Of a stretch of DNA of 64,000 nucleotides, positions 1 through 64,000 are shown piece by piece. The translations under genes and the position numbers were made by a program. Source of the stretch: Bolinopsis microptera (Eukaryota; Ctenophora; Tentaculata; Lobata; Bolinopsidae); NCBI RefSeq assembly GCF_026151205.1, contig NC_087081.1:12606340-12670339 (forward strand), given 5' to 3'. A model generated the notes under the pieces. The model did no database searches. It saw only the letters and a program-made list of their open reading frames with translations, and was not told the origin of the DNA. How positions within the stretch are numbered: position 1 is the stretch's first letter; each line of letters begins with the position of its first letter.

Positions 1-86
1 GCATGTTTAGTATAGATTGAAATAACTCTACCAGTGCAATTAATTAAAATATGACTATACAATTAAATAACTCTATCCAAGGTAAG

Positions 87-1113
87 TATATACGTAAGAC
101 GAGGAGGGCCCAACTATCAAGAAGGGTTAAAAGTGATGAAGAATTGTGGTGATATGCTGGGGGTACCAATGCACGTGTTCGGACCTGAGATACACATGAC
201 TGCTATTGTGGGCATGGCTTTGGGGAAAACTCCAGGTGAGACATGTTTCACTTTCACTTTCATTTTCAGTTTTACTCTCACTTTCACTTTCAAGGAAAAA
301 AACAGTTCATCAATTATCTGATAATTCCCATTTCCCAGTTCCGAACCGCACTGACACTGAAAGTAGCCTGAAAGACAACTTCCTGTTTGGTAAGCATGAT
401 ATAGACAGACGAACACCCCAACCTCCTAGCAGTACTGAGCCAGCAGAGAAGAGAGCTAGAAACGATCTGGACAAGAGGATACTGGGTGCAGGTGAATTTC
501 ATTTTAACTTTCTTCTTTTTTTTAGGGAGTGAGGGCACTATGGAGTTTGAAAATAAGCGAAAACATGGTGATATTCTTCATTTATTGGCACGTAATAGCT
601 TCTTGTAATTACATTATCTCATATAATTACTAATTAATTACCCTGGCAGGTAAGGAGCTTCTTGTAATTACATTATCTCATATAATTACTAATTAATTAC
701 CCTGGCAGGTAAGGAGCACTACTCTAATTACTAATTAATTACCCTGGCAGGTAAGGAGCTTCTTGTAATTACATTATCTCATATAATTACTAATTAATTA
801 CCCTGGCAGGTAAGGAGCTTCTTGTAATTACATTATCTCATATAATTACTAATTAATTACCCTGGCAGGTAAGGAGCTTCTTGTAATTACATTATCTCAT
901 ATAATTACTAATTAATTACCCTGGCAGGTAAGGAGCACTACTCTAATTACTAATTAATTACCCTGGCAGGTAAGGAGCACTACTCTCCCGACCAGTACAA
1001 CCTGTATGACAAGGACACAACCTGCCTAGTGTACGGTCTACAGATAAAAGCAGTGCAGGGCATGCTGGACTTTGACTGCTCGTGTAGGAGGGATAAACCT
1101 TCAGTTGCAGGTT

Positions 1114-1156
<43 letters not shown>

Positions 1157-4100
1157 GCTGACAGTTCTCTTCCCAAACAAAAAGCAACCCATAATACTCG
1201 GCCACAACATTCGCCTTTATCTTCAATTAAACTTTCACTTTCACTAAACATTTCACGAAACATTTCACTAAACATCTTTTCGCAGGAATAATCAACCCGT
1301 TCTCTGCTAACCACAACATCCGTCTTTACTTTGGACACAAGGAGATTAACGTGCCCGTTTATAAGAACATGGCTGACGCGTTGAAGAAACACCCTGATGT
1401 CAGTGTTCTCATCAGCTTCGCTTCCCTCAGATCTGCCTATTCTTCTACTATGAGCATGCTCAGGTAGAATTTTATCGATATTAAAATATGAATTGTGTCA
1501 AAATTTGTGTTTCATATAAATGGATTTCAAACCGTTAAAATGGATTGTTTTGAAATTCAAATCTACATATTTCATTTCCCTCAGTCACTCGAAACAGATC
1601 AAATTGATAGCTATAATAGCCGAGGGCATTCCTGAGAATATGACGAAGAAGATCAATAAACTTGCTGTTGAGAAGGGAGTTAGTATCGTAGGACCAGCAA
1701 CTGTAGGAGGAGTGAAACCTGGCTGCTTCAAAATAGGAAACACCGGTATAAAACATTTCCTTGTGTTTTTAAAGTATGATTAAATCCACTTTCTTGAGTT
1801 TTTCAAGAATATTCTGATCTGTATTCTAGCAATATATATAATAAGAAATACTGTCCTACTAAAATTGAGATTCTGATGAAGCAACTGCTAGATTAATATT
1901 TAATTAATATTCAACTGAACTAATAATGAATTATTGCTATAACCAATTAAGTGACTAATTTATTAATTACCAGGTGGAATGCTGGATAACATTCTGAAGA
2001 GCAAGTTATACAGACCAGGCTCAGTAGCGTATGTGTCCAGATCAGGAGGAATGAGTAACGAGCTAAACAACATAGTCAGTATCAACACTAACGGAGTATA
2101 CGAGGGAGTCGCTATCGGGGGTAATTTAAATTATTTAATATAATTACAGTTATAATTACTGTTCTATTGTGATTATCATCGTCAATTATAGTTACTTTCT
2201 TATTTTATATAATCATGATTTTAATTATTTCTGTGACTCACACTGTTACCAGGTGATCGTTACCAGTAACTAACACGGTTACCAGGTGACCGTTACCAGT
2301 AACTAACACTGTTACCAGGTGACCGTTACCAGTAACTAACACCGTTACCAGGTGACTGTTACCAGTAACTAACACCGTTACTAGGTGACCGTTACCAGGT
2401 GACCGTTACCCTGGTTATTGATTATTACTCAGACCGTTACCAGGTTACTCAGACCGTTACCAGGTTACTCACACCGTTACCCACACCGTTACTAGGTTAC
2501 TCACACCGTTACCAGGTTACTCACACCGTTACTCACACCGTTACCAGGTTACTCACACCGTTACTAGGTTACTCACACCGTTACTCACACCGTTACTCAC
2601 ACCGTTACTCACACCGTTACCAGGTTACTCACACCGTTACTAAGTTACTCACACCGTTACCAGGTTACTCACACCGTTACCAGGTTACTCACACTGTTAC
2701 TCACACCGTTACCAGGTTACTCACACCGTTACCAGGTTACTCACACCGTTACCAGGTTACTCACACCGTTACCAGGTTATTCACACCGTTACCAGGTTAC
2801 GCACACCGTTACTCACACCGTTACCAGGTGACCGTTACCCTGGTTCCAGTTTTATGGATCACATTAAGAGATACAACGCTAATCCCGACGTTAAGATGAT
2901 AATAGTATTGGGAGAAGTGGGAGGAGTTGAAGAGTACGACATAGTCTCCGCTATCAAATCTGGAGATATAAGAAAATCAGTAAGTTTAACGTCCGGGAGG
3001 GTAGGGCCGGGGCTATTATTAAAGATTTAAATTGTATTAAATGAAAGACCCCTGCTCCCATCAGTAGCTCAGTTTTGTTACTCAATTTTAATATTAACGT
3101 CAAGATGGGAGGATTTGAAATTTTAATCTAGGACTGGAATACCAGCTTCTGATTGGATAACTTTAATGATTTAGCCCCATGTCCGAGCTGTAATGTTCTT
3201 ATATTAGAACTATCAGTTTTGTTCCTCAGAACTTTGTAGTTCCTTATAGCTCCAAATTCAGACATTTTATCCACTTCCGCATTACGCAACCTAAATCTAA
3301 AGAATAGTAATTCTATTAGCTAACACGACAACATAGCTGATTATTGTTTATGACGTCATCACACGTTAGTGACGTCACTTTTCACAGGTCGTAGCATGGT
3401 GTATTGGAACATGTGCTGACTACTTCAGTACTGAAGTACAGTTTGGACACGCTGGATCGAACGCCAACAGCAAGTTGGAGACTGCTAGTGCTAAAAACTT
3501 GGCTTTACGCCAAGTCGGTGCCCATGTGCCTGACAGTTTCGACGATCTTGGCAAAACAATCAGGTACATTTACAGGAAGTCGCTAACTTGTTGGTTCATT
3601 CCTTAAATCAGTTTTTCGTATGAAAGGTTTCCCATTCTAATAATTACTAATTACAACTAATTACCTTTAATTACCTTGTCTCTCAGGAAAGTTTACGAGG
3701 AGCTAGTGGAGACAGGGGAGATAGTTCCAGAGCCGGAGATGCCACCCCCTCAGGTTCCCATAGACTTCAAGTGGGCTCAGGAACTCGGTAATTAGTTTCA
3801 CTTTCACTTTTACTTTCACTTTCACTATAATAAGTGATGATTCGAGCTGGAAATTCCACCTGTGCTTTTTGTTCCTCCAAATTAAACGTACAAACACATA
3901 TTCAATTATTTAAGCTAATTTATCGATTACGAGTTCCTAATTAGTTGATAAAAGTCCTAATGACCAGGTTTGGTTCGCAAACAGACCTCCTTTATCTCTG
4001 GTATTTGTGACGAGAGAGGAGAAGAGTTATTATATGCCGGGGTCCCTATGAGTGATGTTATCAAGGAGAACTTGGGAATAGGAGGTAGGTTCACTTTCAC

Positions 4101-4567
4101 TTTCTGTTTCACTTTCACTAAGTTGTGGCAGGTTTATTTATCTGACTTGTAACCGACTAATAAGAAGTTTCTTGTTGGTTAGAGGAGCGCGAGATTGTTT
4201 CATTTAGAAACTACACGATTTAAAGTTGTGATACTGCTCTAGATACAAACTATAACTGTTCTTCTCTGTCCAGGTGTAATCTCTCTGCTGTGGTTCCAAC
4301 GCAGAATGCCTGATTTCGCCTACAAATTTATAGAACTGTGTTTGATAGTTACAGCTGACCACGGACCTGCTGTGTCTGGGGCTCACAACACTATTGTCAC
4401 TGCTAGAGCTGGTAAAGATCTGGTGTCTTCTCTTACTAGTGGTCTTCTCACTATTGGTGACAGGTCAGTACACACAGACACACAGACAAACATTCATACT
4501 TACATACTTACATACATACATACTTACATACATACTTACATACATACTTACATACATACTTACATAC

Positions 4568-4598
<31 letters not shown>

Positions 4599-7500
4599 CA
4601 TACTTACATACTTACATACATACATTCATACTTACATACTTACATACATACTTACATACATACTTACATACTTACATACATACTTACATACTTACATACT
4701 TACATACTTACATACTTGCATACTTGCATACTTACATACTTGCATACTTACATACAGACATACAGACATACAGACATACAGACATACAGACATACAGACA
4801 TACAGACATACAGACATACAGACATACAGACATACAGACATACAGACATACAGACATACAGACATACAGACATACAGACATATAGATATACTTACATACT
4901 TACATACTTACATACTTACATAATCACATACTTACATACTTACATACTGACATACTGACATACAGACATACAGACATACAGACAAACATTCATACTTACA
5001 TACTTGCATACTTACATACATACTTAGTACTTACATACATACTTACATACTTACATACTTACATACTTGCATACTTACATACTTGCATACTTACATACTT
5101 ACATACAGACATACAGACATACAGACATACAGACATACAGACATACAGACATACAGACATACAGACATACAGACATACAGACATACAGACATACAGACAT
5201 ATATACATACAGACATATATACATACAGACATACAGACATACAGACATACAGACATACAGACATACAGACATACAGACATACAGACATACAGGCATACAG
5301 ACATACAGACATACAGACATACAGACATACAGACATACAGACATACAGACATACAGACATACAGACATATAGATATACTTACATACTTACATACTTACAT
5401 ACTTACATAATTACATACTTACATACTTACATACTTACATACTGACATACTGACATACAGACATACAGACATACAGACATACAGACATACAGACATACAG
5501 ACATACAGACATACAGACATACAGACATACAGACATACAGACATACAGACATACAGACATACAGACATACAGACATACAGACATTCAGACATACAGACAT
5601 ATATACATACAGACATATATACATACATACATACAGACATACAGACATACAGACATACAGACATACAGACATACAGACATACAGACATACAGGCATACAG
5701 ACATACAGACATACAGACATACAGACATACAGACATACAGACATACAGACATACAGACATACAGACATACAGACATATAGATATACTTACATACTTACAT
5801 ACTTACATACTTACATAATTACATACTTACATACTTACATACTTACATACTGACATACTGACATACAGACATACAGACATACAGACATACAGACATACAG
5901 ACATACAGACATACAGACATACAGACATACATGACATACAGACATACAGACATACAGACATACAGACATACAGACATACAGACATACAGACAGGGATCGA
6001 CCGGGGACGAAATTTAGCCGGGGCCGGGGCCGGGACCAAGTTGAATCAGCCGGGGCCGGGATTAACCGGGATTTTGAAATGTTGCCAAGGCCGGGGCCGG
6101 GATTGGCTAAAATATGCCGGGGCCGGGGCCGGGATTTTTTAATCTAATTTTGAAAATTTTTGAAAGTTTCCGGAAACTCGTATCAATGTGAGCTAGCTTC
6201 AAGGTCAACCTAGAAGGCAGCTACACATTATTTCTCTTTAATAGTTAAATGTAACTCAGAAAGGCTTTCTTGTAGCCGGACATAGATATTTCGGACACTG
6301 AAGCTGACACCGGAAACGAGTAGTCATCTGTGATCTGATGACTATCATCATCATCTGCATTGAGTCGGCCTCACTCTCTACTGTTTTTTGCTCCTGAACT
6401 AAATTGTTTGACGTTTGTACTAGTTATATGAAAGAAAACGGTACACGAACACATGACTTTACTCGAACTTTTTAATCAACCTCGAACTTTTTTAATCAAC
6501 ATTAATATTTTACATTCTTTGTAAATTCAAAGTTGAAATTTTCTGAATATCAAACTGGAATGATGTCAAGTCCTCGTATTTATATTTTTCACTCGATCTC
6601 ATGTTACCGAAAATTTTGTGTTTAATTTAAGTCTAAAAATCAAGATAAATTCTGATAATCTATCGGTTTAAATTGAGGCAGAAAATACGAGAAATCCCGG
6701 CAAAATCCCGGCAAAAATTGACAAAAAGCCGGGGCGGGGGCCGGGATTGGGGGCCTCTGGCCGGGGCCGGGATTTTGAAAATTGTTTTGCCGGGGCCGGG
6801 GAAAAACACAAATTCCGGCCGTATCCGGGGCCGGGATCCCGGTCGATCACTGCATACAGACATACTTACATACAGACATACAGACATACAGACATACAGA
6901 CATACAGACATACAGACATACAGACATACAGACATACAGACATACAGACATACAGACATACAGACATACAGACATACAGACATACAGACATACAGACATA
7001 CAGACATACAGACATACTTACAGACATACACGCTGACTTATAAACAGACTAATAAAGATACAACAGGGTATTTACTATTTAGATAAATAACAAACAATAA
7101 ACAAGCCCACAATTCCACAGATTTGGAGGAGCTCTGGATGAGTCAGCCCGACAGTTCTCTAACGCATACGACAAGGGTGAAACACCTCTGGAGTTTGTTA
7201 ATGAGATGAAATGCTCTCACAAGTACATCCAGGTCAGTAATGTACTACCAATTAGAGCTGTTTCGCTTTCACTTTATATCACTTTCACTGAGATCACTTT
7301 CACTTTAAATCACTATCACTGGACTGTGTTGCTCACTAATCAGTAGTCCCTATTATCATATTTTAATGACTGAGTACTCAAGCCTGTCATACGATCGTTC
7401 ATATATTTTAATTATACATATAATAATTGCAGGGTATTGGACACCGAGTAAAGTCCCTAAATAATCCTGACATGCGCGTCAGCTCTCTAGCGGACTTTGC

Positions 7501-7994
7501 TAAAGCTAACTTCCCCGCTACTCCACTCTTTGATTATGCGAGACAGGTAGAGAAAATCACTACCTCCAAGAAACCCAATCTGATCCTGAATGTGGACGGC
7601 TGTATTGCGACTCTCTTTGTGGATTTGTTATACCAGAGTGGATCGTTCAGTGTGGAGGAGGCTAGAGATCTTATAGATATAGGGTGCCTTAACGCTCTGT
7701 TTGTGGCAGGCAGGAGTATTGGTTTTATTGGTTAGTTTAATTAATATCTTTCTTTTGTATTTTCTGTGTCGCCTAGACGGCAGTATTGAAATGGTGTCGA
7801 AAATGTAATTTTACAAATGGAAAATGATAGGTTATCTAATCCCTTTAATGAATGCTTTATTTATTTAATGAGTTTGTTATCTCTTTAATGAGTGTGATTT
7901 TCCAGGCCACTATCTCGACCAGAAGAGATTGAAGCAGGGCTTGTACAGACATCCTTGGGACGACATCGCCTACATGAACCCCGGTGGGGATTAA
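87..7994 (+). CDS. ACLY: ATP-citrate lyase, C-terminal two-thirds (5' end outside window)
   Basis: Cytosolic enzyme that cleaves citrate with ATP and CoA to acetyl-CoA and oxaloacetate, feeding lipid synthesis and acetylation. Exons read at about 87-235, 339-491, 970-1110, 1286-1463, 1585-1745, 1974-2120, 2828-2979, 3388-3563, 3687-3787, 3968-4084, 4274-4463, 7121-7232, 7433-7730 and 7906-7994 (TAA). Phases join cleanly. The protein starts in the citrate-binding region ([14 protein letters not shown]) and passes a poorly conserved linker (exon 2). It then enters the succinyl-CoA-synthetase-like part, with the phospho-histidine motif FGHAG in the 3388 exon. It ends in the citrate-synthase-like domain ([28 protein letters not shown]) and the family terminus [19 protein letters not shown]. 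The 2.66-kb intron 11 is nearly all microsatellite. The third exon uses the weak donor GTTTCA. Identity is certain from near-continuous similarity; exon 1 start is approximate. Confidence 0.96.
597..969 (+). repeat. Tandem array containing seven copies of a 3' splice site
   Basis: Units of about 59 bp and a shorter 38-bp form repeat head to tail through the second half of an ACLY intron. Each ends with CCCTGGCAG/GTAAGGAG, that is, the splice acceptor plus the first exon bases. Copies of CCCTGGCAG start at 641, 700, 742, 801, 860, 919 and 961. Only the last runs into the real exon at 970. Copies 2, 3 and 6 show that the duplicated piece can include eight or more exon bases. CAGGTAAG is also a perfect donor consensus. 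Confidence 0.93.
1111..1156 (+). repeat. (TTTCAC)n array directly after a splice donor
   Basis: Hexamer repeat TTTCAC, seven or so units, beginning at the donor GTTTCA of ACLY exon 3. Similar runs occur in other introns: 247-293, 1231-1246, 3796-3826, 4091-4119 and 7261-7310 in ACLY, and 40891-40931 (as GTGAAA on this strand) in CFAP61. Five of these lie within about 60 bp of a donor. Confidence 0.9.
1768..1834 (+). repeat. Intronic segment also present at 18327-18395
   Basis: About 66 bp of ACLY intron 5 are repeated almost exactly at 18327-18395 in the same orientation. The shared core contains ATCCACTTTCTTGAG and ends at CTAGCAATAT. Confidence 0.85.
2236..2827 (+). repeat. Minisatellite built from an ACLY exon-start boundary
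   Basis: About 590 bp of short units of the type GTTACCAG/GTGACCGTTACC and TCACACCGTTACCAGGTTAC fill the end of intron 6. The real acceptor is the last TTACCAG at 2821-2827, and the exon opens GTGACCGTTACCCTGG. A 25-base copy of acceptor plus exon start is also present at about 2392-2416, followed by unrelated sequence. The array therefore carries many decoy acceptors and looks derived from the exon boundary. Confidence 0.9.
3016..3261 (+). repeat. 246-bp dispersed repeat, copy 1 (copy 2 at 18451-18696)
   Basis: Lies in ACLY intron 7. It matches 18451-18696 in the same orientation with only a handful of differences by eye. No open frame, terminal repeat or tail is visible, so the class is unknown. 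Confidence 0.88.
4464..5990 (+). repeat. Microsatellite block, (CATA/CTTA)n and (CATACAGA)n
   Basis: Starts a few bases after the ACLY donor at 4464 (GTCAGTACACACAGACAC) and runs for 1.5 kb as ACATACTT, ACAT and CATACAGA units. A segment near 4740-4990 is repeated as 5090-5460 and 5440-5870, giving a roughly 360-bp higher-order period. Long open frames in it are artefacts of the absence of stop codons in the repeat. Confidence 0.95.
5991..6852. mobile_element. Non-autonomous hAT-like element, 862 bp, inside the CATACAGA array
   Basis: Terminal inverted repeats: left CAGGGATCGACCGGG, right end reads CAGTGATCGACCGGGATC on the other strand. Both flanks are CATACAGA (5983-5990 and 6853-6860), an 8-bp duplication typical of hAT elements, although the surrounding array would supply the same word anyway. 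Both ends carry GC-rich subterminal repeats (GCCGGGGCCGGGA), while the middle is AT-rich and has no convincing open frame. Probably mobilised by a transposase encoded elsewhere. Confidence 0.75.
6853..7020 (+). repeat. (CATACAGA)n continuation
   Basis: The microsatellite resumes after the hAT-like insertion and ends about 100 bp before the acceptor of the ACLY exon at 7121. Confidence 0.93.
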
Positions 7995-8665
7995 TCAGCA
8001 GGAAACAGAATATTTATAAGAGGGCAGACCTCTAACTGTGGACATATTGGTGTGGCCCCGTACTTTGACTAGCGCGCGGCGTCACGTGGTAATACGCAGC
8101 TAGAGGGAGCCGCGCACTCGTTAATGGTTAAATTATGTAGTCTCCCTCGTCTTGAATAATTGTTAGAGCAAGATTTGTTGATTTGCATGCATAAAATCAT
8201 GTCCATTCGTGTATATTGGCCATGTTTTACGAACTTGCTGGAACAAGTTTTTTTTGTTTGATAACTTATCTGGTGGTAAAATTACTTTTTGGTAAAACTA
8301 AAATTACTTTTTGTTTGAACTTTAAAGTTTCAATGTGAATGTACTTCAAAACATAAGAAGAGAGAAAGTTTTTCTCACAGCAGTTAGAGAAGTGTTTAGC
8401 TTGACTAATGAAAATCCCGATGTTATAGTTTCTGAACGTTTCATTACATAGAAGTTTAACAGTTTATTTATTCTAAAATTTAACTTTCTCATTAACATGA
8501 ATTTGAGATGAGTGTTTTATTGTGTCTCTGGTGCCAATTTTGATTTGTACAATATCCCTTACCTAGCACTTACCATCCGTCAAATTGGGCTGTGATATAA
8601 TAAACCGGGTTGTAAAATCAATTTCGAGAGAAATTTCATAAAGACCCCCCCCCCCCCCTGCCCCC
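7995..8665. other. ACLY 3' flank, no gene seen
   Basis: AT-rich sequence after the ACLY stop. An AATAAA at 8599-8604 is a possible polyadenylation signal, though 600 bp from the stop. A C14 run lies at about 8645-8658. No coding frame of note. Confidence 0.5.
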
Positions 8666-9728
8666 TTAAGGGGGCCGGGAAGGTCTTCATCAAAATTCTC
8701 TCGAAATCGACTTTATAGTTGTTTCTGATAGAGGGGAGTGATATCTATCAGCTGCTTTCGGTCTCATGGAAAAATATTGTCCCTAGCCAGTAGCCGAACT
8801 TATCGCTGGTCAAAGGTCAGCGCTTATGTGTAATACTAATTGTATTGCGCGAGCGATTTTCAATCGCGCGTTCTGAAAAGCGAGTCTTAAAATCTATCTT
8901 CTCCTACATTTCGGAAATCTTGGACCTTGATTTTTAGAATTTCAAAATCAAATTAAAAATCTTTAAAGGCATATCTCAAAATTCTGGCTCTAGAGTTCTC
9001 TTCTAAATCTAACTGATCCTAAGAACATATCCTGAAAGTTTGAGGGTGATTGCTCAAAAAATGTAGGAGAAGATAGATTTTTAGACTCGCTTCTCAGAAC
9101 GTGCGATTGAAAATCGCTCGCGCAATACAATTACACATATAATATAAGCAATTACACATGGATGATGATTAATCACTCTACAGTCTACATTCGACTGTCA
9201 CATGACCTTTTTAACCCATTCTCTAGCTGGCCCTGAACGACTATTCGAAACCCTAACTCTCTAATCTGATCCCAACCCTAACCCAAACCCAATCCCTAAC
9301 AAAAGCATATTATGCTGAAATCCTAACCCTAACGAGAAATTAGACTAACTTCCTTATACGGTCATATCACGTGATCGAGACAGTTTTTCGCCAATATCTC
9401 GTCAGGGGAGCATTTTAACCCTATACTATGTCATGGGGGTGATTTGGAATCAGCGTCCGAAAATACATCGATTGAAGTTGGTTTCAACTGGCGGGGGCCC
9501 TTTTAGAACAATCTCGAAGATCGACTGTAAAGTGATTTAGCACGCTCGATTACATTTACACATATAATAATAAACGCTGACCTTTGGCCAGCGATAATTT
9601 CGGCTAGGAACAATATTTTTCCATGGGACTAAAAGCAGCTGATAGATATCACTCCCCTCTATCGCGTCGGAAACAACTATAAAGTCGATTTCGAGATAAT
9701 TTTGATGAAGACCCCCCGGCTCCCTTAA
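8666..9728. mobile_element. Inverted-repeat element, 1.06 kb, with a second inverted repeat nested inside
   Basis: Outer arms of about 165 bp (from 8666 and back from 9728) share GAAGACC near the ends and blocks such as GTGATATCTATCAGCTGCTTT and GGAAAAATATTGT. Inner arms of about 85 bp (8828-8912 and 9059-9143) are near-perfect inverted copies around TTGCGCGAGCGATTTTCAATC. The centre (about 9248-9335) holds degenerate telomere-like CCCTAA/AACCCT words. No open frame of transposase size. A foldback or MITE-like element, possibly one inserted in another. Confidence 0.75.
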
Positions 9729-10088
9729 TAAGCGCTTAACAATGAAAAAAATATTAATAATTTAATCGCGTATCAAACAAGAACAATTCTTCAAAATTTG
9801 TAATTATCGTCAGCGTTACCAAATCACAAATATCAAAAAATAAGAACAGATTGCGCTCAAACACTGTTAATTCAAAAAGCAATCTTATCCTTAGCAGAAG
9901 TGTCTAACTATAAGTCTAAGTCAGTGATTATCAATAGTGTGGACTCCCTACCAAATTATAAATCCGTCCCAGTCTGGATGTGATTTTTTAACTATCGAAT
10001 TCTCAAATCAGGATTGGAACTTCAACTATAAATTGTAAACTGTCATTCGGCAAACACGAAATCAATACAAAGTTGAAAGTGTTTTGTT
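9729..10088. other. Intergenic, 3' flank of the hAT-derived gene
   Basis: AT-rich, tail-to-tail spacer between ACLY and the minus-strand gene. I see no gene or clear element here. Confidence 0.5.
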
Positions 10089-13000
10089 TCATATCGGGAC
10101 TACAGCCCTGTTGTGGTTCATGATACAGAGTCTGATAAGGTTATCAAAAGAAAGGTTGACATTCGGGTCCTCCACTGCCTGCTGCATTGCCAGTTTGCTA
10201 AGGATTGTGCTGGATCCCGTGTAGATTCCTGTTGAAATGTTTAAAAATTAGGAAATCTGATCTATTAATATTACATGTGTATTGTGTATGGTGTCAGATC
10301 AGACAATTGCTGTAAATGTCCCGTTCCAACAATACTAGTACTACCCAACTCCACTCAACTTGAACTATTCTCTACAATATCGCGCTCAGTTAAGAGCCCT
10401 CTTCAGTTTCCTAAAAGTAAATGTACTGTAAAATGACGGCGACGCCCGTGGTCACCTTCATATACACCGAGCTACTCAAAGCACTATTTGAGTGGTCATA
10501 CGTCGATTTTTAGTCGCCTGCAATTGATGATCGTCGCTCGGCCAGGAACTGGAACTATTTTTATACGGCGGTGAATCTTACTTTTGAGCTATTATGGTAT
10601 ATATAATATTGATCTAACCAATCCTAAAAAGGAAACCAAACCACACATTATGTGGGAACATTCAGAAATCTTCGAACATCAAATTAATTTTAACGTATAG
10701 TTTGAGGTAAAATAAAACTGAAAGAATCCGGGTAAAAATAGTAATACACCGGAGAGGGGGGGGGCCAATGGCATAAAATGGAGAATTACCCAAGGCCAGG
10801 GGTTTTTCCAATTTCTCCATAGAAAAAGTCTCCATTTTATGCCATTGGCCCCCAATACACCTCCTATGCGAACAGAAACTGAAACAGAAACAGAAACAGA
10901 AACTTACCCAGAGAGTTAAGAACAGCGATCCCTAAATTAGGCAGCGCAGTTCGGAGCAGTTTCCAGTAGCTGACGGAGTCTATACTTAGTTTAGTGGTCG
11001 AACTGCAAAGGGTTCCGGTTATTGTTAACATAGTAATTATCAGTATTTATACTATCATTCATTGAAAATTCATAGTTCTACAGCTTAATGCTATTTTCAC
11101 TATAACAGTGGCAAATATAAATTTCAATCTGAAATAAGTTAGAAAAAAAAACTCCACTGACATGAACTTGAAATAAGCTTCTAATTCCTGACTCAGAGTT
11201 TCTCTCTTCTCCAGGACCCAATCCCCCGGACTGAAGATCCTCAGGATCGGCTCGAAATGCTCCATAGTCTTAGGAGAGGAGAAGGTGTCCTCTGATGTCG
11301 TGGGACTGGGAAGAATGGGGTTACTTTCACTTATTCAAATATGTGCGGTATTTTATTGGTATTTTCAATTAACTTTCAGTAGAATATCATGTTACAATCT
11401 AAGCGCCGAACTTATTTGGTACTGTCGGGAAATGAGCTCAACTAGGTGTTTGGTGAGTGGTGGGATTTACACGGAGTGGGGCACCACCTTCCACCACCTT
11501 CCATACATGTCTGTTAATATGGAAATACTGTTCAATTTTTGTAGTGTACTCACTTGAAAGCGCTGAATCGGTCGAAGAAGCTGTTTCTGCCGAGGATGTT
11601 GGTTTGAAAAGAACCAGCGATGAGAGCTGTGAGACGACCTCTGAACGTCTTACAGAACTCTGTTAATTTCTCTGACTTTAGTTTGCTCTGGTCCGTAACA
11701 TCAGGATCACGTGGTCTGTCAGTCGGGCTGGTTAAACAAGGCCTTTCCTCATCCGACCTTGCTTTTTTAGTTTCCTCGCTGGAACTAGATGTTTCAGAGA
11801 GAGTGCTGGTAGAGTTAGACGAGGTCAGTATGGAGGGAGTGGAGCGGGGTGAGTCCGGGACAGCAGGTCGTGAGAAGGATGAGGAGAGGAAGGAGTGGGT
11901 GCTTAGAGAGGATAGAGACTGGGAGGAGAGGAAGGTAGGGAGGGTTGAGTAGGCAGGAGGCTGGGAAGAGAGGTTGAGACTCAGCCGCTGTGAGGTGTGG
12001 TTATTGTTGAGACCCAGCTGAGAATGAGAACTGGTGGGCAGGACAGGCAGGGGCCTGATTGGTTGTCTCATCTGGTTGAAGCTGGAGGTCTGAGAGGAGG
12101 AAGTGTCCGGCATGTTGGTACCAAGTAGACTGTAGCAGGAAGTGAGTCTCGGGAAGTTGGTACTGGAGAGAGGGTTAGTGGTGGGGACTGAACAAAAGAC
12201 CTGCCGTTGTGGGGATGTGTCAGGTGTGAGACTCGGTGAGGACTGGTTGGTAAAGCTGGATGAGGACTGGTTAGTAAGACTTGGTGAGGAATTATTCACC
12301 AGACTGGTAACGGGGAATGTGGTCCCATTACCCTGACAGCTAGTTCCGGGGGAACTGTTCATCATTAGAGCTCCCGGAGTGGAGAGCTGTAGGGAGCCTG
12401 CAGGAGCCGTCATATTATAGGGGCTCTTGAAACTAGGAGAGATGTTGGGGAGGGAGGAGAAGGAGAGAGGGGAAGTGGGGATCTTGTTAGGTGGACTTGA
12501 TAACCCCTCACCTGCAATTATCTTAGGTTAATTGGACAAGGGGGCTTAAGTTTTTTAATTATCGCCTTACTTTACGGAGCCAAATTGTTTGTGATGTAAA
12601 AAATCTTACTTCTGCTGTTTTATTGAAATTGCTTTACCTGATGCTAGGAGGTTGTTCTGGAGGGTGTTCTGGAGATTGTTCTGGATATTTGGGTCCACAC
12701 AGCTCACTTCTATTAGAGTCCGCGTCATTATCTCGTTTATCTGGTGAAATATTGAATTTCGATGCTCATTGTATTATTGTTATGAGCTGAAGGAACAGTA
12801 GTTCTTGTATTAATAGAAGTAAAAGTGAAATTAAAGCAGGAAATGATACTTCTATTATTAATATTAATTGATATTAATAATAGCAGTAAATAATACCACT
12901 AATATAAATATTATTCAATATAATAATATTTAAGAAAGCAATGTGTTACCTTGTCAGTAACGAGGCCGTGCTTAAGAGCTCTTACAATCACGCATACTGG

Positions 13001-16000
13001 AGACAGAAACTTTACCAATTTCCTGAAATAACAAAATTAACTGCAAATCATCTTACTAGATCATCATAATCTTCAAATCCTGACTTTACAAGAATATCGA
13101 AGAAATATTTAGCAATTTTAACAAAGGCTGCTGTAAGACTCACTGCAATTCGTAGTGAACTTGTTGAAGGTCGTCTAGCGTAGGTCGTAAAATGAGGAAC
13201 TCAGGAGTGTCTTTAAACTGTCTGCAGAATGACTCAATGTGTTTCCAGATTGTAAGAAGAAGCTGAAAATAGTTAGTATAATACTACTTCTTAGTTGTGA
13301 TACAGTTAGCATGCAGTGCTTTGTGAGAGTTCTAATTTAATTTAAGAGCTGCCAACTACGAGCCCTCCTTATTTGTTAGCAAGCATTAGATCATCTGGTG
13401 ACTGGTATTGTCAACAGCTTGTAAAATGCATGGTTTCAAGGCAAAATAAGAGTTTGTTTTGTGCCCGTTCATTTACCAACCTCAGCGGCTGCAACCCAGG
13501 ATAAGATATCGTTAGGTTTTACTTTAGGAGGAAGGATTGCTTTAGACAGATTCTCTCCGCCAGCTGACCACATGTGTAGATACTTCCTGCAGGAGTTGGA
13601 AACTTGGTTACAGACTTGGTTACTGACTTGGTTACTGACCTGGTTACTGACCTGGTTACTTACCTGGTTACTGACTTGGTTACTGACTTGGTTACAGATC
13701 TGGTTTCTAACCTGGTTACTGACCTGGTAACTGACCTGGTTACTGACCTGGTTACTGACTTGGTTACTGACTTGGTTACAGATCTGGTTTCTAACCTGGT
13801 TACTGACCTGGTTACTGACCTGGTTACTGACCTGGTTACTGACCTGGTTACTGACCTGGTTACTGACCTGACTACAGACTTGGTTACTGACCTGGTTACT
13901 GTAGGCTGATTGGATAACAGCTCAGTTAGCAGGAATACAAAATTGTAAGCGTTAGGAAGGCTTGATGTCAAGGACCCCACGCATGCATTCGATATCTGAG
14001 GTGGAGAGAGTTTTGTCAAGACCTTGATCATTTAGCTAAGCCTGTGGCAGCCTGCCACAAGCTTAAAAAGATGTGGAAGTCTGACCTTAGAAGAGGACTA
14101 AAGATCCGTCTATTTGTTGCTACTGTGGAGTCAATACTTCTTTATGGTTCTGAAACGTGGACGTTGACAGAGCAATTGAAGAAACGCATTGATGGCTGCT
14201 ACACTAGAATGCTAAGGATGGCACTTAACGTGGATTGGAAGCAGCGAAAAACCAACAAAGAAGTCTATGGCAACCTACCGAGAGCAACCATGAAGATCCA
14301 AGAGCGCAGGATGCGACTAGCAGGCCATATCCACCGGCACCCAGAACTAGTCGCAAACCGCTTGCTACTCTGGGAACCAACTCATGGGGTGCGGAGTAGG
14401 GGGAGACCAGCCATGACCTATGTTGATAGCCTACGAGCTGACACGGGTCTCAACGACACTGGAGAAATGGGCGGACTTAAGGCGGATAGAGTTTTATGGA
14501 GACAGCGCATCAATACTCGGACGCTGAAGCCGCCTTAAGTCAAGTAAGTCAGTGATCATTTTCAATTACTGGGATCTGAATATGGTCAATAAATGGTCAC
14601 AATTTCTAATTATTATTGATATCATATCACATCGTTTACTGAGAAAGCGAAAAAGACTCAAAAATACAAGTTAGCCCTCTACGGGCTGATATACATCCCA
14701 CACTGTAAGAGTAAAAAGGGGAGAGATTCAAATGTAATTATAACTAATTAATTAGTCGATAAGTTAATCATAACTTATATCATTGTATGATATAACATGA
14801 AATATACAACTAGTAAATACAATAGGATATAACCTGGTTAGCTAAGCTTAGAAGGACCACAATATTAGGATTCATACTTTTCAGCGTTTCAGCCATTGTG
14901 CCAATATCATCAAGTGCGGTTACACTGACTGTAGAGATTTGACACCAGGATACACCAAACTTCTGCAGTTACTTTGGTTACTATTATTATTACTTTGGTT
15001 ACTTAACTTATTATGATTACTTTTAATGTAAATAATAATCTAAACTTATCAGGTCAATTAACCAACATATTCCAATACTTCATATTCAGGATGTAAGATT
15101 GCATCAGTGCATCAAAGTTCGGACTGAATAAGCTTCAAAAATTATAATTACGTGATAGTTGATATAGTGTTACGACCTCTACTGAATGAATCACTAATCA
15201 GACGAAGAGTAATATTTGTATGTCTAACCTGGAGAGAAATGATATGTAGGCTGCCAAAACTTTGTTATCACAGACGGGGAGGGGACTGACATCTAGTAAT
15301 ATTTCCTTGTGCACGTCCACTACAGTGTCATAATACTGAAAACACGGCATTAAAAACTTTCCTTGTGTTTAGAATTTGTTTAAAATACATTGGATTTAAT
15401 TTATCAACCAGTAATTCTGTCACATGTTTGACGCATACCTTAGAATAGAGAGCCACCCCAGGAATGTTATTGATCTCAATGGTGTTGTCAATGTAGAGGT
15501 TCAAACGTTTCCCTTTCAGTATAGTGGCGAGGTCCTGGGTCTGGTATTTACTGAACACTACCTGTAGGTTAACTTAATGTAGGATAGCTTGTGTAGGATG
15601 ACTGTGGGTTAACTTAATGTAGGATAGCTTGTGTAGGATGACTGTGGGTTAACTTAATTCTAATACTGTTTTACTCTGAGGTACCCTGAGGCAACTACTT
15701 AATACCTCATAAAACGAAACTGAGTTATCATTTCAATATTTAATCATGATAAAGATAATAATTGTTGAGGATAGAGTTAAGGTATGGATGAAGTTTATGC
15801 AAAAGGATTAATTTTAAGGGTACGGATACGCTTTAAGTTTTAGTTTACCGGAAGATAAGTCTCCATAACATTCTTCATGTCCCAGACCTCCTGATAAAGG
15901 CCCCCTTTCTGTCCCTTCGTCAGACTGAGAACTGCAGGAACAGAGCTAGGTTGGGTAACTCCAGCGATAGCTAGCGCTCGTACCAACTCCTGAGCACAAA

Positions 16001-16581
16001 CACTCTGCTGCTCTAGTTTCAACTGTGGGGTATTGTTACTGGTCAGTTCCAATCACATGACAAAAAAAACAGATTTCTGATTGGTTGGTTTGGGTTATGT
16101 GGCTAAACTAAAAATATATGATTAGACATTTCTACTTTTAAATCCAAGTCATCGTCACTAACGTGTTCTATCAAAGATTCTCTACCTGTAGGTTGGGCAG
16201 GAATCTGAGATTAGATCCCACTTTTCCAGCAGCCCTTTTCTTCATCTCGTTGTGGCGTGCGGATATGAGGTGTTCCGATATTCTGCTCCCCTTCGGCTTC
16301 ACAAACGTGTCACAGTATTTACAGACCAGGGCTGATTCCGGCACCTTGATGGAACTATCTCCTAGCCCTACTAGATCCTTCCATATAACTTTCACCTGAA
16401 TAAAATCATTGTAAGACATGTAACGACATAGGATGATGATTGACGAACAGCAATTAAATTGTCCGCAAAACTTAAAACTTAAATTCTCCACTAAACCTTT
16501 AGCTAAAAGTCTTTACTTTACCTCAAATTCCTCTTCATGCTCTTTAGCGTAATCTTCTGGCAACTTTTTCTTTCTTCCCAT
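10089..16581 (-). CDS. BED-finger protein derived from a hAT transposase, 868 aa, 15 exons
   Basis: Exons (minus): 16522-16581, 16186-16395, 15849-16022, 15439-15561, 15229-15335, 14834-14924, 13892-13995, 13481-13586, 13144-13262, 12950-13022, 12638-12740, 11554-12511, 11162-11305, 10908-11002 and 10089-10228 (TGA); all phases agree. The N terminus (MGRKKKLPEDYAKEHEEEFE) leads into a BED-type zinc finger CKYCDTF...SEHLISARH (C-x2-C, H-x5-H), then a helical part resembling CGGBP1. Next come hAT RNase-H-like landmarks (LKGKRLNLYIDNTIEINN). A Ser/Thr/Asn-rich insert of about 300 aa fills the 958-bp exon. The C-terminal hAT dimerisation motif follows (DSVSYWKLLRTALPNLG, then the terminal LS..NLIRLCIMNHN). 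Many introns and no terminal inverted repeats at the gene ends argue for a settled host gene, probably a DNA-binding regulator; the target is unknown. Confidence 0.8.
10751..10853. mobile_element. 103-bp MITE with G-run end and 8-bp target duplication
   Basis: Lies in the last intron of the hAT-derived gene. Arms GGGCCAATGGCATAAAATGG and its reverse complement form a hairpin. Flanks AATACACC at 10743-10750 and 10854-10861 are an exact 8-bp direct duplication. The left end is GGAGAG followed by a G run. Confidence 0.85.
13598..13891 (-). repeat. 12-bp tandem array of a splice-donor word
   Basis: On the coding strand, units of GTCAGTAACCAG/A repeat about 24 times and make up essentially all of the intron between exons 7 and 8 of the hAT-derived gene. 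The real donor is ACCAG/GTCAGT at 13892/13891. The exon end plus donor is thus the repeat unit, and nearly every unit contains CAGGT or AAGTC. Variants ACCAAGTCTGTAACC and AGGTTAGAAACCAG also occur. Confidence 0.88.
14002..14538 (+). pseudogene. LINE fragment, C-terminal end of an RTE-like reverse transcriptase
   Basis: An open frame in an intron of the hAT-derived gene, opposite strand. Hallmarks: KIRLFVATVESILLYGSETW followed by TLTEQLKKRIDGCYTRMLRM and RRMRLAGHIHRHPE, the usual tail of RTE-type LINE polyproteins in animals. Only the extreme C terminus remains (stop at 14536-14538), the normal result of 5' truncation. No poly(A) tail or target duplication is evident. Confidence 0.85.
15562..15658 (-). 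repeat. 40-bp tandem repeat spanning a splice acceptor region
   Basis: About 2.4 copies of a 40-bp unit immediately upstream (coding strand) of exon 4 of the hAT-derived gene. Each begins with the acceptor-like TTAAGTTAACC(C/T)ACAG. The copy touching the exon at 15561 is used; the others are decoys followed by TCATCCTAC rather than exon sequence. Confidence 0.85.
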
Positions 16582-18033
16582 CGTAGCTCACGTTTATTTT
16601 TTGACTACAAGTTTCATTCCGTTACAGCGAATCAAATTCAAAATACGTGCATAAAAATAGACCAAATACTGTTCAATTAATTTTCGTTAGCCCTCCATAT
16701 TGAATTAAATTTCTAAAAAACTTCAGTTATAGTTTTTAAGATAACAAAATAACTATCACTATCAGATCCAGTAAATATCAAACGGGAAGACAAAATGAAA
16801 CAACCCTGGTTCAGATCAAAGTAAGCACATTTAATCGGATGTATGGATGACATGCTCGTCGACATATAACTATGAGTATGTTTGCTGTTACCATGACTAC
16901 AACATGACTTCAGATAAGACGACGAGTAGCTAGTCATGAGAAACATATCACTATACGATCACTCACTTTTAAATAACTTTTTAAGAAATAAAAGCGAACA
17001 TCCAGACGAGGATTAGAAACGATCAGCCTTTGATGAAACTTTTGGCCCCTAACAGCTAAGTTCTAACTGATATTAAAAGTGTCTCAAACGAGTTATTCTG
17101 CTCAATTCAATGTTTCACAGTTACCGTCGAGACTTTCTCCAACTATTTGGAACACAATTTCATAAAGAACAGGAGAAATGAGTCGGAGGATAGTCGGCTG
17201 TTTAGCTCATGCTAGAACTGAGGGTTGAGTAGCTCACAAATCGCTTGTAAAACGAATCTGAGAGCGGCAGTCCAGCTAAATGACGGAATATATCAACGTC
17301 TGGTTGTATTTTCAGAGCCTTTATAAGTGAAGACCTTATTTCTGTAGAACAGCGCTACAGGTCACGTGGTGTGACGTCACGTGACCCGCGAGGAATACCC
17401 CATAATCGGGCTCCCAGGAGCGTCTACCTTCTGGCGTGCGGCCAAAATAGTTGGGCAAGTGCAATTTATACTTTATTTTTTCAGGAGAAACATCTGTAGA
17501 AAATGATATGAGCTTTTTCGTGAACCAGAAATTGTTAATTAAAATTTCGAAAACAAAATAGTTGGGCGAATGCAATTTATACTTAATTTTTGAGGAGAAA
17601 CATTTGTAGAAGATGATATTTGATATTGATATCAGCTTCCTCCGTCCTCGTGAACCAGAAATTATTGATTAAAATTTTTGCAGAGTTCAGACCAAGAATA
17701 TGAAAAGTAAATGATTCCAATGATTGGAGAAATTGTACACAAACTATCAATTGCAGCAATTTATCAACATAAATTTTAACAAACACTACCTCACTTACAT
17801 AATAAAAAACCAACAGTAGTTTTAAGCTCGAGAGCCAGTGCCCTACAGTAAAATTACACGTTTTAAAACCGGAAGTTTGACCGTGCCCACTCGTTTTAAT
17901 AACACTCGGCACGCGTTCTCTTGCAATTATCCGAGAAAAAATACGGAATATTGAGGTACTTCCCCAACCTTGCTAGTGTATACCCTCACAGGGGGATTAG
18001 GTTAATGATTATCAATTAGTCATTATTTATTCA

Positions 18034-18320
18034 GGAGGGTGGGAGGGAGGGAGGGAGGGAGGGAGGGAGGGAGGGAGGGAGGGAGGGAGGGAGGGAGGGA
18101 GGGAGGGAGGGAGGGAGGGAGGGAGGGAGGGAGGGAGGGAGGGAGGGAGGGAGGGAGGGAGGGAGGGAGGGAGGGAGGGAGGGAGGGAGGGAGGGAGGGA
18201 GGGAGGGAGGGAGGGAGGGAGGGAGGGAGGGAGGGAGGGAGGGAGGGAGGGAGGGAGGGAGGGAGGGAGGGAGGGAGGGAGGGAGGGAGGGAGGGAGGGA
18301 GGGAGGGAGGGAGGGAGGGA
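18034..18320 (+). repeat. (GGGA)n microsatellite, about 285 bp
   Basis: An almost perfect run of GGGA tetranucleotides. The Gly-Arg-Glu open frame across it is a by-product of the repeat. Confidence 0.98.
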
Positions 18321-18326
18321 AGTATA

Positions 18327-18395
18327 TTTTTAAAGTATAATTAAATCCACTTTCTTGAGTTTTTCAAGAATATTCTGATCTGTATTCTAGCAATA
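18327..18395 (+). repeat. Copy of ACLY intron-5 segment 1768-1834
   Basis: Directly follows the GGGA array and is nearly identical to 1768-1834. The copy of another ACLY intron segment follows 55 bp later in the same order and orientation. Confidence 0.85.
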
Positions 18396-18450
18396 TCACA
18401 ATGCTGGCAAGCATTACCGTTGCTGTTATATTCACAATACTATTTACCCC

Positions 18451-18696
18451 CTATTAAAGATTTAAATTGTATCAAATGAAAGACCCCTGCTCCCATCAGT
18501 AGCTCACTTTTGTTATTCAATTTTAATATTAACTTCAAGATGGGAGGATTTGAAATTTTAATCTAGGACTGGAATACCAGCTTCTGATTGGATAACTTTA
18601 ATGATTTAGCCCCATGTCCGAGCTGTAATGTTCTTATATTAGAACTATCAGTTTTGTTCCTCAGAACTTTATAGTTCCTTCTAGCTCCAAATTCAG
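18451..18696 (+). repeat. 246-bp dispersed repeat, copy 2
   Basis: Near-identical to 3016-3261, which lies in ACLY intron 7, same orientation. Confidence 0.88.
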
Positions 18697-19712
18697 GGAG
18701 AATTCACATTAACTTCTCGGCATACAGCTTTACGTTGAGTTCATGAGTTGTTTCCAAATGAAATGTGGCAATCGATAGTTAATTGCCAGTTGTAGCCTAC
18801 CCACTACTATACCTTCAGACCCCATGATACTCCATACAGAGCTGCTCAGATCATAAATTCGCGTCAATTTCCCTGGAGATGTAATTTTGTCCCAGAAATT
18901 TCCATTTCCTTGGCGTAAAATTGGATTTAATTTTAAGCTATGAAATTTCAATAAGATTATTATAATTATGACTCCTAGCACATATGCTTTAAATTAGCAG
19001 AACTGCTCAATCTCCCTATTCACGTTTCTTTCCCTGGAGAGTGGATACGAAAGTCTTTTCCAATTTCTTAACGCAAGATTTAATAGTATTAGTACTGTAA
19101 TAAAAGTTTATATTCTATTTTATTTCATGAACTTAGAAGAATCAAGAAATTAGCACGACCCCGGACCCGGAAATAATTATATTTCCTATTAGTATTCGTG
19201 ATGGGCAATGGCCTTTTATTTTAATATATAATTGTCTCTACATAACAGAAGGGTTAAGAAAATGAAGGTTATTGCTTCATATTTACAGAACACCAATGTT
19301 TAATTTTTATTTGAATGATGTCCAATTCAAGAGTGTATGTTGCTAAGAGTATTGATGTCAAAATAAACTGTAAAAATGATATGATCGGTTCAAAATAAGA
19401 TTCAATACAATTTCTGGTTGATTTACAAATAATTTACATTTATAAAACATCTGTTGACATAATATACTAAATCATGCTCTGCAGTTTTCAAAAGAATAAA
19501 ATATGTTCTTGAGGCTTATAGTCTATCAATTGACAGAACATCTCTGAAAAAGGCAAAAGTAGATTTTGAAAACACGATGGTAAAGAAAAAAGCATGTCTC
19601 CATCCTTTTGGAATATCAGTTGAAAGACACAAATTCGCTATGAAATAAAAATGCCCAGTCCTTGACATGCCTGTTATCAATGGTTGACTTTCCAGCCCAC
19701 AGTAGGTAAAGT

Positions 19713-22700
19713 TCATGCCATATTCCGCCCAGCGTAGTGTGGGAGGTGGTACTTGTTGTAAGACAGGTAGGAAAACAATCTGAGAGAAATATCACGTGAC
19801 TTTAAATCGTAATTAAAATCTCACGTGAATTTATTGGAATTCAAATGTCACGTGACTTTATTGGAATTCTGACCAGATTCTACAAATGTTCACCACGTAC
19901 ATTAGATAATAGATATGGCCGACGGGTAGAATTAATTAGAAAAGTTACCTGTTCTCAATGGATTGTTTAGCCAGACTGTCGTTGTACTCAGCAAAGAGAG
20001 CGAGTTTAGTTTTATCTTCAATGGCGAGATCCTCGTCAACAAGCTGACACACTTTCTCGCTCAGAGACTCCTCTCCCGGCTGGTTGGGCTGGGTCAGCAG
20101 CTCTTTTATCTCTTCTCTCAGCTCCGCGAACCGGTCGTGGTACAGAATCAGACTCCACGGCTCTCTGAGGGATTTAAACCAATCAATGATCTAAGTTACC
20201 AAGATGGATTCTGGAGAGTAATTTTACTGAATCAACTGAAAATAGTGAACTTGTTAAAGTATATGAATATTTAAGTGCCCTACCTCAAGTACGCGAAGAA
20301 GTCTGTAATGAGTCCCCCATCGAACCGCTCCTCGAGTGAGTTCATGTATTGCTGATGTAAACCATAGAGTTGGCAGATGTTGCCCATCTCTATCTCCGTT
20401 TTAGACAAACACGTGATAGTTTCTACTGTGTGGTACTGGTTCAAGTGTAGTCTGAAACATATATTATACCGTACAGTAAAAAGTTATAAATCTACACTTA
20501 CAATTACATGGATTAATTTAAAATGGTGCCAAACCATTTCACTTTCTCTTTATTATTGTACCAATTAAATTTCCACTGGATTAATCTTAAAACTCAGCTG
20601 AATTAACCTACGCTCAATGCTAGTTTACCTGAAATAACCAGTCTCTTTATCCCCGGTTATCAGCTCTCTACCGTAGTTAGGGTCCATCATGGCAGTTTGT
20701 AACTCTACCAGTGGCTGTGGTTTACTAATATTCAGGTAGTGGTATCCTCCTGTCAAAGTAAAATGTTAACCGCTCTACAGTTTTCAACTCCCGGGACTCG
20801 GCTGTAAATTTCATGATCGAGCCCAAATTTTGAAGTATTGATTATTTATTTATTATTTTCAGCAGCTGAGATGTAACTTTGTTTGATATGTGGGCTACTC
20901 ATCCCGAGAAGCAGAGTAGCAAACCTGGTAATTTGGCGTAGACTTGTTTAGGTCTGACATATTTGGGGAGTTCATACTGTTCCACTTCTTCAACAGGAGG
21001 AAAGGAGGGGTCGAATATCGGCAACATTATACTTGCTAATCTCTCTCCTGGACAGTTTAAAGTTAAAGAATACATTTTTAAATCACTCTTAAGAGAAACA
21101 GACAAATCGTGAATTTTAAAAGACAGTGAATGCAACAAAAAACAAACCTATTTCTTTAGAGCAGTAGATATCGTGAGTGAACTCGTCGCAGTAAAAGGCC
21201 CGTTTGTATTTAGTGAGCGGGCCCGCGGCGTAGATAACAGGGTCGTTAGTGTGACAGTCCGTGTCAATAACCAGTCTCCCGTCAAACACAAGACAGCTGT
21301 TGTTTATACCTGGGGTCACGTGGTTTAGATCACGTGATCAGCTTATTTGTGATAGAATTACCGAGTAAAAGAAAGACTCCGTGATGAAAATGTTCTACTG
21401 AAGGCAGATAGATAAATCTAATATCAATATTTCTACGTCATACTCATATACCGAAATTGTGCTTATTAAATTAAAATGAATTAACTCAAATCAGCAAGCT
21501 GATGAACTGACCCTGGAAAGTGTCGTTGTCTATGATCTTATCCTGTAGGGTGATAAGCGAGGAGCAGGGGATTGTCTCCACAGCCCCCTGGGTAGGTGTC
21601 AGCTCTATTCCTGACAGAGCTCCCTCCTCCTCACAGCTGTATCCCGACAACACGTAGTCCCGCATTATCTTCACTCCTGTGTGGTGAGTGGTTACTGGTA
21701 AGTTGGAGTCACGTGACTTGAATACAGCGCTCTGGTTGGCTATCGAGTCTCATAAGTCTAATCCGATTCCTATTAATAATTTGGGTCCAAAAAAATGCTT
21801 ATCCGCAATTTACAAAAACAGTATACCGTCCATCAAAAACTTCTGGCAAGTACTACAGAAGTTGATAAAAACCAAACGTAGTTGCTACTTGGTATTGGTA
21901 ATGTTGAAACCTGCATCTGTCATGGAAGTCTCTACGATCTCCAGGACTTGTGGGTTGTTAAAACAGGAGACAATTGTAGGAGGTTGGACGGAGGTGATAT
22001 CTGGAATACCTGCTTCTAACAAGACTTGTATTGTGGTGTAGGATGTGAGAGACGTTCCGTAGACTGTTACTGGACCTGGAATAATGTAGAGTTTTAAAAG
22101 TGAAATTGGTAAAGTGAAATTGGTGAAGTGAAATTGATAAAATGAAGCTGTTAGAATGATGTTGTTTAAAGATCAGCAATAGCATGGTTTCATTTTTATA
22201 GAGTTCACAGGTCCTATAAGTTGCAGAGTGAAATCTTAGGTTCATCTAAAGGCATCATGTGATTTCTTCAACAGATTGCCAACCTTTTAACCGCGACCTT
22301 AAACAAACGCGAAAAGGAAATTTCTAAACAAATGAAACTATTTTTTGTAAAAGAATAGTTATACAGTTATGAATATAAATGTCATTTAAATATGACCATG
22401 ATTTTAAATAAGTAAAGGCTAACAAAAGTGAAAGCTATAAATTTGCCAAAATATCATCAAGCCAATTTTTGGTTCCAGAAATTCATAACCAATACCCATT
22501 ACGGTACCCATGATGGTATAATAATTTATAAAAACAAAGAATACTGGTTCGATTATAACAAAAGTTCAGTTTGTGGAATAAGAGGGTTCACAGTTTGTAT
22601 TTTGTGTTTCCATGTTTGTAAAGTATCTAAAAGAAGCTCAGTAGCTAGTTTGCATGTCCACTGATTTAACGAGCTAGTGAGCCCCACAATGAGTGAGCAC

Positions 22701-25700
22701 TAAACCCCACCACTAGCGTCTAACCCGACACATAAGGCAGCCCCACGCAAACACACACATCACAGCCCCAAATATCCACAAAGCAGCCATGTTGGGCCAC
22801 CACAGTGAACCGGCGTCAATACCGTATCTGTTCAACACATCTGTTCCATTCTTAAAGAAACAGGGCTCCGCATCACATTCCAACTCCATACCTTCAAACT
22901 CGTTTATCATCAACATTTCAAACCCGTATCTAATCCAGGAGGTATACTTGACAGGTAGAAAGTAGACGGGGGTTGACTCGTCATATTGGTAAAGTCCTCC
23001 GAATAGGAAAAAGGGCATGATGATAGGGGCAGTGAGAGCTCCTGCTATCCTCACATCTCCAGTCCAGGCAGACAGGAACCAGCCCAATCCTGTCGAGGCC
23101 CACGAGATTCCAATACTTGCTAACACGGCTATAAAGAATGCAGAGGCAGAGTTCTTCAGACCTGTGGGAATTAGTGTTATTATTTAGTGTTGATTAGTGT
23201 TATGATGGTTAATAATAACCATTTTAATAATAATCTATTTACAGATTATGATAAAGTAATTATAAGTAAATAATAAGTTGATTATATTTGAGCTAATATT
23301 TCAAATTAAAATCAAAACATTATAAAATAACGTAGAATCGGGTACCTATCATGAAGTAGCAGATAGCGAGCTGCATAAGAGGAAGTCCCAGTAAATAAGG
23401 AATCTCTGCTATGATCTTGGAGAGAAAATACGGAACAGTGGTGTACATTCCGTTCTGGTATTCCCTTTTCACAACAGGCAACTCAAGAGGAATTGACATG
23501 GTTTGGATAAACACATTCCCAAACGTGAAGTAGACAACTATGTTGAAGAGAACTCCACTTTTGTTCTGAGCTGCGGTCTGATCGTTCTTTGTATCGTAGT
23601 AAGCAAGACCACACAGCAGTCCCACTATAATAGTCTGCACTATCCTTGTCCTAGTGTAAGCAGGGTTCCTCACTGTGTTCAGGAAACTTCTCTTGAAATT
23701 CTCAGCCACTTGCCGGAACGTAGAGGACCTAATATGGTCTGGGTTGGGTTCCTTTCTGTTAAACCCGTCCAAACACTGCCCGATAGTTTCTAAAACCTTC
23801 TTGTAATCATCAGAACGTTTGTAGAAGGCTATGAGGTTCTGACACCTAGCCCGACACATCTCCTCGTTACCAGGCCGGATAGCCAGAGTGAAGATGTAGT
23901 GGTCTGCTGGGTTGTAGTTAGCAGGGCATGGCAACCCAGCTCTGGTGAAGTAGTTTAGAGCAGCTGCTGATTCCCCCATGTAAGCTATCTCTCCCTCTGA
24001 AACTAGGCACACTCTGTCGAACAAGGAGAACAACTCTGAGGTCGGCTGGTGGATTGTGCAGAGGATGGTACGGTCAGCTTTAGCAAGTTTCCCCATCAGC
24101 GTTACAATACTCTCAGCCATGAAGGAGTCCAGACCACTGGTGGGCTCGTCGATGAAGAGGAGTGGAGGATCCATAAGTAGTTCAGTAGCTACTGATAACC
24201 TCTTCCTTTCCCCTCCAGATATACCCCTCACTAGTCCTCCTGGGTACCCCACTAAGCTGTCCTGTACCTTCAGGAGCCCCAGTTTGGACAGCACTTTGTA
24301 CACTTTCTCCTCCTTCCTGAACCCTGGTGTTGCTCGATCCATCCTGAGATTAGCATGAAACATCATCACCTCCTTCACAGTCATAGTTCCGATAAAATAG
24401 TCATCTTGTTGAACGTACGCGCTGATCATCTTTAACCCCTCTCGATCCATCTCCCTACCGTTAACATTTATAGCCCCCGAACACTTCAGCTTAGATTCAT
24501 TCCTGAACGCCAGGGTATTGAGGAGAGTAGTTTTACCCGCTCCAGAGGCTCCCATGATAGCCATAAACTGGCCTGGTTCCACTATACCTGATACTCCCTT
24601 CAGAATACTGACACTCTCAGGTTCGTCTTGTTGAGGAGGCTTACAGCAGATCCTCGTGCTCTCAACTTTAGAAGTCACTGATACGTCCACCCAGGAGAGG
24701 GTTACTTTAGCAAACCTATCGAACCTGCCACCTTCTTCTAACGTTTCCACTTTGTAGGAGTCGTCTAGAAAAGAGGGAGGCGTGCCGACGTTGGCAGCAC
24801 TTTCCAAATCATAGTCAGAGTCCTCCAAAGTTACACGGGTATCTAAGGAGTTCTCCATGACAACTGGTTCTGTTTCCAGGTTATTTATCAAACTCTGTTT
24901 ATCTTCTTTTAACCCCATCACCACGTGCAGCTTCTAAAACAATGTTACTAATCAAGCTATTATTATAATTGTGAAAATCCAAGTTAGTAGTAGTAAACCC
25001 GCGATGGGGTGGCATGTGCCTCAATAAAAATATTACAATCATTTATTATTATATCAATTTATCGTTAAATATTTCAAAAATATTAATAACGTATGGTTGA
25101 TCCTTCACACTTGGTAAAATATATAAAAATAAAGTTAATCTACACTAAAGAATAAATAATCTATATTATATAAATCAACAATATTAACTCCCCATCTTCT
25201 TGTAGTCATTTATCAAAGCGGTAGAAATCCAAGTAATTTTAGTTTTAGTACGCGGTGCGCAAGGAATTTCGTTTTTAAAAAATGTGTAGGCAAGATAAGC
25301 CTAAGTGTGGCAGTGAAAATTGAAAAATAAGTTGCAGAATAAATTGCAGTGTCTGACTGTCAAATGCATTATCGCAGTTCATTTATTTGACTGCACTAAC
25401 GTTTAGGATTCTTACAGCTGTTATATTTTGCTAATATTTTGTTTAAAAGTTGTAAAGGACAAAGTTCTTGTCCGTCCACGAAAGGTTTTCTAGGTCAAGT
25501 TTTTGTTTGTCCTGTAAGTAACGTACAATGTTGTCCTTGTATGAATTAATAAACTTATCTTGTAGCTTAGGTACGTTGAAGGGAAGGATTTTGTTTATTT
25601 CGTTTATCGTGTTGTTATATAATCGTGGTCCTACGTTAGAGATGCTATAATCGGTGATCCGTAATCTGTTGAACTTAATTTCAAAATACTTTGGATTTCT

Positions 25701-28700
25701 CCTTTCCGTTTGTCTAAGCGGTGATTTTTCAAATATACTACAGATACTCGATGGTGCTACTCCCATATAAACCTTGTGCATCAAAGTTAGACAGCTTTTA
25801 GCAATGAGATTAGGAAGAGCTAAAATTCCTATTTTGTTGAAGATGGATTTTGTGTGAGATGGTAGTTTACGTTTTTCTTTGTCGTAAAAATAGTTATGAT
25901 ATTCTGAATCAGTGGCGCGAATAGCTTTCTTTTGAGCAGAGAATAAAGACTGAATAGAATTTAAAGATTTAGTACCCCAAACAGTAGCGCAGTAATACAG
26001 GTGAGATTGAATTAAACTATTGTATAGCATTTTTTGAGCTTTATTCGGAATGGAACTTTTAAGTTTCATCATTACGCCTGCATTTCTGGATATTTTAGTC
26101 TTTAACTGTTTACTAGGTCTTACGGTTTATAAGCGACCCTAGAAAATTTCTAAATTTTACACCGGGCCTAAAATGCCAATCACCTTAGCGTACACGGTGC
26201 AGGCCTAACTGTAATCCTCCGGTCCGGCAATATGAGATAAGACATGAAATTTACCTGAACTTTAAGAGCGACATGTTCCTGTATTTGCACTGCTGTACAC
26301 GGTTTCAGATTCATTGTCAAATTGAAATTTGAAATTTCCGCGAGACGAAATACAAAGTTACAACATAACTCAGATCCGAAGATCGGGTTTTACGGTATTT
26401 AGGGTGTAATATAACAGCGTGTGTTATCTACGCTACACATCATATTCACAATACGTGTTATCTTGACTTAATTGAATACTGGATATTACGGTGAAGTGGC
26501 AATTCTTACGATATGCTAGCGAACTTAAAATCTAACAGAAAATTCTAGTAATTGGGAATTCAAAATTTATATTTAATTTTATTAAATTTCTCGCCTGTAA
26601 AAATAGTACATCAGATCTCAAACAAATGACGATCATATAAACTGGCAAATAGAATCAAAAACAAATGAAGAATATTTTTCTGACGTTTTGGATATCCAAT
26701 GGTTCTGATGCAATAATCAAAATCGCCGGTAGATTTAAATAAATAGCAACAAACAGCTTTCAGGGATAAAACTAAAACTAAAAGATGGTAAAATCAGTAA
26801 TCAATCTTGAACGCTATCTTATTCTAAGGTTCTCTTATCAGTGCCTTACACGGCTTATAAAACGTTACACATCTAACACATCCAATTGCAACAACAAGGA
26901 AAACCAATGATTTAAAACTACCGTTAATCAGATAAAGATAGCGGGTTAAAGGCCGAGCTGTGGTAGTTTAAAGTTTTCCCTGTGTTTATTCTCGACGATC
27001 ACATTTAACTATCTTTATCAGGCCATGTTACTATGAGGAAGTAAGCAAGTAAAACGGTAAGGAATATCACATTTACTGAATATTGTCTCTTTACAGAGGT
27101 AACATGAAGGTTCGGTAATATTTCGTAAATAGTACGATTCCGAACCTTCCTAAACACTAATACATTGGTATGTGCGGCAAATTTGGAGACAAAAGGCATC
27201 TTAGGCACCGCAACTGGACAATTCGCCAGCACCCAGCGTAGCGTATAAGGTTATTGTTGTTGTTGTTGTTATTGTTGCATGAGATTCCTGATAATTCAAG
27301 ATTGAAACATCTTGAAGTTTAATTGTCAGAAATTTAATTCCGCACCCACTGCACTTAAACGTTGCCTCTGTATGTTTATAATGATCGGTAAATAACTCAT
27401 TAACACAGGTTCTATTACCCTGTTAAAATAACTTAGAATATGTAAAAATCATACTGAAACAGTCTAGAAAAGGTTTCGAAACAAACTCGGTCCTAAATGC
27501 AATAGTTTTAAGTTGTAATTAATATTTAAGCGAAACAAAAATTAAAACAATACTCCAACTCTCTGTTGTGTGTAATTGTTTTTACTTTTTAGATTAATTA
27601 ACTAAAAGAATAGTTAGAAATGGCTACAACAGGAAGTAAACAGAACTGTAAACCCTAGTTTTAATAAAGTTTGATCAAATAACACCGCACTTTATAACAC
27701 AGCTCTAACAATTTAAAGATTAGGTTAATTAGATTAAGTGGTTAATTAATTGCTTTATGATTTATAGTAGTATCATATATCAATTATAGAGTGATAGTGA
27801 TAATTTCATGCAGCATGTAATTGTAGCATGATTAGATTCAACAGGGTCACGTGATTGTGAATATCACCGAGATAAGCTCTCTGCCAGGGACAACATCAAG
27901 CAAATAGGCTCATGACACCTCATACTGTAATCCTTGGCCCGGGCCATGAGATACATCATTAGGACTAGATCCTGATATCGGGCACAAACGTGCGAAAGGA
28001 GTTGAATCCGTTAAATTATCATATATTCATATATTCATATATGATATTGTTGTAAAAGGACAACTAGAACACTGAATCCTAGGAATTTGTCAAATGGAAA
28101 TTTAAAAATCGAAAATCAAAAAGCTAAGATAAAAACTGAAATATTAATAAAATAACAAGTATTATCTCATGACTCATTACCTGGGTGTGATTTGACCCAG
28201 TCCGCTATTCCTTCTGCTTTGGAGATACTGTCCAGGGAAGTAGCTTGTGATGGCGGCTGTAACATCTCTGTGTTAGTTTGTTATCGGCACTGTTCAATTT
28301 TCATGTATGAATAATTGGGATATGATATCAAATATATGAACCTACAACTAACATTAAATATAGACGGGAACTTTTACGAAAATGTCAAAAAAAATTGTCA
28401 TCGATATCAAAGTCACGTGTTTTTAAACAGACTGTTGTATCCTGCAGCAACAGCGGACAAGTAACACTTACCACAAACGGTTGTATTTTGGCAACGGCGG
28501 ACACGTCTCGGCTGACAGGGGAACTTACTGACAGTTTCTTTTCCTCGACCTGGGGAGACAATATTGTCAGAATTAGAAACATGTTTTTTTACTTTTTGAT
28601 ATTGATAAGTATTTGGAGATTGTACAAAATAGTCTTAAAAGCCTGTTGTATAGCACATAACAGGACCATTTTAATCTTTATTCTAACAAGATAATGAACA

Positions 28701-31700
28701 GAAATTTAAAGGGGATCGATCTCCATATTTCCATAACTAGCCAATAAAACCGCAGAATAACAGTCAGCTGAATAAAACTAGCCAATCAGCGAGTCACGTT
28801 ACCTGAGGGAGGGAGCATTGGAACTGACTACCAGTGCAGAGTACCAGGTAATCGTACTGGACTTTCCGTCCGTTGTCCACTTCAACAAACTGCTCTGCCC
28901 GGTTTACACTCTAAGAGGGAGTTTGATCATCACTTCAAAGATAATGGTTCAAAGTTTACATTATAACAGTACACATAAATCAGATATTATACCATAGAAA
29001 TGAGTAAAATACTGTCTCTCATATTTGGTATTGGAAAACGGAGCGGCTACTATAGTTGCCACAGTGTGTACCGTCATTTTAGCGTTGACAATGTTGCAGG
29101 AAGTAGCCAGGCTGATCTTGTTCATGTACTCAGGAGGGTAGGAGAGGGAGGAGGGGAGAGATGAGGGAGCGGTGAGGGGCAACCCCTCCGGGGAGATTAG
29201 TACCAAGTTGTTGAAGTGCATGTGGGGACTGCGGAGATAAGCATTTAATATTGACCAATCAGAGCTTGTATTCTATAAGTCACGTGAATCAAACTATATA
29301 AGAGAACCTTGCTTAATGCCAAAACAAATCGTACTAACATTGAAACGAGTATTTTACATTATTTCTCGGCTGTAAATTCCATTCAAGACCAGCCATCATG
29401 GCTATTAACTGAACCCTATAATTCATGTACTAAAATATAACAAACCACAGGATAAGTGTCTCTAAGAAACTGAGCGACACATCTGATGCTCCCACCACTA
29501 CGATGCGGCTGTTGATTACCATCTTAGGCTCTAGAGTTAGCTTCCTGAGAGAGTGGGAATCAGTCTCCCAGAAACTACTGGAATATTCCTTATTTTATGA
29601 TACAAATCTGATGATATGTTAAATTCAATACTTCATTAACATGTCCTGAGCAATATCCGGTATTGGACCTGTTGATGTGGAAGAGAGCAAAGGGAGGAAG
29701 AGTTTTCAGAACGCCAGCAATAGGAACATTGTCGTAGGTGGCAGGGGGACTTCCTTTTAGTAGTTCTACTGGGTATTTGATCTGACGCCGGGGTCTAAGA
29801 AAAATACAGGGTTATAAAACTATAAGATTACAAAATATGTACATATATGATAACAAATGTAAGATGACAATATAAGATAGCAAGTATAAGATAAGAGGAG
29901 ACAGTACACGCTCCATTACCGTCAGAGGTGTTGTTTTCAGACTGAGTCACAACTGGCACTTACCTGACAGGTTGTCGTCACTACAGACTTCTAGGTAGGG
30001 ACTAGGGAGTTTCTAAAACTGCTTCTAAACCACCTGTTACTTTACTAGAGCTCATAGTGATACTAAGGATCTGCCAGAAGATGTCATGAAGAGATGCTCT
30101 TACAATCATATCGTATCACTGTTTCACTCATTTGAGTCACGTTTGGTGTACAAATTTAGATCTGTGAGAGCGTAAATTTGTTGTAAGGTGAACTTGCATC
30201 ACCGCATAGAACATCTACTCTCAGCTGAAGCCTTAATTTTACCGTGTCGAATAGATCATCATTCCAAATATTTCCAATCTTCATGAAATACTTGCGTTTC
30301 AGTATAGATTGTCAAATGGCAATGTTGTGTTTGTTTTGTGCAAATTGTAGTTCATTAATAACAGTTCCCCGCTTATGAACTAAGAATACGAACTTGTACC
30401 TCAGTCTGTGTATACAGTAACAGACGCGATACTATAAAAGTAGCAACGCCCTATCTGATCTCCTGGACACTTAGCTAGTATTTCCTTTTTGCCAACAAAT
30501 GACAGGAAATACCAATGAGTAATTACCAACGAAGCTTGAAATAGATCTTCATACAAACAATATTTACTGGGAGTAGCCCGGTTTTGTTGAGCTAATGATA
30601 ACAATAGCACAACTCTCTAGACGTTTAGGAGACTGAGTCTGTTAGAAACACCAGAGTCTTATACTAGAAGTCAATACCTGCACCGTGTTTATTTTAAGAA
30701 AGACTTATAACAAAGAGGGCTTACAAGAGACAACGATCCATGCGAATTGGGACCCATCATATTTGATATTATGTCTCTTACAACCTTTTTTCGAGTCCTT
30801 TCCCCTACCTTATAGAACTGAATGACAGCTCTGACTGCTGTTGTCCCCTCGTGTAAACAGTTAACTACGGACTAGTACTCGACATTCCTAAACCGCTTCT
30901 AAACCATCTGTTACCAATTACCATACTAGAGCTTTAGAGCTGTCGCACAGGGGCACCAACCACAAAGGACCTGTTACAAATGTCATGAAGAGACGCTCTC
31001 ACAGTCATATCATATCACATTTCACTTGTTTGAGGCTAAAAGTGATCTGTGACAGTTTCAATTTGTTGTAAGGTTGACCACCTCGCCGCATAGAACATCT
31101 GCTCTCAGCTGAACTCTGAATTTGACTGTCTGGTGTGAAATAGATCATTATTCCGATCCATTACTTGTGTATAGATTGTCATTAAATGTCTTTGTTCATG
31201 TTCCACTTTTATCAATAGATCTGGGTCAAACAATCTTGGGCTCCCCATTTATGGTTCATTGATTTATAAAAAATAACAACATTGAGGCAATTTAAATCAT
31301 GAACCGGATTTTAATTTGAATAATTTAAATCACGAATTTCTCCGAATCGTCGTCACGTGTGTGTCGTTTGTCACGTGTCACGTGTCAGTGTCACGTGTCA
31401 TATAGATTATAGATCACCTCCCCACCAGGGCACCAGTATCTAGATCTTTAGACTATGAACTAAGACTCTACACTTGGACCTGAGCCTGTAAACCAATAGA
31501 CAGTTGCAGACACCACAATAGCTGTAACCTCCTATCAGATCTCTTTAAAATTAAGTCAGTTTATTGCCAACAAATGACAGAGACTACCAATGACCAACGA
31601 TGCTTGATGTAACTTCATATAAAAAATATGTATTGGGAGTAGCCCGGTTTTGTTGAGCTAATGTTAGAGGTAACAATAGCAAAACTCACTAGCACGTCTC

Positions 31701-34700
31701 CCCTCCTGCTAAGAATTCAGCTGATGATTTGAACTGTTAAAAAGGGCGTATTTATATGTACTTAGCATTGCTCTAGTTATTTAGTCAGTCCCTTACATCG
31801 GAGCAGTATCATCCAGCATGCCTGCTTTTTGTTTGTGCATTTTTGACTTTCGAGATATAAATGTTGAGTTTATTTTACACGGTTAATCAAACTATTGCAG
31901 TTAAAACTAGTCTAACGTGTTCACTGTACCCTAACAACCCTCCAAATAGATAGCGATATTACCGAGTGAAATGTTGCTGCTGCTAACACAGCTGGTAGCT
32001 ACACTAGCTGCAGCTTCCACAGGTACTGTAAACCCCCGACTTACAGTTTGGCGACTTACTGTACCTCCTCTATTTTCACCAGACAATGTTTACTATTTCA
32101 GATTGATCTCACGTGATCCTTCAAAAGATAAATTTGATTGGCAATTATGATTTTGTGCAGAGAAAACCATTTGATTCTGAGACTTAAACATTAAAATCCC
32201 GATTTACCGTACCATTTTCCATCCCCTCAAACCATACTCCCTAGATAATATAACTCTTTGCCCTTCAGAGTGGACCACCGCCCCACTACTAGAGGAGTAT
32301 GACGAAGGATTTGACCCGGCCACCTCTACCGTACATCAGGAGTTCAACCCTAAAACCACCCTTATCAACGTCCGCATGACTATACTGCAGGATCCACTAC
32401 CTACAGAGTCACTCAGCTTCTACATCATAGTTGCTTTGTATGCTGGAGGAAACTATATCGCCGATGCTTCTATTTGGTATGAAAACTAAATAATAGTAAT
32501 TCTGATTGACCAGATTATTAAGTCCCTCTGAAGTCTGAGTCATTGATCGGTTAGTTTAAGTCACGGGACCAAAATAGAGCTATCTGATTGGTTAGTTCAA
32601 GTTACCAATATTCAGGTACGACATCAGCGAGGGGGTTATAGATGAGAGCGGACTGGAGTTGGAGTATAAGAAGTGGGACGATCTAAACAACAAAGAAACC
32701 ACGACAGATTGCTCCGACTATGATATTCTAACAGACTCCATACTAAGCACAGTGACCTGGGACCTGAGATCAGATGAATTTCTGGCCACAGTGAACGGAG
32801 ATGAACACACTAACATCACAGAGTGTGATAGTACGGAGTACACGTGGAGCAAGACAATAGAAACGGCGGGGATAGACGCAGTTATTGTCATGCTCTATGA
32901 TAGCTGGGGTGATGTGGTCCTGACCGAGTGGGTCCTGGCGGAGTACAGACTTCTTCCTAATGGTATTTATATATAACTAGCTGCTATTCTTTACCCCCTC
33001 GCTATACCCCACTTATTTTACTACCCTTGTCTGAGAGTATCCCCTCTCTCTAGTTGTCTCCCTACTTTTAGCATATCACTAAAATAAGCTCTCACCCCCA
33101 GAGTGTGCTACACTACCCTGGTTCATGATGAGAGTAACTCCTCCCGCTTCTCTACCCCTGAAGTCTGGTGAAACTGCCTCTCTGACCTGCCCTGATGTTG
33201 CCTACTCCATACAGACTGGAGACGAGTCTGTTGTTTGTGAGGGGGGCTCTGCTTTCGTCTTCAGCAAACAACCAGCTTGTTCAGCAGGTCAGTTAGATTT
33301 ATCAAATTATTGCTCGTTACTCGGCGCGACTACTTCGGCGCGAGTGAAAAAGCCAGCGACATGGCAGATAACGGTCCTTACCTCAGCAAGTCTGATCATT
33401 AAATTATAAATTCAAAAATAAAATTGGGTGACTTCATTAAAAAGTCTGATTTGAACTACAAGAGAAAGCCGGCCTCCTCCCCCCCTCCCCCCAACCCCCC
33501 AACCCCCCTTACGAACCTGATATCCTTACCACAGATATCGGCAATAACCATCCGCTTGATCAGGCGTCCCCGAAGAACCTTATTTAAACTAATTGATAAA
33601 GTCTCCCTTATCTAAACAAACCTGATCTGGACTAGATGATAAATTGTCCCTTTTCTAAACATACCTGATCTGGACTAGATGATAAATTGTCCCTTTTCTG
33701 AACATACCTGATCTGAACTAGATGATGAATTGTCCCTTTTCTAAACATACCTGATCTGAACTAGATGATGAAGAGCCTCCACAGTAGACTGGGGCTTGCT
33801 TTGTGACGTTGCACTATCGTACACGTTGTAATACATACAGCTCATCTCACACAGTCGTAAACACTCTCTGTGACACAAGTATTACTATTAGGGTCAAACT
33901 TTGAACCAAACATTTAGAGACCAATTGAAATGGTAATATTGAATATGAATATTTGGAACTACTATGTATTGATTGTGGGTATAAAATGAAATCTTTGTTC
34001 AACTTAAAATTGTTGTTTTACTTAATTAAGGAATATGAAAATTACTGAAGAAACCATTAATTTCTGATAAAAATATATACATCCTGTATATTTAGTTCTG
34101 AACACGGATAATTATCAAATTATAGGAACTCAATTATAGAGAATCACAAAAATACCTGAGGAAGAACTTGGTAAAGTTAGTGAATGTAGCAGACACAGCA
34201 CAGTGGTAGAGATGGCCATGTTCTCGAGGGGAATGTTGAGTAAAGTAGATGAAATCCTCCAGTCCATAGTGCGACCTCAGATATTCCGTATCCTAAGGTA
34301 GAACTAGCTGGTAATAATCTTCTACACATCTAAAAATAAATATAAGGAGAAAGCGCCGCAACAAATAACTGATGATACTGATAAATTAAACCAACCATTT
34401 CAGCCCTCATAATAGCAACTCCAATGATCTGTTTCCCACATTCCATTACAATTCCATAAAGTGGAGTTCCATCCTCGTCTCTCATTGCACTCAAATACTG
34501 ATTATAATCTGCTAGCACTGTACTCTTTCCTGTCAAATTTTAACAGTTAAAATTAGTAACTCAATACTTCTAAAGCAAGTCTTGACTAAACCTAATTCAA
34601 CAACTATCACTTGAAATCATATTAAAAAGTAGGTACAATTATCTCTGACTATATAAGTGTCTGAAGAAATTCATCAAATGATAATGTTTTAAAATGCCCC

Positions 34701-37700
34701 TACAGTTTTCTAAAGATTAAAATATACCAGTACAATTATTTGTCTAACCTTTGTATTTGCGGGTTATGTAACTGATTCCAGTGGTATCCTGTTCAGTACC
34801 GAACCTAACTGTAATATTCTGTAACAGAGCAGATCTGTGGAACACGTACAACTCTTGTTCTAAGGTTGATGTGGGTTTGGGTGTACACCTGAAATTTGAC
34901 CAACGTTTTTAATCACGAGAAAACCTATTTAAAGAGATCTCTATAATATTCCGTCAATGTAAAATCGTCTTGAAGCTTTAACTGAGTCTACAAACAGACT
35001 CTATAGAATAGAAAGCTTTTTACTTTTGAAGACCGCTAATCGGCTTTTGTTTAATAATTACCTTGCAAATACTTGGAGTAGCGGGAACTCAGATATTGTG
35101 TGGGGGATTGTCAGCACGCAGTAATCTTTGTCCTGAAAGAAATATTTGGTAACGATAAGAATGGTATTGGTAAAACAGATATGGCCAACAAATTGTAACG
35201 GCCACAAATCAAGAGTTCACAGATGATATCGGGAAAAGGTGAAAAAATTCGTCTTACCGGGAATCTTTTGAAGGCCTCTGTCATAAAATCAATGCTCCGC
35301 ATTTCATATCGTTCATCAATGCAGAAAAGTTGGATGCAAAACGCGGTAGGTTCCCCAAAATCTATAGGTTCAGCAGAAACAATCACTTCCTCAACTGCTT
35401 CTGCTACCTCCTCTGTGTCCTACACAAAATAAATCATTAATTTTGTGTTATATTCTTACTTCTTAGTTTAAATTAAGAAAAGGCAAGGAATTAAATAGGG
35501 TTAAATTGGACGAACGATATTCAAGCGCGGCTCACATTTCCATGGCAACCGCCCAAAAAATGTAAAGCTCACAGTAGGAAAGTTGTACGTTATTTTTACC
35601 GCGCGTCACGTTAAATCGACAAAGTAGACCCTTTTGAGTTGTTGGATCAAAACAGTGAGTGAAGATTGCATCGGTACCTTGGGCTTTTCAGATGTTTCTG
35701 ATTGAGGTTCTGAGACATGAGAGGGAGGGATTGAAACACTTCTGTTGCTGTCTGCAGCAGATACTTCTCCTTTAGAGGATTTTGCAGCTGGCCCACTTTT
35801 AAGTGATGTTTGTGATGGCACTTTACGATCTAAGGAAACTGGGGTATCAAAATTGAGAATCTATGTGTAAAGGTAGGGCTATTAACCAGCGTTTTACAAT
35901 ACTGACAAGTGACAAAGTTCATCAGTAAGGATAGAAAACGGACTTATACTTTGATAAAATGATGTACGTTTGTGTCTCAATTTCTTACCAACTGAGGATG
36001 TCTCGATATCAAGAGTTTCTTCTCTTGCCAAATCTTCGTCAACTTCATCTTCAACTTCATCTTCAACCACACTGAAAATAAAAAATTAATCAACATTTTG
36101 TGATAATGTTTCAATACGCATAAACGACAGAAGGGGCTTACATTTACATGGCACATCACAAACAGACAGACTGACAAACAGACAGACAACAAACAGACAA
36201 AAAAAACAGACATACAAACACAGCTACATACGAACAAACAAACAAACCTTTCTGACGCCACGCTTGTATTATCATCAGGGGTTTCCTCTTTCTTCTTAAC
36301 TTTGTGAAGGAAAGTGTAGGGTTTTAGCTCGAAACACTTGTTCAGCAGATCAACATCAACTTCAGTTGAAACGCACATGAACCCAATAGCCAGACCACCA
36401 ACCTTGATGAGAATACAATGTTAAAATTGTATGCCCAGCATTTTCGTCGTACGTACGTCGTACAATCGGTAAAATTTCTGACAAATCAAAATGACTGTAA
36501 ACCATGAAATCGGGAACGATACAAGTTCCACAAAGATTTTTCGAGTTCACTTTCAATTCACATTTTTTTCAATACGGGTGTAAGGCTGTCAGAATGATGC
36601 GGCTGTCAGAATGAAGTTTTTATCAAAGATCAAATTACGTTGTTAGAAACTTGATTTTGGGCATATTTAACAGGTTTGCACATACTAAAAACACAAATAA
36701 ACACTTCCATCACTGAAAGAAATGCTAAAAATGATTTATTATTGAAATATTTGGAAATACACTTTCAAATTTTGACATTGCATAAATATGAGGCAGTTTT
36801 GTGATCTTGTTGTTAAAGTTATCCCTATAAGACCTGGTACTGGTATGGTGTATCAAACAACTCTAAAAGAATGCATTCATACCCTAAAAAACCCTCAATA
36901 AACATGTGTTAACAAATTAAAACAGAAAATTCAAACGGCTGGTAGAATGATGGTATGGCGGCTGTCAGAATCATGATATTCTGCATTCAAAAAAGTTGAT
37001 CAAAAACATCAGAAACAACCGATACATAAAAGAATGTATTTATTTGTGTTTTTAGTATATGCAAACCTGTTTAATATGCCCAAAATCAAGTTTCTAACAA
37101 AGTAATTTGATCTTTGATAAAAACTTCATTCTGACAGCCGCATCATTCTGACAGCCGTACACCCGTAGATAGTCAGTATATTTATAACACATTGCACAAC
37201 TTTTCAAACAGTAAAACATCCAAACAAAGCTGGGAAGAATTGCAACTACACTAACTGAACACTAACAGAACAATCCATGGTTACAAGCTCTCTCTCATAA
37301 CTGCTTGAACTTCAAGCAGTTATGAGAGAGAGCTTGTAACCATGGATTGTTCTTCAAGTTGAAGTTGACAATAACATGCAATAAATATAATTGGGGGCCT
37401 AGTGCAGTAATTGGGGGCCAGCATTGGAAAGTTGTAGTGTGTAAAAGGTCATACTTGTCAATTAGTTCATACACACAGCTAACATAGCCCCTAGAAATAC
37501 CTCACAGCCCAATATATAAAATTTAAAAGTATACTATTCAATACGGTTGTCAGAATGAAGGTTTTCTAAATTGCGATTATTGACTTATACCAAAATGCCC
37601 GGAATGTTTGATTTGGGTAGAATAACGCTGCAGATATGTGTTAATATAATAATGATAGAGGGTCTAAAAAGATTCCTAGAGCCATGATGGAAAAATGGGG

Positions 37701-40700
37701 ACAACTTTGTTTTGGAAAACTTCATTCTGACAGCTGCAGTCTTCCTTCTATGTTGTATAATTCCCCAGGAATAGTGATTTAGTTGACAACAGAGGTGATA
37801 TGGTATTGGTTTATAATTTACCTAACTGCCTGCAAGTCCAATAAACCAAAAAGTTTTTTTTGTGTAATGTAGGCCTCAAAATACAAAACTTCATTCTGAC
37901 AGCCGTAGTCTAAAAAGGGGTATATATCATGCCGATTTTTTCCCCTTTTACTGGCAAATTTTAACAATTCCAAACCCCGGGAAGAAAACTTTCCCTAGTT
38001 TTTAGGTGTTTTGTGAAGTTTCTGGTTTAAAACAGCTGTTTTTAAAGATTTTGTGGCTTTTATAAAAACACCATCATTCTGACAGCCTTACACCCGTACG
38101 CCTTGTTCAAACTGCTGTTATGTGTTTGCTCAAAGAAATAAGAACACATCACCTCAGCAACAAGAGCCTTGTGGTTCTCGTCCTGTGCTTCTATCAGCTC
38201 CGCCAGGAAGTAGTCCCCTGTAATGTTAGTGTGTTTGAGAGTGCATTTTAAAGTTATTTACAATTATTATTCTTTAGATAAGAGTACCTTTTAAAGTATC
38301 TTTGAAATAATAACAGCTAAACTAGCTATGATAGTCTAATTTAAGTTAAGTTATAACAGTAGAACTAACTATGTTTATCTAAGAATCCTCACCGTAAGTC
38401 TCGCTTAGGACTTTGTTCTGCTGAGTGAAGAGCGGCGCAAGATCGTCATTATCCTCCGGGCGCGCTTCCCTGATGTGCAGCTGTGGCACGTGCCCATGAC
38501 GCTGACATAAGAACAATTTCTCTTCCTTCTGTCCGTTCTTCACACGCGCAAAGTTCTCCAGCAGTGCTGATCCTGAAGAGAAGTGGATTGAGTATTAATT
38601 AACTATTTAGATTATTAATTAGCTGACTAATAGATAGCGTAATGGTAACACGATCGCCTCCCATGCAGAAGGTTCAAATCCAGTCTGATGCCAGTCGGCC
38701 AAATTGCTTGCTTTTTTGCAACAATTTGCAACATTGCTACACTAGTTTATATATATTTTTCGTTCTAATCGCTGCTGATGTGGCTATCTATGTAGATTCT
38801 GCACTGGTGGGGGTTGAGGCATCTATTTTGAAATGTGACAGTGATTCTGAGACTTGAGTCAATAGTAGATGCTGATTGGTTAATCGCTGTCACGTGTTAC
38901 AAAAACATACCTCAACTCCCACCGGAATTCACATCTAAACTACTTCAACCATACACTAAAATTAAACCAAACACTGTCCAGTGCAGACAATAAAAGTTTG
39001 TTATTATTCACGGATAATCTGAGTTTACTGCAAATGTGCTGCTTAACTAAACAGTGTTTATGTAAGAGCAGTAACATGTGTTATCACATGATTAGTAACA
39101 GACTCGCCTTGGTCTCTTGTTATGGATTGGTTCCGCAGATTTTCTTTTGGGTCTCTTTTTTTAGTTCTTGTTTATCTGTTGTATTACATCTACAGAGACG
39201 ACTCCAAGACCACTATTAAAACTTACAAACTGGAGAGACAAACGAACACTTCTGCTGAAAGCAGCATATCTTCCTCAAACAAGGATGGAGATGAAGATTG
39301 GGAGAAACTTAACACAAGAAACATTTTATCAGTAGAGGAGGAAGTGAAGAAAAGAACTGATTCTGTGTTGAGGAAATGTAAGGAACTTTCTGAAGGTGGA
39401 CTGAAGGTAAAAAAACATCCAACACAATTCAGAAATTTTCCGGAACTCCGATTAGGTGAGGAAATAGCTTTGTCCATAAGATTTCCATTGCGTGATAGGT
39501 CTCAATTGAGCGTTCAATTTCTCTTAATAACATCGCTGAACTTTTTATCTCACGAAGTTTGTGATTCATTTATCACGTTACTTAAAATGTTACTTATCAC
39601 GTGACATGTTATCTGTCAGGTTGGTGTCCAGTGTTTAAGGCTGGGAGTAGTAACTGGAAGGATTATCTTGCTAGACTCCTACACATTGATACAATGTTAG
39701 TATTTTAATATATATTGCAATGAAGACAACTCTGGGTTAACAAACATCTTCATGAAATCTGTTTTATGAGTCTTATAAGTCTGTATAGTATCCACTTGAT
39801 AAACGTGTGAGCTATAAAATATAATATAGATAAAGTGAAAGTGAAACTAACTTCACAAACCCCTCAGAAAATGTGGAGGTATTAAAAAGAAAGGTCTATT
39901 TGAAACCTGTCTACACAACCAATTACTAAAGTTTTCAACGAACCCGTACCCAGTGAAGAACAACAACCTGATAAACTTCATGACAGTACGCCACCCGTAC
40001 GAGAGACTAGTGAGCGCGTACAGAGACAAAGTAGAACACGCTGATAAAATACAGTTCTACGACAAAATAGGGAGCTTCGCTAAACTGAAATACAGACAAA
40101 TCCCTCCTCATCAAGAACCAAACAGAGAACTTCTAGCAGCAGCTTCAGATAAGGTCATCAGAACTCACGGAGCTCCCGATCCTACCAACCCATTTAATAA
40201 TCCACTGGGTCCAACATTTGTGGAGTTCTCAAAAGCTCGTTTGTTGGATAGAATAAACGATGACCACTGGGCTTCATACGAGAAATACTGTGCTCCATGT
40301 GCCATGAACTACAACATGATAGTAAGGTTTGAAACACTGCACAGAGATAACATGTATATCATGAAGAGAACAGAGCTGAAGGAGAAGGGGTGGTCAGGTG
40401 ACAGGAACCCAACTTTGCAAGGTAGAACAGGAGAGGAGATCTGGAGACAATACTTCTCACTGCTGGACAGGGGGTTGTTGGAGTTATACCAGGAGATGTA
40501 CAGTGTGGACTGTGAGTTGTTCGATTACGATTGTGATATCAGCTTTTTTGAGGGTGCTTAGACGATCAGATTCAGCTACGGTTAATATCGGGCTTCAGTT
40601 AATATTCAGGCCTCGGTTAATATTCGTGTTAATGTTCGGGCAAAATTATTTCTGTGAGATCTATATCACAGTATATACGATTGTGAACCCAAGTTTGGAT

Positions 40701-40889
40701 TACTAAATACTACCAAATACGAATTTGTTTTTTTTTTTAATCTCTAAACATCTACATAGCAACAGAGTTCGAGCTTATTCCTGTTTAACTGCTGACGAAA
40801 AACATGATCTGTGACATGACACTACGGAGAAAATGCACACCTAGACAGATAATTTATACCTCGTACACCGTCTCGATAATCGTTTGAGC

Positions 40890-40932
<43 letters not shown>

Positions 40933-41970
40933 TAAAGTAAAAGTCTCACCCAGGTGTGATGTGCCACTAAGGAGGAAAATACTCTGCACATAAACGCAAG
41001 CATTGTACACTGTTCTGATAATCTCTTGAGCGATGTCGTGCTGATACGGTCTCTTGGCCACAAAGTAATGCAGAAACAGGGAGTTGAGAGGCTGAAATTA
41101 AATGTTGATAACTAACTTTCCTTGATTAAATCTTCAGCAAGTTTAGTCAAATATAGGGCCAAAACAGATATAATAATGAACTGGTAAAATTGATTAAAAT
41201 ATTACAGCTGACTCACAGTGACTCCCTCCAATCCGTACTTTGGGATCATATCGTGTTCCCATAGTTTAGGATCGTAGGATTTACTGTTTGGGTAGTCGTA
41301 GAAAGCTCCAAAACCAAGCACTTCTCCGTTAGAGCTGGTCAGTGTTATTGACAGGACAGCTTTTTCTCTGAAATTATTTAAAGCTAAATTTATTTTATAA
41401 TCTAAGTGTTTAAAAGTAATTTTCAGCTAATTTATAGCATGGCTTCATGTTTATGATTTTTTGCCACCAGAGGTAAGGAGTAGAAATATCTATTATGCTT
41501 TCAGAGTTAATTGAGAAACACAATAATATATAATAACATAAATAATATACAGGAACTTACATGATGTTAACTACGTTGACTTTACCGAAACATTTTTCTG
41601 TACTTCGTTCAATAAGCTTCATGATCTGAGGAGCATCAATAGACTCGGTGCGCCGCACGCTGGAAAACAAAACTTTATAAATATTTTGCTGAAATATTTA
41701 TTTATTTTTGTTAAAATTGTATGTTTTTTCAATTCCTGACACTTCATCTAAGGGTTCACTGCATTTATTGCATATAATTTTTAAATGTTACCAAGGTTAT
41801 CAGGAAACTCGAGATGTTACCATAGTTATGAAATGATTGATGATGTTACATAGTTATCACTTATCTAGTAACTGGTGAAAGTACTGTGGTTAATACCTGA
41901 AGTTCTCCAAGGAAGACTGATGTCCATTACTTGGAGCACTGGTTAGCGTGGTCAGAGGAGTTATTGACAT
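19713..41970 (-). CDS. CFAP61: Cilia- and flagella-associated protein 61, 29 exons, about 1,248 aa
   Basis: Axonemal protein of the calmodulin- and spoke-associated complex, needed for radial spoke assembly. Exons (minus): 41897-41970 (ATG), 41561-41659, 41217-41367, 40950-41091, 38393-38572, 38153-38217, 36248-36402, 35989-36071, 35678-35829, 35258-35419, 35062-35132, 34749-34888, 34396-34529, 34156-34292, 33751-33867, 29669-29794, 29449-29544, 29013-29228, about 28803-28909, 28472-28549, 28181-28256, 21911-22075, 21512-21676, 21148-21309, 20925-21047, 20629-20749, 20284-20451, 19949-20164 and 19713-19779 (TGA). Diagnostic stretches: CVRRTES at the N terminus, AFCIQLFCIDERYEMRSIDF, REHGHLYH, RPRRQIKYP, KMVINSRIVVVGASD, YDYLVLCTG (nucleotide-fold region), CLVFDGRLVIDTDCHTNDP, AAGPLTKYKRAFYCDE, LHLNQYHTVETITCLS and a C terminus YLSYNKYHLPHYAG. 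Length equals the vertebrate protein (about 1,237 aa). Exon 8-9 is an acidic, Ser-rich linker. The exon 18/19 junction is the least certain. Exon 22 uses the weak donor GTTTCA. Introns 4, 15 and 21 host other genes. Confidence 0.95.
22713..24918 (-). CDS. ABCG-type half-transporter (White/ABCG family), 673 aa
   Basis: ATP-driven membrane exporter of the ABCG class, a half-transporter that works as a dimer; substrate not predictable. Two exons, 23346-24918 and 22713-23161 (TAG), split by a 184-bp intron in phase. ATG at 24918 follows two in-frame GTG codons. The nucleotide-binding domain comes first, as in ABCG proteins. Walker A is GASGAGKTTLLN, with a Q-loop region YVQQDDYFIGTMTV. The signature is SGGERKRLS, Walker B LLFIDEPTSGLD, and the H-loop is TIHQPTSELF. 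Then come six membrane segments (from ARTRIVQTIIVGLLCGLAYY to WIFGAVMCVFAWGC) and a Cys-bearing extracellular loop (CDAEPC). It sits entirely within CFAP61 intron 21 on the same strand, so its transcript lies inside the CFAP61 pre-mRNA. Confidence 0.95.
24919..25442. other. CFAP61 intron 21, upstream of ABCG gene
   Basis: AT-rich, no exon recognised. Presumably contains the ABCG promoter. Confidence 0.4.
25443..26125 (-). pseudogene. LINE fragment, C-terminal end of a CR1/Jockey-like reverse transcriptase
   Basis: About 225 codons open from roughly SKQLKTKISRNAGVMMKLKS through NSLIQSHLYYCATVWG to a stop at 25443. This matches the thumb and tail region that ends CR1/Jockey-type LINE reverse transcriptases. 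The catalytic palm is missing, so this is a 5'-truncated dead copy. It lies in CFAP61 intron 21, same strand. No intact tail or target duplication identified. Confidence 0.85.
26126..28180. other. CFAP61 intron 21, no further feature
   Basis: AT-rich sequence with a short TTG-trinucleotide run at about 27250-27275. No coding exon or element boundary recognised. Confidence 0.45.
30010..31695. repeat. Diverged tandem duplication, about 0.6-0.8 kb per copy
   Basis: Copy A (about 30010-30620) and copy B (about 30890-31695) line up in order over most of their length with many small gaps. The longest shared piece is GGGAGTAGCCCGGTTTTGTT, followed by GAGCTAATG. Other shared words are GTCATGAAGAGA and GCCAACAAATGACAG. 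Neither copy has a convincing open frame. The pair ends about 280 bp before the start codon of the gene at 31971. Confidence 0.75.
31971..33409 (+). CDS. Small secreted protein with a C-terminal CCP/sushi-like module
   Basis: Nested in CFAP61 intron 15 on the opposite strand. Exons 31971-32022, 32269-32476, 32616-32962 and 33102 onward join in phase. The first exon encodes a typical signal peptide, MLLLLTQLVATLAAAST. Exons 2-3 give about 185 residues of acidic, probably beta-rich sequence that I cannot assign (contains SFYIIVALYAGGNYIADASI and a CSDY...ITECDS cysteine pair). Exon 4 encodes four cysteines in the CCP order: CATLPWF, LTCPDVAY, VVCEGG and QPACSAG. It could end by reading through to TAA at 33407-33409, as reported here, or be spliced at 33288 (GTCAGT) to an exon I did not find. 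Likely extracellular binding protein; function unknown. Confidence 0.7.
33622..33772 (-). repeat. 43-bp tandem repeat carrying exon end plus splice donor, four copies
   Basis: On the coding strand each unit reads ...CATCATCTAGTYCAGATCAG/GTATGTTYAG with exact 43-bp spacing; copies end at 33751, 33708, 33665 and 33622. The one at 33751 follows the true CFAP61 exon 15. The other three lie in the intron, two with GTATGT and the last with GTTTGT. Confidence 0.93.
36575..37165. mobile_element. MITE with about 130-bp inverted repeats and TA duplication
   Basis: Ends CGGGTGTAAGGCTGTCAGAA and (right, reversed) CGGGTGTACGGCTGTCAGAA are each flanked by TA. The arms continue for about 130 bp with few differences (ATCAAATTAC, AACTTGATTTTGGGCATAT). 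Interior 300 bp is non-coding and carries further CTGTCAGAATGA copies. In CFAP61 intron 6. Confidence 0.88.
37268..37352. repeat. Perfect 85-bp palindrome (42-bp arms, 1-bp centre)
   Basis: Left arm begins GAACAATCCATGGTTACAAG at 37268 and the right arm, 37311-37352, is its exact reverse complement, separated by one C at 37310. It sits between the two MITEs in CFAP61 intron 6. Confidence 0.97.
37544..38096. mobile_element. Second, related MITE copy
   Basis: Right end CATTCTGACAGCCTTACACC, then CG, then TA at 38097-38098, matches the MITE at 36575. The left end is a diverged TACGGTTGTCAGAATGAAGG at about 37542. Contains internal CATTCTGACAGC copies at about 37723 and 37888. Non-coding. Confidence 0.65.
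38627..38690 (+). repeat. tRNA-like fragment (Gly-like), probable SINE head remnant
   Basis: Shows an A box (TAGCGTAATGGTAACACGA), an anticodon-like CTCCCAT and a B box (GGTTCAAATCC) at tRNA spacing. The acceptor stem does not pair. More likely a SINE-derived scrap than a working tRNA gene. In CFAP61 intron 4. Confidence 0.5.
39122..40561 (+). CDS. Carbohydrate sulfotransferase (HNK-1/CHST8-14 type), 367 aa
   Basis: Golgi type II membrane enzyme expected to transfer sulfate from PAPS to a glycan such as chondroitin, dermatan or a GalNAc-bearing sugar; the acceptor cannot be told. Exons 39122-39455, 39620-39695 and 39868-40561 (TAG) join in phase. Residues 7-22 (FGSLFLVLVYLLYYIY) are the signal anchor, followed by a polar stem of about 90 aa. 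The 5'-phosphosulfate loop is CPVFKAGSSNWK (exon 2). The 3'-phosphate motif is TVRHPYERLVSAYRDK (exon 3). The C terminus has the family's spaced cysteines (YCAPCAMNY, CELFDYDC). It lies in CFAP61 intron 4 on the opposite strand. Confidence 0.92.
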
Positions 41971-42549
41971 CCTATATTAATTGTATAGAATAATCATTAA
42001 TCAAAGCTAAAATATTTGAATGTTCATCTGTTTATTGTTTAACTGATAGGCATATTATTATGTGAAACTGGACGCTCACAATATGAGAGAAGAGAAAAGA
42101 CAATTTTTTGAGAAAATATGAGAGAAGAGAAAAGACAATTTTTTGAGAAAAGACAATTTTTTTATTTTTCACCAATTCAATACACAATCAATAATTAATA
42201 TATATCTAGATCTGAATAAACTTGATTTCAAAGTAAATGATAAAAGTATGCTAGCAGCTAGCGCGCTTGCATTAATCAATAGTACACGCTGTTAAGGTGG
42301 GTCTGACCACACCGCCACTCACATTACCACAGCTGGTGAATATTTGGAAAAAATACTAACAGGGTTTCATACTAACTGCCACAACCTTGACAACAAACAG
42401 CTGATATGAAATCCCCTACTCCACAAGGAGGTTCAGTAAATGGTATCAGCCTATTAATAAGGAAGAAAGTCATGTCCTAACAGTTATAGACGGATAGGAC
42501 CTAACAGTCCTATTCTACAGTTAGAGACAAATTTAACTTAGTTAGTACT
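41971..42549. other. CFAP61 upstream region
   Basis: Likely holds the CFAP61 promoter. A short direct duplication of GAGAAAAGACAATTTTTTGA occurs at about 42092-42160. No other feature seen. Confidence 0.45.
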
Positions 42550-42599
42550 ATGGTTTACAGTCAACTGCAGGGTACCCTGAATCACAGACTACCGTTAAA

Positions 42600-43041
42600 A
42601 CATTTTCAAAATTCAGCTTTCTGCAACGCACATTTCACTGTTTTGACTGAATTTTTCTTGAATGACCATCTAGTAAGGTCACTGAGGATGACACAAGACA
42701 CGATCGAGGTACTCAAAGTTTTACTCCCAAAGAAAGCTTTGATAAACGGAAAATCATCGGGATATTTTAAAAAGAGATTTTGGAAGATTTTTGAACAGGA
42801 ACTTTCTGCTGTCCCCTTGACCGAAATTTCGCGGTTTTGACTGAAATTTTTACTAGTGACCAATCAGTGAGAGTGACACAAATCACCATCAAGGTACTGG
42901 AAGCAGTATATCCGGAGAAAGATTTGATGCAATGAAAATGTTCTATATGTCCTACCGGTAGGACATACTCGAATTTCAGCTTCCCACAACCCAAATTTCA
43001 CTGTACTGACTCAACTTTTCTTGAATGACCACCATACAAGG

Positions 43042-43087
<46 letters not shown>

Positions 43088-44090
43088 GGGACCCCCAACC
43101 CATGTAGCTGAGACACCTCACAGCAAGTAGACCAAAGTGGCTCTTGCTTGTGAAAGGTGCGTCAACTACCCGCCGAAGCGGTGGGTTGGGAGTCCCCCCT
43201 GGGATCATTTCGTCCGTAAAATTATATACAACATAAAATAGTACAGTAAAATATCAAAATTTACATAAACAAATCTAGGAGACCTCAAAGCTCGTCTTCT
43301 GGGGGATGAGGTTGAAGGAGATGTCATGCAGTTCAAGATGCTGGGCCGTTGATCTTCCTCTGATTCCTCTTAGTGCAATGAGTGTACTTCTTAACAGATC
43401 AAATCTGAATCGTGTTCTGATATGATTTTTGACTTGGCTCTTGGCTTCTTTTTTATGGTCAGCTATCATCTCAGAGACACGATCTACAAATACAGTGCAT
43501 AGGGGTCCCATACCTCCAGAGGTTGTGAAGACTAGAGGGACAAAGGATCCTTTCTCTGACTGAAGTACTCTCTCTTCATACAAATCTTTCTTTTCTTTCT
43601 CGTGATCTTTATAGATCTTATCTAGCGTCTTAAATGTGTTTGTGTCACAGTTAGGATGTGTGACCCTAATGTCAAAGAATGTTCTTTCAAAGGGTGCATA
43701 CAATCCGACAGCTGCAACATCAAGACGGGCTTCATCCTGGGTGTTGGTCTTTCTTGAGAAGGAGCTTGGTTGGACTGTCAGGAGTGCTGGTTCTATCCTT
43801 ACATCTTTACACTTTGCTTCTCGGAGGAAGAAAGCAGCAGTATCTCTAATAGCGTTGTGGCGCATGCTAACGTATCCGCCTAGTTTACAGTCAAGGGCGT
43901 GGTACACAAGGTATACAAGGTCACTGAGAATGACACAAGACACAATTGAGGTACTCAAAGTTGTATTCCCAAAGAAAGCTTTGATAAAATCATCAAAATA
44001 TGAAAAGGGATTTTGGAAGATTTTGTCTGACCTTAACTCAGAACTCTTAGCAATGATATATAGATATATTTTGTTGCTGTACTCCTACAC
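42600..44090. repeat. Three diverged tandem units of a satellite-like repeat, third one interrupted
   Basis: Units start near 42600, 42830 and 42965 and share TTTCACTG...TTGACTGAATTTTTCTTGA, GTGACACAA and AAAGAAAGCTTTGATAAA-like stretches. Unit 3 is split by the 871-bp retroelement insertion at 43042-43912 and resumes at 43913. Probably remnants of one larger dispersed repeat. Confidence 0.65.
43042..43912 (-). mobile_element. 5'-truncated retroelement end with endonuclease-like C-terminal domain
   Basis: Insertion flanked by ATACAAGG (43034-43041 and 43913-43920). The minus strand encodes about 212 in-frame residues to a stop at 43275, beginning near YHALDCKLGGYVSMRHNAIRD. Features are DEARLDVAAVGLYAP...RTFFDIRVTHPN, plausibly the acidic core of a PD-(D/E)XK-like nuclease, then FTTSGGMGPL. 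This tail is common downstream of reverse transcriptase in retroelements of cnidarians and other animals; I cannot name the clade. On the coding strand the 3' end is a GGGTCCCCCC stem partner followed by about 43 T residues. Confidence 0.75.
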
Positions 44091-44112
44091 ATTAAAAGTC
44101 GGTGTTGATTAG

Positions 44113-47100
44113 ATCTTCGAAATTCTTTGCATCATTTATTAAACATCGTTATCTCAAATTATTTGTTATATAGTAGTGTTGAAAGTATTAAAAAATACAT
44201 ATAAAAAATATATATCATAAGATGATATATCATCTTATTGACAAACTAAACAAAATGGTATTGTTTGGTAAATGTCCAACTAATTTAAATGATAAACTTT
44301 GTCAAGGAATTAAAATAACAGTCAAAAATATAAATAGTATTTCAGATTTGTTTAATTTGATAGTGGGAAATTAGGAATACAAATTTTTTTAAAGAATACA
44401 AGTAAATGACATTTCATTTGGCATGAATGATAATTCAAATTTATGAACTGCAATATTTTGTTTCATACAACAAAAGCCCTTTCGCGCTTGCTTGCAGCAC
44501 ATGATTAAGTAAAAACTCCAAATAAATTTAAAAAAGGAACAGTACCCATTGCATTGTTTTGATTAAATCAAGAAAATATTATGAACTGTTATTATATTAT
44601 GTTAATTAATAAGTGGTATTAGTAAGAGTAGTATTTAAATATGGCTCGTGAATATAATCGTTGATACAATAAATTTTTATTGTAAACCATGTTCGGCGCG
44701 CGGCGTTCGTAGAAAACATGATGCACTAAAATTATTAACTCAAGAAAACAACAATTTCAAATTTCAAGAAAACAACAAACAAAATGTTTGTCATACGTTG
44801 TATGACCCGCCGCGCACGAAGTGCGCGGCTCCCCCTGTAGCGTCGAAGACGCTACTATAGTGAAGCGACTATAGTGAAGCGACCGTGGGGGTCACCACGT
44901 GATACAACAAAATGTTTGGCCTGGAATTCATTTTGAATTTATTACACTATACTATTATTTTAAAATGTTTGTGGATTGGTTAATTGACGATGCAGATGTC
45001 AATTCATCGCAGATCGGCAAGGCACAATCGCGCATTTTGCCGATTTAGCGATGAGCGAGGTGATCGTTGCGAGAAGCATAAATGAGTGCGCGGCGCGGCA
45101 GAGTAACGCATTGCGCTGCAAGTGGATTGGATTTTACAAATTGGTTTAATCTTGCTCTACTAACCAGAGTCCTTTCGCTTGCAGTAGCGCGCGACCGCCG
45201 TGAAACAAGGGCGTCACGCAGTACGCGTAGACACATGGCTATGTGAAGGTTTAATTTAACTATATAATATACATTTTTATAATTTGATTCAGTATTAACG
45301 ATGTCAAAAAATTTGTGAAACGAGCGTGTCATATTTATAATTTATTTTAAAAGTCTGATAAATCCATAATCAATACAATCCTTATAGCGCGATGCACTAC
45401 TGGGTCGCGCCGCGCATTTTCTCGCAACCACCGTATGCATATCGGCGAGATGCGAAGGATTGACATCGTGAATCAATACACATCCCAAAAAACTTTACCA
45501 CCTGCCGGGCTCGCTAGAGGTGATCGATTTTCAATAGCACGTTTGTCCTCGCGCGTCACATCAAGTTCACCAGCTTTCGCACGATGCATTTAGCCTGGTA
45601 GTCATGACAACGACATTACGTTGCAAAGTTTAAAAGCTACGATATTTTATTTAGCCCAAAATCAAACTTTTCGGTTTAATTCAGAATCTAAGTTGTCCCA
45701 AATTTGGCTCCTGGGGAGCTAACTTTAAAGTTAAGAGACGGAAATTTTGTTGAAAACCGGAAGGTTCTATTTATTTTACTTTTGGAGATACACCCCCAGC
45801 CGGTAGGGTTTACTGGGATTAAAAATTGATTTTCGTTGCAATGTGCCAGAATTCATATTAAATATTGTTTTTTATTTTTTTCAGGTGCAAGGATAATGTA
45901 GTATTTTATTTAAGAAAAAACAACTGCTAACCTTAAAAATGTTTATTTTTGATTATTTGGGATATTACAGGGAAACAAAATTGGTTAATTTTCAGACCCG
46001 TTGAAATCAGCAGGCTTTGTTGTCTAGTCTGTTGTTCAAGTTACAATAACAGATGTTTATGTTTTATTAATGTTTTTAATGCAAACAAGTGAAAACGAAT
46101 CTCTATATAGAGATTTTATATAGGGTTATTGTTATATTATGTATATATTGTTTGAATAATTTCGTTATACTGTATCCTAAAAAAAGTGAAAACGAATCTT
46201 TTATGTCATGTATCCTGGGTTTGGACAGGATATGCCCGCTTAAAATATTTCCATCGCGTTACATTGTTCCGACTTCATGTCGAAAAAAGATAGCTAGGCG
46301 ATGGTGAATCGTGTAACTCGTCAATTGATATTGTTTGCAGTATAATTCAATATTTACTTACACTGATAGACTAATAAAATGATAGCAAAATTATATCAAA
46401 AGGATCAATAATAAATCAACAATATTGTTTTTGATCAGTCAAACGAAATTTGATCAGTTCAGCAAAATTACTTGGATATGTCTGTACTTTAAAAGGCTTC
46501 AACGACGGTTTCCTGATCATTTGACAGAGTGTGATCTGCCATATCATGTACACAAATATGCACTGAAAGTGTAATCTTTTACAATCCCCCAGTACAGCAT
46601 GTATCTCAACTAAGATATTGTTGTTGAGTGTTTCAAAAATTCATAATTGAATTGAGTTTGACAGATATTTTAGTGTGATTTTAGATTGGGACGGAATTTG
46701 CTAAATAATTAACATTTAATTTACATTTCCGTGGAGGAATCTGACTTAGTCAGTGCTTCTATGAAAAGCAGTTTTCGAATTCAAGTAATTAATACAAGGT
46801 CTCAGAAGTGTTAAAGTTGCCATCCAGCAGAATCTAGTTTTTCTAACTATCTTGATAAATTGCATTTTTAATTTGGATAACTTTTTTACTTCATCAAAAA
46901 CACGTGATCTAAAGGCCATAATCTTTCGGCAGCCTTCTAATAAGTCATGTCCACTGTCAAGTTGCAAAAATTAAAGCATTAAATAGTGCAGGCTTTTTGT
47001 AACATCATGTAGACCAAGCTCTGTGCACGGGATGCTTCCTGGAAAAAAAATACAAAGAGACTTGTCTTCTAAAACTCATCCCAGCTAGCATTTTGGTGAG

Positions 47101-47204
47101 TGCAAACACTTTCAGGCCGCACGTTCCTTGACCTAGATCAGTTTTCTGCCCAATTTCTGGCCAATTTTCACATATACACTAGATTTTTGACGGTTTCATT
47201 TTAC
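44113..47204. other. Intergenic, gene-poor
   Basis: Mostly AT-rich, with CpG/GCGC-rich stretches at about 44690-44700 and 45000-45450. TATAGGGTTATTGTTATATT occurs at about 46120 and again at about 47570, indicating a short dispersed repeat. No exon recognised. Confidence 0.5.
44804..44893. repeat. Compact 90-bp multi-hairpin element
   Basis: Outer pair GACCC/GGGTC encloses two perfect hairpins, each with a GAA loop: 9-bp stem GCCGCGCAC (809-817 against 821-829 of the 44-kb block) and 8-bp stem GTAGCGTC (837-844 against 848-855). After them TATAGTGAAGCGAC occurs twice in tandem. GC-rich in an AT-rich setting. Class unknown. Confidence 0.7.
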
Positions 47205-47567
47205 GGCCAGGTAGCGCAGTTGGTTAGAACGCCTGTCTTACAATCGTTAGGTTGCGAGTTCGAAACCCACTGACTGCCTGGTCGTGGGGTGAGCGTCGTC
47301 GACGTTCAGCTAAGGATCATGAGTGGTCTATGCAGCCCCCCGGTCTACTCAGCCGAATACTCGAGAAATCGGGTGTGAGGGTTAAATGAGGAGCTGCACA
47401 TTGCAGCAAAGTCTCGGACGAAGAAAGTATGGTACACACTACCTTAACCGTCACTGGCCAAAAAGATCCTTCGGCTTCCTGTAATTGGCTGGTTGCACTT
47501 GTGTAACATTGTGGCTGTTGGAATACACCGAAGTAAAATAAGTGTCTAGATAAAAATAAAAAAAATA
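47205..47567 (+). mobile_element. tRNA-derived SINE, about 360 bp
   Basis: Head (47205-47283) retains a pairing acceptor stem GGCCAGG/CCTGGTC, an A box (TAGCGCAGTTGGTTAGAACG), a TAC anticodon position as in tRNA-Val and a B box (GAGTTCGAAACC). The anticodon stem does not pair, so it is not a tRNA gene. A body of about 250 bp follows, ending in an A-rich tail (GATAAAAATAAAAAAAATA). The target duplication is unclear. Confidence 0.8.
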
Positions 47568-47925
47568 TAGGGTTATTGTTATATTTTATGTACATCATTC
47601 GAATACTTTTTCTATTGTTTTCTACCCATTCACTATTCAATTAGTAGTCAAGAAAAAATAGTCATACTTTAATTGATGTGAATTTGTTTATTCTGTAAAA
47701 TGTGTTTAAAAACTAAAATCATTTATTTATTAAAAATGATCTTGTTTCATTGAAAAACTTGAAGTTTTGCTGCCGAACGAGCGCTGAAAATGCTCGTGTT
47801 ATCATGTTACCAAACCTTAATTAAAAGGGAACTAATTGTGGTGTGTTAACTAGACTCATCCAAAGCTACCCTTTCATAGCAATACCATACATTTTCTTCC
47901 CTGTTGTCAGCTGATATATCATAAT

Positions 47926-48902
47926 ATGGGTGAAGACAGAAAAGCATGGAAGAGCACTGAGGACAACCCTTACTACAGCGTGTATGGTGCAGAGAAAGTA
48001 CCTTTCCTACAACGTCCTGAAAAGAATGTCATCTTGTTGGAGGATTGTGCAGAGCGTCGAGATAAATGGCAAAATTGTCTCAAAACGATTGAAGGACCAG
48101 GAAATGAAAACAGTCCAAACTTACACATGTGTAACGAGCTCTGGGGCAGATATAAATTTTGCATTGAAATGTACAAAGCGGTAAGTTTTGTTTTGGTTCA
48201 ATGTGATTTAATTTTGGCCATTTTAAAGAGAACCTCTTCACTCAATCTCTCAATCAAAGGCTCTTGACTGAATCACATCAAGTTCACAAGTTGAACTATG
48301 TTGGATTAAATCCAACCAATTTCCCAACTTGAAATTTTGGCACAAATTTCAGACAGCATAACCAGTGGCATCTAGCAAATATTGACCATCTTACCCAAAT
48401 TATTAAATTGTGAAACTAATGAAAAGTGGATGTGTCAGGATAAACTTACTGGGAATCAAAGTTTTAACTATATCTGTAACCCATGAAATTGTTAAGCAAT
48501 TCTGTCTGTGAGTTATCCAAGCATTGCTTGTGGAAATAAGTGATCAAAAAAGATAAATCCCCCCTAAATCTATAAGAATTAGAATTATTAGAGTAAACTA
48601 ACTTTTGTAGTTTGGGGTTGCATTTTCAATGCAACCTAAAACTACAAAAGTTTGATTCATTGGCTTATAATAATATCCTTCGAGTCAGTGTTGTGGTTTT
48701 TCAGCAAAAGCGAACTGACGTGTCAAGATGGTACTGCCATAAAGAACAAGATGAAGCAACTAAGACTTGTTTGACGGAAAAGAAGCTGCTAACAAGAGAA
48801 TGCCGCAGAGCAGAACAGAAAGTTGAAGACTGTCTCAAAAAACAACATGCCTCCACCCAAGAAAAAGAACTGTTTCAAACTAAAACATATAAAGATTGGT
48901 GA
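47926..48902 (+). CDS. CHCH-type protein with four CXnC motifs, 150 aa
   Basis: Exons 47926-48180 and 48705-48902 (TGA) join in phase 0 across a GT-AG intron. The protein has four cysteine pairs: CAERRDKWQNC (CX9C), CNELWGRYKFC (CX9C), CHKEQDEATKTC (CX10C) and CRRAEQKVEDC (CX9C). Twin CX9C helices oxidised by the Mia40 pathway typify small proteins of the mitochondrial intermembrane space. These include complex I subunit NDUFA8 (also four pairs), cytochrome oxidase assembly factors and MICOS parts. The spacing between pairs 1 and 2 (17 residues) is wider than in NDUFA8, so I do not assign it. No presequence is visible, as expected for this import route. It lies 360 bp upstream of the PP2A gene, same strand. 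Confidence 0.82.
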
Positions 48903-49261
48903 ATTGAAGTTGGCAGCTTGCCAGATGTATGAAATGCTGGTAATTTTGTGATAAGAAGTATTGAGTGTATTTGGGGTGTGTGGTGCTTGCAAAAAGTGCT
49001 GCGATGCATTAATTCGATATGAAGGTTATCAATGTTCAGCTGTTCTTGTACTTGTTTTTACAACTGTACAAAATACGGAGTAGTTGTATTTGTTTTACAT
49101 TTAAATCAATTTAATATTAAATCAATAATTTTAACATTTTAAATATTCTTCAAAGGTTTCAGGAGACGATATTGAGCCAAACTGTTACCTAATTTTGGTC
49201 CAAATTTGAAATTACTTATTATTTGATAACTTAATTAACTTATTGCTTAATTACAGCTAGC
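48903..49261. other. Spacer and 5' flank of PP2A scaffold gene
   Basis: AT-rich. TTACAG at 49252-49257, four bases before the ATG, could be the acceptor of a 5'-UTR intron. Confidence 0.4.
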
Positions 49262-51893
49262 ATGGCCGCCACCTCAGAAGACGATTCTCTCTACCCTATA
49301 GCAGTTCTCATCGACGAGTTGAGAAATGAAGACGTCCAACTGCGCCTCAACTCCATCAAGAAACTCTCAACAATAGCGCTGGCACTTGGTGTCGAGCGCA
49401 CACGTGCTGAACTTATACCTTTCTTAACAGGTTTTATTTCTTTTCATAGATGTACTATCCCAGGTCAAGATTCATGCGAGATGGCGAGACAGGCTCATCG
49501 CACAAAATCTTAAAATAAACACACAAAAAAAACTAACAAAAAAATGTGTGAGAAAATAGAAAAAATGTAATTTAAAAGTTTTAAGCGACACAAAAATGTA
49601 CTTTATACTTTGTAAATTCAAAACTTAGTGCGGTGTGAGATCACGTGGTTAAAGTATAACAACTTTGCCGCGCGCAATAAGTGCGAGATTTTGACGAGTT
49701 TGATAAATCTCACCCCAATATCGCGAGTCTGACTGCGAGATTTCGGCACCCTCTTTCAGCACTACATAATCGGTCGCGCGCTTGCATTTTCATAATACTA
49801 TTCCTCAACTTGCTGGCCTTTTCGTCTTTATCATCAAGCCGACTTTACATGGTCATTGAACTTTTGGTATTGATTGTTTTGAATTATTACTGGTTGTATT
49901 ACTCTGACGGCTTATTTTTCTGTACTGTCTAAGTCTTAAAGGATAATAATTGTTGTCGATTATCCTTTAAGTGGATATTTCTTCATTAAAAGTTTGAAAA
50001 AGGGTCTCTTCAACTGTAGACCTGACTTATTAATCCTAGCAGGTAATCAACTCTGGATCCTCATCACATTGATTCCATTCTAAATTCTAGCCATAAACAA
50101 AACAAATATTACCAGATAACTCCGTTTACCATAATTTGATATGTTCCAGTATGAACGAGGCCTTCCCCGGATAAATCCTTAAATGCCAGTCTTCTCCAGC
50201 TGAAGTGCGAACTGTATAATTTATCAGATAAAGTATATTACAAGGTGCTCTGATGATAATTTTAGTAAAATAATTAATAATTGCCAAAAGAATGACCGTC
50301 GACTAGACTCGAACCCGGAAACAGCTGCTTAAAGGCCGTGCCCTAAACTGGGGCGCTACGTGAGGCATATCAGATTTACAATATGTAACACTATATACTT
50401 CATAAAAATACACACTTAAAATTTTCGTTATGACGGATCCAAATTACAGCGGCATACTTACAATTCTGAGAAATAAACATCGAGCGACATAAAGCGACAT
50501 ACTTACAATTTCACTTACATAGGGAAATCTTTTTAAATAGAAAGTAATTTGTGGGGCAAGAAATCTTGCAGGCTGGGGGGGGGGGGGGGGGGGGAAATCG
50601 CACTTTTAGTCTCAAAATCCAATCTCATCGCACTTTTTTTAGAATCTTGATAGGGGTGTACTATGCAATAGCAATTTGCTCTATGTGTTTAAACTGAAAT
50701 GTCACTAATGAGTATAAGTAATGGACCGTTTAGCTCTAGAAAACATAAGGCAGTTTCTCAGCTGTCCAATATTTTGAGAACTAAATATTATCCACATTTT
50801 ATCTGTTAACTTAATAGTTAATACATTTTCTCAGCATTTGGTGTCTCATTATTGATCGCTGTTAATAATTCATATTTAAGTCTACGGTATGTAATAAGAC
50901 ACAATCTTATGTAACATATTTGATAACCAACAGTTATTATATTGAGTTACCATTTCAGATACTATTGAAGATGAGGATGAAGTTTTGTGGGCATTGGCTG
51001 AGCAGGTAAAATTTACTAATTACTGACTCACTTACTACTAATTTATGACTTACTAACTACTAATTAATGACTTATATTGAAGGGGGGGGGGGGGGGGGGG
51101 CAAAGTCAGTACCCATGGCCATACGTTGGCCTTTATAGCTCAGTCACTGAGTGCCCGATTGAGATAACTCTTTCTGGTATGACTTACTATCACCACTCAT
51201 TCGAGGAATACATCAAATCAAAGAATATGCGTGTTAATTTTTTCGAATGAAGGTTATTTTTTGCATTTATTTGATAGATTAAATTATCGGATTTAGCCAA
51301 ATTGTATTGAATTATGTTTGGCTATGCATATTACATTTGCCCTGAAAAAATGAAAGTTCTAGCTTCTCAGATGACCGAGATATAAAGCATAACGAGTTTG
51401 TTCATTACGTGTGATCAGGTGATTGGGTTGAAACTAGATCTGCACTATGGGAATTGTGCAGAGAGCCCAATTACAGTGTAGTGTCGTTGCACGCTATCAC
51501 ATGAATAGCGATTGGGTAAAAATTGATTACCCAATCGATTTTGCTAACGAGATAAACAAATTGCTAGTGATAACTTAGTCATTTTAAATCCGTTTGCACC
51601 ATCTTTCCAGATTATATTCCGGATTTAATGACCTATAGCAATATGTTACAACGGAGTCTTTGACACGTTCACAAACGTCCCCCCCCCCCCCCCACCCCGT
51701 ATTAACCAACGGTCTTGTTTGGTGTATTTGATAGTAATTGTGGGTAGTAGGTACTAGTTAGGGGGGGGGGGGATCATGTTTTTTTGTCCGTTTTTGTCCG
51801 TTTTTGTCCGTTTGGCAGCTATATTTTCAAAACGGACAAAAAAAAAAGCGGACAAAAACGGGCAAAAAATAACAAAAATTGAAATAACATTTA

Positions 51894-51925
<32 letters not shown>

Positions 51926-54900
51926 CTCCTCCTCCTCCTCCTCCTCCTCCTCCTCTTCCACCTTCTCCTCCTCCTCCTCCTCAGCCATCCTCCTCAGTCC
52001 TCCTCAGTCCTCTTCCTCTGCAGTCCTCATCATCCTCCTCAGTCCTCCTCCTCCTGGGTCCTCCTCCTCCTCTTCATCCTCCTCATCTTCCTCCTCAGTC
52101 CTCAGTCCTTCTCCTCAGTCCTCCTCCTCATCCTTTTCGTCAGTACTCCTCCTCCTCAGTCCTCCCCCAGTCCCCCTCCTCCTCCTATTCAGTCCTCCTC
52201 CTCCTCCTCCTCAGTTCTCCTCCTTCTCATTCCTCCTTCTGAGTCCTCCTCATTCCTCCTTCTGAGTCCTCCTCCTCCTCCTTCTCCTGAGTCCTCCTCC
52301 TGGGTCCTCTTTCTCCTCCTCCTTCTCAGTCCTCCTCCTCCTCCCTCTCAGTCATCCTCCTCAGTCATCCTCCTCAGCCATCCTCCTCAGCCATCCTCTT
52401 CAGCGATCCTCCTCAGTACTCCTCAGTCCTCCTCCTTCTCAGTCCTCCTCAGTCCTCCTCCTCAGTCATCCTTCTCCTCCTCCTCCTCCAGGGGGATTCC
52501 GTTTTTTCCGTTCGGAACCCTATATTATCAAAACGGACAAAAAATAGAGCGGACAAAAACGGACAAAAAATAACAAAAATGGAAATAATATTTAGATGCT
52601 TCCTCCTCCTCCTCAGTCTTCCTCAGTCATCCTCCTACTCCTCCTGAGTCCTTCTCCTGGGTCCTCCTCCTGGGACCTCCTCCTCTTGGGTCCACCTCCT
52701 CTTCATCCTCCTCCTATTCCTCCTCAGTCCTCAGTTCTCCTCCTCAGCTCAGTCCTCCTTCTCAGTCCTCCTCCTCATCCTTTTCCTCAGTCCTCCTCCT
52801 CAGTCCTGCCCAGTCCCCCTCCTCCTCCTATTCACTCCTCCTCCTCCTCCTCCTCCTCCTCCTCCTCCTCAGTCCTCCTCCTCCTCAGTCCTCCTCCTTC
52901 TCAGTCCTCCTCCTCCTCCTCAGTCCTCCTCCTCAGTCATCCTCCTCAGTCCTTCTCCTCCTCAGTCCTTCTCCTCTTCCTCCTCCTCCTCAGTCTTCCT
53001 CATATTCCTCAGTCCTCCCCCAGTCACCCTCCTCCTCATCCTCATCCTCCTCATCAGTCCTCCTTCGCCTTCTCAGTCCTCCTCTTCAGTCCTCCTCCTC
53101 CTCCTTTTCCTGGTTCCTCCTCCTCAGTCCGCATTCTCCTCCTCAGTCCTTCTCAGTCCTTTCCCCAGTCACCCTCCTCCTCATCCTCCTCATCAGTCCT
53201 CCTTCTCCTTAGTCCTCCTCCTCAGTCCTCCTCCTCCTCCTGGGTTCTCCTCCTGGATCCCTCTTCTCCTCCTCAGTCCTTCTCATCCTCCTCAGTTATC
53301 CTCCTCCTCCTCCTTCTCCTCCTGGGTCCTCCTCCTTCTGCTCACCAGTCCTCCTCCTCAGTCCTCCTCATCCTCTTCATCCACTTACTTCTCCTCCTCA
53401 TCAGTCCTCATCAGTCCTCCTCCTCCCAAGTCATCCTCCTCCTCCTGGGGCCTTTTCCTGTGTCCTCCTCCTCCTGGGTCCTCCTCCTCAGTCCTCCTCC
53501 TCTTCCTTCTCCTCAGTCCTTCTCCTCCTCAGTCCTTCTCCCCTTCCTCCTCCTCAGTCTTCCTCCTCCTCAATCCTTTCCCCAGTCACCCTCCTCCTCA
53601 TCCTCATCCTCCTCATCAGTCCTCCTTCTCCTTCTCAGTCCTCCTTCTCCTCTTCTTCCTGGTTCCTCCTCCTGGGTCCTCCTTCTCCTCCTCAGTCCTC
53701 CTCCTCTTCCTCCTCCTCCTGGGTCCTCCTGATCCTCCTCAGTCTTCTTTCTCCTTCTACTCCTCAGTCCTCCTCCTCCTCAATCCTCCTCTTCCTCCTA
53801 AGTCCTCCCCTCCTCAGTCCTCCTAAGTCCTCCCATTCTCAGTCCTCCTCCTCATCAGTCCTCTTCACCAGTCCTCCTCCTCAGTCCTCCTTATCCTCAT
53901 CCTTCATCTCCTTCCTTCATCTCCTTTCTCCTCCTCATCCTCCTCATACACCTCCTCCTCATCAGTCCTCCTCCTCACTGCTCACTCCTTCTCCTCCTCC
54001 TCCTCCTCCTCCTCCTCGTCCTTAGTCCTCTTTATCAGTCCTCATCAGTCCTCATCAGTCCTCCTCCTCCCCAGTCCTCCTTTTGGGGCCTTTTCCTGGG
54101 TCCTCCTCCTGGGTCCTCCTCCTCTTGGGTCCTCCTCCTCTTGGGTCCTCCTCCTCATCCTTCTCCTTAGTCCTCCTCCTCCTCAGTCCTCCTCTTGAGT
54201 CCTTCTTCTCCTCCTCCTCCTATTCATTCCTCCTCCTCAGTTCTCCTTCTCAGTCTCACTCCTCCTTCTCAGTCCTCCTTCTCCTCTTCTTCCTGGTTCC
54301 TCCTCCTGGGTCCTCCTTCTCCTCCTCAGTCCTCCTCCTCTTCCTCCTCCTCCTGGGTCCTCCTGATCCTCCTCAGTCTTCTTTCTCCTTCTACTCCTCA
54401 GTCCTCCTCCTCCTCAATCCTCCTCTTCCTCCTAAGTCCTCCCCTCCTCAGTCCTCCTAAGTCCTCCCATTCTCAGTCCTCCTCCTCATCAGTCCTCTTC
54501 ACCAGTCCTCCTCCTCAGTCCTCCTTATCCTCATCCTTCATCTCCTTCCTTCATCTCCTTTCTCCTCCTCATCCTCCTCATACACATCCTCCTCATCAGT
54601 CCTCCTCCTCACTGCTCACTCCTTCTCCTCCTCCTCCTCCTCCTCCTCCTCCTCGTCCTTAGTCCTCTTTATCAGTCCTCATCAGTCCTCATCAGTCCTC
54701 CTCCTCCCCAGTCCTCCTTTTGGGGCCTTTTCCTGGGTCCTCCTCCTGGGTCCTCCTCCTCTTGGGTCCTCCTCCTCTTGGGTCCTCCTCCTCATCCTTC
54801 TCCTTAGTCCTCCTCCTCCTCAGTCCTCCTCTTGAGTCCTTCTTCTCCTCCTCCTCCTATTCATTCCTCCTCCTCAGTTCTCCTTCTCAGTCTCACTCCT

Positions 54901-57900
54901 CCTTCTCAGTCCTCCTCCTCCTCTTCTTCCTGGTTCCTCCTCTTGGGTTCTCCTTCTCCTCCTCAGTCCTCCTCCTCTTCCTCCTCTTCCTGGGTCCTCC
55001 TGATCCTCCTCAGTCTTCTTCCTCCTTCTGCTCCTCAGTCCTCCTCCTGCTCAATCCTCCTCTTCCTCCCAAGTCCTCCCCTCCTCTTCCTCCTAAGTCC
55101 TCCCCTTCTCAGTCCTCCTCCTCATCAGTCCTCTTCACCAGTCCTCCTCCTCAGTCCTCCTTATCCTCATCCTTTATCTCCTTTCTCCTCCTCATCCTCC
55201 TCATACACTTCCTTCTCCTCATCAGTCCTCCTCCTCACTCCTCAGTCCTTCTCCTCCTTCTCCTCCTCCTCGTCCTTAGTCCTCTTTATCAGTCCTCATC
55301 AGTCCTCATCGGTCCTCCTCCTCCCCAGTCCTCCTCATGGGGCCTTTTCCTGGGTCCTCCTCCTCTTGGGTCCTCCTCCTCTTGGGTCCTCCTCCTTTTG
55401 AGTCCTTCTTCTCCTCCTCCTATTCATTCCTCCTCCTCAGTTCTCCTTCTCAGTCTCACTCCTCCTCAGCCCCCCTCCTCTCCCTCCTCAGTCCCCCCTC
55501 CTCCTTTTCCTCTCTTTCATCTCTTAATAATTTGTTCAATTTATAATTATTGTTGGTGTTATTGTTAACATAATTTATTGTTATATACTAAAATGTTTTT
55601 AAGCGCATTTGAGTCTGACTCAAAATGTGCTCAAGAATCTTTGTGTTTAACAAAGTTTTACTCTCCAGTAATAAAACTTTTCATCCCTTTTTATGTTATT
55701 AAAAAATGTGTAGACTATTCTTTGTGCCTAATTGAAGATTAAAAGTTTGAGAAAGGACCATGGTCATTAACCGGGCTACCCATTTCTGCAGATAGCCTGT
55801 TACAAATTGTGGAGAAAATTTAAATCAAAAGTTACAATTTTTGTCCGTTTTTGTCCGTTTTTGTCCGTTTGGCAGCTATATTTTCAAAACGGACAAAAAT
55901 TAACGGACAAAAACGGACAAAAAATAACATGATCCCCCCCCCCCCCCCCCCCCTAGTTAGTGGATTTTGACACCTGATAGCGATTAACCGATCAGTCAGC
56001 CAATAGTATCGACCAATCATACTGACTAATCAGTGTCACGTGACTTATGACTAATTACTGTTACGTCAAAACAAACCAGCTGTACTTATTAACACATACT
56101 TTCATGTGTTAAGCATGAGCAGCTATTTACGTTAAACTATTTCAGTTAGGAAACTTCATTCCTTTGGTCGGTGGTCCAGAATTTGCAAGCTGTTTGTTGG
56201 TAAGTTACTGTACATAGTACGATATCTCGATTTAAGTTAATAACCTCACCAAGATGTTGGTTTTATAAAAGCAGTTTAACTTCAGCAAGCATTTACTTCA
56301 CAAAAGTAGAAGATCCTTTCAATAAAAATTGGGCTATTGAAAATTAAATCAGCATAAACATCCCATTCTTTTGCTACCAGGTAAAAATAAAATAGAAGTA
56401 CGGATATATTCTGCTAATATTTGTTATTATTTCAGCCTCCCCTTGAGAATTTAGCCACAGTAGAAGAAACAGTCGTTAGAGAGAAGGTGTGTAGTGTTCT
56501 CATAGGTTACGTCATGACGTCATGACAGTATAATTATTATATTACACTTTTGTCATGATTAAATATCGTATTAATGTGGTTATTGTTGAAACGACCGCGT
56601 CGATTGTTTAGAACATTCCATCAGTAATCAGTTAGACAATCAAAAGCTTTCAAGATGCAGTGCCCCGCCTTAAAAGTTATGACGTCTCGATAACCCTAAT
56701 TTAGATTTTCGTCGCTGTAAGCGGCAAGATAAAACTAAGATTTCTTATCGCGCGTTACGCGCGGCACTGCTGCTAGCGTCCACAACTCTTAAATATGCGC
56801 GTAATATCATACAAAATGTGTAGTAGTCAGCATGCTGTCACGCACTTATTTTGGGTATAGTCTAATTATTTTAATTAATTGTAACCACCCTACGCGCGTG
56901 GGGTGGACTCCTGGGGTGGACTTTTATTCAGCGCGTATTTTGTAGCCTGTTCAACTTGACGTTTTGATTCGTTACTATCTCAATGTCACAGATACACAGA
57001 ATGTGAGGTGATCATCTTAAAGAGAAACGTCTTAGCTTTCACCTGGTGTAAAGTTTATCTTTGTACTCAAAATATAGCTCGCTCAGTGTGCAATAGAAGT
57101 TGACAATACAATAACCACGTCTGCGACCGGTCGTCAGATACCGGAGTGTTGCACAAAATTGGGTCCCTAAATTAAAATTCTATGACACAGTTACCATGCA
57201 GAAATGTCTGGAGTAACATTTGGTGAAAATTTGAAGGGTCTACTGTAAATATTGCAAAAGTTATTGAAAACAAACTAGCAGAAGTTTTTGGGAAAATTTC
57301 AAATTTTGTACGTAGTGGGGTCTACAGGGGTGGACTCTTGCGGCGCGCATCTGACGGAGTGGCTTTTTCAACAGCCGTCAGTACGGCCAATATCAGAGCA
57401 CAAATTATTGTGAGTAAGACCTTAATGATCAGCTATGAACCCCTCACTAGAGTAGTAACCGTATCTAAAAACAAGGAAATGTTATTCCGTCAAAGCTCAA
57501 ATTTTTTACTCTTCTCAGTGCAGTTAGTGTTACTATGAATGTACTAGCTAAGTATCGTTGATCGTAGCTGCATTACACAGTAGAAAGTAACCAAGGAAGA
57601 CTGCTGATTAACGAAGCAATTTCAACGTGAACAGTTCCAAAATACATAATCATGGCGACGATAGTTCAACTTGAACCTTTATAGTTTTTACAGTCTAAAA
57701 TCACAATAAAATCACGTGAACTGCAAATCACAAAATCAAATCACTCAAATCTGATAGTCCCGTTACAGTACGCTTTCGTGACAACCTCAACGCTTAAAAA
57801 ATAAATATTATCCAGTCTTGTGACCACCGATGGCCCTAACTCTCCCTTGTCCGCGAGGAGCATCGTTGCGACCATGGGGTTTCAGTTCTTTGTTCTTCCC

Positions 57901-58879
57901 ACTCGGCTTCGATAGATCGAATTGGCTGGAAGTCAATCTATCAGAAAGACCTTTGTCGATCTCAGGGGCGTGGTAAATTGTGGATGTCGGAGTATAAAGC
58001 TTCCTGAAAAGATTGAGACATTCACTCGGTCTGTTGTAAATATCAAATAGTCCTTGTAGGCAGAGATTTAACTTATGTTGGGTTTGATAACTAGAGAAGG
58101 CGATTTGATATTCATTGATAGTATAAGCATATAAGCATAAGTGATAAGTTTATATACCCTTTTTATGGTACCTCGAGGCTCGATATCTGTATTCAGTAAT
58201 CATCACTCAAAATCTACTTATTAAACTTATTAACTAAACAAGTTAATGTATTACCGTCCTAGAGAGGTTTCCTGAGAATTTGAAGTCTCTGTAGGTTGCT
58301 GGCATGTCTACTAAGCTCTTCGATTGAGGAGTTTTGGACCCCTCGGCGGTCCAAATGATTTATAATGCTGTGGGCATTTTCAACATCTATCGAGGTAAAC
58401 GCCCTCGCAGCATAACCTGTAGAGAATGAACATGTCATCAATGTGAAGTTCAATGATAAAAATCAGAGTGGCCGATTTCAACGGGCAGAATTCTAATATC
58501 ATGGCCATGGGGAATGGACTATTTTTTGTCGATTTTGCAAACCAAACTGGCAAACGATTGTTGATTTTCGTCACTAGTCTAAAATGAATGCAAACGTTCG
58601 GCCGAACATTTACATGATTAGAAACTTACCGGTTTCTTTCGTTATTATGTACAGACATGGCCGGGCTTGGGTTCCGCATACGATATCTTCTATCAGATTA
58701 AAGTTGAACCCACACTTTGTACTGCTCGTGGGAGGAGGAAAGCAAACGGAGACCTTTTCCATGAGCATCTCGTGTAGTACCATCATCATGTCGATTCTGA
58801 TATCAGCTGCAAAATTCGTCTATTACTAAATGCTAGCTTTTCGAACTTCGTATCTTGGAAATAACAACTTCTATGAAAG

Positions 58880-58953
<74 letters not shown>

Positions 58954-61900
58954 GACAGATACACACACCCACAAACACATACAGACATAGACACACACAC
59001 ACAGAGACACAGACATACAGGCATACAGGCATAAACACAGACACAGACGGACACACAGACAGACACACAGACAGACACACAGACAGACACAGTTACACAC
59101 AGACAAGGACACACAGACACACACCCACAAACACATACAGACATAGACACACGCATAAACACAGACACACACAGACACAGACGGACACACAGACAGACAC
59201 AGTACACACAGACACACACAGACACACACACATAAACACACATAGTTCACTTCAGTGCACTACATTACAATTACAGACACACGCAGTACAATCAGAGACA
59301 CACACACGATACAAAGACAGACACAGACACAAACACACAGAGTACACTTCAGTACAATCACAGACGCAGGCACAAAGACATATACAAGAAGAGCAGATTG
59401 AAGTACCTTCATTTGCAGATGTTGACGCATTGATCTGTGGGATATGTTCTTCAGTCTGTAACTGATCATCTGCTAGAACTGTCTCATCTGGATCAACCGG
59501 AGGAGTATCTTCCGGCAGGAGTCTGAGTGGGTCTATCGGGACAGCCATGGATCGCTCTCCCTACCTTGTTGAATTAAAGACAAAGGTCAACGACGGATGT
59601 CGCATGTTAGTCCTGTAACTAAATGTAATCCAAAATAGTGAATAAATAATTTTTACATCTGAACGATTGTATGTCTGAATGGTGATTTTTAATCAATGAA
59701 CAAAAGTTCAGGATTTTACCTTCTGTTAAGCTGTTAGCAATGACTCTAGCACCCTCTCCCTACAAAACGACCATATCTCGGTCTGAAGCTTTAAACCGTC
59801 TTGCCTCAGCAGCCATCTAGCACAGTCGACCTGTCCTGTTAATTGTGTGATCATCAAGTTACCAAATTTAATCCTTCAATATTCAAATAATTGATTATTA
59901 GACAAAACAGAGTTTAGAGCTCGACGTATGCTTCAGGGTTTCACACTGTGCTGTAATCAAACGCATGACTAAAACCTCTTGCTACTATTACCAATAAACC
60001 CATATTGTTAAGGCGGTCGAATGATTTACCTGAGTTGATCGCGTCCATGAAAGGGTTAAACTGCGTTCTGTCCAGCTTGTTAATGTCCGTTCCAGCAGCC
60101 AGCAGTGCCTCCGCCTCCGTCACTCTCCCTGCTTTGCATGGCCAGTGAAGCGTAGAGCTCCCCTCTAAGCTCTTTGACGATCCGACGAAGGATCCAGATT
60201 CCCTTCTTTTCTTTTGAGATCGCTTCAATTCTTCCTGGAGTATGCGGATTACCATTTATATACTTCCATACAGGGCGCGTGAACAATCAGCAATGAATTA
60301 TCAATTAATCAATCTAGTTTTTGAGTAGAAAGTCCACAGATTGTGATACATTGGATTTGATATTGGAAAAGACATAGCTTACCAAATACCTTTTCATGGG
60401 CTTTTTGGAGGACAGGGATGACTTATTCCTGCGTGCCATTACACCATAACTATCTGCTGTAACAGCAAAAATTAGAATTATGTCGGACATAATTCTAAAA
60501 AATTGGAACATCGTAGTTAATCAGTGTGGTGCTAACAACAGAGAGCGATTTGAACGGTAGGCAATTTCATAAATTCCATTAACGCGATATAAGAATGATT
60601 GGAACAGGCTAAAATCTACTATGTAGCATTGATAACTGGCTATATCGCTGCATTAAACGATAAAAGTATTGCTAACTATGGATATTCTAAGTGATCTAGG
60701 CAGAGGGGAACCGGCACAGCCAGATTGCGTTGTCTTCAGTGACTAAGTTTCACGATAGTAAAATTGACCTTATTTATTTTTAAAAAGGATGCACAGTTCA
60801 AGCAATAAATCGATCAGCTGCTCATATGATATTTGCATTTAAAGGAAGGCCCAGTGCAGTGACAAGTAAGTCTGTTAAGGCAACATTTAGTTCTGAGATT
60901 AGCTGAGTCTTGACAAAGATAAGTTGAGTTTCGAGAAAGTGCACACGGATAAAGTTATCAAGTGAAAATGATAAGACTAAGTTAGGGTCCAGTCAACAGA
61001 ATGGCAGCTGTAACAGAAACAGTTCATTGGATAGGAGAGTAGGGGATTATGACGGAGTGAAGTTTATATAGCAGGGCAAACAAAAACCAACTGACAGCAC
61101 TGAGCAAGTGAACTGGAAAATTGAGGAAGGGAAATAACTGTGGTTGTCAGCCCTTTCCGTAGCAATCAGGATTTCCCACGAGATCGATCAGGCAATCAGG
61201 ATTTCCCACGAGACTGCTCCATCCGATGCGCGCACTTTTGTCACGTGACGGCCACGTGACGCTCAAATCGTTGTCACGTGGTACAGAAGGGAGGTTCCTA
61301 GAGCGTTGATCTCGACAAGAGGGAGTTTCTCACGGTTTATCTTCAATAACTATCGCTATTTTTATAGTAGAGATTTGAAACTTTCACCAAATGTTTCCCT
61401 AGACATTTCTGCATGGTAACTGTGTCATAGAATTTTAATTTAGGGACCCAATTTTGTGCAACACTCCGGTGTCTGACGACCGGTCGCAGACGTGGTTATT
61501 GTATTGTCAACTTCTATTGCACACTGAGCGAGCTATATTTTGAGTACAAAGATAAACTTTACACCAGGTGAAAGCTGAGACGTTTCTCTTTAAGATGATC
61601 ACCTCACATTCTGTGTATCTGTGACATTGAGATAGTAACGAATCAAAACGTCAAGTTGAACAGGCTACAAAATACGCGCTGAATAAAAGTCCACCCCAGG
61701 AGTCCACCCCACGCGCGTAGGGTGGTAACGGATGGTGAAATGTTCTAAAATGGTACCGCGTACATCTCTTACCGCAAATTATGAGCAATCACCTTGCAAC
61801 TTTCCACCACGCACTCAAAGTACAGATTGCTAAGTGATTGTCAACTAAGTTATACTTAGCTTGGTAGTAGCACTGTTAGTAATATAATACTTTATTAAAT

Positions 61901-64000
61901 ATTGTATGGTAAAGGTGAATTTAATCATGTTAATGTTCAGGCTACAGAGTCACTGAGAATGATAGCTGTTGATCACTCACCTGCTGACATTGAGAAACAC
62001 TTTGCACCACTTGTTAAACGATTATCTCAAGGTAAAAACTAACCTAACTAATTAATTATATGCTAATATGTTAATTGTATGCTCTAGCTTTCTTCTATAT
62101 ATACTGGATTTTATTTTAGATATAATATTACCATGGTTACAGGTGACTGGTTCACGTCCCGTACCTCTGCCTGTGGTCTGTACGCAGCGTGTTACCCTCA
62201 TGTCAGTGTGGCACTGAAAACTGAACTCAGAATGTGAGTAGTACTCTAGTTTTATAAATTATCAAAATATATCTTGAAATTTATCATGAGTTATACAACT
62301 AATTACAAAGTAAAACTGAAAACTCTTGTCCTAAAATTGTATTTCTACAGGATGTTTAAGTGTCTGTGTACTGACGATACTCCAATGGTGAGACGAGCTG
62401 CTGCCAGTAAAATAGGGGTGAGTTTTAGTACCTTATTGTCACTTAATGATGTGGATTGTGGGTGCTGCCAAACATCCCACGATACATTTTTTTCTTGTTA
62501 AGATTACTGTGACTGCAATAATCTTTACTTTCTTTCTTCAATTGGACAGTGTTTAGCATTACCTACCGTTGACTCAGCAATATCAGAGCTACATTACATC
62601 TGAGTTATGTAGCGAGTGAACGGCCTGAACGCACAAGTTATATTTAAATTATCCACCAGGAGTTCGCTAAAGCAGTCGAGATGGAACATTTAAAAGGAGA
62701 AGTAATTCCACTATTCAACTCTCTAGCTAACGATGAACAGGTAACACTAACAATTAACATATTCCTATATAGGGTATATAACAATTGTTTAAAACGAAGC
62801 TATACTTTCTTACCATAAACTTCCAAGAGAATGCTTATTGCTTATGTAGCACAAGTTTATTTGATTTTGAAACTTTCGTTATCCTATTAAACGCCTAACC
62901 ATCGTGTGATGATTTAATACCTCTTTCTAGATAATTTGTTGTTAACGCCCTCAAAGTTTTCTCAGGACAGTGTCAGACTGTTAGCAGTAGAAGCAGGAAT
63001 AACGATAGCTGGTCTACTTACAGAGAGTGATATTGAGACCCTTCTCTTACCCATGTTCAGGTATGTTGAAACTTTGGTAACATTCTACTCACTACTTGTT
63101 GGTGGGAATCATAGCCAGCTTGGTAGAGTCGCGTAGAAACCATGTTTTGGTTATTTTTTTTCAATTGTAATATTTTCAACCAAGATGACAGTACTAGACT
63201 AGTTTTCTAAACCTGCTAAGAAACTATTTAGTGATATCACCAAACGTCTCTGGTCACTAACAGTTAACTTCTTAGGAGTGCAGCGTCAGATAAGAGCTGG
63301 AGAGTGAGGTTCATGATAGCAGACAAGTTTATCGAGCTACAGAGAGCAGTTGGCCCTACTATTACTAAAAATCATCTTGTATTCCACTTTTCTGGTCTGT
63401 TGAAAGATGTAGAGGCTGAAGTGAGGGCATCTGCTGCTAACAAAATTAAAGGTTTGTTACGGTGTACCACATGTTTTGGATTGATCTTCGTTTTAATAAA
63501 TTTGTACACTTTACTTGAAGTTTGATACATTCGCTGATTTCAGTTATATATAAGCAAACTACCTCTCACTATAACTACATTATACATTCATTTTTATTAT
63601 TTCAGAATTCTGTACCAACTTGCCGGATGATATCCAAGAAGCTGTTATAATGCCTAATATTCTTCCCGCTGTTAAAGTCAGTATATTTCTCTTTAACAAT
63701 TATTTTCTGCCCTATCTTTAATTCAGATATCTTCTTGTTTGAATTAACACGTGACTCGTTAACTGACTAATAAGACCCAATGTTGTTTTACCATGGTAAC
63801 ATAACAATACACCTCTCAGGAATTAGTATGTGATACGAACCAGCACGTGAAAGCCGCCCTAGCCTCAGTGATAATGGGACTTAGCCCCATAATGGGTAAA
63901 GATAACACAATCCAGCACTTACTCCCACTATTCCTGATCCTACTCAAGGACGAGCATTCCGATGTCAGACTCAATATTATCTCCAATCTGGACAGTGTCA
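49262..64000 (+). CDS. PPP2R1: PP2A 65-kDa scaffold (A) subunit, N-terminal about 400 residues (3' end outside window)
   Basis: HEAT-repeat scaffold that holds the catalytic and regulatory subunits of protein phosphatase 2A. Exons: 49262-49430, 50959-51005, 56146-56199, 56436-56486, 61941-62031, 62143-62233, 62351-62417, 62660-62740, 62966-63060, 63276-63451, 63606-63676 and 63820-64000 (runs off). Start [20 protein letters not shown] is nearly the vertebrate N terminus. Later landmarks are [69 protein letters not shown] and [18 protein letters not shown], covering about HEAT repeats 1-10. Early introns are swollen by mobile DNA (5.1 kb and 5.5 kb), later ones are 110-280 bp. Vertebrates have alpha and beta paralogues; this single animal gene is not assignable to either. 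Confidence 0.97.
50296..50372 (-). repeat. Degenerate tRNA-like sequence
   Basis: On the minus strand an A box (GTAGCGCCCCAGTTTAGGGC) and a B box (GGGTTCGAGTC) lie at tRNA spacing, but acceptor and T stems do not pair. Pseudo-tRNA or SINE remnant in PP2A intron 1. Confidence 0.45.
51762..55952. mobile_element. hAT-like inverted-repeat element filled by a 3.6-kb CCT repeat
   Basis: Ends mirror each other: left a G run then GATCATGTT and TTTTTTGTCCG; right CGGACAAAAAATAACATGATC then a C run. Both flanks are CTAGTTAG (51754-51761 and 55953-55960), an 8-bp duplication. Inside each end are several TTTTTGTCCG copies and GGCAGCTATATTTTCAAAAC. A partial second copy of the left end is at 52491-52600. 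The rest, 51900-55520, is (CCT)n with TCAGTCCTCC variants. Long Ser/Pro/Leu frames there are repeat artefacts. Lies in PP2A intron 2. Confidence 0.82.
54083..55470 (+). repeat. Higher-order repeat within the CCT block, period about 617-637 bp
   Basis: The word TGGGGCCTTTTCCTGGGTCC recurs at about 54083, 54720 and 55337 followed by near-identical sequence, showing segmental duplication of already complex CCT variants. Confidence 0.88.
57808..58003 (-). other. Orphan 64-codon open segment behind a good splice acceptor
   Basis: After TTTTCAG at 58004 the minus strand stays open ([20 protein letters not shown] ... GGHKTG, TAA at 57808-57810), rich in basic residues. It resembles a last exon of the ankyrin gene, but the phase does not match the preceding exon, which already has a stop. 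Alternative last exon, or decayed. Confidence 0.4.
58259..60439 (-). CDS. Ankyrin-repeat protein nested in PP2A intron 4 (tentative model)
   Basis: Exons (minus): 60383-60439 (ATG), 60030-60234, 59720-59755 (uncertain), 59407-59556, 58630-58806 and 58259-58416 (TAG). The N terminus is basic ([19 protein letters not shown], then [11 protein letters not shown]). Next is one recognisable ankyrin repeat ([20 protein letters not shown] then [20 protein letters not shown]). The small exon 3 ([13 protein letters not shown]) looks like the end of a second repeat. The upstream half of that repeat ([12 protein letters not shown]) is separated from it by an in-frame TAG in the genome. Later exons give [20 protein letters not shown], a region with [20 protein letters not shown], and a helical C terminus. 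Function unknown. Confidence 0.6.
58880..59245 (+). repeat. (AC)n followed by degenerate ACACAGACAG repeat
   Basis: Pure (AC)n to about 58948, then ACAGAC/ACACAC variants for 300 bp, inside an intron of the ankyrin gene. Open frames across it (His-Thr rich or Cys-Val rich) are artefacts. Confidence 0.95.

Follow-up and report, generated by a model that had tools for sequence, protein, structure and literature searches.

Tandem duplications over intron/exon boundaries have been described in amphioxus under the name of mirages, of a 5' or a 3' type, the lancelet genes named in these sources being Adh3, those of the globins BflGb6 and BflGb9, TnC and PGBD5 (PMC3087553, PMC3902484). Many mirage units carry AG/GT, the length of the mirages differs between haplotypes, and Adh3 data together with RT-PCR on the globins were taken to show that regular splicing is undisturbed by them (PMC3087553). 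Three other systems are close. In segmentally duplicated human genes, internal tandem repeats located at exon-intron boundaries are reported to alter splicing via novel introns (PMC2812944); in potato, one boundary-crossing duplication gave rise to a new intron (PMC4974935); and human genes contain AG/GT sites able to work as either donor or acceptor, including tandem ones as in the UBC array (PMC10809524).

A comparable array lies in the window analysed here, a stretch of 64,000 nucleotides of the ctenophore Bolinopsis microptera (contig NC_087081.1, positions 12,606,340 to 12,670,339), to which all coordinates refer unless another locus is named. The first-pass annotation had described seven tandem, sequence-equivalent 3' splice sites in front of one exon of ACLY, and both the sites and the gene were confirmed. 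The gene was read by joining 14 exon pieces from the window into an open frame, the first piece starting at position 161, an arbitrary cut; the exon near 7731 properly ends at 7730, so that the last exon of this join is out of frame, which leaves the arrays unaffected. Of the resulting translation, 667 residues aligned end to end with ATP-citrate synthase chains, the best match being 9r90 (E 4.9e-286), and 6hxh, named as human, matched residues 86-667 (E 2.6e-278). Upstream of the array is the exon 339..491 (+ strand), which encodes part of the linker and ends at 491 with the donor GCAG/gtgaat; behind the array is the exon 970..1110 (+ strand, 141 nt, phase 1), whose first G is shared with the preceding exon. 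Both exons are supported by the joined frame and the alignment. The intron between them (492-969) is 478 nt long, its joint 491/970 is in phase 1, and the ACLY protein runs on unbroken when the acceptor at 970 is used. This joint presumably falls in the ACLY linker, ahead of the citryl-CoA synthetase part. GT forms the first bases of 6 of the 13 exons that follow ACLY introns in the window, including both exons preceded by arrays.

The array proper occupies 597..969 (+ strand) and repeats the 3' end of the intron together with the 5' end of the exon in six whole units and a partial one; the start at 597 had been correctly placed, whereas the end, put at 1110, had included the exon. Seven exact CAG/GTAAGG junctions, the last of which is the exon's own, have their exon-side positions at 650, 709, 751, 810, 869, 928 and 970, and the exact word CAGGTAAGG is present seven times. 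The six units between these junctions measure, in order, 59, 42, 59, 59, 59 and 42 bp, in place of the range of 38-60 bp given originally, and they comprise two distinct sequences with zero mismatches: a long GT...AG type of 59 bp (650..708, 751-809, 810-868 and 869-927, + strand) and a short one of 42 bp (709..750 and 928-969, + strand), the latter having 17 bases in common with the exon. Nine exon bases (GTAAGGAGC) are common to all seven junctions, in keeping with the earlier claim that the unit holds the acceptor and at least eight bases of the exon. The repeat unit thus spans an authentic intron/exon boundary, with 9-17 exon bases in every unit and an exon supported as ACLY. The 163 bases 597-759 recur unchanged at 816-978. 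At the left edge of the array (586..604, + strand) we read by eye a degenerate eighth junction, TGGCACGTAATAGCTTCTTG, with AC instead of AG, which may be what is left of a further copy after decay, or else an imperfect match from which the first duplication started. The word CAGGTAAG occurs 16 times on both strands of 274,000 bases (the sample defined below), seven of them in this array, a clustering far above chance. When 85 bases from the array were searched against the whole assembly, at least 7 matches were obtained, all at the ACLY array, in one place of the assembly; all match counts from such searches are lower bounds.

In all six cases, joining the donor at 491 to an upstream acceptor brought in a stop in frame, 8 or 15 codons after the junction. 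A wrong choice would thus have a graver effect than the insertion of intron sequence into the enzyme that the first-pass annotation had foreseen. The acceptor at 970 is predicted to keep the frame and to yield the normal ACLY protein. Silence of the array cannot be taken for granted, because transcription reaches the upstream acceptors before the last one and they match it in quality. Each of the seven junctions also places an acceptor and a donor side by side (AG/GTRAG), as at the ratchet points of recursive splicing: CAGGTAAGG matches 8 of the 9 positions of the donor consensus CAGGTAAGT and the gene's own donor at 491, CAGGTGAAT, matches 7, which bears out the proposal that CAG/GTAAGG has the sequence of a strong donor as well. 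The units contain a TACTAAT, branch-point-like when read by eye, with its A about 16 nt before the unit end. A first splice from 491 to any copy would recreate GCAG/GTAAGG, from which a second step could remove the remainder and give the same product; as each unit is a GT...AG cassette and every junction regenerates a donor, partial acceptor choices could be corrected. The donor word persists in the fully spliced mRNA where the 141-nt exon begins, and its use there is predicted to skip that exon in frame. The predicted RNA fold of 492-990 has an energy of -116.5 kcal/mol (z -3.0). Inspection by eye suggests a UUACC/GGUAA hairpin that could mask the donor of the ACLY junctions; the units of the DNMT1 array described below have no such hairpin.

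Like the amphioxus mirages, these are minisatellite-like copies across a boundary, at 3' or 5' sites, with AG/GT in their units and in unrelated genes of one genome; unlike the lancelet cases, with their RT-PCR and haplotype length variation, the ctenophore array is known here from genome sequence alone. The human repeats of PMC2812944 also lie in tandem at exon-intron boundaries, but that study presents them as variable repeats in recent paralogues and supports them with transcripts, whereas the ACLY units combine intron and exon and were read in genomic DNA only. In the potato case, as reported in PMC4974935, the duplicated segment likewise crosses an intron-exon boundary and carries a branch site, an acceptor and an exon-side GTAAG donor; in that gene, exon sequence was retained after one duplication, which produced a new intron in its own right, whereas several duplications took place inside one existing intron of ACLY and the predicted protein is unchanged. 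The UBC array shares tandem AG/GT words that can serve as acceptor or donor, but its repeats are described as coding and giving a variable protein, whereas the ACLY units are non-coding and bring stops (PMC10809524). Ratchet points, finally, share the juxtaposed intronic acceptor and donor and a donor regenerated after the first splice; those of flies are described as lying mostly in long introns, a description in which tandem arrays do not feature, whereas ACLY has seven identical sites in 478 nt (PMC8605326). Our literature search, which covered open-licence full texts, yielded no description of ctenophore arrays of this kind. The architecture is already known from the mirages; the novelty appears to lie in the host group and in how many arrays there are.

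A second, diverged array of the same kind was found at 2253..2827 (+ strand), within the ACLY intron 2121-2827, where 17 CAG/GT copies lie ahead of the real acceptor at 2828. The exon behind it (2828..2979, + strand), supported by the joined frame and the ACLY alignment, again shares its first G with the preceding exon. Its first 12 bases occur at least three times in the array and its first 18 are copied exactly at 2399-2416, the units varying from 20 to 76 bp and several copies being devoid of CAG/GT. This second array is older than the first. When 13 ACLY introns were scored for copies of the start of the following exon, two exceeded all 200 base shuffles (scores of 17 and 18 against shuffle maxima of 12 and 13), and these were the array introns before exons 970 and 2828. 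The intron 1111-1285 gave a borderline score of 13 against a maximum of 14 in 200 base shuffles; at 1179-1216 it holds a sequence that repeats, in degenerate form, the beginning of the ACLY exon that follows (from 1286).

Arrays of this architecture recur in the genome. We searched the whole assembly for short junction words present three times, with the reversed pattern as control. Triple CAGGTAAG at gaps of 25-55 bases gave at least 1007 matches against 24, and all among the matches listed fall in one huge array on contig C1, where we saw no evident exon at the start, the part examined. Triple CAGGTAAGA gave at least 96 matches (control 24) at 9 loci and triple CAGGTAAGG at least 86 (control 0) at 14 loci including ACLY, making 23 loci with one or the other. 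The flanks of 21 of the 22 loci other than ACLY were read by eye and unblinded. On this reading 15 of the 23, ACLY included, adjoin an open frame whose start or end coincides with the repeated AG/GT, namely all 9 of the CAGGTAAGA loci and 6 of the 14 CAGGTAAGG loci. Six have no such frame, two of them sharing one dispersed unit, and of the remaining two, one has array edges beyond the fetched flanks and the other has no fetched flanks. Arrays of this kind thus also occur away from junctions, given that 8 of the 23 loci have no adjoining exon shown. Among the 15, the weakest cases are L034 (a frame of 25 codons), L040 (an SR-type exon with barely more than CAG in common with the unit) and the paralogous pair L033/L041, of acceptor type, which has open frames and no homologues.

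Besides ACLY, homology supports the flanking exon at 4 of the 15 loci. A DNMT1 exon (E 2.4e-28) carries an acceptor-type array closely like that of ACLY, with 13 exon bases in the first unit. The other three are of donor type and lie at a DOCK7-like exon (E 1.9e-22), a kinesin DUF3694 exon (E 3.1e-18) and a KSR1-like exon (E 3.1e-5); with about 49 copies at the DOCK-like exon, some ctenophore arrays differ from the amphioxus mirages in having far more copies. Junction arrays are therefore present in several genes of this genome, at both 5' (DOCK-, kinesin- and KSR-like) and 3' (DNMT1) boundaries. Pfam searches left 5 of 9 flanking-exon pieces of a first set without a match at the cut-off and matched none of the 6 valid pieces of a second set, and the exons concerned are defined by their open frames; the nearest to the cut-off in the second set was a sushi domain (8e-4, 20.2 bits against 20.7 required). 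The same 57-bp donor-type array lies behind a sushi-like exon at C13:1521196 and C13:1709796 (L072-L074), two loci that are probably paralogues.

Recurrence was also assessed in a sample of 274 kb, consisting of the window and 21 further 10-kb stretches, one adjoining the window and the others taken at set positions along contigs C1 to C4. The motif YAGGTR was present in the TRF unit of 10 distinct arrays, 5 of which, in our own reading, span a junction beside an open frame: the two of ACLY, an acceptor-type array with about 23 exon bases and a few mismatches (L021:7855-8870) and two of donor type (L020:8986-9281 and L024:9242-9419). A sixth is a possible junction array and four are not at an evident exon. 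The sixth, at 33587-33769 on the minus strand of the window, is a 43-bp repeat of 4.3 copies with a TCAG/GTATG-like word in most units, possibly of donor type.

We consider the ACLY array to be a neutral minisatellite of the mirage type, invisible in the mRNA, with a probability of roughly 0.7. A segment across the 3' splice junction, made of the intron end and 9 to 17 exon bases, would have been duplicated in tandem with two breakpoints, giving the 59-bp and 42-bp types, and a 160-bp long-long-short block was probably itself copied again, as the recurrence of 597-759 at 816-978 suggests. Because the duplicated segment contains AG/GT, every copy starts with GT and ends with AG, and the whole array lies inside the intron. 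The mRNA would bear no sign of it as long as splicing goes to 970, or goes to an earlier junction and the regenerated donor GCAG/GTAAGG then serves to remove what remains. We infer an origin by slippage or unequal crossing-over, selective neutrality and a normal ACLY mRNA. The copy number or the perfect identity of the units could instead be an effect of the assembly, the true array being shorter, longer or less uniform: zero mismatches in six units could reflect consensus smoothing, the published Bolinopsis assembly was built with wtdbg from PacBio reads (PMC10232365) and one amphioxus mirage is held to be misassembled in its draft (PMC3087553). Such an artefact is very unlikely in view of the two unit types in irregular order, of a length of 373 bp that long reads span easily and of similar arrays with diverged copies elsewhere in the genome.

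Plain neutrality does not predict the pooled behaviour of the AG/GT columns, which would speak against it. Pooled over eight arrays, six of which were found with the word CAGGTAAG itself, these columns vary less than the rest (19/865 against 520/8642, Fisher P 4e-7), but the arrays disagree: the result rests mainly on L021 (0/92 against 164/928) and on the huge C1 array (2/208 against 258/2762), and the diverged array of ACLY runs the opposite way (12/80 against 28/320). Low variation in some diverged arrays would suit a stepwise removal of the intron, from donor 491 to an early junction, then from the regenerated GCAG/GTAAGG to a junction further down, and onward in the same way, with the copies acting as zero-length exons (ratchet points) that are possibly useful. 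We regard this as unlikely, even though the seven acceptor/donor juxtapositions each come with a branch-point-like TACTAAT and the regenerated donor comes closer to the consensus than donor 491 does. At 42 and 59 nt, the units approach or fall below the usual minimum size of introns, and the copies without CAG/GT in the second array indicate that some copies can be dispensed with in that array. Flies and mammals are known to splice recursively at sites of this kind, but the fly cases as described concern mostly long introns, against 478 nt here (PMC8605326). More speculatively, and with odds that we put well below even, AG/GT junctions of this genome might seed a class of splice-transparent minisatellites, which would grow because every unit is a GT...AG intron, be removed stepwise via chains of zero-length exons when longer, and form a standing source of new introns in this ctenophore.

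If the ACLY array is a neutral mirage, as we favour, the recurrence in an animal near the base of the tree of structures reported from lancelets would suggest a general mutational route, tandem duplication across splice junctions, which splicing can hide from selection. Identical acceptor/donor pairs at known spacing would also lend themselves to testing how the spliceosome decides between equivalent sites and to studying intron gain as it happens.

The enrichment of AGGT in tandem arrays as such was weak, and we do not claim that arrays are generally drawn to it. Among the four-base cores (up to 256) of triple in-register repeats in the 274 kb, AGGT ranked 25 and its complement ACCT 16; among 133 TRF arrays with a period of at least 15, YAGGTR was present in 11 rows (two of them being the array at 597-969) and six control motifs in 1 to 7. 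A test without an AGGT filter used 89 exons predicted by a small codon model, which gave ACLY exons exactly in 7 of 12 cases. Nearby copies were found at 6 acceptor and 6 donor junctions, against 31 mid-exon rows that were mostly simple repeats called exons; the array at 2828 was flagged and that at 970 missed. AG/GT as a general requirement for an acceptor array is ruled out by two loci. On the minus strand at 15562-15658, a predicted acceptor ACAG/GTAGTG marks the exact end of a 40-bp tandem repeat whose units carry the acceptor CACAG with neither exon bases nor GT, the following exon being supported by the codon model alone and giving no match in a Pfam search; L008 208-255 repeats CTCAG/AT. 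Other repeats are abundant in the window. About 3.6 kb of TCCTCCTCAG-like repeats at 51900-55503 form many pyrimidine tracts, each followed by CAG. TTTCAC-type arrays lie near the 5' ends of several ACLY introns (246-292, 1112-1156, 3796-3826 and 7266-7320), and the 2657-nt ACLY intron contains long arrays of ACATACAG-type octamers at 4470-5992 and 6853-7017, with GC-rich CCGGGGCCGGG stretches between them.
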